From IMG/VR virus record IMGVR_UViG_3300025127_000112, positions 1 to 36,314 of that record: a stretch of 36,314 bases of DNA, one strand, 5' to 3'. Below are positions 1 to 36,314 of this stretch, piece after piece (position 1 is the first letter of the stretch; each line of letters opens with the position of its first letter). Origin of the DNA: a virus. The translations under genes were made by a program, and so were the position numbers. Below the pieces are notes generated by a model. The model saw only the letters and a program-made list of their open reading frames with translations. It did not search any database and was not told the origin of the DNA.

Positions 1-149
1 GTTAAATAACAACGGGCATTCGATCCCGCAACGATGCCGATTCGATTCGACATATTATTAAGACTGCCTAGATCGGAAAAAGTTCCCGTTCAATTGCTGA
101 ACGAATGTAGCTGTCTTTTGTAGGGTACAAAAAAGATCTATGTGGGTGC
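1..149. repeat. Left copy of terminal direct repeat
   Basis: The first 149 bases match 36166-36314, with substitutions only at positions 12 and 23 (A here, G at the right end). This is what a direct terminal repeat, a circular genome or a concatemer read through its joint would give. It holds a 17-base inverted repeat (116-132) and a hairpin with 6-base arms CGTTCA/TGAACG (87-103). Because the match runs to both contig ends, the true repeat length and the physical end of the DNA cannot be fixed. Confidence 0.9.
116..132. promoter_or_regulatory. Perfect inverted repeat TTTTGTA-GGG-TACAAAA (control region copy)
   Basis: A 17-base inverted repeat with 7-base arms and a GGG centre, followed by an A-run. 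It recurs at 36281-36297 in the terminal repeat. The 35422-35438 copy has the same centre. Unlike the other three unique copies, it is not directly in front of a start codon and no clear hairpin stands behind it. Confidence 0.7.
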
Positions 150-230
150 TTTCTCGATACACACTCTCGCGAGTTCTGTACAGGATCGCGCCGGTATAAA
201 GAGGGCGGGGGAGGGCGCACGTGTACTCAA

Positions 231-247
231 TTTTGTATAGTACCTGC
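231..247. promoter_or_regulatory. Degenerate copy of the inverted repeat
   Basis: The left arm and centre TTTTGTA-TAG are intact but the right arm reads TACCTGC instead of TACAAAA. It may be a half site. On the minus strand it overlaps a weak promoter-like pair (TTGACT at 267-262, TACTAT at 242-237, 19-base spacer) that could start leftward transcription. Spacing and fit are poor. Confidence 0.35.
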
Positions 248-331
248 TCAGACACAAAAAAAGTCAATTTAAAACTATAAAAAATAATAATAAATAGAGT
301 TTATTTAATAGATAAATACTATTAGTCTATT

Positions 332-359
332 TTGTTATAAGTACTTTGATCTATATAAT
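332..359 (+). promoter_or_regulatory. Candidate sigma-70 promoter upstream of leader peptide
   Basis: TTGTTA (332-337) and a perfect TATAAT (354-359) are separated by 16 bases. It would start transcription near 366, just before the leader-peptide candidate at 390. It is weaker than the promoter at 441 because the -35 matches only four of six consensus bases. Confidence 0.45.
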
Positions 360-389
360 AAAAATTGCTCTGCGGAGGAACACAACATT

Positions 390-428
390 ATGTTGAGACC
401 CGCTGAAGAAAGGAATATGCACTGTTAA
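390..428 (+). CDS. Possible 12-residue leader peptide
   Basis: ATG at 390 follows a strong ribosome-binding sequence GGAGG (374-378) and opens a 12-codon frame, MLRPAEERNMHC, ending at TAA 426-428. The start codon lies inside the perfect palindrome CAACAT-T-ATGTTG (383-395). The GCGG overlapping the ribosome-binding sequence (372-375) can pair with CCGC (400-403), so both could be hidden in RNA structure. It ends just before the promoter at 441. It may be a regulatory leader or a chance frame; the ribosome-binding sequence is the main support. Confidence 0.3.
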   Translation: MLRPAEERNMHC

Positions 429-440
429 TTAAAATATATC

Positions 441-469
441 TTGACAAATCCTTAAAAGTATGCTATACT
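441..469 (+). promoter_or_regulatory. Strong sigma-70 promoter for the packaging/portal operon
   Basis: TTGACA (441-446), 17-base spacer, TATACT (464-469), with TG at 461-462 giving an extended -10. Transcription would begin near 476, about 85 bases before the first packaging gene. Its sequence closely resembles the promoter at 4515: both start TTGACAAAT and share TAAAAGTATG before the -10. Confidence 0.85.
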
Positions 470-531
470 ATATACTAAATAGCAATGCAAGAGAAAATTA
501 TATACTATAAATTATAATCATATAGATAATA

Positions 532-553
532 ACTCTTAAGATAACTAAAGAGT
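532..553 (+). promoter_or_regulatory. Hairpin over the ribosome-binding site of the first late gene
   Basis: ACTCTT (532-537) can pair with AAGAGT (548-553) around a 10-base loop. The right arm contains the only purine-rich ribosome-binding candidate (AAGAG) before ATG 562, so the hairpin could reduce initiation. The stem is short and A/T-rich. Confidence 0.35.
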
Positions 554-561
554 ACAGCAAA

Positions 562-951
562 ATGACTGAGAATACTCAACCAAAAAAGCGTGGAAGACCC
601 CCTAAAAGTCTTGTTGAGTCAAAAAAAGGTGGCAATAGAGTAAAACGTGGCAGACCTCCCGGAGATGCGGCGGCAATCAATGAGTTTAAAGCTCGTTTGT
701 TAGCTAGTCCACGATCTCAAAAGGTATTAGATAGTATTATGAGTGCGGCATTAAACGATGAGCATAAAAATCAAGCGGCGGCGTGGAAATTGTTGATGGA
801 TAGAATGTTGCCTGTTAGTTATTTTGAAAAAGATAAAAACAATGCAGGACGTTCTGCTGTTTCAATTACTATTACGGGTGTAGGCAGCGATACAACAATC
901 ACACCAGAACCAAACATTATCGAAGGCGAGATAATTGATGACGAAAGATGA
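562..951 (+). CDS. Putative small terminase subunit with two AT-hook motifs
   Basis: A 129-residue protein, first gene of the rightward operon. It starts with two AT-hook-like motifs, KKRGRPPK (about 8-15) and VKRGRPPG (about 27-34), which in known proteins grip the minor groove of A/T-rich DNA. A helical segment follows (about 40-85), then an acidic tail. Many marine phage small terminases have this layout, and the large terminase is two genes downstream. The role, recognising the packaging site and recruiting the large subunit, is inferred from position and layout, not from a catalytic motif. The A/T-rich tract just upstream is a natural candidate target. The 3' end overlaps the lysozyme gene by 14 bases. 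Confidence 0.7.
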   Translation: MTENTQPKKRGRPPKSLVESKKGGNRVKRGRPPGDAAAINEFKARLLASPRSQKVLDSIMSAALNDEHKNQAAAWKLLMDRMLPVSYFEKDKNNAGRSAVSITITGVGSDTTITPEPNIIEGEIIDDER

Positions 952-1390
952 ATTAATTGAAATTGTAAAAGAAGACTTGATTCGTCATGAAGGGTATGTA
1001 GCAGAAATTTATTTGTGTTCTGAAAACTATCCAACATTTGGTATTGGTCATATGGTTACAGAAGATGATATGGAATATTCTTGGCCTGTAGGAACTCCGG
1101 TAACAGATGAACGTATATTAGATGTGTTTCATAAAGACTGCAACGTTGCATACTCTGATGCTTGTAACCTTGTATTAAACTTTGCGGGGCAGACACCAAC
1201 AGCGCAAAGAGTTCTTGTCAACATGGCATTTAATCTAGGCCGAAATCGTCTTAGTAAATTTAAAAATATGTTGAAGGCTATTAACGAAGGTGACTATCAA
1301 AAAGCCGCTGACGAAATGGTAAATTCAAAATGGTATCGTCAGGTTGGTAGACGCTCTGAAGAACTTGTAGAGATGATGCGTGGAGCTTAA
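938..1390 (+). CDS. T4-type lysozyme (GH24 endolysin) with Cys in the catalytic triad
   Basis: A 150-residue muramidase that cleaves the glycan strands of peptidoglycan for lysis. ATG 938 is preferred over TTG 935; AAGGCGAG (923-930) is the ribosome-binding site. The family's Glu-8-Asp-5-Thr triad is seen as E18 (in RHEG), C27 and T33 (in PTFGIGH), so Asp is replaced by Cys. Engineered T4 lysozyme with Cys at this position is known to stay active, and other phage lysozymes carry Cys there, so activity is likely. The later conserved region (NMAFNLG, about 96-102; KWYRQVGRR, about 131-139) is present. No signal peptide or N-terminal membrane anchor is visible, so a holin is needed for export. 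It is unusual in lying between the two terminase genes, overlapping both. Confidence 0.9.
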   Translation: MTKDELIEIVKEDLIRHEGYVAEIYLCSENYPTFGIGHMVTEDDMEYSWPVGTPVTDERILDVFHKDCNVAYSDACNLVLNFAGQTPTAQRVLVNMAFNLGRNRLSKFKNMLKAINEGDYQKAADEMVNSKWYRQVGRRSEELVEMMRGA

Positions 1391-2633
1391 TGTTGAATTA
1401 CTTCCGTGGCAACAGGAGGTATTTGGAGACAAGACTCGATTCAAAATTGTAGCGGCAGGGCGACGTACAGGTAAGTCTAGATTAGCGGCATGGCTACTAA
1501 TTATTAATGGATTACAAACTGATCGTGGGCATGTGTTTTATGTTGCGCCTACGCAGGGACAAGCCCGAGACATTATGTGGTCTACTCTGTTAGAGTTAGC
1601 GCATCCAGTAATTAAAAGCTCTCATATTAATAATTTACAAATTACCCTGATTAATGGTTGCATCATATCTTTAAAAGGGGCTGATCGTCCAGAAACTATG
1701 CGTGGCGTATCACTCAAGTTTCTTGTTATGGACGAGTATGCTGATATGAAGCCGTCAGTATGGGAACAAATTTTAAGACCTGCACTTGCCGACCAAAAAG
1801 GACAGGCGTTATTTATTGGGACGCCAATGGGAAGAAATCATTTTTATGAACTCTATACCTATGCCAATCTGGGAGAGGATGAAGGATTTAAATCTTGGCA
1901 TTTTACGTCTTACGACAATCCTTTACTTGACCCGAAAGAAATTGACACTGCTAAACGAAGTATGTCTTCCTACGCCTTCAGACAAGAGTTTATGGCATCG
2001 TTTGAAGCAATGGGTTCTGAAATCTTCAAAGAAGATTGGGTACAGTTTTCTAAAGATGAGCCTGATTCTGGTGATTACTACATTGCGGTGGATCTTGCGG
2101 GTTTTGCAAATGTGGAATCAGCAACCAAAAGTAAAAATAAAAAACTTGATGAAACAGCCATTGCTGTGGTTAAGGTCAGTGAAGAAGGTTGGTGGGTAGC
2201 TGAGATTATTCACGGACGTTGGGATATTAAAAAAACAGCAAAAAAAATATTTGATGCTGTTGCATTCTATAAACCCGTATCTGTTGGTATTGAAAAAGGC
2301 GCATTAAAAAATGCAGTGCTTCCTTATCTCACAGATATTATGAAAGCTAGCCAAAGATTTTTTCGGGTTGAAGAACTTACGCATGGAAATAAGAAAAAAA
2401 CAGACCGGATTGTTTGGGGCTTACAGGGACGTTTTGAACATGGTCAAATAACTTTAAACGAAGGAGAATGGAACTCACAATTTTTAGATGAATTGTTTCA
2501 ATTTCCAAATCATTTAGTGCATGATGATTTAGTTGATGCACTTGCTTATATAGATCAACTTGCTAAAGTAGCATACTATTATGACTACGAAGAAGATGAA
2601 TTTGAAATATTAGACCCAGTAGCAGGATATTAA
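1380..2633 (+). CDS. terL: Large terminase subunit (packaging ATPase-nuclease)
   Basis: A 417-residue DNA packaging motor. Walker A GRRTGKS is at 27-33, Walker B LVMDE at 115-119 with catalytic E119, and the coupling motif FIGTP near 147. The C-terminal RNase H-like nuclease domain shows acidic residues in IAVDLAG (about 233-239), VGIEKG (about 303-308) and HDDLVDA (381-387). It uses ATP to drive DNA through the portal and cuts concatemers. The start is GTG at 1380, overlapping the lysozyme stop by 11 bases; this is needed to leave the usual 25-30 residues before Walker A. No clear ribosome-binding site is seen, so translational coupling to the upstream gene is likely. Confidence 0.95.
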   Translation: MELNVELLPWQQEVFGDKTRFKIVAAGRRTGKSRLAAWLLIINGLQTDRGHVFYVAPTQGQARDIMWSTLLELAHPVIKSSHINNLQITLINGCIISLKGADRPETMRGVSLKFLVMDEYADMKPSVWEQILRPALADQKGQALFIGTPMGRNHFYELYTYANLGEDEGFKSWHFTSYDNPLLDPKEIDTAKRSMSSYAFRQEFMASFEAMGSEIFKEDWVQFSKDEPDSGDYYIAVDLAGFANVESATKSKNKKLDETAIAVVKVSEEGWWVAEIIHGRWDIKKTAKKIFDAVAFYKPVSVGIEKGALKNAVLPYLTDIMKASQRFFRVEELTHGNKKKTDRIVWGLQGRFEHGQITLNEGEWNSQFLDELFQFPNHLVHDDLVDALAYIDQLAKVAYYYDYEEDEFEILDPVAGY

Positions 2634-2634
2634 A

Positions 2635-4509
2635 ATGCAATACGAAAACTTTGATGATCTATCAAATACACTGGAAGGATGGGTTGTACATAAATGCAAC
2701 CAATGGCGCGATCATTTTGAGTCAAACTATCAAGACAAGTTTGATGAATATTATCGACTATGGCGAGGCATTTGGTCTTCTGAAGATTCGTTAAGAATGT
2801 CTGAACGATCTCGTATAATTAGCCCTGCGCTTCAACAAGCAGTAGAGTCAGCCGTAGCTGAAGTTGAAGAAGCAACATTTGGTCGTGGAAAATGGTTTGA
2901 TATTAAAGACGACTTTCAAGATTCCCAAAAAGTTGATGTTCAATTTATACGTAATCAACTGTATGAAGATTTAACATTTGTTTCGGCTCGCAAAAGTATT
3001 GCTGAATGTTTGTTAAACTCCGCTGTTTTTGGCACAGGCATTGGAGAAATTATTGCAGAGGAAACAACCGAGTTTACTCCTGCAACACGCCCAGTAATGG
3101 ACGGAGCAATGCAAGCGGTTGGTGTTGAAGAAAAAACTAAAACTATATTTAAATTACGTCCAGTAATGCCACAAAACTTTTTAATTGACCCTGTTGCTAC
3201 TTCTATTGATGAAGCATTAGGCGTTGCAATTGATGAGTTTGTTCCAATGCATCAGGTAATTAAACTGCAAGAGCAGGGTGTTTACAATAATGTTGAAATT
3301 ACTCAAGCGGCATCCGATGTAGATCTTGAGCCGGATCAAGATTTAACTATGTATGCGGATGATAAAATTCGTCTAACAAAATACTATGGATTAGTTCCAA
3401 GTGATTTATTAGAAGACGGAGATGAAGACAGTGAGTATACTGAAGCAATTGTTGTTATTGCAAACAATGGTATTTTATTAAAAGCGACAACAAATCCTTA
3501 TATGATGCAAGATCGTCCGGTTATCGCATTTCCATGGGATGTTGTCCCGTCTCGTTTTTGGGGACGCGGTATTTGCGAAAAAGGTTATAATGCACAAAAA
3601 GCCCTTGATACAGAACTACGCGCAAGAATTGACGGGCTTGCGCTTACTGTACATCCTATGCTTGCTGTTGATGCTTCACGTCTTCCTCGTGGAAGCAAGT
3701 TGGAAGTTAGACCCGGCAAGGCCATCCTTACGAATGGCAATCCATCAGAAGTCTTACAGCCGTTCAGATTTGGAACTCTTGACTCTAACACATTTAATCA
3801 ATCTGCCGCTTTACAACAAATGGTGCAAATGGCAACGGGGGCAATTGATGCCGCAGGTATTCCCGGCAGTATTAATGGAGATGCCACAGCCGCGGGTATT
3901 TCCATGTCATTAGGAGCCATTATCAAACGTCACAAGCGTACATTAATTAATTTCCAAGAAGCTTTCTTGTTGCCGTTTGTATCTAAAGTTGCTCATCGTT
4001 ATATGCAATTTAGTCCTGATACGTATCCAGTTCAAGATTTTAAATTTGTTCCATCTTCTTCTTTAGGTATTATTGCTAGAGAATATGAAGTTACACAACT
4101 TGTCCAGTTGTTACAAACAATGTCTCCTGAATCTCCTATGTATCCGATGCTAATTGAATCTATTGTTGACAATATGAATCTTAGTAATCGAGAGCAAATT
4201 ATTGAGGGATTGCGTCAAGCTAATCAACCAAATCCACAAGCACAAGAAGTACAACAGCAAGCGATGCAAATGGAAATGGCGCAGAAACAAGCAACCGTAG
4301 AAAATATTCAAGCACAGACCGCAGAGGTAATTTCTAGGGTACAACAAAACTCTGTTGAAACAGAGCTACTTCCTGTTGAGACATTAGGAAAGATAGGAAC
4401 TCCAGAAGATACTGATTTTAAACAACGGATTGAACTAGCTAAGTTAATTCTTAAAGAACGTGAAATTGCTAGTAAAGAAGAAATTGTTGAAAAACAAATG
4501 AGTCAATAA
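2635..4509 (+). CDS. Portal (head-tail connector) protein
   Basis: A 624-residue protein directly after the large terminase, the expected place for the portal: the dodecameric ring at one capsid vertex through which DNA enters and leaves. It is longer than T7 gp8 (about 536 residues). Residues about 529-565 are very rich in Gln, Met and Ala and probably coiled coil, and the C-terminal end is charged (KEREIASKEEIVEKQ). The central region containing VVPSRFWGRGICEK and a later FVPSSSLG segment resembles marine podovirus portals. Identification rests on position, size and overall character rather than a catalytic motif. AGGA precedes ATG 2635. The strong promoter at 4515 lies immediately after the stop. 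Confidence 0.85.
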   Translation: MQYENFDDLSNTLEGWVVHKCNQWRDHFESNYQDKFDEYYRLWRGIWSSEDSLRMSERSRIISPALQQAVESAVAEVEEATFGRGKWFDIKDDFQDSQKVDVQFIRNQLYEDLTFVSARKSIAECLLNSAVFGTGIGEIIAEETTEFTPATRPVMDGAMQAVGVEEKTKTIFKLRPVMPQNFLIDPVATSIDEALGVAIDEFVPMHQVIKLQEQGVYNNVEITQAASDVDLEPDQDLTMYADDKIRLTKYYGLVPSDLLEDGDEDSEYTEAIVVIANNGILLKATTNPYMMQDRPVIAFPWDVVPSRFWGRGICEKGYNAQKALDTELRARIDGLALTVHPMLAVDASRLPRGSKLEVRPGKAILTNGNPSEVLQPFRFGTLDSNTFNQSAALQQMVQMATGAIDAAGIPGSINGDATAAGISMSLGAIIKRHKRTLINFQEAFLLPFVSKVAHRYMQFSPDTYPVQDFKFVPSSSLGIIAREYEVTQLVQLLQTMSPESPMYPMLIESIVDNMNLSNREQIIEGLRQANQPNPQAQEVQQQAMQMEMAQKQATVENIQAQTAEVISRVQQNSVETELLPVETLGKIGTPEDTDFKQRIELAKLILKEREIASKEEIVEKQMSQ

Positions 4510-4514
4510 AATAC

Positions 4515-4543
4515 TTGACAAATTGATAAAAGTATGATATAAT
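4515..4543 (+). promoter_or_regulatory. Consensus sigma-70 promoter for the capsid genes
   Basis: Perfect TTGACA (4515-4520), 17-base spacer and perfect TATAAT (4538-4543), with TG at 4535-4536 making an extended -10. It sits between the portal stop (4509) and the next start (4573), so it would boost scaffold and capsid synthesis. It is nearly a duplicate of the promoter at 441. Confidence 0.93.
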
Positions 4544-4572
4544 ATTAAAAAGTAATAACGGGAGAAACTCTA

Positions 4573-4806
4573 TTGAGTCCTGAAGACGATAAATATTATG
4601 AAAATTATTTAGATTTGTTTTTACACGATGGGTGGAAACAATTTGTTGAAGAGTCTCAACAGTTAGTAGACTCATACAATATTGAAGAAATTAAAAACGA
4701 ACAAGATTTATTTTTTGTTAAAGGTCAGCTTAACATTTTAACGAATGTTACGCGATTTGAAACAGCAATAAGAAATGCAATTGACATGGAGTCTGAGGAT
4801 GCTTAG
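4573..4806 (+). CDS. Hypothetical acidic protein, 77 residues
   Basis: First gene after the 4515 promoter. The start is TTG at 4573 with GGGAG (4560-4564) in front. The product is helical and acidic (MSPEDDKYYENY at the N-terminus, DMESEDA at the C-terminus), with no cysteine and no membrane segment. The segment FVKGQLNILTNVTRFE (about 50-65) looks amphipathic. Its place between portal and scaffold matches small head-assembly genes of other marine phages, but no family is recognised. It overlaps the zinc-ribbon gene by 8 bases, so the two are probably translated together. Confidence 0.7.
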   Translation: MSPEDDKYYENYLDLFLHDGWKQFVEESQQLVDSYNIEEIKNEQDLFFVKGQLNILTNVTRFETAIRNAIDMESEDA

Positions 4807-5008
4807 ACGATATGATTTCAAATGTATAACTTGTGGTTACATTGAAGAACAATGGGTAGATTCTGAAGACGAATTTACAACTTGTCTTGAATGTGGTCAC
4901 ACCGCACAGCGGATAATCTCGAGTGTGTCTTCACATTTCAAAGGTACTGGATGGCCCGGTGCCGACGATGCGTGGGCTAAGGATCACGAAAGAGCCGCTA
5001 AAGTATAA
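4799..5008 (+). CDS. FmdB-like zinc-ribbon protein
   Basis: A 69-residue protein with two CxxC knuckles, C9/C12 and C29/C32, followed by FKGTGWP (47-53). That order matches the FmdB-type zinc ribbon found in many bacteria and phages. It should bind one zinc. Its job in phages is unknown; regulation or assembly have been suggested. Start ATG 4799 is chosen because GGAG lies seven bases upstream and the frame then begins with the typical ribbon strand. It overlaps the preceding gene by 8 bases. The C-terminal tail (ADDAWAKDHERAAKV) is charged and probably helical. Confidence 0.75.
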   Translation: MLRRYDFKCITCGYIEEQWVDSEDEFTTCLECGHTAQRIISSVSSHFKGTGWPGADDAWAKDHERAAKV

Positions 5009-5045
5009 TTATTTCCATAATGCTATTCTAGCACGGAGTTAAAAT

Positions 5046-5852
5046 ATGGCACGATTACTAGATGTTAGTCCCGAAGAACTACAAGATGGGGAAGACTTTA
5101 CACCTTTAGAAGAAGAGCAGGCTCCTGAAGAGGAACAACCAGCAGAGCCAGAAGAAGTACAACAAGCCGAAGAAGAAGATGATATTCCTGAAAAATATCA
5201 GGGTAAGGACATTAAAGATATTGTCCAGATGCATCAAGAGGCAGAAAAACTTTTAGGAAAACAATCTTCTGAAGTTGGAGAACTCCGAAAAATTGTAGAT
5301 GATTTCGTTAAGACTCAGCTTGACAAGGCCAATAGCCCACAACAAGACGAAGAAAAACTCGACATTTTTGAAGATCCTGATAAATATATTGAACACAAAT
5401 TTGCTAACCATCCTAAAATAAAAGCTGTTGAAGAAATTTCCCGCAATATGCGGCAACATGAAATTATTAATAGGCTTCAAACAGCCCATCCTGACTTTAA
5501 TGACATTGTTACGGCAGATGATTTTAAAGAATGGGTATCAAAATCAAGTGTTCGTATAGAGTTATTTAACAGAGCAAATGATCAATTTGATTATGATGCG
5601 GCTGATGAACTTTTAACAACGTGGAAAGAACGTCAGAATCTTGTTAAAGAAACAGCAGAAATGCAAGAAACTGATCGCAAACGCCAATTAAAGTCTGCTT
5701 CTACTGGCAATGCAAAAGGTTCAGGGGAAGCATTAAGTCGAAAAATCTATCGTCGTGCTGATATTATTAAACTTATGCAAACTGATCCAAAGCGTTACCA
5801 ATCATTAAGTAATGAAATTATGACTGCATATGCTGAGGGTCGTGTCAAATAG
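5046..5852 (+). CDS. Capsid scaffolding protein
   Basis: A 268-residue, highly charged, helical protein just before the major capsid gene. Residues about 10-50 are dominated by Glu, Pro and Gln (EEEQAPEEEQPAEPEE), then IPEKYQGKDIKDIV, a long coiled-coil-prone middle, and a basic C-terminus (KIYRRADIIKLMQTDPKRY, about 235-253). An acidic N-terminus with a basic C-terminal helix that contacts the shell is the pattern of podovirus scaffolds, which direct procapsid assembly and then leave. No protease gene is seen nearby. CGGAG precedes ATG 5046. The 17-base gap to the capsid gene suggests co-expression. Confidence 0.85.
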   Translation: MARLLDVSPEELQDGEDFTPLEEEQAPEEEQPAEPEEVQQAEEEDDIPEKYQGKDIKDIVQMHQEAEKLLGKQSSEVGELRKIVDDFVKTQLDKANSPQQDEEKLDIFEDPDKYIEHKFANHPKIKAVEEISRNMRQHEIINRLQTAHPDFNDIVTADDFKEWVSKSSVRIELFNRANDQFDYDAADELLTTWKERQNLVKETAEMQETDRKRQLKSASTGNAKGSGEALSRKIYRRADIIKLMQTDPKRYQSLSNEIMTAYAEGRVK

Positions 5853-5869
5853 CGTTAAGGAGCTAAATT

Positions 5870-6808
5870 ATGGCACTTGGTACTAATCACGTCACCAATA
5901 CTACGGCGGCTACTTTTATCCCCGAGATTTGGTCTGACGAAATTATAGCGGCATACGAGAAATCTCTCGTTCTTGCCAATCTTGTAAACCGTATGCCCAT
6001 GACAGGCAAAAAAGGAGATGTAGTTCACATCCCTAAGCCTACTCGTGGTGATGCATCTGCTAAGGCGGCTTCAACTCAAGTAACCCTAATCGCGGCTACT
6101 GAGTCAGAAGTTCAAGTTGCAATTGACAAGCATTTTGAATATTCTCGTTTAATCGAAGATATTACAGATGTACAGGCACTGACCTCACTACGTCAGTTCT
6201 ACACATCAGATGCTGGGTATGCTCTTGCAAAACAAGCCGATACTGATTTGTTTACCCTGACAAAGTCCTTCGGTGACTCTGATGGTGCAGATTATGTTCA
6301 TAGTAACTCGTTTTACATGGACACATCAACAAACTTGACAGCATACGCTGTTGATACTGTTGCGGCGGCTGATGTTTTTACCGATGATGGTTTCCGTGAG
6401 GCAATCAAGGAGCTTGACGATAACGATGTTCCTATGGATCAACGTTTCCTCGTAGTTCCTCCATCAGTTGTACAGACTATCCGTGGAATTACTCGTTACA
6501 ATTCTGCAGATTTTGTTTCTGGTCAGCCAACAGTCAATGGTAACATTGGCTCATTGTACGGTATCGACATCTTTGTCTCAACTAACTGCCCAGTTGTCGA
6601 AACTGCACAGGCTAACTCTGCAGGCGGCGAGTTGAAAGCAGGTATCCTAGGTCATCGAGACGCTATGGTATTTGCAGAGCAAATGGGTGTCCGTACCCAG
6701 ACTCAATACAAACAAGAGTATCTTGGTGACTTGTTCACTGCAGACACTCTGTATGGCGTAAAGGTTTTACGTCCTGAGTCAGCCCTTACTTTGGTATTTA
6801 ATTCCTAA
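5870..6808 (+). CDS. Major capsid protein
   Basis: A 312-residue protein, expected to form the icosahedral shell with an HK97-type fold. Typical features of the marine phage family are an N-terminal FIPEIWSDEIIAAYEKS (about 16-32), a VVHIPKPTRG segment (about 51-60) and late strands with GILGHRDAMVFAEQMG. No cleaved delta domain is apparent, consistent with a separate scaffold gene. It has the strong ribosome-binding site AAGGAG before ATG 5870, and a hairpin follows the stop (6817-6837). The choice of family is from memory of sequence character, but the role is well supported by order: portal, scaffold, capsid. Confidence 0.92.
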   Translation: MALGTNHVTNTTAATFIPEIWSDEIIAAYEKSLVLANLVNRMPMTGKKGDVVHIPKPTRGDASAKAASTQVTLIAATESEVQVAIDKHFEYSRLIEDITDVQALTSLRQFYTSDAGYALAKQADTDLFTLTKSFGDSDGADYVHSNSFYMDTSTNLTAYAVDTVAAADVFTDDGFREAIKELDDNDVPMDQRFLVVPPSVVQTIRGITRYNSADFVSGQPTVNGNIGSLYGIDIFVSTNCPVVETAQANSAGGELKAGILGHRDAMVFAEQMGVRTQTQYKQEYLGDLFTADTLYGVKVLRPESALTLVFNS

Positions 6809-6816
6809 GTAACCCT

Positions 6817-6837
6817 AGGGAGTCCTTGTGGCTCCCT
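6817..6837 (+). terminator. Hairpin after the capsid gene (partial terminator or processing site)
   Basis: AGGGAG (6817-6822) pairs with CTCCCT (6832-6837), extended by CC/GG (6824-6825 with 6830-6831) across a single bulged T, around a TTGT loop. The 3' side ACCTTATTCG is not a U-run, so strong termination is unlikely. It may stabilise the capsid message or partly terminate, as terminators after capsid genes do in T7-like phages. Confidence 0.5.
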
Positions 6838-6864
6838 ACCTTATTCGATAAACTGGAGATGTGA

Positions 6865-8475
6865 ATGGCTATCTTTCGTGGCACAGGTGGCTCTGGCGAT
6901 TCAAGCACAGACACAACTGTTAACACCGTTACACAGAAAGCCGCAGAAGCCGCCGCCTCTGCTACTGCCGCCGCATCTTCAGCTACTCAAGCCGCTAACT
7001 CTGCGGCAAGCATTAATGCTAATATTGTAAACGACACTACTCCTCAACTTGGAGGAGAGCTTGATGGTCAGACAAATAAAATAACAAACATAGGTGACCC
7101 TACTTCTGCCCAAGATGTCGCCACAAAGACTTATGTTGACTCTCAGGTACAAGCTTCTGCACTACAAAATGTATCCGAAGACACTACTCCTCAACTTGGT
7201 GGAAACTTAGATACTAACGGTAATAACATTGTTTTTGGTAATAATGACCAAGCTAGATTTGGAACTGGAGGCGGTCAAGGTAGTTTAGTTATTTCAGCAG
7301 ACTCAACAGCGTCAACCATTGCTGAATCAGGTTCTGGTGATCTTACCGTTAAAGCAGATACTTTCAAAGTCACAAATGCTAATGGCTTAGAAGATATGCT
7401 TATTGCTACTCCAGATGCCGGAGTTGCGCTTTATCATAATGACGTTAAAAAACTCGAAACAACAAGTGGTGGAGCTACAGTAACAGGTATTTTAAATACG
7501 TCAGGAGTCGCCTCACTAGGTAATGTTACAACTATTGGCAATATTGTCATTACTGGAACAGTAGACGGTAGAGACGTAGCTACTGACGGCACAAAACTTG
7601 ACGGCATTGAGGCTTCTGCAACCGCAGACCAAACTGCCGCAGAGATTAGAACTCTTGTAGAGTCAGCATCAGATTCAAATGTATTTACGGATGCAGATCA
7701 CACGAAACTAGATGGTATAGAGGCCTCCGCTGATGTAACAGATGCCACAAATGTAACTGCCGCTGGCGCATTGATGGATTCAGAAGTCACTAACCTTGCA
7801 CAAGTAAAGGCGTTTGACTCTTCAGACTATGCTACAGCCGCACAAGGCACAACAGCAAACTCTGCATTACAGAATGTATCTGAAGACACCACACCACAAC
7901 TAGGCGGTGATTTAGATGCCAACGGTAAAAATATAAAACTTGGTGATTTTAGTAATGCTCCAACCGCAAATCAATTGTCTTTTGGAGCTAGTGATGACTT
8001 TACATTCAATTATAATGGTTCTTTGAATATTGCATCCATTATTTCTGGAGGAGATTTACGACTACAATCAGGAAATCAGGGTTCACAGAGCGTTACAGTT
8101 GAAACTAGCTCTGAAACAATGGCAGAATTTAATCCAAATTCATCTGTTGACTTATACTACAATAATTCTAAAAAGCTTGAAACGACTTCTTCAGGGATTC
8201 AAATTGATGGTAGTGATGGCGTTGCTATTTCAAGCGGTGCTATCTCAATAAAGAATGGTGGAACACAGTCATACATAGACTTGTACTGTGAGTCAAGCAA
8301 CGCGCACTACGCACGGTTACAATCACCTGCTCACTCGGATTTTAGCGGAAACATTACTTCTACATTACCTAATACGACAGGCACATTAGTTACTTCAAAT
8401 GCTCAAAGACGTATTGAAGTAGTAAGTTCTTTGCCCGGTAGTCCAGACTCGAATACTATTTATTTCGTTACCTAG
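6865..8475 (+). CDS. Tail fibre-like structural protein with internal repeats
   Basis: A 536-residue, Ser/Thr/Ala/Asn-rich protein. An N-terminal Ala-rich helix (about 20-52) could trimerise. It is followed by repeats: DTTPQLGG appears three times (about 57, 106 and 341, the last two in the longer form ALQNVSEDTTPQLGG), KLDGIEASA twice (about 244 and 286) and paired motifs YHNDVKKLETTS and YYNNSKKLETTS. Such modular beta-rich repeats are typical of phage fibres and of tail-fibre-like proteins in marine phages. The C-terminal LPGSPDSNTIYFVT is a short conserved end. No enzymatic motif is seen. GGAG precedes ATG 6865. It probably forms part of the host-binding apparatus together with the two downstream genes. 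Confidence 0.75.
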   Translation: MAIFRGTGGSGDSSTDTTVNTVTQKAAEAAASATAAASSATQAANSAASINANIVNDTTPQLGGELDGQTNKITNIGDPTSAQDVATKTYVDSQVQASALQNVSEDTTPQLGGNLDTNGNNIVFGNNDQARFGTGGGQGSLVISADSTASTIAESGSGDLTVKADTFKVTNANGLEDMLIATPDAGVALYHNDVKKLETTSGGATVTGILNTSGVASLGNVTTIGNIVITGTVDGRDVATDGTKLDGIEASATADQTAAEIRTLVESASDSNVFTDADHTKLDGIEASADVTDATNVTAAGALMDSEVTNLAQVKAFDSSDYATAAQGTTANSALQNVSEDTTPQLGGDLDANGKNIKLGDFSNAPTANQLSFGASDDFTFNYNGSLNIASIISGGDLRLQSGNQGSQSVTVETSSETMAEFNPNSSVDLYYNNSKKLETTSSGIQIDGSDGVAISSGAISIKNGGTQSYIDLYCESSNAHYARLQSPAHSDFSGNITSTLPNTTGTLVTSNAQRRIEVVSSLPGSPDSNTIYFVT

Positions 8476-8483
8476 GAAAACTC

Positions 8484-8711
8484 ATGATAAATACAATGAT
8501 TGAAGATATTTTTGAATCGGGTAATCCAAGCTACGTGGCGTCAATTCAACACAATTCAGTAGTTAGTACGTCTCGAGGAATCACAAAACTACACGGAGTC
8601 ATCGACGTAAATCCTCCTAACGGAGAAACTTATGAAGAGATAAGTAATGATGAGTCTATTTCTTCTGCAATGGTAATGGCTTGGCTTCAAACTTTTGAGG
8701 AACATCTGTAG
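8484..8711 (+). CDS. Hypothetical 75-residue protein between fibre genes
   Basis: A small acidic protein (ISNDESISSAMVMAWLQ near the C-terminus) with no cysteine and no membrane segment. ATG 8484 has AGGA eight bases upstream; a second ATG four codons later is possible. Its stop TAG shares one base with the GTG start of the large adhesin gene, so translation is likely coupled. It could be a fibre chaperone or a small virion component. No family is recognised. Confidence 0.65.
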   Translation: MINTMIEDIFESGNPSYVASIQHNSVVSTSRGITKLHGVIDVNPPNGETYEEISNDESISSAMVMAWLQTFEEHL

Positions 8712-11053
8712 TGGCAGTTTACTGGTTTGATCCATGTTTAGGCGGTGGTTTTAATGGTACGGATGATGTTTGTCATGGTACTACTGGCACAGCAAAAACA
8801 GGAACATATAGTAATCCGTTTGGGTTGGATGAAGTATTTAATACGTCAACTTCTAATCCTCTGGGTTTGGAGATTGGTGACGAAATTCGCATCAAGGGAG
8901 AACAAGATTCGTTTTGGTGGAGTAGTTCTACTTGGAATGTACGAGGGACTGCTTCTTCTCTGAATACCGTAATTGGTCAAACTGATAACTACCGTTATTT
9001 GTTTAATGGTAATGGCGTTACGATGCCCACTGATGCGTTCACTCATGCAGGTGGCACTGCTAGAACTGTTAACTTATTTATGGTTTCTAATACCAGTGAT
9101 TTCGACTGTGGTTGGGATAATCGTTTTATGTTTGTTGCCGGAAAGTATTCGACAACTGGATTAGCGTCTACCCGTAGAGATCCTAACGGGGCCGCTATAG
9201 CATATTTAGCGGCGGCATCAAATCAATATAAAAAAGTAGGGAACGCATCCTCTGGGCAAACTACAGCATCAACAAATCCTGAAGTTCAATTGAAGTGGTG
9301 TGTCAAAACTCCAGAGCGGACTACGAGCAGTAGCGCCCGATATTTTTTGGGCCTTTATACCTCCTCGGTCACAAGCGGCGGTGCGTCTGTTGCCGGACGG
9401 AAAGTAGCAGGAGGTATTACTGTCACGGACGGATGGTCATCCGAGACCGCGCAGAGTTCAGGATACTACAGCTTAATTTTTAACCCGGCTCATCACAACA
9501 GCAGTGCATACCGTGCATCGTATTTCCAGCCCGGGCCGATGGATATGCGAAATTCATATTTGGTTGGTTTTAATACGAGTTTTCAGTACTACAATTATCC
9601 ACTTACTGGATGCCTATATTATTTTCGTGAAGCAGAAAAACCCACTAACGACAGTTCGGTCTCTGGTTCAAACGTGTTTACAAGCACCATCTATTTGCCG
9701 AATCTGATGTGTACAAGACTTTACAACCAACTTAATCTTAATAACAACTCGAGCATTGCTAAATATACTGATATTAGATTTGGAACAACTTGTTTTTATG
9801 AAATTTATAACCAAAATCGGTATATGGGTTATGCAATTAGTTCATATACCCAACATGGTGGAATTACGACTCAGCAAATACATTACGAACGTGTCCTGTT
9901 TGGGGGAGGCAGTTCAATAACCTTTTATTTTGACTATGGTCAAACACCAAATAATTCTGCCTATATCGCTGATGCGGCAAGTGCGAGTGGAGTCAGTGGT
10001 TATCATTTTGGCGATATCATTGCGCTACCCTATGCTAACTCAAATGCTATGTTTACTATTGCGGCTAGCAATCCGCACGTTACGCTTAGATTAAAAAACA
10101 ACAGTACGTACTGTTCTGATCAGGCGGCAATGATTGCGGGAGGCACCTCTGCCGATCCTCTGAACTTCCACGCAGGGACAGGATTGACTAATGCCGCCAC
10201 CAATCCAGATTTTGCAGAGTGGCCATATGCGAATGAATTGTCTGTTCCCGGCCCTGTTGCTCGATCCCAATCAATCCCGGCAACCAACTGCCCTAGGAAC
10301 GTCATTGATGCGTCAGCAACTAATTTTTATGAGCTTGTGCAACTGCAAATTCCGCAGGCAGATACGGGCACTCAGACATATACCGCAGGGCGTATAAATT
10401 TTGTAAACGCTGACGCAGGCTTGTTCAACGAGGCACTTCTCGCGCATAGTCATTATTTTTCAAACGCAAATTATCATACTCAATTGGTGTTTAAGGAGTG
10501 CAACCTGACTGAAAACAGCGGCGGTCCGGTGGTCTATGGTACGTCTCATGATGTCGATGCTGGATCAGCGAGAGGGAGTTTTGCGTACACGAATTCAGAT
10601 AACGAGTTGGTTATTATTCCTAATCGTGATTCGAGTAAAATAAAATCACATAGTCTTTTTTACATACCGGTCACGGTCCCTGACTTGTCTAGCGCCTCGA
10701 CGATGACCACAACTGTTGAGTGGTATTTAAGTAACTGGTATGCATTGTCAGGATCGACAGAAACAATAATCCAAATAAAATTTCCGCTCACTATCAGTGC
10801 TACCGGGACTATCGCATATACAACACAAGGTTGGCCTAGAGGAGGTTCATACGCTGAATATCCGACACAGTCCAGCCCAATTACAGCGTCACTGGCTAGG
10901 ACAGTGGGTTCAGGAGTCATCGAGCCTGTAGCGACGGGTGTCATTAATCCGAATGCAATGTATGTCGCAGTCGGAATGTATTTGGCTGACAACACTAGTC
11001 TCGCGGCAAACAGCCGTGTAATTATAAAGTCAGTCACTATAACGGCCAGTTAA
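8711..11053 (+). CDS. Large adhesin-like tail protein
   Basis: A 780-residue protein starting at GTG 8711 (FDPCLGGGFNGTDDV near the N-terminus), with GAGGAAC upstream. It is rich in Gly, Ser, Thr, Asn and aromatic residues and looks all-beta, as in receptor-binding or beta-helix tail proteins; no enzyme motif is visible. No signal peptide is present, consistent with a virion protein. Base composition differs from its neighbours: bases 9301-9480 are about 53% G+C by hand count, visibly above the surrounding A/T-rich genes, and codons such as GCG, CGG and TCG are common. This suggests recent exchange of a host-range module. Position between a fibre gene and lysis genes supports a tail role, but the exact function is inference. 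Confidence 0.65.
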   Translation: MAVYWFDPCLGGGFNGTDDVCHGTTGTAKTGTYSNPFGLDEVFNTSTSNPLGLEIGDEIRIKGEQDSFWWSSSTWNVRGTASSLNTVIGQTDNYRYLFNGNGVTMPTDAFTHAGGTARTVNLFMVSNTSDFDCGWDNRFMFVAGKYSTTGLASTRRDPNGAAIAYLAAASNQYKKVGNASSGQTTASTNPEVQLKWCVKTPERTTSSSARYFLGLYTSSVTSGGASVAGRKVAGGITVTDGWSSETAQSSGYYSLIFNPAHHNSSAYRASYFQPGPMDMRNSYLVGFNTSFQYYNYPLTGCLYYFREAEKPTNDSSVSGSNVFTSTIYLPNLMCTRLYNQLNLNNNSSIAKYTDIRFGTTCFYEIYNQNRYMGYAISSYTQHGGITTQQIHYERVLFGGGSSITFYFDYGQTPNNSAYIADAASASGVSGYHFGDIIALPYANSNAMFTIAASNPHVTLRLKNNSTYCSDQAAMIAGGTSADPLNFHAGTGLTNAATNPDFAEWPYANELSVPGPVARSQSIPATNCPRNVIDASATNFYELVQLQIPQADTGTQTYTAGRINFVNADAGLFNEALLAHSHYFSNANYHTQLVFKECNLTENSGGPVVYGTSHDVDAGSARGSFAYTNSDNELVIIPNRDSSKIKSHSLFYIPVTVPDLSSASTMTTTVEWYLSNWYALSGSTETIIQIKFPLTISATGTIAYTTQGWPRGGSYAEYPTQSSPITASLARTVGSGVIEPVATGVINPNAMYVAVGMYLADNTSLAANSRVIIKSVTITAS

Positions 11054-11054
11054 A

Positions 11055-11288
11055 ATGAACATTACGCCTTTTGGATTTAACATTGGTTTTACAACTCCAA
11101 CTTTATATCCATTTGGTTTTACAGGAAGCTATACACCTCCTGCATCTGGCGGTGGCGGTGGCGGCGGTGGAGGTGGCGGGTCATCGTTGACTGACATATA
11201 TTTAGGATCAAATGCATTTTCAGCAATTTATGTCGGCAGTACCCAAGTTACAGAGGTTTATGTCGGGTCAACAAAGGTATGGGGATAA
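11055..11288 (+). CDS. Gly-rich small protein with tandem YVGS repeats
   Basis: A 77-residue protein. The N-terminal part is aromatic (FGFNIGFTTPTLYPFGF), then a run of 11 glycines, then three consecutive 10-residue repeats of the form (I/V)Y(L/V)GS(N/T)xxxx: IYLGSNAFSA, IYVGSTQVTE and VYVGSTKVWG. Similar VYVGST..W ends occur in marine phage tail proteins. The layout (aromatic anchor, flexible linker, repeated beta strands) suggests a virion attachment piece used with the preceding adhesin. That role is inference. It lies only 1 base after the adhesin stop, and its own stop overlaps the next start as TAATG. Confidence 0.7.
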   Translation: MNITPFGFNIGFTTPTLYPFGFTGSYTPPASGGGGGGGGGGGSSLTDIYLGSNAFSAIYVGSTQVTEVYVGSTKVWG

Positions 11289-11476
11289 TGACAACCGATG
11301 CAACTAAAACTTTTGTAGATGGGATTTCAATAGTAACAGTGGTCAGTACTTTAAATGCTTGGTTGCCGCCGTTAGCCGCTGGGTTTACAATAATTTGGAC
11401 AGTAATTCGAATTTACGAAACTAAAACAGTACAACAAGCTCTGGGCAAAAACAAGGAACGCCCAGATGATAGCTGA
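11288..11476 (+). CDS. Holin-like small membrane protein
   Basis: A 62-residue protein. ATG 11288 overlaps the preceding stop as TAATG and is preferred to ATG 11279. A hydrophobic stretch (about 13-43: ISIVTVVSTLNAWLPP and LAAGFTIIWTVI) can form one or two membrane helices, followed by a charged tail (KNKERPDDS). Small proteins of this form beginning MTTDATKTFVDG occur in marine phages and are usually labelled holins, which open the inner membrane for the lysozyme. The lysozyme gene is 10 kb away at 938, so the lysis functions are dispersed. A second holin candidate lies at 12103. Confidence 0.6.
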   Translation: MTTDATKTFVDGISIVTVVSTLNAWLPPLAAGFTIIWTVIRIYETKTVQQALGKNKERPDDS

Positions 11477-11909
11477 ATTAGCCGCCGCTAATGCCGCCTT
11501 TGGTGTCATCAAGGAGACCATTGCGAATGGGAAAGAAATCTACGAAGCAGGAGAAGCTCTTGCAGACTATTTCGGACTTAAAGCACAGATACAACAGAAG
11601 GCGCACGAACATGGCTATAAGTCAGATTTACAGGCCTTCATGGCCGCTGAACAGCTAAAGGATTATGAAGCTAGTTTAAAACAAATGATGATCTGGCAGG
11701 GACGAGGAGGTCTCTGGCAGGATTGGTTAGCATACCAACAAGAGATGAGACAAAGCCGTGAGGCCGCAGAAAAAGAAGAGAAACTCAAGAAAGCTAAACG
11801 TAAAGAACAGATTGTTAATGTTTGCCTTAGCGTTGCTCTTGGTGCTTGTATTCTCTCAGCAGTCGGTTTGATTGGTTACATCTTTTATTGGATTGCTCAA
11901 CAGAGGTAA
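11466..11909 (+). CDS. Coiled-coil protein with C-terminal membrane anchor
   Basis: A 147-residue protein: Ala/Glu/Lys-rich helices (about 1-120), with a highly charged segment EEKLKKAKRKEQ (about 103-114), then one strong C-terminal transmembrane helix (about 117-142, VCLSVALGACILSAVGLIGY) and a short polar end. It overlaps the holin-like gene by 11 bases. The topology, a long soluble part and a C-terminal anchor, fits a lysis-accessory or membrane-tethered protein. It lacks the N-terminal anchor of a classical i-spanin. Homologues next to holin-like genes are common in marine phages, but the function is unknown. Confidence 0.65.
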   Translation: MIAELAAANAAFGVIKETIANGKEIYEAGEALADYFGLKAQIQQKAHEHGYKSDLQAFMAAEQLKDYEASLKQMMIWQGRGGLWQDWLAYQQEMRQSREAAEKEEKLKKAKRKEQIVNVCLSVALGACILSAVGLIGYIFYWIAQQR

Positions 11910-11913
11910 TCTT

Positions 11914-12099
11914 ATGTGGACAATATATGGACTTATTACAATTGCTTTGCAACCGGGCATAATACAAATTATAGAGCAAAAAGAATTTGACAACCCTCAA
12001 GACTGTTTTAAGGAAGCTATGGTAATCATGCAAGATTCAGAAGATCGTAGAGGAATGGTCTGTGTTCCAATCCCAGAAGATAAAAAAACAGGAGTATGA
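11914..12099 (+). CDS. Small protein with hydrophobic N-terminus
   Basis: A 61-residue protein starting at ATG 11914 with AGAGG in front. The N-terminus (MWTIYGLITIALQPGIIQII) is hydrophobic and could be an uncleaved anchor or signal. The rest is polar with two cysteines (DCFKEA and MVCVPIP) that could form a disulphide outside the cytoplasm. It sits among membrane protein genes of the lysis cluster, where an outer-membrane-directed accessory would be expected, but no lipoprotein box is present. Function unknown. Confidence 0.6.
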   Translation: MWTIYGLITIALQPGIIQIIEQKEFDNPQDCFKEAMVIMQDSEDRRGMVCVPIPEDKKTGV

Positions 12100-12102
12100 T
12101 AC

Positions 12103-12471
12103 ATGCTTGGCCTAGTCACAGCTATCACGAACTTGGCAGGTACATGGGTCAGTGCCAAGGCGGAATCAACCAAAGCCACCGCAGAGGCCAAAGCCACCGC
12201 ACTGAAAACAGCGGCACAGTCCACAGCGGATTGGGAGCGCATCATGGCCGAAGCCTCCAAGAGTTCGTGGAAGGACGAGTGGCTTACAATAGTATTCAGC
12301 ATCCCGCTGATTTTAGTCTTTATACCAAACATGGTAGAACATATTCAAGCGGGGTTTACAGCATTGGCAACTTTGCCAACTTGGTATCATGAGATACTCA
12401 TGGTAATTGTACTAGCGTCCTTTGGTGTTAAAGCCGGTAAAGGACTTATGGATATGATGGGGAAAAAATAA
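12103..12471 (+). CDS. Putative holin of the 3TM type
   Basis: A 122-residue protein. A short hydrophobic N-terminus (LGLVTAITNLAGTWV) precedes a charged Ala/Lys-rich helix (about 18-45), the segment WERIMAEASKSSWKDEW (about 44-60), and two clear membrane helices (about 61-76, TIVFSIPLILVFIP; about 95-112, EILMVIVLASFGV). This order with the SSWKDEWLT..FSIPL motif is that of the Holin_3TM family known from phages and gene-transfer agents. It would permeabilise the inner membrane at the end of infection. GGAG lies eight bases before ATG 12103. Overlap with the next gene is TAATG. Confidence 0.7.
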   Translation: MLGLVTAITNLAGTWVSAKAESTKATAEAKATALKTAAQSTADWERIMAEASKSSWKDEWLTIVFSIPLILVFIPNMVEHIQAGFTALATLPTWYHEILMVIVLASFGVKAGKGLMDMMGKK

Positions 12472-12605
12472 TGCCGGGATATGGAATGGGATACGGAATG
12501 AAAAAAAAGTCTACTACTAAAAAGACTCCAAAAATTAAAAAATTAACTCCTACAGGAAAACCGAGTTTAAAATATCTTAGACAACAAGCTAAGAAAAAGA
12601 AGTAA
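12471..12605 (+). CDS. Tiny lysine-rich protein, 44 residues
   Basis: ATG 12471 overlaps the upstream stop as TAATG. The N-terminus is Gly/Tyr/Met repeats (MPGYGMGYGM), followed by a strongly basic tail with about 16 lysines and the ending KKKK. No acidic residues are present. It opens a run of seven small basic proteins (to 13966). A nucleic-acid-binding or virion-internal role is plausible for such composition, but no family is recognised. Confidence 0.65.
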   Translation: MPGYGMGYGMKKKSTTKKTPKIKKLTPTGKPSLKYLRQQAKKKK

Positions 12606-12615
12606 GGAAAAAGTA

Positions 12616-13020
12616 ATGAGACAACGTTACAGAGCTAAAAGCAGTAAGCCAAAACAAACTTTAGAAGAAGCTCGCATAAAAAATGCTAAAAAAGCCCGTG
12701 AATTTCTTAGCAGAAAAGCTCCTACTAAACAAAATTTAACCCGTACAATAAGTAATATTAAGTCAGCAGTTGTTGGTAAGAAGTTTAAACAAACTGGACG
12801 TGGAGACGGGGCCGCTGAAACTGCAACAAGAAAGACCGCTATGGCAGATGTTAAGCGTGTAAAAGCCGCAACTAAAGCACGTACAACTGATGCAAAACGT
12901 TACACTATGGGTAAGTCAAAAGGTGGAGTTTCTTTTAAAGAAGCATTTGCATATCACCGCAAGAAAGGTGCAAAAACATTTACTTGGAATGGTAAGAAAT
13001 ACTCAACTAAGGTGAAATAA
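12616..13020 (+). CDS. Basic protein of the small-protein cluster, 134 residues
   Basis: Largest member of the basic cluster. It begins MRQRYRAKSSKPKQTLEEA and is rich in Lys, Arg, Ala and Thr throughout, with no cysteine or membrane segment. The C-terminal part (about 100-131) holds VSFKEAFAYHRKKGAKTFTW, a motif seen in small marine phage proteins where an aromatic/basic strand pair ends with a short WNGKKYS turn. GGAAAAA precedes ATG 12616. Likely a DNA-associated or capsid-internal protein by charge alone. Confidence 0.75.
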   Translation: MRQRYRAKSSKPKQTLEEARIKNAKKAREFLSRKAPTKQNLTRTISNIKSAVVGKKFKQTGRGDGAAETATRKTAMADVKRVKAATKARTTDAKRYTMGKSKGGVSFKEAFAYHRKKGAKTFTWNGKKYSTKVK

Positions 13021-13191
13021 ATGGCTAAAGGTGTAAAGCATTATTTTAGAGATGGTACAGAGCACAAAGGTGGTATGCATAAAGATGCTAAAGGACGTCC
13101 AATGTCTGGAGCAAAGCATACTAGCAGTAGTAAATACTTGTATCATTTTAAAGATCTTTCTGCAACTGCAAAGAAAAAGGCTAAAAGATAA
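13021..13191 (+). CDS. Small basic protein, 56 residues
   Basis: Starts at ATG 13021, directly after the stop of the preceding gene. Lys/His-rich (MAKGVKHYFRDGTEHKGG; HKDAKGRPMSGAKH; C-terminal KKKAKR). The alternating His/Lys/Gly pattern could bind metal or nucleic acid but no motif is complete. Its stop overlaps the next ATG as TAATG. Too short for standard ORF cut-offs, yet the close packing, consistent composition and intact frame support it. Confidence 0.7.
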   Translation: MAKGVKHYFRDGTEHKGGMHKDAKGRPMSGAKHTSSSKYLYHFKDLSATAKKKAKR

Positions 13192-13328
13192 TGGCTACTC
13201 CAACAAATAAAGCTTTGTACAATAGGGTCAAGGCTGAAGCTAAAAAGAAATATAAGGTTTGGCCTAGTGCATACGCATCGGGTTGGTTAACTAGGGAGTA
13301 CAAAAAACGTGGCGGAAAGTACAAGTAA
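13191..13328 (+). CDS. Small basic protein with KVWPSAYASGW motif, 45 residues
   Basis: The frame MATPTNKALYNRVKAEAKKK leads into YKVWPSAYASGWLTREYKKR (21-40) and GGKYK. The WPSAYASG core followed by an aromatic and a basic patch recurs in many short proteins of marine phages and viruses, so this is a real gene although its function is unknown. The start overlaps the preceding stop (TAATG) and the end overlaps the next gene by 20 bases. Confidence 0.75.
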   Translation: MATPTNKALYNRVKAEAKKKYKVWPSAYASGWLTREYKKRGGKYK

Positions 13329-13563
13329 ACCAAAAGGAGGTCTAACTAAGTGGTTCAACGAAGAATGGATAGACCTCAAGACCGGAAAACCGTGTGGTCG
13401 AAAGAGTGCGAAAGGGGGATCAAAAAGACCTTATCCATCTTGCAGACCCAAAGCTGTTGCCGCCAAGATGACGAAAGCAGAGAAAACTTCAAGCACTCGC
13501 AGAAAAACTGGCCCTGCAAAAATTAAACATAAAGTTACTGCATCGGGAAAACGTAGAAAATGA
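13309..13563 (+). CDS. Small basic protein with CGR...CRP motif, 84 residues
   Basis: Starts at GTG 13309 with GGGAG upstream, overlapping the previous gene by 20 bases. The N-terminal half has LTKWFNEEWIDLKTGKPCGR (about 12-31) and a second Cys in YPSCRPKAV (about 42-50). This WF..EW(I/V)D...G.PCGR...YP.CRP pattern is a known short phage/virus protein family of unknown function (DUF5872-like, from memory). The two Cys could bind zinc or form a disulphide. The C-terminal half is Lys/Arg/Thr-rich and disordered. Confidence 0.75.
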   Translation: MAESTSKPKGGLTKWFNEEWIDLKTGKPCGRKSAKGGSKRPYPSCRPKAVAAKMTKAEKTSSTRRKTGPAKIKHKVTASGKRRK

Positions 13564-13703
13564 AGAAGCCAAAATTTGCCCCTAATCCAAAACCAAAAAT
13601 TAAAGGTGTTAAGCCTATTGGTAATGGTTTTTATTTGGTACAGCCGGGAGTGAAAATTGAACCTCCTAAAAAGAAACCTAAACCTCCTACGAGAACATTT
13701 TAA
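13560..13703 (+). CDS. Small Lys/Pro-rich protein, 47 residues
   Basis: Coupled to the previous gene by ATGA (13560-13563) and to the next by TAATG. The protein is MKKPKFAPNPKPKIKG, a short hydrophobic middle (PIGNGFYLVQPG, 19-30), then IEPPKKKPKPPTRTF. Pro/Lys runs suggest an extended, disordered chain. No family known. Confidence 0.65.
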   Translation: MKKPKFAPNPKPKIKGVKPIGNGFYLVQPGVKIEPPKKKPKPPTRTF

Positions 13704-13966
13704 TGGCTACTAAAAAAGATCCAAGACTAGCAAGAGCAGGTGTGTCAGGCTATAACAAACCTAAACGCACTTCAGGCGGGGCTAAAAAGTTTGTAGTGGT
13801 TGCCAAAGAAGGCGACAAAATTAAAACTATACGTTTTGGTGATCCTAACATGACTATTAAAAAAGACCAACCCAAACGCAGAAAGTCTTTTAGAGCACGT
13901 CACAAGTGCGACACAAACCCCCCAAGTAAACTTACAGCCCGTTACTGGTCGTGTAAAAAATGGTAA
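13703..13966 (+). CDS. Conserved-type basic protein with VVVAKEGDKIKTIRFG motif
   Basis: An 87-residue basic protein, last of the cluster. FVVVAKEGDKIKTIRFGDP (30-48) followed by RRKSFRARHKCD (about 59-70) and ARYWSCKKW (79-87) is a pattern shared by many phage proteins with the motif VVAKEGDKVKTIRFG...FRARH...YW...W. Two Cys (C69, C84) are present. Its function has not been established; charge and the RARH motif suggest nucleic-acid contact. The promoter at 13969 starts immediately after its stop. Confidence 0.8.
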   Translation: MATKKDPRLARAGVSGYNKPKRTSGGAKKFVVVAKEGDKIKTIRFGDPNMTIKKDQPKRRKSFRARHKCDTNPPSKLTARYWSCKKW

Positions 13967-13968
13967 AC

Positions 13969-13997
13969 TTGACATTTGACCAAAAATGTGCTATAAT
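13969..13997 (+). promoter_or_regulatory. Consensus sigma-70 promoter for tail genes
   Basis: TTGACA (13969-13974), 17-base spacer, TATAAT (13992-13997), with TG at 13989-13990 for an extended -10. It lies between the basic cluster and the tail tube gene at 14025, leaving a leader of roughly 20 bases. Confidence 0.93.
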
Positions 13998-14024
13998 AGT
14001 ACATATGTATTCTAAGGTATTCTT

Positions 14025-14690
14025 ATGACATATTTAGAACTTATTAACAATGTTTTAAAGCGTTTACGAGAGCGTACAGTATCAACAAAAGACGAAACAA
14101 CGTATTCAACGTTAATTAGTGTGTTAATTAATGATGCTAAAACTGAAGTTGAAAATGCATGGAACTGGTCTGCTTTACGTCAAACATTAACGTTAAGCAC
14201 ATCATCTGGGATTTTTACTTATAACTTAGAGGGTACTGGTAATAACTTTAGTGTTATGGATGTGGTTAATCAAAATGGTGATTACTTTATGGAATACCGC
14301 ACTCAACACGATTTTAATCAGTTTTATTTAAATCAAACACCCACAAGTGGAAATCCTAGATATTATAATTTTAATGGTGTATCTTCTATTGCTGGAGGCG
14401 ATACTACAGACGGAGACACTAAAGTTGATGTGTATCCTAAGCCTGATACTATTTACACTATTTTCTTTAACATTATTCAACGCACGGGTGATCTTTCAGC
14501 TAACACAGATAAGTTAATTTGTCCATCGTTGCCTGTTTTGTTACTTGCTTATGCTAAAGCAGTTGAAGAGCGGGGTGAAGATGGCGGTGTTGGCAGTTCA
14601 TCAGCTTATGCTACAGCTACCCGTGTATTAAACGATGCAATTGCTCAAGATGCCCAACGGCACACCGAAGAACTAGAATGGGTTGTATAA
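14025..14690 (+). CDS. Tail tubular protein A-like / head-tail adaptor
   Basis: A 221-residue protein transcribed from the promoter at 13969. The N-terminal helices (MTYLELINNVLKRLRE; YSTLISVLINDAKTEVENAW) and a C-terminal AYAKAVEERGEDGG (about 173-186) followed by an Ala-rich helix match the adaptor/tubular A proteins of podoviruses (T7 gp11-like), which join the portal to the tail nozzle. The AKAVEERGEDGG stretch is strongly conserved in marine phages. The downstream gene is the matching tubular B-like protein, one base after its stop. Role assigned by motif and order. Confidence 0.8.
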   Translation: MTYLELINNVLKRLRERTVSTKDETTYSTLISVLINDAKTEVENAWNWSALRQTLTLSTSSGIFTYNLEGTGNNFSVMDVVNQNGDYFMEYRTQHDFNQFYLNQTPTSGNPRYYNFNGVSSIAGGDTTDGDTKVDVYPKPDTIYTIFFNIIQRTGDLSANTDKLICPSLPVLLLAYAKAVEERGEDGGVGSSSAYATATRVLNDAIAQDAQRHTEELEWVV

Positions 14691-16295
14691 ATGGCTAAAC
14701 CGTTACAAGCACTTAGTATTGCCGCACCGGGATTCTTTGGCTTAAATACCCAAGAGTCTGGTATTACGCTTGAAAGTGGATTTGCATTAACTGCTAATAA
14801 CTGCATTATTGACAAATATGGACGCCTAGGTGCGCGTAAGGGTTGGCGTTATATAACGACCTCAGGCGGCTCGGCAGTCAATTTGTTAGGTTCTCATCGT
14901 TTTATTGATATTGAAGGCACTGAGACGATTCTATCGTGGTCTGCAACTAAGTTTTACAAAGGCACTACAACACTTACTGAAATTACACCTACATCTGACA
15001 ATACCTTTACTGCAGGTAACTGGCAATGCGCTACACTTAACGATAAGGCCTATTACTTTCAACGTGGCTACAAACCAATGGTGTATAACCCAGCTAACGG
15101 AACCATTAAAGATGTAGAAGATGAGACATCGTTTAGCGGTGTTAGTATTAATAGCACTACTCAAGCACCTCCCGGTAATACTGTACTTTCTGCTTATGGT
15201 CGTTTGTGGACTGCAGATATTCAAGACCCAAGCGATAATTCTTACTACGATAAAATGACTGTGTATTTTTCTGATCTGCTTGACGGTGCAGATTGGAGCA
15301 CTGGTTCCGCAGGTTCAATTAATTTATCTGCAATTCTTATTAATGGCACTGATGAAATTATTAGCATGGGTGCTCAGAATGGACAGTTTATTGTTTTTTG
15401 CAAACGAAACATTGTAATATTTGATGATACCGGTGGTAGTTCTTCTTTCGATCCTGCTAATCTTAGGCTTGTTGAAGTTATTAGTCGCGTAGGTTGTGTT
15501 GCACGAGACAGTATTCAAAACACTGGTATTGATATTTTCTTTTTGTCTGAAGATGGCCTGAGAAGTCTCGGTAGGGTTGTTCAAGAAAAGTCACTGCCAA
15601 TGCGTGATTTATCTAAAAACGTAAGAGATGATGTAGTTAATTTAACAGCCGTTGCAAATGTAGAACAAATTAGATCAGTTTATTCTGAAGACAATGCATT
15701 TTATTTGTTGTTGTTTCCCCATGTTCAACAGATATATTGTTTTGACACCCGCGCTCCCTTGCAAGACGGGTCTCTTAGAGTTACTGTTTGGGATACCCAA
15801 AATCAAAATAATATGTTATCTTTAGCTAACTCTGTTTTGTTTATGCAAACCGATGGCCTTGCAGAATATTTTGGATACAATGATAATACCGCCCAATATA
15901 CGTTTCAATATTTTACTAATTATTTTGATTTTGGTAACTCAACTACAACTAAAATGTTAAAACGAATTTCTGCTACCATTATTGGCGGGGTTGACCAACG
16001 ATTTATTTTTAAAGCAGGATTTGATTATACTGATAATTACACGTCATATCCTGCAAGATTAGAAGACCTAGCAGTCGCAGAATATGGGATTGCTGAATAC
16101 GGTGCTAATGGTGCAACAAGTTCAGATGATTCAACTCCTGCGGAATACACAAGCGGAACTATTTCAGATATTGTAAGACTTCCGGGATCAGGAACAGGAA
16201 GCATTCTTCAGGTTGGTTTTGAAGCTAATCTTAATGGTGCAGAAATATCAATTCAAAAATTAGATGCATACGTTAAACAAGGCAGGATTTTGTAA
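14691..16295 (+). CDS. Tail tubular protein B-like / nozzle protein
   Basis: A 534-residue, beta-rich protein following tubular A. The N-terminus has GFFGLNTQESGITLESGFAL (16-35) and NNCIIDKYGRLGARKGW (about 36-52), a signature of podovirus nozzle proteins that begin with a loop around an Asn/Cys-rich start of a beta-propeller-like body. It should form the hexameric tail tip through which DNA leaves. No enzyme motif. It overlaps the tail-collar gene as TAATG. Confidence 0.8.
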   Translation: MAKPLQALSIAAPGFFGLNTQESGITLESGFALTANNCIIDKYGRLGARKGWRYITTSGGSAVNLLGSHRFIDIEGTETILSWSATKFYKGTTTLTEITPTSDNTFTAGNWQCATLNDKAYYFQRGYKPMVYNPANGTIKDVEDETSFSGVSINSTTQAPPGNTVLSAYGRLWTADIQDPSDNSYYDKMTVYFSDLLDGADWSTGSAGSINLSAILINGTDEIISMGAQNGQFIVFCKRNIVIFDDTGGSSSFDPANLRLVEVISRVGCVARDSIQNTGIDIFFLSEDGLRSLGRVVQEKSLPMRDLSKNVRDDVVNLTAVANVEQIRSVYSEDNAFYLLLFPHVQQIYCFDTRAPLQDGSLRVTVWDTQNQNNMLSLANSVLFMQTDGLAEYFGYNDNTAQYTFQYFTNYFDFGNSTTTKMLKRISATIIGGVDQRFIFKAGFDYTDNYTSYPARLEDLAVAEYGIAEYGANGATSSDDSTPAEYTSGTISDIVRLPGSGTGSILQVGFEANLNGAEISIQKLDAYVKQGRIL

Positions 16296-17326
16296 TGGCT
16301 AATTATTCAAAATTAACGAACTTTGCAAGTAAAGATAATCTTTCTAGTGGAGACGCTAATAAAATTATTAAAGGCACAGAAATAGACGCAGAGTTTACTG
16401 CAATTCAAGTTTCTATTGCAGAAAAAGCAATGATTGAGTCCCCAACCTTTACAGGAACTCCTGCGGCTCCTACGGCAGGCTCTAGTACTAATACAACACA
16501 ATTAGCAACTACGGCATTTGTACAGACTGCGGTAGGAGCTTTGGTTACAATTCCATCAGGAATGCTTGCACCGTTTGCAGGAACGTCAGCACCTACGGGA
16601 TGGTTTTTATGTGATGGGCAAGCCGTTAGTCGTAGCACATATGCAAATCTTTTTGCGGTTATTGGAACTACGTATGGAGCAGGAGACGGTAATGCTTCAA
16701 GCGGAACAACCTTTAATGTTCCTGATCTCCGTGGGCGTACTATTGCCGGTCAAGATGATATGGGAGGCTCTGCGGCTTCTCGTTTAACAGGAGACAATGG
16801 AGCTACCACGGCTACCGCAAGTGCTAATGGATCATTTACAAGTACTTCTAACATTCTGGTTGATAGTAATAGCGGTACTATTGTTCTTGGAATGAAAATT
16901 ACAGGCACAGGAATTTCAAGTGAAGTTACTGTTATTAAGATTAACAGTCAAACAGATATTGTATTGTCAGCTAATGTTACTATTGCAGATGATACAGCCT
17001 TAACGTTTGCATTTGATGGTGCAGTCCTTGGCTCTGCCGGTGGTAAAAATACTCACTTGTTAACAAGTGGTGAATCAGGATTGCCTGAGCATAAACACAC
17101 TATTACTGATCCTAGCCATGCTCATACAACTAATATTAATGCAAGTGGGTCGGGTGGGACTAATAAACCAAACATGACTACAAGCACTAGTGGCGGGGGT
17201 GAAGTGACTACAGATCCTCAATCAACAGGCATTACTGAAACCAATAACATAGCCGCCGCAGACGCATCATCCGCACACAACATTATTCAGCCTACATTAG
17301 TGCTGAATTACATTATTAAACAGTAA
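16295..17326 (+). CDS. Tail-collar domain fibre protein
   Basis: A 343-residue protein. The N-terminal part (NYSKLTNFASKDNLSSGDAN) and SPTFTGTPAAPTAGSSTNTT (about 49-68) are fibre-type. Residues about 87-155 form a phage tail-collar domain: LAPFAGTSAPTGWFLCDGQA, YANLFAVIGTTYGAGDG, FNVPDLRGRTIAGQDDMGG. About 172-242 is an inserted Ser/Thr/Val-rich beta module (SNSGTIVLGMKITGTGISS...). The His-rich LPEHKHTITDPSHAHTT follows and the end LNYIIKQ is typical. Collar proteins decorate short tail fibres and help bind the host. Direct coupling to the nozzle gene by TAATG supports a tail role. Confidence 0.85.
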   Translation: MANYSKLTNFASKDNLSSGDANKIIKGTEIDAEFTAIQVSIAEKAMIESPTFTGTPAAPTAGSSTNTTQLATTAFVQTAVGALVTIPSGMLAPFAGTSAPTGWFLCDGQAVSRSTYANLFAVIGTTYGAGDGNASSGTTFNVPDLRGRTIAGQDDMGGSAASRLTGDNGATTATASANGSFTSTSNILVDSNSGTIVLGMKITGTGISSEVTVIKINSQTDIVLSANVTIADDTALTFAFDGAVLGSAGGKNTHLLTSGESGLPEHKHTITDPSHAHTTNINASGSGGTNKPNMTTSTSGGGEVTTDPQSTGITETNNIAAADASSAHNIIQPTLVLNYIIKQ

Positions 17327-17336
17327 GGTAAAAATT

Positions 17337-18242
17337 ATGATAGAACAAATTGGAGCAAGTTTAATTAGTTCTGCCATTGGAGGAATGCTCGGTGGTGGCG
17401 GTGGAACGGGTATGTCAAGAGCCGCTATTGAAGAGGCAAATAGACGAGCAAAAGAAGCGTCTTTTAAACCTTATACGGTTACTACCTCAACAGGAACTAC
17501 AGGGTATGATCCTACAGTAGGCTTTGTTACTGCATTATCTGATCCTTTACAAAATATTTTAGGTACATCGTTAACTGGAGCAGGGCAGTTATTTCAAAGA
17601 GCCGCCACATTTGATCCGAATCAACGAAGTCAAGAAGTATTTTCAGAACAAGCCGCTTTATTAGCTCCTGAGTTTGCAAAACAAGAAACAAGATTGCGTC
17701 AAGGATTGCTAGGATCAGGACGGTTAGGGTTGCGACTTGCGGGAGAAGGCGTAGGAGCCGGTAGTGGTATGGTACAACCTGACGTGTTTGGGCTAGGTCA
17801 AGCGCAACAACAAACTCTTGCTGATATTGCCGCAGGATCTCGTGAACAAGCTATGCGAGAGCAAGCACAATTACAAGCACTCAGTGAGGGACTATTAGGT
17901 GCAGGATTATCTATTGGTGAAGCAGAACGTGCATTAATGGCACAAGGTTTAGATGCTGAAACTGCTAGAGCCGCCGCCGCGTATGGAGCAGGCAATTTAG
18001 CATTAAATCCATATGCGTCTGCAATTCAAGCACAGTCACAAAACCAAGCAAATCGTATGGGATTATATGGCGGGTTGTTGTCAGGTGCAGGACGTACTAG
18101 TAGTTATGGCGGTGGTTTATTTTCTGGTGGTTTTAGATCAGGTCTTGACGATGTCCTAAAGCTGTTTGGTGGCGGCGGTGGAGGCAATCGAGCCATGACC
18201 GGAACGTATTTTCCTAATTCTGGATTAGGAGGGATTAGTTAA
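17337..18242 (+). CDS. Putative virion-internal (ejection) protein 1, Gly/Ala-rich
   Basis: A 301-residue protein. The N-terminus is hydrophobic and Gly-rich (ISSAIGGMLGGGGGTGMS, about 11-28), the centre is Gln/Ala/Leu-rich and helical (about 120-225), and the C-terminal part has Gly/Ser/Tyr runs (TSSYGGGLFSGGFRSG; GGGGGGNRAM). It is the first of three consecutive large genes after the tail, the position of the internal ejection proteins in podoviruses (gp14/15/16-like in T7, gp7/16/20 in P22), which enter the cell with the DNA. No sequence family is recognised, so this role is by position. AAGG lies before ATG 17337. Confidence 0.6.
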   Translation: MIEQIGASLISSAIGGMLGGGGGTGMSRAAIEEANRRAKEASFKPYTVTTSTGTTGYDPTVGFVTALSDPLQNILGTSLTGAGQLFQRAATFDPNQRSQEVFSEQAALLAPEFAKQETRLRQGLLGSGRLGLRLAGEGVGAGSGMVQPDVFGLGQAQQQTLADIAAGSREQAMREQAQLQALSEGLLGAGLSIGEAERALMAQGLDAETARAAAAYGAGNLALNPYASAIQAQSQNQANRMGLYGGLLSGAGRTSSYGGGLFSGGFRSGLDDVLKLFGGGGGGNRAMTGTYFPNSGLGGIS

Positions 18243-19393
18243 TGGCAACTAGAACACAAGTATTATCGCTGTTTGGAGCTACTCCAGAACAAATTCGTGA
18301 ACGACAAGCTAGAGAAGAAGCACAGCTATTACAGTCTATTCGTGATCCGTATCAGCAAACTGGTCAAGCTATTGGAAGTGCAATAGGACGGTTATTTTCA
18401 GGGCCATCTACCGAAGAAACGCAAGCTATGCGGATGCAAGAAGCATTACAAGGCGTAGATGTTAGTGATCCAGAAGCTTTACGTGAAGTTGCTAGGACGG
18501 TTTCTACCTTTGCTCCTGATCGTGCGCTTATGATTCTTGATCGTGCATCACAAGTTGAAGGAGAGGTTCGTCAAAGAAAAATAGATGACATCACCTTGGA
18601 TCTCCGCACTACACAAGCAAAAGCTTCAAAGTTTGAGCTTGCCGCGGCAGAGGAAGATCGTCCCGACATAAAAGCCGCAAACCAATTAGCAAAAGAAATT
18701 AAAGATCTTGAATTACAAATTGCTCAAAATAAATTGACAGATCAGACAGAACGTAAAGACAGAGAAAAACAAGTAAAAACGGATGCAGTTAAATTTTTAA
18801 AAGAAAAAGGACTCAATGAGTGGGCAACTCTTACAGAAAAAGGACTTATTACACCTGATGCCTCAATAAAAGCGTGGATTGACACACAAAATCCTGAGTT
18901 AGATTTGATTGAAATTGGAAACTATACGACTGAAGATGGTACACCTGTGTTGGGCGCGTATGATAAAACAAGTAAATCATTCTTACAATATACTCCAAGC
19001 GGATGGATACGGTCTCCAAAGTTAACCCAAGGCAAGCCTGATACAGAGCGCAAACCAACGGTTCCAAACATAATTAATAAAAAGAGTCAAGACTATAAAA
19101 CCTATAATACTTTATTTGAAAACCGTGTTGATCTTGGCACACTCTTTGGACTTGACGTGAGCGATACAGATCAAGAAATACAAATTCAAAGTCAAACAGG
19201 TATTTCGGATCTTAACTCAGACGCAGGACGCTTACAATTATTTAATCGCGCAGAGCAAATTAGACGACAAGATGGGGTTGGTATAGAAGAAGCGCTTGAT
19301 CGCGCACTTCAAGGAGAACGCCCAGACCAAACGCAAGAGGCTCAACAGCCTCAAAGTGATCCCTATGCAGGTGCAACTATTAGGAGTAATTAA
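18242..19393 (+). CDS. Putative virion-internal (ejection) protein 2, coiled-coil
   Basis: A 383-residue protein starting by TAATG overlap at 18242. The N-terminal half is charged and helical: PEQIRERQAREEAQLL (about 16-31), then ELAAAEEDRPDIKAANQLAK and a long coiled coil (about 110-190). The C-terminal half has a SQDYKTYNTLFENR segment and ends in a Gln/Pro-rich tail (QEAQQPQSDPYAG). No enzyme motif or membrane helix. Its neighbours are the other two putative ejection proteins. The role is inferred from order. Confidence 0.6.
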   Translation: MATRTQVLSLFGATPEQIRERQAREEAQLLQSIRDPYQQTGQAIGSAIGRLFSGPSTEETQAMRMQEALQGVDVSDPEALREVARTVSTFAPDRALMILDRASQVEGEVRQRKIDDITLDLRTTQAKASKFELAAAEEDRPDIKAANQLAKEIKDLELQIAQNKLTDQTERKDREKQVKTDAVKFLKEKGLNEWATLTEKGLITPDASIKAWIDTQNPELDLIEIGNYTTEDGTPVLGAYDKTSKSFLQYTPSGWIRSPKLTQGKPDTERKPTVPNIINKKSQDYKTYNTLFENRVDLGTLFGLDVSDTDQEIQIQSQTGISDLNSDAGRLQLFNRAEQIRRQDGVGIEEALDRALQGERPDQTQEAQQPQSDPYAGATIRSN

Positions 19394-22299
19394 TGTCAAC
19401 ACTTATCACTCTTGAAGATATTAAAAACAGTCGATATCTTTGGGAAAATGGTGTAATGCCCGGAGATAAGTTTGAAGACGGTGAGATTACCCGTGTTCAC
19501 TCTGATAAAGGCGATACTCGTAAAACTGGTAAACGTATTACTGAATCTGATATTGCAAGTAGCCCTTATCTACAGCAAAATAATGTTAAACCCAATGATA
19601 TCTTTACCGACGATAACGAAATTATCCGCACCGGCTCAGACTCTGCCGCTAAACAATTTATGTATGGGTTTGATGAAGCAGGTAATGACGTTACAAACTT
19701 GGCCGCATGGTTAGACCAATACATTCCTCTTGGGGAGTTTAATTTTACTGACGGTTATATCTCTGCGGAAGAACGATTTGGCGAAGAGTACATGCAATCT
19801 ACTCCGGCACAACGCAGAGAGTTACAAGCTAGACAGCGCGAACGTGCTTTACTAGAAGAGTACGGTGAGTACTTTATGCCTGATGATTCAGTTTCGTCAG
19901 GAGCCGGTGCTGTCGTTAAAGCTATAACAACTCCTACTACGATTTTACCAATTGGCAGAACTATCAAAAGCGCGGCAGGTATTGGAGCCGGTCTAGGCTT
20001 TGGATATTCTGCGTCTGAACAGCTTGCAAAAACCGGCGAAGTAGATGTTGTAGAAGCTTTACCGTCTACAGTTGTAGGTGCAGGGGCCGGAGCAGGAGTA
20101 GTTGCACTAGGACGTGGGCTAAGTAAAGGGCTTGATAAAATGGCTCGTACTGGCTCTGAACAAGTAGTTAAGAAAGTCCAAGCTACTATCTTGCAAAAAC
20201 AAAAAGACGGTGCAAGCAGAAAAGGAGCATTTGATGAGGCTCTTGAAGAGGTAGGCGTTACTCGTGAAGAGTTTGCGGTAGCTGTAAGACGATCCGGTAC
20301 TAAAACACAGGTGGCTAAAACCCCCGAAGCCGCTGAACTTCAGTTAACTGAAATGATTAAAACAGACGGCGCTGTTGGGCGGTTAATATACCCAAGTCTT
20401 GACAAATATTTGGGCGCTTTATCTACACGAATTAAAAATATATCTGAGCCTGTATTTGGGGCAGTCAGAAAATTTGAATACAAAACCCATGCCCGTACTG
20501 CTGAATCCTTGGGAGAGGTCGATAATTTTAACAGGGCATTACAAGGGTTAACTGACTCTGTTAAAAAACCATTATCCCGTGCTCTCTTTAATGGTAACTT
20601 TAAAGCCGCTCGAGGTATTATGAAAACTCAAGCACCAGAGTTACTCAAAGAGTTCGATACAACCATTGGGGTTATCAGAGGGATCGGCTCAGAGTTAGAG
20701 CGTGTTGGGTATAAAAATGTAGACTTAGGTACAGATTACTTTCCGCGTTTAGTTAACGATCTGAAAGGATTGCGTAACTCATTTGGTCAAAAAACGCAAG
20801 GAGTTATTGACAAAGCGATTAGAGATTTTGCAAAGATTAAATTTAAAGATGCAAAGACAATTAATGTCAGTCAAATGAGTAATGAAGAAATTTATACAAA
20901 GCTTGGTGATGATCAGGTTAATCGTATTATTGAAAAAGTTTTACGCAATGAGCCTATTAATTTATCTAACGGGAAACTCTTAAAACCTAGAAAGATAGAA
21001 ACGGTAACAGCCAATCAGATAATGCAGTATTACGCTCCTCCTGAAGAAGCCTTGCAGATGTATATACGAAGATCGCTGCATGATATTGAAAAGCGTAGTT
21101 TGTTTGGAAGAACTAATAAAGAAAACGCAGTGCTTGACGCTACCGGAGATCTTGACGTTGATCAAAGTATTCAAAAATTTATTGCAGATGAAATTCGTAA
21201 AGGGAATATTAACCCTGATAGACAAGGAGAGCTAAAAGATCTTTTGCAAGCACGGTTTGTTGGCGGAGAGATGCCTCTCAATAAAGCCGCTAGTGTTATA
21301 AGAGACTTGGGCTACTCAGGAACAATTGCTAACCCGTTGACAGCCTTGATTCAGCTTGGAGACCTTGCACAGTCTGCTACATTTAATGGACTGCGTAATA
21401 CGTTAGCGTCTTTGTTTGGTACAAAGAATATGCAGATCCTTGATATTGGTATTGACCAAGCCCAAGCGGCTATGCTAGACCCACGTAAATCTTCTGCAAT
21501 ACTACAAAAATTATTTCAGTACTCTGGATTTAGGGCGCTAGACCAATTAGCTAAAGAAACAACAATCAACGCATCACTGCGTAAGTTTTCAAAAGGATTA
21601 ACAAGTACTAATCCTAAAGTTGTATCGAAAACTGAAACAGAACTGGTGAAGAAGTATAAGAATGTATATGGTGATGACTTTGATTCTTTGTTGGATGATC
21701 TACGAACCGGAGCCAAGAGCGACAATGTAAAGCTACTTGCCTTCCATGAGTTATCAGACTTCCAACCTATTTCATTAAGCGAGATGCCACAAGGTTATCT
21801 AGAAAATAATGGCGGACGTTTATTGTATATGCTTAAATCGTTTACTTTGAAACAGTATGATATTGTTAGAAGAAATATTTATCAGGAATGGCAAAAAGGT
21901 AATAAAGCAACTGCCGCTCGAAATATGACAATGCTTGCAGGGTACTTAACGGTTGCGAATACAGGTGTGCAGGTTACTCGTGATATGATCTATGGAAGAG
22001 ATATTAATGTAGATGCTTTACCTGATAAAGCTATGTGGAGTTTACTCAGTGTCTTTGGTTTAAACCAGTACCTTACAGAGCGTTACTTCCAAAATGGTCA
22101 AGTTAAAGAAGGCTTGGTCAACTTGTTAATACCTGCAACTCCTCTTATTGATGATGCTTTACGTTTAGGCTCAGATTCGTTTAAGGAAGATACGGATATA
22201 GAACCGTTTGAGTATACTCGATCTATACCTATTGTTGGCCCTCTGTTGTATGCTTGGTTCGGTGGAGGCACTGAACGATACAACGAACGGTTGGATTAA
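19393..22299 (+). CDS. Large putative ejection protein (968 residues)
   Basis: The largest gene of the window and last of the rightward operon. The N-terminus has a repeated short motif: LEDIKNSRYLWENGVMPGDK and ESDIASSPYLQQNNVKPNDI (about 8-27 and 49-68), each followed by a FxDxEI(T/I)R strand. A Gly/Ala-rich stretch (about 176-240, IGAGLGFGYSASEQL; VVGAGAGAGVVALGRG) could insert in a membrane. The rest is long helical segments. Size, position and Gly-rich hydrophobic part fit the large internal protein that podoviruses inject to span the envelope (T7 gp16-like in role); no transglycosylase motif was found. The N-terminal repeat is a useful search handle. Confidence 0.65.
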   Translation: MSTLITLEDIKNSRYLWENGVMPGDKFEDGEITRVHSDKGDTRKTGKRITESDIASSPYLQQNNVKPNDIFTDDNEIIRTGSDSAAKQFMYGFDEAGNDVTNLAAWLDQYIPLGEFNFTDGYISAEERFGEEYMQSTPAQRRELQARQRERALLEEYGEYFMPDDSVSSGAGAVVKAITTPTTILPIGRTIKSAAGIGAGLGFGYSASEQLAKTGEVDVVEALPSTVVGAGAGAGVVALGRGLSKGLDKMARTGSEQVVKKVQATILQKQKDGASRKGAFDEALEEVGVTREEFAVAVRRSGTKTQVAKTPEAAELQLTEMIKTDGAVGRLIYPSLDKYLGALSTRIKNISEPVFGAVRKFEYKTHARTAESLGEVDNFNRALQGLTDSVKKPLSRALFNGNFKAARGIMKTQAPELLKEFDTTIGVIRGIGSELERVGYKNVDLGTDYFPRLVNDLKGLRNSFGQKTQGVIDKAIRDFAKIKFKDAKTINVSQMSNEEIYTKLGDDQVNRIIEKVLRNEPINLSNGKLLKPRKIETVTANQIMQYYAPPEEALQMYIRRSLHDIEKRSLFGRTNKENAVLDATGDLDVDQSIQKFIADEIRKGNINPDRQGELKDLLQARFVGGEMPLNKAASVIRDLGYSGTIANPLTALIQLGDLAQSATFNGLRNTLASLFGTKNMQILDIGIDQAQAAMLDPRKSSAILQKLFQYSGFRALDQLAKETTINASLRKFSKGLTSTNPKVVSKTETELVKKYKNVYGDDFDSLLDDLRTGAKSDNVKLLAFHELSDFQPISLSEMPQGYLENNGGRLLYMLKSFTLKQYDIVRRNIYQEWQKGNKATAARNMTMLAGYLTVANTGVQVTRDMIYGRDINVDALPDKAMWSLLSVFGLNQYLTERYFQNGQVKEGLVNLLIPATPLIDDALRLGSDSFKEDTDIEPFEYTRSIPIVGPLLYAWFGGGTERYNERLD

Positions 22300-22319
22300 A
22301 AAAGCCCTCCGAAGAGGGC
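22298..22319 (-). terminator. Rho-independent terminator closing the leftward operon
   Basis: GCCCTC (22304-22309) and GAGGGC (22314-22319) form a perfect 6-base stem. On the minus strand the loop is UUCG closed by C-G, a very stable tetraloop, and a run of six U follows (A-run at 22298-22303). It ends transcripts from the DNA-metabolism genes exactly where the two halves converge. In the rightward direction the hairpin exists but lacks a U-run, so termination there is weaker. Confidence 0.92.
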
Positions 22320-22337
22320 AATCCACTGGAGGGTGGT

Positions 22338-22529
22338 TCAGTCTTCTAGGAGACCGTATACTTCTCCTATCATAATTTTAAAGAACGGTATATTAAAAAT
22401 GTATCCATCAAAGAAATATATGCAAGCGTTATCTGCTGTCTCTCCTCGCTGATGGCCAAACACTGGTTGGCTTTCAACAGACTCCCACGATAAACCAAAC
22501 ACATGCCAAAACTTAATTGATACGCTCAT
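22338..22529 (-). CDS. Hypothetical 63-residue protein, last gene of leftward operon
   Basis: Start ATG 22529 is chosen over 22550 because it overlaps the upstream stop as ATGA and has GGAGA in front. The protein (MSVSIKFWHVFGLSWESVES...) is rich in aromatics, with CIYFFDGYIFNIPFF (about 38-52) forming a hydrophobic strand or short membrane segment. No family recognised. It is immediately followed by the operon terminator. Confidence 0.6.
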   Translation of the reverse strand: MSVSIKFWHVFGLSWESVESQPVFGHQRGETADNACIYFFDGYIFNIPFFKIMIGEVYGLLED

Positions 22530-22714
22530 TGTTCGTCTCCACAACCGCATAGCTTGCCAATCTCTTTAGCTTTATACATATGTTGAGCATTACCTGTGTA
22601 CTTAGATGCGCTTCCGCTTTTCATGTATGCTTGTTTAATAGCACCGTCTGCTGAACTATCTTTGTAGTTGCCAATAAAACGGTCACCACAATAAACTTCA
22701 TAAACTCTAAACAT
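22526..22714 (-). CDS. Small conserved-type phage protein downstream of nrdB
   Basis: A 62-residue protein from ATG 22714, which overlaps the nrdB stop as TAATG and has GGGGGTGG in front; an ATG four codons earlier (22726) is possible but lies inside nrdB. The sequence MFRVYEVYCGDRFIGNYKDS then SGSASKYTGNAQHMYKAKEI is a compact alpha/beta pattern seen in small marine phage proteins. The C-terminal CGCGDEQ could bind metal with C8 nearby. Function unknown; the coupling suggests use alongside ribonucleotide reductase. Confidence 0.7.
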   Translation of the reverse strand: MFRVYEVYCGDRFIGNYKDSSADGAIKQAYMKSGSASKYTGNAQHMYKAKEIGKLCGCGDEQ

Positions 22715-23664
22715 TACCACCCCCATGTTCCTGTCATACCTTGAGCATTATAATCTGTAACACGCTTCTCAAAAAAGTTACTGATGCTAGACCCTCCAAT
22801 CAACTCTTCCATCCACGGGATAGGATTGTCTTTAACTTTCCAATTCGGCTTGAGACCCAGTTGGATAAGCCTTCTATCTGCAAGGTAACGTATATACTGT
22901 TTAACTTCTCCCGCAGTGAGTCCTTCCAAAGCTCCCATCTCGTATGCAAGATCAATAACCTTGTCTTCAAGTTTGACAGCTTGTCTAAACATTTCGTATA
23001 TATCTTTCTTGAATTCATCATTTACGATCCTTGGATGCTCTTCACAAAATTCTCTAAAGAGTTTTGCCATACCCTCTGCATGTTGCGACTCGTCCCTGAC
23101 TGACCACTCCACAACTGTACACATTCCCGGCATCTTGCCGAAGCGTTGGTAGTTGAGTAACATGGCGAATGCACTGAACAATGACATCCCTTCATTGAGT
23201 ACAGATCGTGCAATAGCCAGACCTGTTCCTGACAAGGAATGTACATCTATGTCCCCCATAAATTCTACTTTGTCTGCCATCTGTTGATATTCTAAAAACG
23301 CTGTGAATTCCTCTTCAGGTAATCCGAGAGTGTCATTGAGTAAGGCGTATGCTCGTTGGTGTATGAACTCACGAGAAGCAAAGGCTGTGAGCATGGCTCT
23401 AATCTCATTGTTCTTAAACTTGGGTATGTAATACTCAAGATAGTTTGTTCCAACCGCCACGTCTGTCTGCGTAAATAGCCGCAGGATTTGGGTGATATGA
23501 TTTTTTTCTTGCGTTGATAGTTTACCAGATTTCCAATGCGATACATCTGTTTGTAACTCCAGTTCATCTTCTATCCAGTGGATGCGTTCATGCTCTGTGG
23601 CATACGACACAGCCCAAGGATAACTAAATGGTTTATAGCTTTTGTTCTGTTCCAGCAAGCTCAT
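22714..23664 (-). CDS. nrdB: Class I ribonucleotide reductase small subunit
   Basis: A 316-residue di-metal oxygen-activating subunit that makes the radical used by NrdA to reduce ribonucleotides to deoxyribonucleotides. Metal ligands visible by family alignment are D68, E99, H102, the Glu of LNEGMSLFSAF (about 158) and the Glu/His of RDESQHAEG (about 193 and 196). The radical tyrosine is present at Y106 (EFIHQRAY), so this is a Tyr-type subunit, not one of the Phe variants reported for some phages. The C-terminal GMTGTWGW ends in aromatics as needed for radical transfer and NrdA docking. ATG 23664 lies within the small gene 23633-23803, with GGAG about 11 bases upstream. Confidence 0.95.
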   Translation of the reverse strand: MSLLEQNKSYKPFSYPWAVSYATEHERIHWIEDELELQTDVSHWKSGKLSTQEKNHITQILRLFTQTDVAVGTNYLEYYIPKFKNNEIRAMLTAFASREFIHQRAYALLNDTLGLPEEEFTAFLEYQQMADKVEFMGDIDVHSLSGTGLAIARSVLNEGMSLFSAFAMLLNYQRFGKMPGMCTVVEWSVRDESQHAEGMAKLFREFCEEHPRIVNDEFKKDIYEMFRQAVKLEDKVIDLAYEMGALEGLTAGEVKQYIRYLADRRLIQLGLKPNWKVKDNPIPWMEELIGGSSISNFFEKRVTDYNAQGMTGTWGW

Positions 23665-23803
23665 ACAATTGTTTCTCCAGTAGTTTATTTCTCTCTATTA
23701 ATTCGTTTAGACTGTCATAACAGTCATTTAAAAGTTGCTTGTTAAAAGGGTCAACATCTTTTAATAACTCTAATCTCTGTAATAAATTCTTTAACCCTGA
23801 CAT
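23633..23803 (-). CDS. Small leucine-rich coiled-coil protein between nrdA and nrdB
   Basis: A 56-residue frame from ATG 23803 with a strong ribosome-binding site GGAGG located inside the last codons of nrdA. It overlaps nrdA by 13 bases and nrdB by 32. The product MSGLKNLLQRLELLKDVDPF... has leucines in heptad spacing and is probably a coiled coil. Its translation may serve to couple nrdA and nrdB production. It falls below usual length cut-offs. The very good ribosome-binding site and the fact that it bridges the 126-base gap between nrdA and nrdB support it. Function unknown. Confidence 0.65.
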   Translation of the reverse strand: MSGLKNLLQRLELLKDVDPFNKQLLNDCYDSLNELIERNKLLEKQLYELAGTEQKL

Positions 23804-25548
23804 GATACACACACCTCCTCATCTACAAAGTCTTTTAGTGCGTCCCTTCCCACTTTAGTCCCAACCTTCTCAGCAGTAACCCCTGCTGTAGTGCGGAGAT
23901 AGTATAACCCCTTGAGACCCTGCTTCCACGCTTGAAGGTGGACTTGGTTGACAAAAGCCTTGTTAGTCCCAGACGGGAAGAATACGTTGACGCTTTGGCC
24001 TTGGCAGATAAACTCCTGTCGCTTGGCCGCATGTTCAATAACCCACGTCTGATCCAGTTCAAACGCTGTCTTAAATGTGTCTTTTTCTGAGTCGCTGAGA
24101 AATTCCAAATGCTGAACTGAGCCTTCACTTTCAATGATAGATGACCATACTTTCTTGGTATTTTTACCATAAAATTCTAAGACTCCCTCCAGATACGGAT
24201 TACGCACAGTATGACTACCGGCACGAGTGCGATGAACATAGCAGTTACTAATGCGTGGTTCAATGCTAGGACTGCACCCACATAAGATACTGCTGTTAGC
24301 GTTAGGAGCAACAGCCAAGAGATGCATATTCCTAACACCAGTACCCACTCCATCAGGGCATTCGCCACGTTCCACAGCGAGTTGGTATGTTGAGTACGCA
24401 GACTGTTGTTTAATATCTTGAAAGAGTTTGTAGTTTTCACTTGCGGCCTGCCATGATTCCCATGCTATATTTTTACTTTGGAGGTAGCCGTGGAAGCCCA
24501 TTGCTCCAAGGCCGACTGAGCGTTCTCTGTAAGCTGAGTAGACAGCTTTTCCCAGTTCTTCTGGTGCGTTGTCAATAAAGTATTGAATGACGTTGTCCAA
24601 GAATCGGATAAGGTCTCCAACCATTCCGCTTGCTCTCCACTCATCGTACTTTTCGAGGTTGACGGAGGAGAGGCAACAGACTGCTGTGCGTTCTTTACTT
24701 GTTGCGAGATGGATTTCATTGCAGAGGTTACTGCCATTAATTGACAATCCAAGTTTTCTCTGAGCTTCCGGTAAGTGTTTTCTGGCTGTGTCGATAAAGT
24801 TAATGTAAGGACTGCCAGTTCTGAACCTAGCTTCAAGGATTCGTTGCCACAGCGCACGAGCTTGGACTGTATCTCTTGTAACTCCTGTATGTGGGTCTGT
24901 AAGTTGCCATTCGGTATCATTAATTACTGCCTCCATAAAAGCATCAGTGATATTCACTGCATTAAAAAGATTAAAACACTTGCGATTAATATCACCGCCA
25001 GTGGGTACTTTGAAGGAGATAAACTCCTCAATATCAGGATGACTTACGTCTAGGTATGCGGCGTAGCTTCCCTTCCGTGTCTTTCCTTGTTTGTAAGCAG
25101 TCATCTGACTGTCCACTACTTTCATGAACGGTATCGGGCCGGGAGCCTTGTCGCTGATACCTCTCACGTCCCCCCAGTGACCACCCACACCGCCGCCCTT
25201 TACGGAAAGCCATGCTATTTCTCCATTATGTTCAATAAGACTATCAAGATTGTCCCCCACGTAAGTAAGGAAACAACTAATAGGCAAGCCCCTATTGTTT
25301 CGTGCATTGTCAGGTGCGTTTGACAACACAGGTGACGCAAACATAAACCAACCTTTTGAAGCATAATCATAAATACGCTGTGCAAGGTTGAGATCATCCG
25401 CGCAATAGGCCACACTAGCACGAGCAAAAGCTTCTTGAGGAGAAGTTTCATGTTCATACATATAGTAATCACGCATGAGCGTATGTGCTTGATCACTGAG
25501 GCGACTGTCTCTTTCATAATCAATCGTTATCCCAAGGTGTTGAGTCAT
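23791..25548 (-). CDS. nrdA: Class I ribonucleotide reductase large subunit, no ATP-cone
   Basis: A 585-residue catalytic subunit. The radical-site motif SNLCNEI (273-279) carries N274, C276 and E278; the redox pair is C92 (ISCF) and C291 (CCLSSVNL); the radical-transfer pair is the YY of GLYYLRTT (about 558-559); the C-terminal CVSCQG gives C580 and C583 for re-reduction by thioredoxin or glutaredoxin. The protein begins almost directly with the barrel-preceding helices, and the roughly 90-residue N-terminal ATP-cone of E. coli NrdA is missing, so overall dATP shut-off should be absent. The start ATG 25548 has GGAG ten bases upstream and overlaps a small upstream gene by 29 bases. Confidence 0.95.
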   Translation of the reverse strand: MTQHLGITIDYERDSRLSDQAHTLMRDYYMYEHETSPQEAFARASVAYCADDLNLAQRIYDYASKGWFMFASPVLSNAPDNARNNRGLPISCFLTYVGDNLDSLIEHNGEIAWLSVKGGGVGGHWGDVRGISDKAPGPIPFMKVVDSQMTAYKQGKTRKGSYAAYLDVSHPDIEEFISFKVPTGGDINRKCFNLFNAVNITDAFMEAVINDTEWQLTDPHTGVTRDTVQARALWQRILEARFRTGSPYINFIDTARKHLPEAQRKLGLSINGSNLCNEIHLATSKERTAVCCLSSVNLEKYDEWRASGMVGDLIRFLDNVIQYFIDNAPEELGKAVYSAYRERSVGLGAMGFHGYLQSKNIAWESWQAASENYKLFQDIKQQSAYSTYQLAVERGECPDGVGTGVRNMHLLAVAPNANSSILCGCSPSIEPRISNCYVHRTRAGSHTVRNPYLEGVLEFYGKNTKKVWSSIIESEGSVQHLEFLSDSEKDTFKTAFELDQTWVIEHAAKRQEFICQGQSVNVFFPSGTNKAFVNQVHLQAWKQGLKGLYYLRTTAGVTAEKVGTKVGRDALKDFVDEEVCVSCQG

Positions 25549-25696
25549 CTAAATCATTCTCCAGTGTCTCTTCTTTTTGTTCGATTTTATCTACGAACCG
25601 TTCTACCAAGTCATCTGAGGTAATCTCTAACACTTCCATTAGAGTTACCTCATCTAACTGCTTGAGCTTATCTTTAATATCTTCAAGCGTAAACAT
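25520..25696 (-). CDS. Small acidic protein upstream of nrdA, 58 residues
   Basis: Begins at ATG 25696 and overlaps nrdA by 29 bases. The product (MFTLEDIKDKLKQLDEVTLM..., ending STPWDND) is acidic and helical with LMEVLEITSDDLVERF (19-34), a pattern I associate with short proteins beside nrd genes in marine phages. It is too short for many gene finders. The ribosome-binding site is weak. It may modulate reductase or couple translation. The promoter-like sequence at 25699 overlaps its start and would place transcription initiation inside its first codons. Confidence 0.7.
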   Translation of the reverse strand: MFTLEDIKDKLKQLDEVTLMEVLEITSDDLVERFVDKIEQKEETLENDLDDSTPWDND

Positions 25697-25698
25697 TT

Positions 25699-25727
25699 AT
25701 TTTACCACACTTCTTTGAGTTTGTCAA
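25699..25727 (-). promoter_or_regulatory. Candidate sigma-70 promoter upstream of nrdA
   Basis: On the minus strand TTGACA (25727-25722), 17-base spacer, TAAAAT (25704-25699), with TG at the extended -10 position. It lies at the 3' end of the DUF3310 gene. Transcription would begin near 25692, inside the first codons of the small gene at 25696, so it could serve nrdA but not that small gene. It could also be a chance match. Confidence 0.55.
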
Positions 25728-25953
25728 GATAATGTGAACATTTTTCAAGGTCAACAATACCTCCTTTGTCTTGAAACCGTGATATGTATTTGATTACATT
25801 ACCAATTAAGTATCCTTTGAACTGTTCTTCTGTTAAAACAACTTCCATATAGTCCCAAGGTTGTATTGATTTTTGATAATGATTGCCTCCAACTTGATGG
25901 TCTCTTGCAATTTCTGCGGCATAGGCTTCTGCAATCTCTGACAAATCAGGCAT
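25702..25953 (-). CDS. DUF3310 (T7 gp1.7-like) phage protein
   Basis: An 83-residue protein. GGNHYQKSIQPWDYMEVV (22-39) and GYLIGNVIKYISRFQDKGG (47-65) followed by DLEKCSHYLDKL are the signature of the DUF3310 family, which is abundant in tailed phages. T7 gp1.7, a dGMP/dTMP kinase, is related in my recollection, which would fit the nearby ribonucleotide reductase and phosphoesterase genes; this protein is only the conserved core and kinase activity is not proven. It overlaps the phosphoesterase gene by 8 bases. Confidence 0.8.
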   Translation of the reverse strand: MPDLSEIAEAYAAEIARDHQVGGNHYQKSIQPWDYMEVVLTEEQFKGYLIGNVIKYISRFQDKGGIVDLEKCSHYLDKLKEVW

Positions 25954-26707
25954 AGCGATTCCTCAAGTAGTTGATAGATACGGGCATCTCATCGAATGTA
26001 CCGTCCATGACCTCATGAAGCATCCAAATACCAGACCATGATCCATTAGTTTGTGGGTTTAAATACTCCTCATTGTGTTGATAAAAGATACCGGCAAACA
26101 GTCCTGTAATTCTCTTACCGTCTGCACGTCTTGCGTAGCTGATCGAGCGATCCTGTACGTGGCCCATAATACATGACATATGTTGTTTATTAATCAGTGC
26201 GTTAGAAGAGCTTACTGGTCTTCCCATGACACCACTAACAAAGTAATGACTATAACATACACCATCAATAACCACGGGCTGTAAAAAATCATAGACCTCC
26301 CATCCCATTTCAGTTAAATGTAAATCATCAAACGACATCAAGCCCTCAAGCTTTGGATCAGCATTGATAGCTCTAGCAATACGGTACTCATGATTACCCA
26401 GAGTGAACACCATGCGAGGATTCCATTGCTTGTGACGATTTCGTTGTAATCGTTTGCGTTCTTTTTCGATAGGCTCTAAGAATACACGCATTGCTTCAAT
26501 GCCCGCATTGATATCATTGATATATCGTCTTCCCTCAAATGATTTTTTTCCTACGTCATAGGTAGATAAAGAAGGCATATCAAAATGATCTCCAATGTGA
26601 ACAATCACATCAGGCTTCTTTTCAACGGCATATTCTCCTGCCCAACGCAAATGCTCAGTCGAGTTTCCCGGCTTGACTTGCGTATCAGGTATGACCATGT
26701 GTTTCAT
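25946..26707 (-). CDS. Calcineurin-like metallophosphoesterase
   Basis: A 253-residue enzyme with the complete motif set of the family: DTQ (8-10), GDHFD (39-43), GNHE (104-107), SHYF (153-156) and GHVQD (182-186). These bind two metal ions and hydrolyse phosphate esters. It could act on nucleotides, nucleic acid ends or a signalling nucleotide; the substrate is unknown. It lies in the nucleotide/DNA block, and its start overlaps the endonuclease stop as ATGA. No signal peptide, so cytoplasmic. Confidence 0.88.
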   Translation of the reverse strand: MKHMVIPDTQVKPGNSTEHLRWAGEYAVEKKPDVIVHIGDHFDMPSLSTYDVGKKSFEGRRYINDINAGIEAMRVFLEPIEKERKRLQRNRHKQWNPRMVFTLGNHEYRIARAINADPKLEGLMSFDDLHLTEMGWEVYDFLQPVVIDGVCYSHYFVSGVMGRPVSSSNALINKQHMSCIMGHVQDRSISYARRADGKRITGLFAGIFYQHNEEYLNPQTNGSWSGIWMLHEVMDGTFDEMPVSINYLRNRYA

Positions 26708-27042
26708 TTCTGATTCCTTAACAGTTCAAAGAAGTGCTCTGCGTCTACGACTGCGAGAGGTCTTCTTCTGTTTTCTTTAACAATGACAAGCGGCTGTGCA
26801 TCGCCTCGATTGTTGCACTGGTCAACATAACGATAGACTCCAACTCTCGCAAGCGACTTGCATTCAACATCATACGCGAAAGACTTACGAGCCAAAGGAC
26901 TAAGTTGCAGATCACTGCCACTGACACCCATACTGGTACTTCTGACATCGTCTTCCTCCAAGTGAGTATACGTCTGTAATACGAGATCACGAGTCCATTG
27001 TTGTAACTTTCTTCCCTTAGCTTTAGCTGATTGGGCTTTCAT
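26704..27042 (-). CDS. PD-(D/E)XK endonuclease (resolvase-like)
   Basis: A 112-residue nuclease. Start ATG 27042 is chosen because GGAG lies eight bases before it and the known family begins with a basic helix (AKAKGRKLQQWTRDLVLQTY). Catalytic residues D44 (SGSD), E60 and K62 (DVECKS) make a minimal PD-(D/E)XK site, followed by a strand with PLVIVKENRRRPLAVV. Such proteins act on branched or nicked DNA as T7 endonuclease I does, and they are encoded beside exonuclease genes in phages. It could resolve recombination junctions or degrade host DNA. It overlaps the exonuclease by 20 bases. Confidence 0.75.
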   Translation of the reverse strand: MKAQSAKAKGRKLQQWTRDLVLQTYTHLEEDDVRSTSMGVSGSDLQLSPLARKSFAYDVECKSLARVGVYRYVDQCNNRGDAQPLVIVKENRRRPLAVVDAEHFFELLRNQK

Positions 27043-27706
27043 CTGGAGGACTCCATATCTCATTTTGTTTTCTTTGTAGGTACAAAAGAATACCATTTTC
27101 AATTGCACGATCACGACTACCTAACTCTTCAACGCAGATATCGAACATCTCCTGTTCTGTTTTACCCTCTAAAAGTTTGTTTGCTTTAACAGGGCCGATA
27201 CCTCTTACACCAATAATGTTATCAATTCTATCTCCAGTTAAGAACTGACAATAAAAATTAAGCAATCCCTCTTCGGGTGTTATGTAATACTTCTCCTTCT
27301 TAACAAAATTATAGTGCCACCCTTGCACCTGATCAAAATCTTTATCTAAGGAAATGATAACGCTATCGTCACCGTACTCAGTACAAGCAATAGCAATAGC
27401 GTCATCAGCTTCATTCCCTTCAGTTATCACACCATTCCATCCAGTGAGTAAGTACTCGCGCAATAAAGCGTGGTGCGTTGGTTTTTCTCCTGTTCTAGTT
27501 CCTTTGTATGACGCAGTGATGGCGTAGTTATTCCGATAGTTTGTCGAGCCTGTTAGGTATGTTTTCCAATCATTGCACTCAATATCAAACATCAGCATAT
27601 CTTCTAAGAATGCGGCCATCGTGCGGATAGCCACGCTCTCAGACTCTTCATTCGTTGCAAACCCAATGCGATAGCAAAGAATGTCGCCATCAATTAATCC
27701 AATCAC
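27023..27706 (-). CDS. 5'-3' exonuclease (FEN family, T7 gp6-like)
   Basis: A 227-residue nuclease. Metal-binding acids: D6 and D8 (LIDGD), E97/E99/D101/D102 (EGNEADD), D121/D123 (LDKDFD), D159/D162 (TGDRIDN). A helix-3-turn-helix motif GVRGIGPVKA (166-175) holds DNA. In T7-type phages this enzyme removes RNA primers and exposes ends for recombination and for digestion of host DNA. The start is GTG 27706, overlapping the binding-protein stop by three bases. The C-terminal end is slightly shorter than T7 gp6. Confidence 0.88.
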   Translation of the reverse strand: MIGLIDGDILCYRIGFATNEESESVAIRTMAAFLEDMLMFDIECNDWKTYLTGSTNYRNNYAITASYKGTRTGEKPTHHALLREYLLTGWNGVITEGNEADDAIAIACTEYGDDSVIISLDKDFDQVQGWHYNFVKKEKYYITPEEGLLNFYCQFLTGDRIDNIIGVRGIGPVKANKLLEGKTEQEMFDICVEELGSRDRAIENGILLYLQRKQNEIWSPPDESPIS

Positions 27707-28110
27707 AGGATTTCAACGTCCTCATCAGACTCTTCCTGAACGTACTTCTTCAGGTCTGTGACTACAAGCTTGGACACACCAAGAGAAACGCCCTTGTTAC
27801 CTGTTGGGCCTTTCCATGCGTATGGCTTAACCATCACACTAGCGCGAGAGCCGTTGCCCACTTTGATGTTGCGCTCTAAAGCGTCCCCGTTGGAGTCGTA
27901 AGGTACGATCTCATATTTAGACTTACACGTAACAAAAAAGCCACGCTCATCATCTTTGGACTTGACTTCAATGCCAAGACTTTCAAGCTTGTCAACCTGT
28001 TTGGGGCTGAGATTTACCAAGTCAACTTGGTACTTATTAGAAGTCGGATTGACTTCATAAAGACTAGGCCAGAATAGCTCTATGTCTTGGAACTTAAATA
28101 CTTCACTCAT
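27703..28110 (-). CDS. Single-stranded DNA-binding protein (T7 gp2.5-like)
   Basis: A 135-residue beta-rich protein ending in a very acidic tail with a final hydrophobic residue (EESDEDVEIL), the hallmark of phage single-strand-binding proteins that recruit polymerase and helicase through their C-terminus. The body (FWPSLYEVNPTSNKYQVDL; FFVTCKSKYEIVPYD) is compatible with an OB fold. T7 gp2.5 is longer (232 residues), so this is a compact form. It is the first gene after the strong promoter at 28143, with AGGAG before ATG 28110, consistent with high expression. Confidence 0.8.
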   Translation of the reverse strand: MSEVFKFQDIELFWPSLYEVNPTSNKYQVDLVNLSPKQVDKLESLGIEVKSKDDERGFFVTCKSKYEIVPYDSNGDALERNIKVGNGSRASVMVKPYAWKGPTGNKGVSLGVSKLVVTDLKKYVQEESDEDVEIL

Positions 28111-28142
28111 ACTTTTCTCCTGTGGGAAGTGAATGAACTAAT

Positions 28143-28171
28143 ATTATAACACACTAATCAATGTGTGTCAA
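28143..28171 (-). promoter_or_regulatory. Consensus sigma-70 promoter for the SSB-to-reductase operon
   Basis: On the minus strand TTGACA (28171-28166), 17-base spacer, TATAAT (28148-28143), extended -10 TG directly before. It overlaps the last codons of the polymerase gene (stop at 28158) and starts transcription near 28136, about 26 bases before ATG 28110. Confidence 0.93.
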
Positions 28172-29780
28172 ACCAATTGTAACCAATTTTACTTTCTGCG
28201 TCTACTGGGCAACGAAAGCCCAAGGTAATCCCCGCCTTGACAGCGGAGGCAACCATGCAGAGCGCAACCTGTTGACCATATTCCTCCTTTGTTTCAATCT
28301 GGATTTCGTCATGCACAAACGCAACTTGCTTGACAGGAACCCGTTGCTTCTTGAGAGTCTTGTGGGCTTCAATACACCATTGCTTTGCAATAATAGCCCC
28401 ACATCCTTGCAATAGTGAATTGAGGGCGGCATGTTCTGACCTAACGATAATCCGTCTACCGTCTAAGCCGCGTACGTACCCTTTGCTCGCCATCGTTTTA
28501 ACCTTTGACATGAGTCGAGAAAGCGCAGGGGTTCCCTGATAGAAGCGGTCAAGTATCTTTTGTCCATCCTTAGCCGTCCCATCCACAATAGCACCAATCT
28601 TGCTTGGTCCTGCGCCATAAAGCGTGGCGTAGATAAGAGTCTTGGCCTGTGGTCTGGTAATCCCCGCCGCAATCGCGTTCTTATGGTGAATGTCTCCATT
28701 CAACAACTCTTCTGTCCACTCTTTATCTTGCATGTAATGTGCAAGACACCGTAGTTCGATGCCTGATAGATCACTACCTACCAGTACATTACCATCATCA
28801 ACAGTCCACAGCCGTCTACACTCAGCGCCATACTCACTGTTAACACTAGGAATCTGTCCCATATTTGGTTTCTGGTGTGTCATTCGTCCGGTCACAGCAC
28901 CGTTGGTAATTACTCTACCGTGTACACGCTCATCATCTTTGATGTTATCAATCCAAGAGTCTAATAAGCCTACACGTTTCTGTATCATCAGGTACTCAGA
29001 GATCAGTTGTGCTTCAGGTAAATCAATGTCCTTCAGTGTTCCCTCATCAACTATGATACTGCCTTTCTCAGTCTTCTTAGTAAACTTGACACCAAGGTTT
29101 TGAAGCCTTTGCGCGATCTGTTGCCTTGAACCCACATTGAATACGGTAACCCGATCTTTGAGTCTCTTGCCTGTTTTTTCAGACCAACGCTCTTCCACAA
29201 TCGGAGGAAATATATTTTGCAAGTGGTCAGTAATAAAAGACATTCGATCTTTAAGTTGAGCCAATAGAGAGATAGCCTCTGGCATATTAAGTTTAAACCC
29301 ATTGTCTTCCTGTCTCTTCATTATGAATGCAATCTGATGCTCAAGTTCCACAGCACACCCGACAATTAAATCAAGCTCTCGCTTTAGTCGATTGTAAAGC
29401 AGTGTTGTGACATGGACATCCTGCTTGCAGTAGTCAATCATCTCTTGAGTTAGACCCCCGTCAAAATCTGTGAAGTCATCTTTAAAATCACCAAGACGTT
29501 CACCCCACGCACGTAGGCTGTGTCCTCCCTCAATCTGAGGGTTTGCTAACCTTGACATGACCAGAGTGTCACGAACTTTGGAGAGGGGAATCTTGACTCC
29601 CCAAACCCGAGACAACACTGGCCCGTCAAACCCAATGATATTGTGCCCGACAATGATGTCATGCGAATTGATCAGGTCTTGCAGACCAGTAGCATCCGTG
29701 TACACATCACCGTTCGCAACACAGCACCAAATATTATCGTGCGTTAGATTGGTCTCAATGTCGAGAACCAATACCTTCAT
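28158..29780 (-). CDS. Family A DNA polymerase with 3'-5' exonuclease
   Basis: A 540-residue replicative polymerase. Exonuclease motifs: DIE (7-9), GHNIIGFD (45-52), YCKQD (117-121). Polymerase motif A is DLSGIELR (337-344), motif B runs from R376 through K380 and Y384 to Y388/G389, and motif C is HDE (490-492). The residue equivalent to E. coli Phe762 is Tyr (Y384), a state associated with fast, virulent phage replication. It is shorter than T7 gp5 (704), so an inserted thioredoxin-binding loop is probably absent. It overlaps the preceding small gene by 4 bases (29777-29780). Confidence 0.95.
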   Translation of the reverse strand: MKVLVLDIETNLTHDNIWCCVANGDVYTDATGLQDLINSHDIIVGHNIIGFDGPVLSRVWGVKIPLSKVRDTLVMSRLANPQIEGGHSLRAWGERLGDFKDDFTDFDGGLTQEMIDYCKQDVHVTTLLYNRLKRELDLIVGCAVELEHQIAFIMKRQEDNGFKLNMPEAISLLAQLKDRMSFITDHLQNIFPPIVEERWSEKTGKRLKDRVTVFNVGSRQQIAQRLQNLGVKFTKKTEKGSIIVDEGTLKDIDLPEAQLISEYLMIQKRVGLLDSWIDNIKDDERVHGRVITNGAVTGRMTHQKPNMGQIPSVNSEYGAECRRLWTVDDGNVLVGSDLSGIELRCLAHYMQDKEWTEELLNGDIHHKNAIAAGITRPQAKTLIYATLYGAGPSKIGAIVDGTAKDGQKILDRFYQGTPALSRLMSKVKTMASKGYVRGLDGRRIIVRSEHAALNSLLQGCGAIIAKQWCIEAHKTLKKQRVPVKQVAFVHDEIQIETKEEYGQQVALCMVASAVKAGITLGFRCPVDAESKIGYNWFDTH

Positions 29781-29992
29781 TCAATTACTACCTCCGCTTC
29801 TGTTTCAATCCACACTTTCGCACCACAAGATAGAGGCTTGTCAGGACTATAGACTAACTCAGAGTCTCCTTGAATGACAACCCTGTTACCTTTGCGGTTC
29901 TCTTTATAAGTCTTGACCGTAAAGATAGGCAAGTCAGCACCTTTTGCATTTGCGCGGATGTTGTGCTGATTAACATGTATGCGTTTAATCAC
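29777..29992 (-). CDS. Small hypothetical protein between primase-helicase and polymerase
   Basis: A 71-residue basic protein that starts at GTG 29992, immediately after the primase-helicase stop, with AGGA upstream. Sequence: MIKRIHVNQHNIRANAKG, ..., FTVKTYKENRKGN, VVIQGDSELVYS. It looks like a small beta-barrel or replication accessory. No family is recognised with certainty, though marine phages often have a protein of this size here. It overlaps the polymerase gene by 4 bases. Confidence 0.75.
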   Translation of the reverse strand: MIKRIHVNQHNIRANAKGADLPIFTVKTYKENRKGNRVVIQGDSELVYSPDKPLSCGAKVWIETEAEVVIE

Positions 29993-31585
29993 TTAGATAT
30001 CCTCATCATCTATTTCATTCATCCTACCAGTGCTGTGCGAATATAGCAAGGCACAAGCAGGCCCAGTAGTCCCACTGAATCGGTTCTTCAGCACACGCAC
30101 TCGTGTAGTGTTGCGTTCTGTCGTATCCTCTGCCTGACCGTTTCTCTCAAGTCCGATCACCATATCAGATAGCTGGGCGATAGATCCAGAGCCACGTAGT
30201 TGTGCCAAAGAGGTCGCCGCACCCTCTTCATGGCCCTTGGAGTCAGGGCGCTTGAGATGAGAGACCACAATCAAAGCAACGCCGGTCTCCTGCACAAGCA
30301 TACGAAGTCTAGTCATGATTTCATCTATTGCTTTTCTCTCATCCCCGCTGGCTTGAGCAGATACCACGATGCTAATGTGATCCAGAAAAATATAACTACA
30401 GCCCAATCCTTTGGCAAGGTAGCGTACTCTATTAACGATATTGTCAACAGAAGTGCTCCCAAAGTGATCAAACAAATACATACGATCAGTTCCCAGTGTC
30501 CTGTCAAACGCATCTTTCTTCTCCTCCACAGTTGCGGTAGTATCCGGTAAGTGTAAGGGCTGATTCGCCGCCAGTGACATGAGCGACAGTCCAGTTTTGC
30601 GAATAGACTCCTCTAAAAACATTAGACCCATGTTATCTTCTGTCTTATTCAGGATGTGCCACACAATCTCCCGAACGAATTGAGACTTCCCTAGTCCTGA
30701 ACCTGCGGTAATCGTTACCAGTTCTCCTTTGCGTATCCCGTACGTCAACTCATTTACACCTGTAAAGGGGTACTCGCAGTCAGCCGGTGCAAGAGGTTTC
30801 ATGACATCGTCATACAGACTACTACCGACTACAATACCATCCGGTACATGTTGCTCAGAAGACCACCACTTATCCGTAAACTCCTTGTTATGCTTAGTCA
30901 CCAGATAGTCACAAGCATCCTTCATACCTTGGGCGTGTCGAAACACCTTGGCCTTGGCCCCGAATAACTCAGCCACTTGCGATGATGCTTTCTGTCCTGC
31001 TTCATCTGCATCGAAACATATGACAATGTTGTCAAACGAATCGAGCCACTCATAATGCTTTTGCACATCCTTGACCGCCGAAGATGCCCCGTTGCGGATA
31101 GACACTACTGGGTATTTAGACCCAAGCATCTGGTATGCCGCCATCGCATCAAACTCACCCTCCACAATCGTCACATACTTCCCGCCTTTGGAGAACAAAT
31201 GCTGACCATACAGCCCAGCGCTTGTCCAATCTCCTGCAATGGAAAAATGCTTATCAGGTGTACGCACCTTCTCCGCAATTATATCGCCGGATTCATTGGT
31301 GTATTGAAAGTGATACTTGTCTCCAGACTTGGCACACTTGTACGTTCGTGCGGTCTCACTGTTGATACCACGGTCAATAATAGTCCTGTAATTTTCAGGG
31401 GTAACTGACAATACTTTTGCTTCCACCTGTACCTCCGTATTGGTTAATGGTAGATCGTCTCTCTGAGGGGCTGTACGTACGTCACAGACAAAGCAGTGCG
31501 TCCATCCATCATCATTGATAGCAAGCCCATCGCTAGAACCACAGTCATTGCATGGTTGGTGCGTCTTTACAAAAGTCAAGTTCAT
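29993..31585 (-). CDS. Primase-helicase (T7 gp4-like)
   Basis: A 530-residue bifunctional protein. N-terminal zinc finger C12/C15/C31/C34, TOPRIM primase motifs VEGEFDA (141-147) and DAD (192-194), RecA-type helicase with Walker A GSGLGKS (295-301), Walker B FLDH (400-403), and a later VVSHLKRP (440-447) and QLRGSGSIAQLSD (462-474). It unwinds DNA and makes primers at the fork. Start ATG 31585 is chosen because the zinc finger then begins at residue 12 as in relatives, and AAGGAG directly precedes; a longer frame begins at 31621. It overlaps the upstream small gene by 41 bases. Confidence 0.93.
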   Translation of the reverse strand: MNLTFVKTHQPCNDCGSSDGLAINDDGWTHCFVCDVRTAPQRDDLPLTNTEVQVEAKVLSVTPENYRTIIDRGINSETARTYKCAKSGDKYHFQYTNESGDIIAEKVRTPDKHFSIAGDWTSAGLYGQHLFSKGGKYVTIVEGEFDAMAAYQMLGSKYPVVSIRNGASSAVKDVQKHYEWLDSFDNIVICFDADEAGQKASSQVAELFGAKAKVFRHAQGMKDACDYLVTKHNKEFTDKWWSSEQHVPDGIVVGSSLYDDVMKPLAPADCEYPFTGVNELTYGIRKGELVTITAGSGLGKSQFVREIVWHILNKTEDNMGLMFLEESIRKTGLSLMSLAANQPLHLPDTTATVEEKKDAFDRTLGTDRMYLFDHFGSTSVDNIVNRVRYLAKGLGCSYIFLDHISIVVSAQASGDERKAIDEIMTRLRMLVQETGVALIVVSHLKRPDSKGHEEGAATSLAQLRGSGSIAQLSDMVIGLERNGQAEDTTERNTTRVRVLKNRFSGTTGPACALLYSHSTGRMNEIDDEDI

Positions 31586-31787
31586 TCTCCTTGTAGATCT
31601 TTGCAAGTTCAGCCAACGCATACGTGCTCAGTCCATCTTCACAATGATCCGCGAGGCTCAACAAGAACTTATGCAGACCGTGACGGTAAATTAAATTCAC
31701 AACATCAGTCAATAAGAAGTGCTCATTGGCCTCAGTCATGGCACTGTTGAACTCCTCAAGAGTCATCTCTGTAGGTATATTATACAT
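31545..31787 (-). CDS. Small helical protein, first gene after the 31825 promoter
   Basis: An 80-residue, mostly helical protein (MYNIPTEMTLEEFNSAMTEA; VVNLIYRHGLHKFLLSLADH; LAELAKIYKENELDF). Cys48-free core with one Cys near the end. Ribosome-binding AGAGAGGA precedes ATG 31787. Its 3' end overlaps the primase-helicase gene by 41 bases. Proteins of this type occur next to primase genes in marine phages; function unknown. Confidence 0.75.
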   Translation of the reverse strand: MYNIPTEMTLEEFNSAMTEANEHFLLTDVVNLIYRHGLHKFLLSLADHCEDGLSTYALAELAKIYKENELDFCKDAPTMQ

Positions 31788-31824
31788 AATAATAATAATC
31801 CTCTCTTAGAAACTATATAGTGAC

Positions 31825-31853
31825 ATTGTATCACGAATTTTTCTCACTGTCAA
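31825..31853 (-). promoter_or_regulatory. Strong sigma-70 promoter for the replication operon
   Basis: On the minus strand TTGACA (31853-31848), 17-base spacer, TACAAT (31830-31825), extended -10 TG. It overlaps the 3' end of the zinc-finger gene (stop at 31831). Transcription would start near 31818, about 30 bases before ATG 31787. Confidence 0.9.
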
Positions 31854-32016
31854 CTCTGTCTTCAATCGACATTAAATCATATCGCTCGATTGCTTTCACA
31901 TCGTCTCTAATGTATGAGTAACATTCATTACACAAATCTAAATAGTCGTCATAAGTTGTTGATTTCCTTGTAGATTCAAAATCATTTAACAACTTGTCGC
32001 AGGCTTGACATCGCAT
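31831..32016 (-). CDS. Small zinc-finger protein
   Basis: A 61-residue protein with two CxxC pairs, C3/C6 (MRCQAC) and C29/C32 (LCNECY), spaced to bind one zinc, followed by an acidic helix (RDDVKAIERYD) and SIEDRVDSEKNS. Similar short zinc proteins occur in T7-like and cyanophage genomes without a settled function. GGGG precedes ATG 32016. It overlaps the upstream DNA-binding gene by 31 bases. Confidence 0.75.
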   Translation of the reverse strand: MRCQACDKLLNDFESTRKSTTYDDYLDLCNECYSYIRDDVKAIERYDLMSIEDRVDSEKNS

Positions 32017-32276
32017 TTTTTACCCCATGCTTTGGTTATCATCCAATGCCCACAGGGTATCACACCATGCCACTCTTTGTCAAAGTCTCCGTTATGCAGA
32101 GTCCGTGACGCAACTTCAATACCATACTTGTGAGCATGATTCTTGATAAACGTAGATACAGAATGAGTAGTTCTACCTACTTCTTCAGCAATCTCTCGTA
32201 TGGTAGCGCCGTGACAGCGCATCTTACGCAACGTAGCAATCTGCGTTTCGGTCCAAAGATTCTTACGTCCACTCAT
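31986..32276 (-). CDS. GcrA/SANT-like helix-turn-helix DNA-binding protein
   Basis: A 96-residue protein. Residues 8-48 (LWTETQIATLRKMR, then HGATIREIAEEVGRTTHSV) form a Trp-led helix-turn-helix like the N-terminus of alphaproteobacterial GcrA and related Myb/SANT-type domains, which bind DNA near promoters. The C-terminal half has HGVIPCGHWMITKAWGKKC, with Cys/His possibly holding metal. GGGAG precedes ATG 32276. A phage transcription regulator is the natural reading; the target is unknown. The similarity to GcrA hints weakly at an alphaproteobacterial host. Confidence 0.65.
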   Translation of the reverse strand: MSGRKNLWTETQIATLRKMRCHGATIREIAEEVGRTTHSVSTFIKNHAHKYGIEVASRTLHNGDFDKEWHGVIPCGHWMITKAWGKKCDVKPATSC

Positions 32277-32289
32277 ATCTTACTCCCTG

Positions 32290-32400
32290 TTACAATATTG
32301 TTCGTAAAAATAATTCCCACTCTGCCGATAAAATATACGACACCTGTAATAATAAATTGACAGACAAAATACCTGCCCAGTTGTAGAAAAATAGTTTCAT
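32290..32400 (-). CDS. Tiny hydrophobic protein, 36 residues
   Basis: ATG 32400 overlaps the upstream stop as ATGA, with GAGG in front. The product MKLFFYNWAGILSVNLLLQV, then SYILSAEWELFLRTIL, is mostly hydrophobic and could span or lie on the membrane. It is below usual length limits; coupling and ribosome-binding site support it. Small early membrane peptides of phages often act on host functions, but nothing specific can be said. Confidence 0.55.
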   Translation of the reverse strand: MKLFFYNWAGILSVNLLLQVSYILSAEWELFLRTIL

Positions 32401-32621
32401 ACTGTTTTTTCCTCAATATACACACGTAAATGCGTTGACTTGTCGAGCGGTGCTCCGTAGCGGTGCTCTTTCCAACTCCCGCCCTCGATCAACCCCGACC
32501 CACGTACTTTCATTTTGTACCTGCCACGGTTGAAATATTGCCGCATCTGATCGACAAACGCTTTGCCCTTCTCATCATTCGGTATACGCGAAAACACGTA
32601 TAATGGTTGATAATCACTCAT
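32397..32621 (-). CDS. Small hypothetical protein, 74 residues
   Basis: Start ATG 32621 (MSDYQPLYVFSRIPNDEKGK) has GGGGG seven bases upstream; a longer frame from 32648 would overlap the methyltransferase-like gene. Basic and Gly/Arg-rich: FVDQMRQYFNRGRYKMKVRG, then GGSWKEHRYG. Alpha/beta pattern with no metal motif. No family recognised. Confidence 0.65.
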   Translation of the reverse strand: MSDYQPLYVFSRIPNDEKGKAFVDQMRQYFNRGRYKMKVRGSGLIEGGSWKEHRYGAPLDKSTHLRVYIEEKTV

Positions 32622-32635
32622 AATTTCTGCCCCCT

Positions 32636-33256
32636 CTATGCAGACCACATTTCCGTTACCTTCTCATCGCCCCATTGATCCGCCATTGCGTCAGCGATGC
32701 CTTGATACGTCTCTGACCTCAGTTTCCACCGCTCTTCTGATGGCGGTAACATATGAAGCCGTTGTGCTTCTCTCTTGGGTCGAGACTTCCAAACCTCTTT
32801 GACGTTATGAGTCTCTACTAGCGGATTGAGACCTTTGAGCCATAAGCACGTGGCCTTAGATTCAGGGTGGCCGAACTGGTATGGCTGTACCAATTGCGTT
32901 TGGTTCGCGCCAATAATCTCTTTGGCGTACTTATGCATGATTGGGTTTTCAATGGCGATCTTTGGAATATCAGCCTCCCATAATGCCTTAAAAAACTCCG
33001 CACCCTCGCGCATCTGCTCCCAACGTTCAGGCCGTGTATGTAGCCAACACACACCACTGTTGCACAGGTACGTGCAGGGGGGATGCCCGATTAGCAAATC
33101 CCATCCGTCATTGAGAATTTCTAGCACGTCTCCTTGTATGTGGTGAGGTGACCCGTCGTCTGCCGGTAACAGATCGCATGACCAAGCGTCATGGCCTTTG
33201 GCGCGGAAGGCTTCCCGCACTTTTCCTGAGTACTCACAAGCGATCAAAACTTTCAT
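32636..33256 (-). CDS. Cytosine-C5 methyltransferase-like protein
   Basis: A 206-residue protein with a C5 methyltransferase core: motif I-like LIACEYSGKV (4-13), SCDLLP (26-31), GDV (42-44), catalytic motif IV GHPPC (57-61) with C61, and motif VI AIENP (101-105) with E103. It would transfer a methyl group to cytosine, or do related chemistry. It is shorter than a free-standing enzyme (over 300 residues) and has little room for a target-recognition domain. The segment ESKATCLWLKGL replaces the late motifs; this variant is widespread in phages. A role in protecting phage DNA from restriction is likely but unproven. GGAGGAG precedes ATG 33256. Confidence 0.75.
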   Translation of the reverse strand: MKVLIACEYSGKVREAFRAKGHDAWSCDLLPADDGSPHHIQGDVLEILNDGWDLLIGHPPCTYLCNSGVCWLHTRPERWEQMREGAEFFKALWEADIPKIAIENPIMHKYAKEIIGANQTQLVQPYQFGHPESKATCLWLKGLNPLVETHNVKEVWKSRPKREAQRLHMLPPSEERWKLRSETYQGIADAMADQWGDEKVTEMWSA

Positions 33257-33283
33257 GCTGTCTGCTCCTCCTTAATCGGTGCG

Positions 33284-33499
33284 TCATATACCATCAACCT
33301 CCTTCAACATCAAGTACAATTCACCAATAACATTCTCAGCTAAGTCAATGCGTTGCTCAAGAAACTGAATATGCTCCTGATAAGTACGGAGCCGTGTCGC
33401 TGTTGCTTCTCGTATTCCTTCTTCATCTTCAACGCAGTTGTATTCGTCAGGTAACGACTCAACCCAGTTTGCTAGGCAGTCTGTTGAGAACCAAATCAT
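33284..33499 (-). CDS. Small coiled-coil protein, 71 residues
   Basis: ATG 33499 overlaps the upstream stop as ATGA. An acidic N-terminal part (ESLPDEYNCVEDEEGIREA) leads into a coiled coil (about 33-67: RLRTYQEHIQFLEQRIDLAE, LYLMLKEV). No domain recognised. It is part of a run of small early genes coupled by overlaps. Confidence 0.65.
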   Translation of the reverse strand: MIWFSTDCLANWVESLPDEYNCVEDEEGIREATATRLRTYQEHIQFLEQRIDLAENVIGELYLMLKEVDGI

Positions 33500-33783
33500 G
33501 AGTACTCGACCTCCTTCAGGGATTCTAAATTAGGACCTTCACGATCAACCTCACACCATATGTCCCCACTAACTTGACAACCCGCGTTTACCAACTCAAC
33601 AAGGTGATTCGGTAAAGTATCCGCATAGTAGTCCAGATCAACATCAATCAAGTGCCAATAGTCTGGAGCATCGGGATAGTTGCGCTCATACTTCCATGTT
33701 GCAACCAACTCAAAGTCATTATCCTCTGCGTCCCACCAATAGTGAGTACATGTGTACTCTGTTCCGTCTGTGTATATACTCAT
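33496..33783 (-). CDS. Acidic aromatic-rich hypothetical protein, 95 residues
   Basis: Starts at ATG 33783 by TAATG overlap with the DUF3846-like gene. Very acidic and rich in Tyr and Trp (HYWWDAEDNDFELVATWKYE; DYWHLIDVDLDYYADTL; SGDIWCEVDREGPN). Such acidic small early proteins can mimic DNA, but no family is recognised and this remains speculation. Confidence 0.65.
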   Translation of the reverse strand: MSIYTDGTEYTCTHYWWDAEDNDFELVATWKYERNYPDAPDYWHLIDVDLDYYADTLPNHLVELVNAGCQVSGDIWCEVDREGPNLESLKEVEYS

Positions 33784-34139
33784 TAGTACAAATCCACCAT
33801 TACCTTAACTTCATCACGCGACATAAACTTAGCATCTATGTCCTCCAAATCTTCGGCGTCCAAGAATGAGTCAGCACTGTTCCCTCCTGCATCAATACCA
33901 AGGAACAACACTCGACCTGCATACGGATACGGGTAGATCTCTGGGGCATACCAAAACTCAGTCTCAGTATACAGGCCTTCATCGTTCACGTAGATGGCAT
34001 CACCACCTTCGTCTCGCCCGCCACTACAGAACACGGAACACTGCAAATGTTTCTTGATATCTTTGTAGTCTCCGACTTGCACATTACTGATTGTTTTTGT
34101 GTAAGGATCAACCAGTACACCTTTGTTTGTTTCACTCAT
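33783..34139 (-). CDS. DUF3846-like protein, 118 residues
   Basis: Shows the pattern GVLVDPYTKTISNVQVGDYK (7-26), GGDAIYVNDEGLYTETEFWY (44-63) and GRVLFLGIDAGGNSADS (about 74-90), which matches the DUF3846 family seen in phages and plasmids (from memory). No catalytic residues are known. GGAG lies before ATG 34139. Function unknown. Confidence 0.7.
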   Translation of the reverse strand: MSETNKGVLVDPYTKTISNVQVGDYKDIKKHLQCSVFCSGGRDEGGDAIYVNDEGLYTETEFWYAPEIYPYPYAGRVLFLGIDAGGNSADSFLDAEDLEDIDAKFMSRDEVKVMVDLY

Positions 34140-34140
34140 T

Positions 34141-34773
34141 TTACTCTCCTGTTAGTACAGTTAGATGCAGACGCGATACTTCATCAGCCGATGAGAACCG
34201 CCCACGATTACACTGGTTCCACATAACTTGTTCACACCATGAGTCCCAGATCTTCTCAGTTGTTCGCGCCCCAGTAAACAGACTGACATAGTTCATCACC
34301 TTCTGTTTCTTGGTCTCTAGCTTCGCTGACTTTGAGAGGGTTACATCCGCTACATTTACCTTGTACAATCTCCTTACATTATGCACATCCATACACCCCA
34401 CACGCCCAAACATCATCTGCATGACAAAGCCCGCCTTGGCTAGTCCGAGTCCCGGCACATCAAGAAGACGCAACATCATCTCCCCATCCTTAGATTGAAC
34501 TGTGCCACCCAACTCCTTCTTGGGTGTTCTCCACAATCTTATCAAGTCGTCATACAACTCTGCACTATGCCTGTGTAGATACTTGTACGTTTCACGTTTG
34601 AACCCAAACAAATACTGTGATATCCCACCATTCTGCCTGTAATCCTCCATCATTTTGGGCCACATCCAATGCGGCATCTTGATGGTCATCACAACGGCAA
34701 TGATCCCGTCACGCATGTGCAAGTGATCCGTTTGCATATACTCATTGATTAACGGATTGTATTTTTTAAACAT
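34141..34773 (-). CDS. Helix-hairpin-helix DNA glycosylase-like protein
   Basis: A 210-residue protein. Residues 103-136 contain a helix-hairpin-helix VPGLGLAKAG (106-115) followed, at the spacing of the HhH-GPD superfamily, by an Asp in GCMDVHNVRRL (D129). In endonuclease III the hairpin reads LPGVGRKTA with catalytic Lys and the later Asp is catalytic. Here Asp is kept, while the Lys position is A112 with a Lys next door (K113). A monofunctional base-excision enzyme or a structural relative is suggested. No four-Cys iron-sulphur loop follows. The N-terminal Tyr/Trp/Met-rich helices (MPHWMWPKMMEDY) are unusual. It sits between two small early genes, the next start following its own stop by one base. 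Confidence 0.6.
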   Translation of the reverse strand: MFKKYNPLINEYMQTDHLHMRDGIIAVVMTIKMPHWMWPKMMEDYRQNGGISQYLFGFKRETYKYLHRHSAELYDDLIRLWRTPKKELGGTVQSKDGEMMLRLLDVPGLGLAKAGFVMQMMFGRVGCMDVHNVRRLYKVNVADVTLSKSAKLETKKQKVMNYVSLFTGARTTEKIWDSWCEQVMWNQCNRGRFSSADEVSRLHLTVLTGE

Positions 34774-35025
34774 TTACTTCTCCTCAGACTTCGCTTTTAT
34801 CTCTTCAAGCTTTTCCTCACACCGCTTTACACGTAGTGCGTACCACTCAGACTCATGTGCAAGCACACGAAATAACTGCAATGCTCTCTCAAAGTTGTTA
34901 CGTGCGAGCGCCATGTAGTCACTATCAAAGTCACTATCGGCTTCGTGATACAAACACTCCGCAAAAAATGATAACTCACTCTCTGTGAGATCAAGCATAT
35001 TAAAAGTCTTACATTCTATTCTCAT
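34774..35025 (-). CDS. Small acidic helical protein behind an inverted-repeat element
   Basis: An 83-residue protein starting at ATG 35025 with GGAG seven bases upstream (GTG 35028 is too close). MRIECKTFNMLDLTESELSF, then LYHEADSDFDSDYMALARNN and a charged helix ending EEKLEEIKAKSEEK; it looks like an all-helical bundle. The TTTTGTA-TAC-TACAAAA element ends 13 bases before the start codon, so this gene begins a separately controlled early unit running through the glycosylase-like and methyltransferase-like genes. Confidence 0.75.
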   Translation of the reverse strand: MRIECKTFNMLDLTESELSFFAECLYHEADSDFDSDYMALARNNFERALQLFRVLAHESEWYALRVKRCEEKLEEIKAKSEEK

Positions 35026-35038
35026 CACTGTTCTCCAG

Positions 35039-35055
35039 TTTTGTATACTACAAAA
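35039..35055 (-). promoter_or_regulatory. Inverted repeat TTTTGTA-TAC-TACAAAA before gene 34774-35025
   Basis: Perfect 7-base arms around TAC. It ends 13 bases before ATG 35025, and its right arm merges with an A8 run that is the U-tract of the hairpin at 35060-35082. Same architecture as at 35422 and 36118. Candidate operator or phage-specific promoter. Confidence 0.75.
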
Positions 35056-35082
35056 AAAATATGGCGTTTCTCAACGAGCATA
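35052..35082 (-). terminator. Hairpin plus U8 upstream of the 35039 element
   Basis: On the minus strand TATG/CATA (arms 35082-35079 and 35063-35060) and CGTT/AACG (76-73 and 68-65) form a two-part stem with a GAGA tetraloop and a small internal loop, followed by eight U. It would stop or slow leftward transcripts from the upstream small genes just before the next unit. Confidence 0.6.
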
Positions 35083-35097
35083 CTGTTTAGACAAGGA

Positions 35098-35115
35098 AGA
35101 TCTAAAAAAGTTCCC
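35098..35115. repeat. 18-base repeat AGATC-N2-AAAAAGTTCCC shared with terminal repeat
   Basis: Bases 35098-35115 match 70-87 (and 36235-36252) except at the two central N positions. In both places it lies within about 50 bases of a TTTTGTA-N3-TACAAAA element. It may be a second protein-binding site or an old duplication of control sequence. Confidence 0.5.
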
Positions 35116-35117
35116 CA

Positions 35118-35297
35118 CTAAATTTCACTACACTCCTTTACATTATCCCAGTTAATCTCCTCAAGAACGCTGTCATCAAAGTACAGGTGTTTGATCACAA
35201 CCTCCTCCCCATCTTTGAAACGTATCCACAATTTGTCGCCAAACGACACCTCTGGAAATAGTTTCCTCCAGTATTCCGGTTCACACGCACACGTCAT
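35118..35297 (-). CDS. Small early protein, 59 residues
   Basis: ATG 35297 overlaps the upstream stop as ATGA. The protein MTCACEPEYWRKLFPEVSFG, then DKLWIRFKDGEEVVIKHLYF and DDSVLEEINWDNVKECSEI, has an N-terminal CxC and a later Cys, with a central two-strand motif. Just below a 60-residue cut-off. No family recognised. The short gap to the 35052-35082 terminator makes it the last gene of its small unit. Confidence 0.65.
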   Translation of the reverse strand: MTCACEPEYWRKLFPEVSFGDKLWIRFKDGEEVVIKHLYFDDSVLEEINWDNVKECSEI

Positions 35298-35401
35298 CGC
35301 TCAAATATCCACTCACAAATACCAACACAAACACCCAACAATAGTGAGACAGACCCCACTAACCCAATAACTACGAAAGCTAAATCCCAATCAATCCCCA
35401 T
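35294..35401 (-). CDS. Tiny single-pass membrane protein, 35 residues
   Basis: ATG 35401 is preferred over the adjacent ATG 35404 because AGGGGAG is then at better spacing. MGIDWDLAFVVIGLVGSVSL continues LLGVCVGICEWIFER: one clear membrane helix (about 8-29) with three acidic or polar flanks. It is the first gene after the 35422 element and is coupled to the next gene by ATGA. Small early membrane peptides can block superinfection or disturb host envelope functions; this is speculation. Confidence 0.65.
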   Translation of the reverse strand: MGIDWDLAFVVIGLVGSVSLLLGVCVGICEWIFER

Positions 35402-35421
35402 CATTCTCCCCTCATTTCAGA

Positions 35422-35438
35422 TTTTGTAGGGTACAAAA
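35422..35438 (-). promoter_or_regulatory. Inverted repeat TTTTGTA-GGG-TACAAAA before the 35401 gene
   Basis: Perfect 7-base arms around GGG. It ends about 20 bases before ATG 35401, and its A-run is the U-tract of the terminator at 35441-35468. On the minus strand the order is: end of the 209-residue gene, hairpin, U8, inverted repeat, ribosome-binding site, next gene. Confidence 0.75.
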
Positions 35439-35468
35439 AAAACCCTCTAGCGTTTCCGCCAGAGGGTT
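35435..35468 (-). terminator. Rho-independent terminator after the 209-residue early gene
   Basis: AACCCTCT (35441-35448) pairs with AGAGGGTT (35461-35468); an inner GCG/CGC pair set (50-52 with 57-59) extends the stem across one mismatch, with a four-base loop. On the minus strand eight U follow (A-run 35435-35442). It stands five bases after the stop of the early gene and ends that single-gene unit. Confidence 0.9.
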
Positions 35469-35473
35469 TCGGT

Positions 35474-36103
35474 TTAACCATTTACAACACTTGGAAAAAT
35501 CTCTGATTCCATGATGCACGTGGCTACTTCTAGTGCGATCTCTTCACCTAGCAGTACCTTGAGATTTTCAGCGATACTGCGCGGATCAGAGTCTTTGGGC
35601 ATTGTGAGGCTTATCATTTCAGACTTGCTATCTTCCGAGGTCTCAACCTCCTCAGATTCACTACCCTGCGTTGCGTTCTCAGACTGATCAGATCCGCCAT
35701 TGCCATTCGCTTCAGTCTTTAGCTTTTGAAGCTTCTTGTAGGACGTCTGTAATGACTTCTTACCGTCGATTGCTTCAATAACCATCGCCCTTTCACCTTC
35801 CACCATTGAGTGGAAAAGCCCGCGAATGTAGCTAACTCTTTGCCCGTGGTATGACTCCTCGGACTTATCGCCTCGGTTCTCTCTAAGGGCTTGAATGAAT
35901 GTATCAAGTATCTCATTCGAGAAGTGAGGTATAGCGCCTATCTGCTTTAACTTGGCTGGAAGCTTCGACAGTGTTGCCACGCCGATAAGGACCCGGAATT
36001 GGTCCAATATCTGCGCGTCCACTGTTTGAGCATCTGCAACTAGCTTCGAGAAGTTTGACGCAAAATTCGCCACGATCTGATCTTGTGATAGTAAGTTTTC
36101 CAT
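35474..36103 (-). CDS. Putative early regulator, 209 residues
   Basis: First gene of the leftward half, in a unit of its own between the 36118 element and the 35435-35468 terminator. The N-terminal domain (about 1-130) is helical. Residues about 105-127 (RAMVIEAIDGKKSLQTSYKK) resemble the AI-x2-G-x2-S-x3-AYK helix-turn-helix-like pattern of ParB/KorB-type proteins. Residues 133-162 are an acidic Ser/Glu-rich linker (GSESEEVETSEDSKSEM), and a short C-terminal domain (about 165-209) follows. GAGG lies before ATG 36103. A role as a DNA-binding switch protein is inferred from position and the weak motif; no family is recognised, and an anti-host role is equally possible. Confidence 0.75.
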   Translation of the reverse strand: MENLLSQDQIVANFASNFSKLVADAQTVDAQILDQFRVLIGVATLSKLPAKLKQIGAIPHFSNEILDTFIQALRENRGDKSEESYHGQRVSYIRGLFHSMVEGERAMVIEAIDGKKSLQTSYKKLQKLKTEANGNGGSDQSENATQGSESEEVETSEDSKSEMISLTMPKDSDPRSIAENLKVLLGEEIALEVATCIMESEIFPSVVNG

Positions 36104-36117
36104 TTTAATTACCTCTG

Positions 36118-36134
36118 TTTTGTAGAGTACAAAA
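36118..36134 (-). promoter_or_regulatory. Inverted repeat TTTTGTA-GAG-TACAAAA before the 209-residue gene
   Basis: Perfect 7-base arms around GAG, ending 14 bases before ATG 36103. On the minus strand it follows the hairpin 36193-36139 and a U8 run. If the 209-residue protein binds this sequence it would control its own gene. Confidence 0.75.
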
Positions 36135-36193
36135 AAAACGGGACCAACTACCGCGCTGTCTGTCTGTTAAATAACAGCGGGCATTCGGTCCCG
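36131..36193 (-). terminator. Large hairpin plus U8 upstream of the 209-residue gene
   Basis: CGGGACC (36139-36145) pairs with GGTCCCG (36187-36193), and inside it CGCTGT (36154-36159) with ACAGCG (36174-36179). On the minus strand eight U follow (36131-36138). It could terminate or attenuate leftward transcripts entering from the terminal repeat. The right arm lies in the repeat; the left copy differs at two paired bases, each of which would still pair as G-U in leftward RNA. Confidence 0.6.
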
Positions 36194-36314
36194 CAACGAT
36201 GCCGATTCGATTCGACATATTATTAAGACTGCCTAGATCGGAAAAAGTTCCCGTTCAATTGCTGAACGAATGTAGCTGTCTTTTGTAGGGTACAAAAAAG
36301 ATCTATGTGGGTGC
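36166..36314. repeat. Right copy of terminal direct repeat
   Basis: Right-hand partner of bases 1-149. It differs at 36177 and 36188 (G here). Both differing bases lie in the arms of the hairpin at 36139-36193, which is completed only in this copy because its other arm is at 36139-36159. Bases 24-149 of the left copy are identical to the corresponding bases here. Confidence 0.9.
36281..36297. promoter_or_regulatory. Inverted repeat TTTTGTA-GGG-TACAAAA in right terminal repeat
   Basis: Second occurrence of the 116-132 element caused by the terminal repeat. It is identical in sequence. From here leftward there is no convincing gene until 36103. Confidence 0.7.

Follow-up and report, generated by a model that had tools for sequence, protein, structure and literature searches.

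Palindromes repeated along the early genes of a podovirus-like phage, and the first early gene that varies with them

The DNA studied here, hereafter the window, is the whole of IMG/VR record IMGVR_UViG_3300025127_000112 (positions 1-36,314; 36,314 nt, one strand), in which the palindrome TTTTGTA-N3-TACAAAA recurs in front of the early genes. What reads this palindrome, and to what end? A preliminary description had proposed either a single palindrome-binding factor acting on terminator-insulated early units, with a 209-residue protein as candidate, or a promoter for a special polymerase. The window is that of a podovirus-like phage with a T7-like DNA polymerase and primase-helicase, ribonucleotide reductase, terminase and portal; late genes run rightward, and early and middle genes run leftward from the right end. 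Gene calls were mechanical, and the relatives used for comparison are all metagenome contigs, many of them partial.

The palindrome in the window

The perfect copies described at 35039, 35422, 36118, 36281 and 116 are all present. Direct inspection of the sequence showed that the window ends (1-149 and 36166-36314) overlap by about 149 bases with two mismatches, and contig L005, from the same phage, spans this junction with the same four palindrome copies in the same order. The copies at 116 and 36281 are therefore one, and four independent copies exist, not five. The two mismatches suggest two strain variants in the assembly, not a perfect terminal repeat; the left-end variant is the one carried by L005.

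A site overlooked earlier lies at 27073, perfect with a 2-base spacer. The degenerate copy reported at 231 has one half-site plus TAC only and cannot be told from chance. In a Markov-1 control a palindrome family (at least 3 copies, 6-base arms) arose in 1 of 40 simulated windows, with three copies only, and a larger family never did. The distance from copy to start codon, given earlier as 13-20 bases, was found to be 11/14, 14 and 17, which agrees within a few bases. The sites and the genes next to them are:

36281..36297, no strand: proposed operator O1, TTTTGTAGGGTACAAAA; the same copy as 116-132 across the end overlap
36118..36134, no strand: proposed operator O2, adjoining a U-run, with its end 14 bases ahead of the 209-aa gene's start codon
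35422..35438, no strand: proposed operator O3, adjoining a terminator U-run, 17 bases before the next start codon
35039..35055, no strand: proposed operator O4, directly before the ribosome-binding site of the 84-aa gene
27073..27086, no strand: proposed operator O5, TTTGTA-N2-TACAAA within the exonuclease gene
35474..36103, minus strand: first early gene, 209 aa, all-helical, proposed operator-binding autoregulator (divergence tracking palindrome class; structure model)
35294..35404, minus strand: gene of a 36-aa hydrophobic peptide, probably single-span, behind O3
34774..35028, minus strand: 84-aa gene downstream of O4

The position of O4 is shared with two relatives (L037 and L040), and the L040 counterpart of O5, TTTGTACCTACAAA, sits at the same codon position of the exonuclease (620/684).

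Palindrome classes and the first early gene

A primase scan returned 57 relative loci, most of them 72-83% identical. Most well-covered relatives bear a repeated palindrome, whose letters differ in many (GTTAAC-N3/4-GTTAAC, TTAGTC-AT-GACTAA, TTAA(G/T)CAT..TTAA or TTTGTA-N2/3-TACAAA). We distinguish the following classes:

class A: GTTAAC-N3/4-GTTAAC
class B: TTAGTCATGACTAA
class C: TTAATCATGATTAA
class D, that of the window: TTTGTA-N2/3-TACAAA
class E: TTAAGCATRCTTAA

Classes C and E intergrade, with hybrid sites in L014, L021 and L029 and one site of each in L028. Within the group a phage has 4-10 copies of one palindrome, along its early-gene half only. In 15 loci the early territory, 163 kb in total, holds 87 exact cognate sites by our count; the other 95 kb hold none, and exact foreign-class sites were absent from all 15 loci. 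Spacers occur in both orientations (GCC/GGC, CAA/TTG), as expected of a symmetric site. The nearest cultured relatives, on which the label 'marine' rests, are cobaviruses/SIO1-like phages and pelagiphage HTVC115P, with primases 49-54% identical. They differ from this group: the early halves of HTVC115P, ICBM1 and SIO1 hold no palindrome arrays of any class and no ECF-type promoter boxes. No close primase was found in bacterial genomes (GTDB).

The preliminary description had suggested looking for the palindrome in related phages. Unexpectedly, relatives share the genes and the site positions but have other palindromes, with an equally divergent first gene. Classes B, C, D and E each have, in their own spelling, a site immediately ahead of the first early gene's start codon, and C, D and E have one behind that gene's terminator. 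Behind the convergent terminator the site is of class A in L022, L045 and L047 and of class D in L039 and L040. At the metallophosphoesterase start the class A palindrome lies ahead of the ribosome-binding site, while in classes B and E the phage's own palindrome overlaps the start codon; in place of MKHM the protein then begins MTKHM (B) or MLKHM/MIKHM (E). The window and L040 lack a site at this start. In 8 of the 8 class A genomes checked the primase gene holds a perfect GTTAAC-N3-GTTAAC, read as GLTALTYG, GLTKLTYG or ELTALTYG; the primases of 12 other genomes mostly read G(V/L)N(D/G/E)LTYG, without the palindrome. The first gene of class A likewise has a class A site within its own codons (VN-x-VNL). 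As these palindromes stand inside class A codons at a cost in amino acids, selection appears to act on the DNA letters themselves.

Hydrophobic peptides of 33-37 aa, probably single-span membrane proteins, are encoded right behind the first early gene in L019, L029, L032, L014 and L092. In these class C/E relatives and L092 the position is conserved, with little identity to the peptide of the window.

The first early gene occupies the same place in all these phages and encodes 209 aa in the window and about 175-235 aa elsewhere. Its protein averages 59% identity within palindrome classes and 28% between them, and the window protein is 15-30% identical to those of all other classes. For all other gene families compared the between-class means are 51-91%, and most contain single pairs near 90% identical across classes. 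Mapped on the first-gene tree, the five palindrome classes require 4 changes, and 3 if C and E are counted as one, which is the minimum. The corresponding counts are 8/6 for primase, 9/7 for DNA polymerase, 8/6 for terminase, and 11/10 and 10/9 for two small early genes. The portal tree also reaches the minimum (3 changes), but with 15 rows only, and two further genes need 4 changes; linkage thus explains part of the co-variation between palindrome and first gene.

What this protein is was approached through profiles and models. The 209-aa protein has no significant match in Pfam or PHROG, and Foldseek searches with AlphaFold models (window protein, pLDDT 71; L019, pLDDT 70) gave no significant match in PDB or BFVD. 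A profile search of PDB returned mainly designed helical proteins, which we set aside as a composition effect. When three first-gene proteins were searched by tblastn against 50,697 phage records, no match was obtained. Two relatives' proteins show a sub-threshold likeness to the integrase SAM-like DNA-binding domain (E 0.002-0.009). In the models a disordered linker joins a helical N-terminal part to a pair of C-terminal helices, and our guess is that this pair might serve dimerisation. Class A proteins are clearly homologous to those of B/C/E (probability 98%). The window protein gives a weak profile match to the class A/B/C/E proteins (E 0.016, probability 2.8%), and is likely to be homologous to them judging from this match, its position and its helix pattern.

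Promoters and terminators of the early units

Early units were described as lacking an obvious sigma-70 promoter. This stands for the early stretch (one weak match, 3.1 expected), but boxes of ECF type are found there:

36224..36251, minus strand: ECF/sigmaE-type promoter box of the 209-aa gene, GGAACTT-N15-GTCTTA; repeated at 59-86 (end overlap)
35087..35114, minus strand: ECF/sigmaE-type promoter box of the second early unit, GGAACTT-N15-GTCTAA

These are the two occurrences of GGAACTT-N15-GTCT(A/T)A in the window, against 0.01 expected, and the E. coli sigmaE consensus is nearly identical. As putative promoters, identified by consensus match, they would explain the missing sigma-70 promoters, and they would put the early genes under an envelope-stress-type sigma factor. 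Among 37 non-redundant loci the stricter GGAACT-N15-18-GTCTAA occurs 13 times, always on the early strand, against none in five shuffles. Where a box serves the first gene, about 60-70 or 120-137 bases separate its end from the start codon, with one palindrome upstream of the box and another between box and gene. In the window O1 lies upstream of the box at 36224-36251; the first early transcript is expected to start about 70 bp downstream of O1. An operator upstream of a promoter box implies recognition on DNA.

Boxes GGAACT(T)-N15-GTCT(A/T)A also precede early units at L008 7311, L040 2306, L016 6293 and L093 6705. Relatives of classes A, C and E have 2-3 tandem sigma54-type boxes, TGGCAC(G/A)-N4-TTGC(A/T), 26-28 bp apart, upstream of the first early gene (L012 6127-6195, L045 6001-6069, L084 3720-3788, L013 3514-3582); one box of the tandem often reads TGGCAT, and single or double boxes are present in L032, L063, L021 and L028. 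Strict matches number 20 in 37 loci, all on the early strand, against 0-1 in shuffles, and none was found in the window. Read by eye, class A phages have sigma-70-like boxes, not ECF-type ones, between the first operator and the first gene (L085 upstream of 6000, L045 upstream of 6252, L012 upstream of 6372). Operator class and promoter type thus seem to have changed together. Searching the literature on ECF- or sigma54-driven phage early promoters, we found nothing relevant. Unlike the early units, the rightward late genes of the window are preceded by a textbook sigma-70 promoter at 440-475 on the plus strand (TTGACA, about 17 bases, TATACT).

Each palindrome had further been described as fused to the U-run of a hairpin. 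This is so at 35422 and 36118, which adjoin strong terminator-type hairpins (z -6.65 and -5.71), but neither at 35039, where the hairpin is weak (z -1.2), nor at 116/36281, where there is only a modest, non-terminator fold (z -2.1). The two strong structures are:

36138..36194, minus strand: long leader hairpin followed by U8, attenuator-like (-36.1 kcal/mol, z -5.7), between the promoter box and the first gene
35439..35470, minus strand: intrinsic terminator after the 209-aa gene, 14-pair stem, U8

The leader hairpin lies downstream of the 209-aa gene's own ECF-type box and would hence work as an attenuator, not an insulator. We found no promoter belonging to the copy at 35422, and an Rfam search gave no match. 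Fusion of terminator and operator is not general: in classes C, D and E the T's of the palindrome merely lengthen the terminator U-run, and in class A the two adjoin at the convergent end only. As a good hairpin is missing at two of the four copies, we gave up the idea that every early unit is insulated by a terminator.

Proposed operators and comparison with known systems

We favour, with some confidence, a reading in which a dimeric DNA-binding protein of the phage itself, most probably encoded by the first early gene, uses the palindromes as DNA operators and shuts the early genes down. The parts of this reading differ in strength. Established are the sites, their restriction to the early unit, the mutual exclusivity of the classes, the positions shared between relatives and the co-variation with the first gene. 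The data argue strongly for sequence-specific recognition of DNA by a phage factor that evolved with its sites. They argue with moderate force that this factor is the first early protein: the proposal of one palindrome-binding factor over the early units, with the 209-residue protein as best candidate, gains support from the way its sequence class follows the palindrome class across relatives. Most tentative is repression by roadblock, as opposed to activation, antitermination or DNA organisation. We infer binding by the 209-aa protein, its dimeric mode, repression through binding and the roadblock action. Counting against the favoured explanation, the 209-aa protein is without a recognised DNA-binding domain.

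In such a circuit the leftward early/middle unit would start from the ECF-type promoter boxes, and the first early protein would be made first. By binding the operator upstream of its own promoter, as well as that separating the leader from the start codon, it would limit its own synthesis. As it accumulates it may fill further operators along the unit, blocking initiation, elongation or both, so that early and middle transcription would be shut down at the switch to late genes. A further phage of this class entering the cell would be silenced likewise. Several times over, relatives would have changed the protein in step with its operators, which makes at least four specificities that exclude one another. 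No integrase, partition or lysogeny gene was seen among the window ORFs scanned (all large ones, about 40, and small ones in part), so 'immunity' may be early shut-off only.

Would the same protein act positively or structurally from these sites, as a genome organiser of the ParB/KorB kind or as an antitermination factor? Sites that are palindromic, scattered and partly intragenic, as for KorB, speak for it, and sites right behind terminators would suit a factor acting on a paused polymerase. An organiser without any site in 95 kb of late territory would be odd, however, and no ParB/KorB family match exists; from an antiterminator one would expect action upstream of the terminators. We regard this as unlikely. 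Another binder, either a small early protein (the 96-aa helix-turn-helix protein at 31986-32276) or a host regulator, is less probable still. The 96-aa protein has a weak homeodomain/resolvase-like helix-turn-helix match, and the first-gene protein has no such motif. But members of the 96-aa family reach 98% identity across palindrome classes and were called in only 10 of the 20 loci compared, and a host factor would not explain why 80%-identical phages switch class in step with a phage gene.

That the palindrome works in RNA, as a hairpin before the ribosome-binding site controlling translation or processing, is suggested by the many copies 11-17 bases before start codons and by a possible fold of 6-7 pairs with a 3-base loop. 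The 17-mer, however, has a folding energy of only -2 kcal/mol, copies are found upstream of promoter boxes as well as deep within primase codons, and the symmetric spelling hardly ever resorts to G-U pairs (of the near-cognate sites listed, one is a G-T variant). With so weak a fold, and with copies present where the promoter boxes would give no transcript, we reject this role, which has very little probability left. We give even less to the palindrome as promoter of a phage-specific RNA polymerase. Virion-polymerase promoters of phage N4 have a stem-loop geometry, which a stem with a 3-base loop resembles, and sigma-70 promoters are missing nearby. Against this, no RNA polymerase gene occurs among the scanned ORFs (all large ones, about 40), the sites are symmetric, some of them lying within genes such as primase, ahead of other promoter boxes or after the last gene, and the ECF-type boxes would provide promoters. 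The special-polymerase proposal was dropped for the lack of a polymerase gene among the scanned ORFs and for the intragenic sites.

Taken as operators for the first early protein, the palindromes would form a system that works like the stoperators of mycobacteriophages or the CIRs of phiC31, and that does not belong to the former and probably not to the latter. In working it appears most like the stoperators of cluster A mycobacteriophages. In L5 and TipsytheTRex many copies of the repressor site lie in promoters and short intergenic gaps, their spelling drifts with the repressor among relatives, and the 13-bp sites are asymmetric, orientation-dependent and bound by a helix-turn-helix monomer, the repressor having 183 aa (PMC6550527, PMC9283540). 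Shared are the many short sites in early territory, also outside promoters (here 87 early and 0 elsewhere), a spelling that varies with the proposed binder, a similar protein size (183 aa vs 209 aa), and a site in the upstream region of the (proposed) repressor's own gene. The present sites, however, are symmetric with spacers in both orientations, whereas stoperators take one orientation with transcription. Further, the stoperator repressor has an N-terminal helix-turn-helix and a stoperator domain, whereas the phage protein matches nothing in Pfam, PHROG or PDB, and here the proposed binder is the first early gene's product, with no integrase or parABS seen.

The CIRs of phiC31 and the C1 operators of P1 are sites of about 17 bp across the early region, some at promoters and some not, and those of phiC31 are inverted repeats. 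Inverted repeats of about 17 bp scattered in the early region are found here too, but the repressor families and hosts are probably others; the 209-aa protein has no significant match to any Pfam or PHROG family. KorB, with KorA on plasmid RK2, is a global regulator acting from palindromic sites spread over a replicon, and is a CTP-dependent clamp of the ParB family (PMC11790492). The spread of palindromic sites is alike, but ParB-type CTPase and helix-turn-helix domains have no Pfam match in 25 relatives or the window protein. From temperate-phage immunity the system differs in having no integrase or partition genes among the scanned ORFs.

We may, with considerable reserve, be dealing with apparently virulent marine podoviruses that possess a multi-operator shut-off or immunity circuit, built on an undescribed helical DNA-binding protein with at least four exclusive specificities within about 80%-identical phages, with rewritten primase codons and with early transcription under host stress-type sigma factors (sigmaE/ECF, tandem sigma54-like boxes). 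The relatives amount to a natural experiment: near-identical genomes, the same site positions, four to five spellings and one gene diverging alongside. They allow the recognition code of a new protein family to be read, and allow testing whether mutual exclusion among apparently virulent ocean phages follows operator class. To our knowledge, operators that are scattered in this way and whose specificity evolves have mostly been linked to temperate actinobacteriophages until now; the same logic would here be at work in an uncultured marine podovirus lineage with T7-like replication genes.

Follow-up and report, generated by a model that had tools for sequence, protein, structure and literature searches.

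P0001, a candidate cognate regulator of palindromic early sites in a group of uncultured phages

The early control region of the phage in IMG/VR record IMGVR_UViG_3300025127_000112 carries several copies of a 17-base palindrome around an isolated gene of 209 codons, and the question raised by this locus is which protein reads these sites and with what effect on early transcription. The original prediction, made from the letters of the window (the whole analysed stretch of 36,314 nucleotides), proposed that the isolated gene controls the palindromes. In this work the protein encoded by the gene, P0001, has been compared with its positional analogues in related phages, and the distribution of palindromes has been followed in the same loci.

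The early control region

The source phage record is a 36,165-bp circle, and 149 bases are repeated at both ends of the window with two differences. The best matches of its TerL to cultured phages are below 45% identity, and the phage group is therefore known here from metagenomes only. Assignment of a host through MAG contigs was abandoned as unusable, because the three contigs available (7-10 kb, TerL 70-75% identical) belong to three different bacterial groups; sign of integration was not seen in these same contigs. Scans of 35 window proteins with PHROGs and/or Pfam gave neither an integrase nor a ParA match, and no RNA polymerase match was found among the window proteins scanned. The main features of the region are as follows (positions in the window).

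From about 0.56 kb, rightward: block of structural genes (terminase, portal, capsid, tail)
Leftward block: replication and nucleotide genes (T7-type primase-helicase, PolA, exonuclease, Gp2.5-like SSB, ribonucleotide reductase)
36281-36297 (= 116-132): palindrome TTTTGTACCCTACAAAA, in the divergent control region
36224-36251 (= 59-86), minus strand: sigma-E-like promoter GGAACTT-N15-GTCTTA, upstream of the regulator
36138-36194, minus strand: GC-rich leader hairpin followed by U8, between the sigma-E-like promoter and the regulator (from folding)
36118-36134: palindrome TTTTGTACTCTACAAAA (as read on the minus strand), a short way before the ribosome-binding site of the regulator
35474-36103, minus strand: open reading frame of the candidate regulator P0001, 209 aa, ATG start, first leftward early gene
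35705-35794, minus strand: predicted helix-turn-helix, codons 104-133 (AlphaFold helices 105-112 and 118-133, pLDDT about 93-96)
35588-35704, minus strand: acidic disordered linker, codons 134-172 (pLDDT below 50 at 139-172)
35477-35587, minus strand: small two-helix C-terminal part, codons 173-209 (helices 174-185 and 187-199, low-to-middling pLDDT)
35439-35470, minus strand: strong intrinsic terminator 3' of the regulator, 14-pair stem, its U-run continuing into the palindrome
35422-35438: palindrome TTTTGTACCCTACAAAA, immediately behind the terminator of the regulator, ahead of two small genes
35087-35114, minus strand: sigma-E-like promoter GGAACTT-N15-GTCTAA, preceding the palindrome at 35039
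35039-35055: palindrome TTTTGTAGTATACAAAA, upstream of an 84-aa gene and the remaining early operon

The palindrome TTTTGTANNNTACAAAA has four distinct exact sites; all belong to the early control region, and the rest of the window has none (116-132 and 36281-36297 are one site, since the first and last 149 bases repeat). The mean in 300 dinucleotide shuffles was 0.0 copies, and the largest 7+3+7 palindrome family in any of these shuffles had 2 copies. Each window palindrome is composed of TTTGTA half-sites with a 3-base spacer. The P0001 gene lies between the palindromes at 36118 and 35422, in agreement with its earlier description as a single-gene unit framed by copies of the element and by terminators.

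Other elements of the region deserve mention. The 121-nt leader of the regulator folds at -43.5 kcal/mol (z -5.2), and positions 36138-36224 of the minus strand, where the sigma-E-like promoter is followed by a highly stable hairpin and a run of eight U ahead of the regulator gene, could hold a small RNA of about 80 nt, reminiscent of sigma-E-driven bacterial small RNAs; Rfam matches were all far under gathering scores. Between palindromes, at 35118-35404 (minus strand), there are two small genes, one for a probable membrane peptide of 36 aa, the other for a protein of 59 aa that has similar counterparts in loci L202 and L246. A further early gene (210 aa, 34141-34773, minus strand) contains the motif VPGLG..KAGFVMQ..FGRVGC.DVHN, which by eye is like helix-hairpin-helix DNA glycosylases, and has weak homologues in Paracoccus phage ParKuw1, Roseobacter phage CRP-9 and DSS3 phages.

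The predicted protein

The AlphaFold model of P0001, built as a monomer from 26 sequences, is all-helical, with residues 60-133 in blocks of pLDDT 80-96. Helices are predicted at 63-75, 83-101, 105-112 and 118-133, followed by the disordered acidic linker and the two C-terminal helices, so that the linker and small C-terminal domain originally described are both present in the model. The structure prediction that had been proposed as a check thus yields a helix-turn-helix of DNA-binding type at 105-133, and codons 104-133 are the best-conserved region of P0001 within its clade (11-13 of 30 residues identical). This predicted element coincides with the faint ParB/KorB-like pattern that had been noticed at residues 105-127; kinship with ParB/KorB found no support in the profile searches, which returned 0 Pfam families at E<=5 (thus no HTH_ParB/KorB, HTH_3/XRE or peptidase S24) and, with a profile of the P0001 clade, 0 PDB sequences at E<=10.

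Searches for other relatives gave similar outcomes: 0 PHROGs families at E<=0.1, and 0 tblastn matches at E<=1 in 50,697 phage records, where the regulators of L246 and L206 found nothing either. In Foldseek comparisons, neither the P0001 monomer model (mean pLDDT 70; against PDB and BFVD) nor the L206-family model (against PDB) had a match at E<=0.001. The best scores in a second set of structural comparisons were Z 4.5 (5.3 Å over 108 residues) and Z 7.0 (KaiA C-terminal domain, 3.1 Å over 84 residues); KaiA and TetR-type structures were not counted as kin, these values being within the range reached by unrelated helical models, and ParB and KorB were absent from the rows of the comparison. 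Across the 26 members, Phage_int_SAM families of Pfam appeared below threshold only (PF13102 in 7, best E 0.0022; none in P0001). No description of this regulator family was found in the open-licence PMC literature.

The positional analogues of P0001 in other phages may form one family with it. A regulator model from another class has a similar helix order (4-20, 25-37, 44-60, 65-84, 86-95, 99-106, linker, 145-158, 163-177), a likeness that is not independent because the alignments overlap. When the profile of the P0001 clade was run against 1492 ORFs, other regulators ranked first (best E 3e-4), and hhalign of the TTTGTA clade against the other regulators gave a probability of 1%, which is not significant. 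As sequence homology is weak, the claim of one family rests largely on position, size and similar predicted helix order.

Covariation of regulators and palindromes

Relatives were fetched by TerL (75-91% identity) and searched de novo for repeated perfect palindromes upstream of TerL; palindrome families were found in comparable places with different sequences. The conserved neighbour (the 210-aa gene), used as query, gave 55 further loci. With profiles built from the positional analogues, regulators were recognised in 65 loci, a number that includes near-copies and five overlapping copies of the window's region; at 90% identity this set shrank to 28 unique loci. These fall into the classes GTTAAC (13), TTAA[G/T]CAT (8), TTTGTA (5) and TTTAGTCA (2), three loci in which no perfect palindrome is repeated (L120, L231, L242) having been placed in TTAA[G/T]CAT by script default after reading of their flanks by eye; strict patterns detect at least 2 TTAA[G/T]CAT sites in 7 of the 8 loci so classed. 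Even in sister phages whose TerL are 85-91% identical, the same slot holds divergent regulators with GTTAAC, TTTAGTCATGACTAAA or TTAA[G/T]CAT palindromes.

Homologues of P0001 are detectable in IMG/VR at 27-30% identity, in four further unique variants at the 90% level (L202/L203, 29%, E 3e-13; L246/L247, 28%, E 3e-11; later L258, L259 and L262). All the homologues found carry TTTGTA-type palindromes, whereas 0 of the 23 other unique regulator loci do, which favours the proposed role of P0001 as controller of these sites; homologues in phages that lack the palindromes, which would speak against that role, were not encountered among the four further variants. Their palindromes have the same half-site with a 2-base spacer and occupy matching places: around -175 to -199, at the beginning of the regulator gene and directly behind it. 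Over the 28 unique loci, class-specific sites in loci of their own and of other classes number 21 and 0 for TTTGTA, 64 and 0 for GTTAAC, 9 and 0 for TTTAGTCA, and 15 and 0 for TTAAkCAT, with 4 sites in the window and up to 7 per locus in relatives. The spacer also follows the regulator subclade (G-N-C against other spacers within GTTAAC; mostly CA against AC/AT within TTTGTA). The 27.7 kb downstream of the TerL start held no palindrome sites in five loci of other classes.

On the tree of the 28 unique regulators the classes require 3 changes, which is the minimum, compared with a mean of 13.1 for shuffled labels and with 0 of 200 shuffles as low. The trees of TerL, the 210-aa gene and the primase, from which window near-copies and short matches were dropped and in which identical sequences were counted once, show 8, 8 and 7 changes (26, 26 and 22 rows), or 8, 7 and 7 on the 28-locus subset. 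DUF3846, the 95-aa gene and the D5-like HTH gene require 11, 11 and 7, all no better than shuffled; for these trees, for the 28-locus subset and for the neighbour genes, matches that covered less than 60% of the query were left out. On the other side of the control region, the nearest gene (562-951) agrees with class in part (5 changes, shuffled 11.4), and the lysozyme-like gene at 935 comes close to doing so fully (3 against 2, shuffled 4.0), as would be expected from linkage. The regulator is the only early gene tested that combines the minimum of class changes with a large gap to shuffled labels.

Exchange of the regulator together with its nearest palindromes can be followed between L242 (TTTAATCAT class) and L246/L261 (TTTGTA class). 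Their upstream flanks are 93.7% identical over 1545 bp, up to 283 and 368 bp before the regulator, and the downstream flanks, which begin 1.7 and 2.7 kb past the regulator start, show 87.5% identity over 4957 bp; between these flanks regulator and palindromes have been replaced by those of a different class. Likewise, the window and L114 differ in palindrome class while their DUF3846 and TerL are 90% and 91% identical. Plain linkage is insufficient to account for the match, and was rejected as its sole cause, because 36 of 101 palindromes are found beyond the regulator gene at distances of more than 300 bp, some of them inside DUF3846 or the 210-aa gene, whose trees ignore class.

Some GTTAAC loci, L126, L114 and L213 among them, have palindromes in coding sequence, including one about 45 codons into the regulator gene (VNxVNL), so that the operator fixes part of the protein sequence. 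Additional palindrome types (CTTAAG-n-CTTAAG, GTTTCCTAGGAAAC, GCATAGTCTATGC) occur near TerL in distant TerL relatives (L152, L155, L164, L169, L172, L175, L188, L191, L183, L142); the regulator's place is taken by a different protein of about 192 aa in L169, L172, L188 and L191 and by a 150-aa protein in L183.

Early promoters, mode of action and implications

The reading best suited to these data, with a probability of about 0.8, is that the TTTTGTANNNTACAAAA palindromes are recognised sequence-specifically by P0001 as their cognate DNA-binding regulator. The protein would bind each half-site through the helix-turn-helix at 105-133, as a dimer, and repress the leftward early genes, its own gene included.

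The early promoters suggest how repression could be exerted. The pattern GGAAC-N16-18-GTC[ATG][ATG]A appears twice in the window, both times leftward (36251 and 35114; shuffled mean 0.3, maximum 3), and in the 28 loci 20 times in the early direction and 0 times in the opposite one. It resembles the enterobacterial sigma-E promoters, with -35 GGAACTTTT and -10 GTCAAA (PMC1804206). The pair stands upstream of the regulator in 5/5 TTTGTA, 2/2 TTTAGTCA, 6/8 TTAA[G/T]CAT and 0/13 GTTAAC loci, stray matches more than 1.6 kb away being present in one GTTAAC and one TTAA[G/T]CAT locus; sigma-E-like early promoters are seen at L202, L246, L116, L201 and others. GTTAAC phages have instead an extended -10 (TGnTATACT, one variant TGTTACACT) 47-52 bp before the post-regulator palindrome in 11 of the 11 loci having that palindrome. 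At the second early unit the sigma-E-like promoters start 56-69 bp before the palindrome in 5/5. With either promoter type, the geometry would place the beginning of the palindrome some 20-35 bp past the expected start, and for this reason a block just after initiation is favoured over competition for the promoter. P0001 at such an operator (about +20 to +35) would act as a roadblock that halts RNA polymerase just past the early promoter, helped by the neighbouring terminator; if P0001 binds as supposed, we consider this mode of repression slightly the better bet. The palindrome is more distant (65-139 bp) from the promoter of the regulator itself, and loci of the TTTGTA clade have another one 8-30 bp upstream of the -35 of this promoter; looping or double action is therefore possible there. 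The promoter motifs suggest that these phages may use the host envelope-stress sigma factor as a start signal; no description of sigma-E-driven phage early promoters was found in the open-licence PMC literature.

That same upstream palindrome of the TTTGTA clade, together with promoters lacking good sigma-70 boxes, would agree with a P0001 that binds the sites but activates early transcription, or both activates and represses. This is unlikely, as most sites are downstream of promoters, after terminators or in coding sequence, where activators rarely work, and as the extended -10 of the GTTAAC phages is a good one. It is still less probable that the palindromes are read by another protein and that P0001 matches them by linkage. 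The second HTH regulator of the region, the D5-like protein at 31986-32276 (minus strand), is recognisable as such (phrog_323, E 2.7e-9), and the regulator and nearest palindromes are physically linked; however, its gene, present in all four palindrome classes, gives a tree (13 of the 28 loci) whose 7 changes equal those of shuffled labels (7.2), on which ground it was rejected as reader, and the remote palindromes do not fit. A host factor in this role would leave four site types in near-identical phages unexplained.

Two further readings are highly improbable. Several palindromes are adjacent to ribosome-binding sites or extend over start codons, and their 3-nt loops are reminiscent of N4 virion-polymerase promoters, so RNA hairpins or N4-type hairpin promoters with an RNA-binding P0001 could be imagined. 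The predicted hairpin of the palindrome is, however, weak (-2.6 kcal/mol, z -0.17), and the RNA hairpin idea was rejected on this folding; in some classes the sites lie some 45 codons into genes or are complete palindromes that leave no loop, and the polymerase expected of an N4-type system has no match among the window proteins scanned. Just as improbable is a role of the palindromes as partition or replication sites of ParB-parS type in an extrachromosomal state, with P0001 as centromere-binding protein: the grouping of several sites near the gene of the putative binder and the faint HTH resemblance agree with it, whereas ParB/KorB and ParA profile matches are missing among the window proteins scanned and the sites lie at promoters and gene starts across the early region.

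As a repressor with cognate sites, P0001 would recall the immunity repressor of Cluster A mycobacteriophages with its operators and stoperators (PMC6550527, PMC9283540). Both systems would have one repressor gene in the early region, many copies of a short site beyond promoters, joint divergence of repressor and site between related phages (for Cluster A, PMC6550527), and a proposed block of elongation. The Cluster A sites are asymmetric and mostly one-way, and the phages temperate; here the sites are perfect palindromes, confined to the early region in the loci examined, P0001 matches no PHROG and an integrase was not found. The P0001 system would thus work like Cluster A stoperators, and it is no member of that group by sequence, site symmetry or recognised lifestyle. 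The exchange of repressor and cognate operators between similar phages is shared with lambdoid CI/Cro immunity (heteroimmune lambda and 434; PMC6550527). Unlike the lambdoid repressors, P0001 has no HTH_3/XRE or S24 profile; its operators lie downstream of promoters, there is a single divergent control gene, and no lysogeny module was recognised. KorB and ParB are alike in having an HTH in an all-helical part, an acidic linker, a small C-terminal part and several palindromic sites. P0001 differs from them in the lack of a profile match and of a recognised ParA partner among the 35 window proteins scanned; its monomer model gave no significant fold match.

The regulator and its putative operators make up an exchangeable specificity cassette, sister phages carrying other pairs. 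It is possible, if rather doubtful, that these marine phages, apparently non-temperate, use the pairs as an orthogonal repressor-operator system of immunity type. If so, each lineage would have its own cassette of regulator, promoter type and palindrome, and near-identical phages would swap such cassettes; during co-infection the resident phage would shut off the early genes of newcomers of the same type, while different types would escape; and diversification would be driven by phage-phage competition rather than by lysogeny, with the host envelope-stress sigma factor firing the early promoters at the moment of infection. This raises the question of why phages without recognised lysogeny genes should diversify an immunity-like system. 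The loci would offer a natural series of at least four regulator-operator specificities within one group of closely related uncultured phages, and a regulator protein family without recognised relatives, in which the evolution of DNA-binding specificity and heteroimmunity could be tested directly with synthetic genes and no phage culture.
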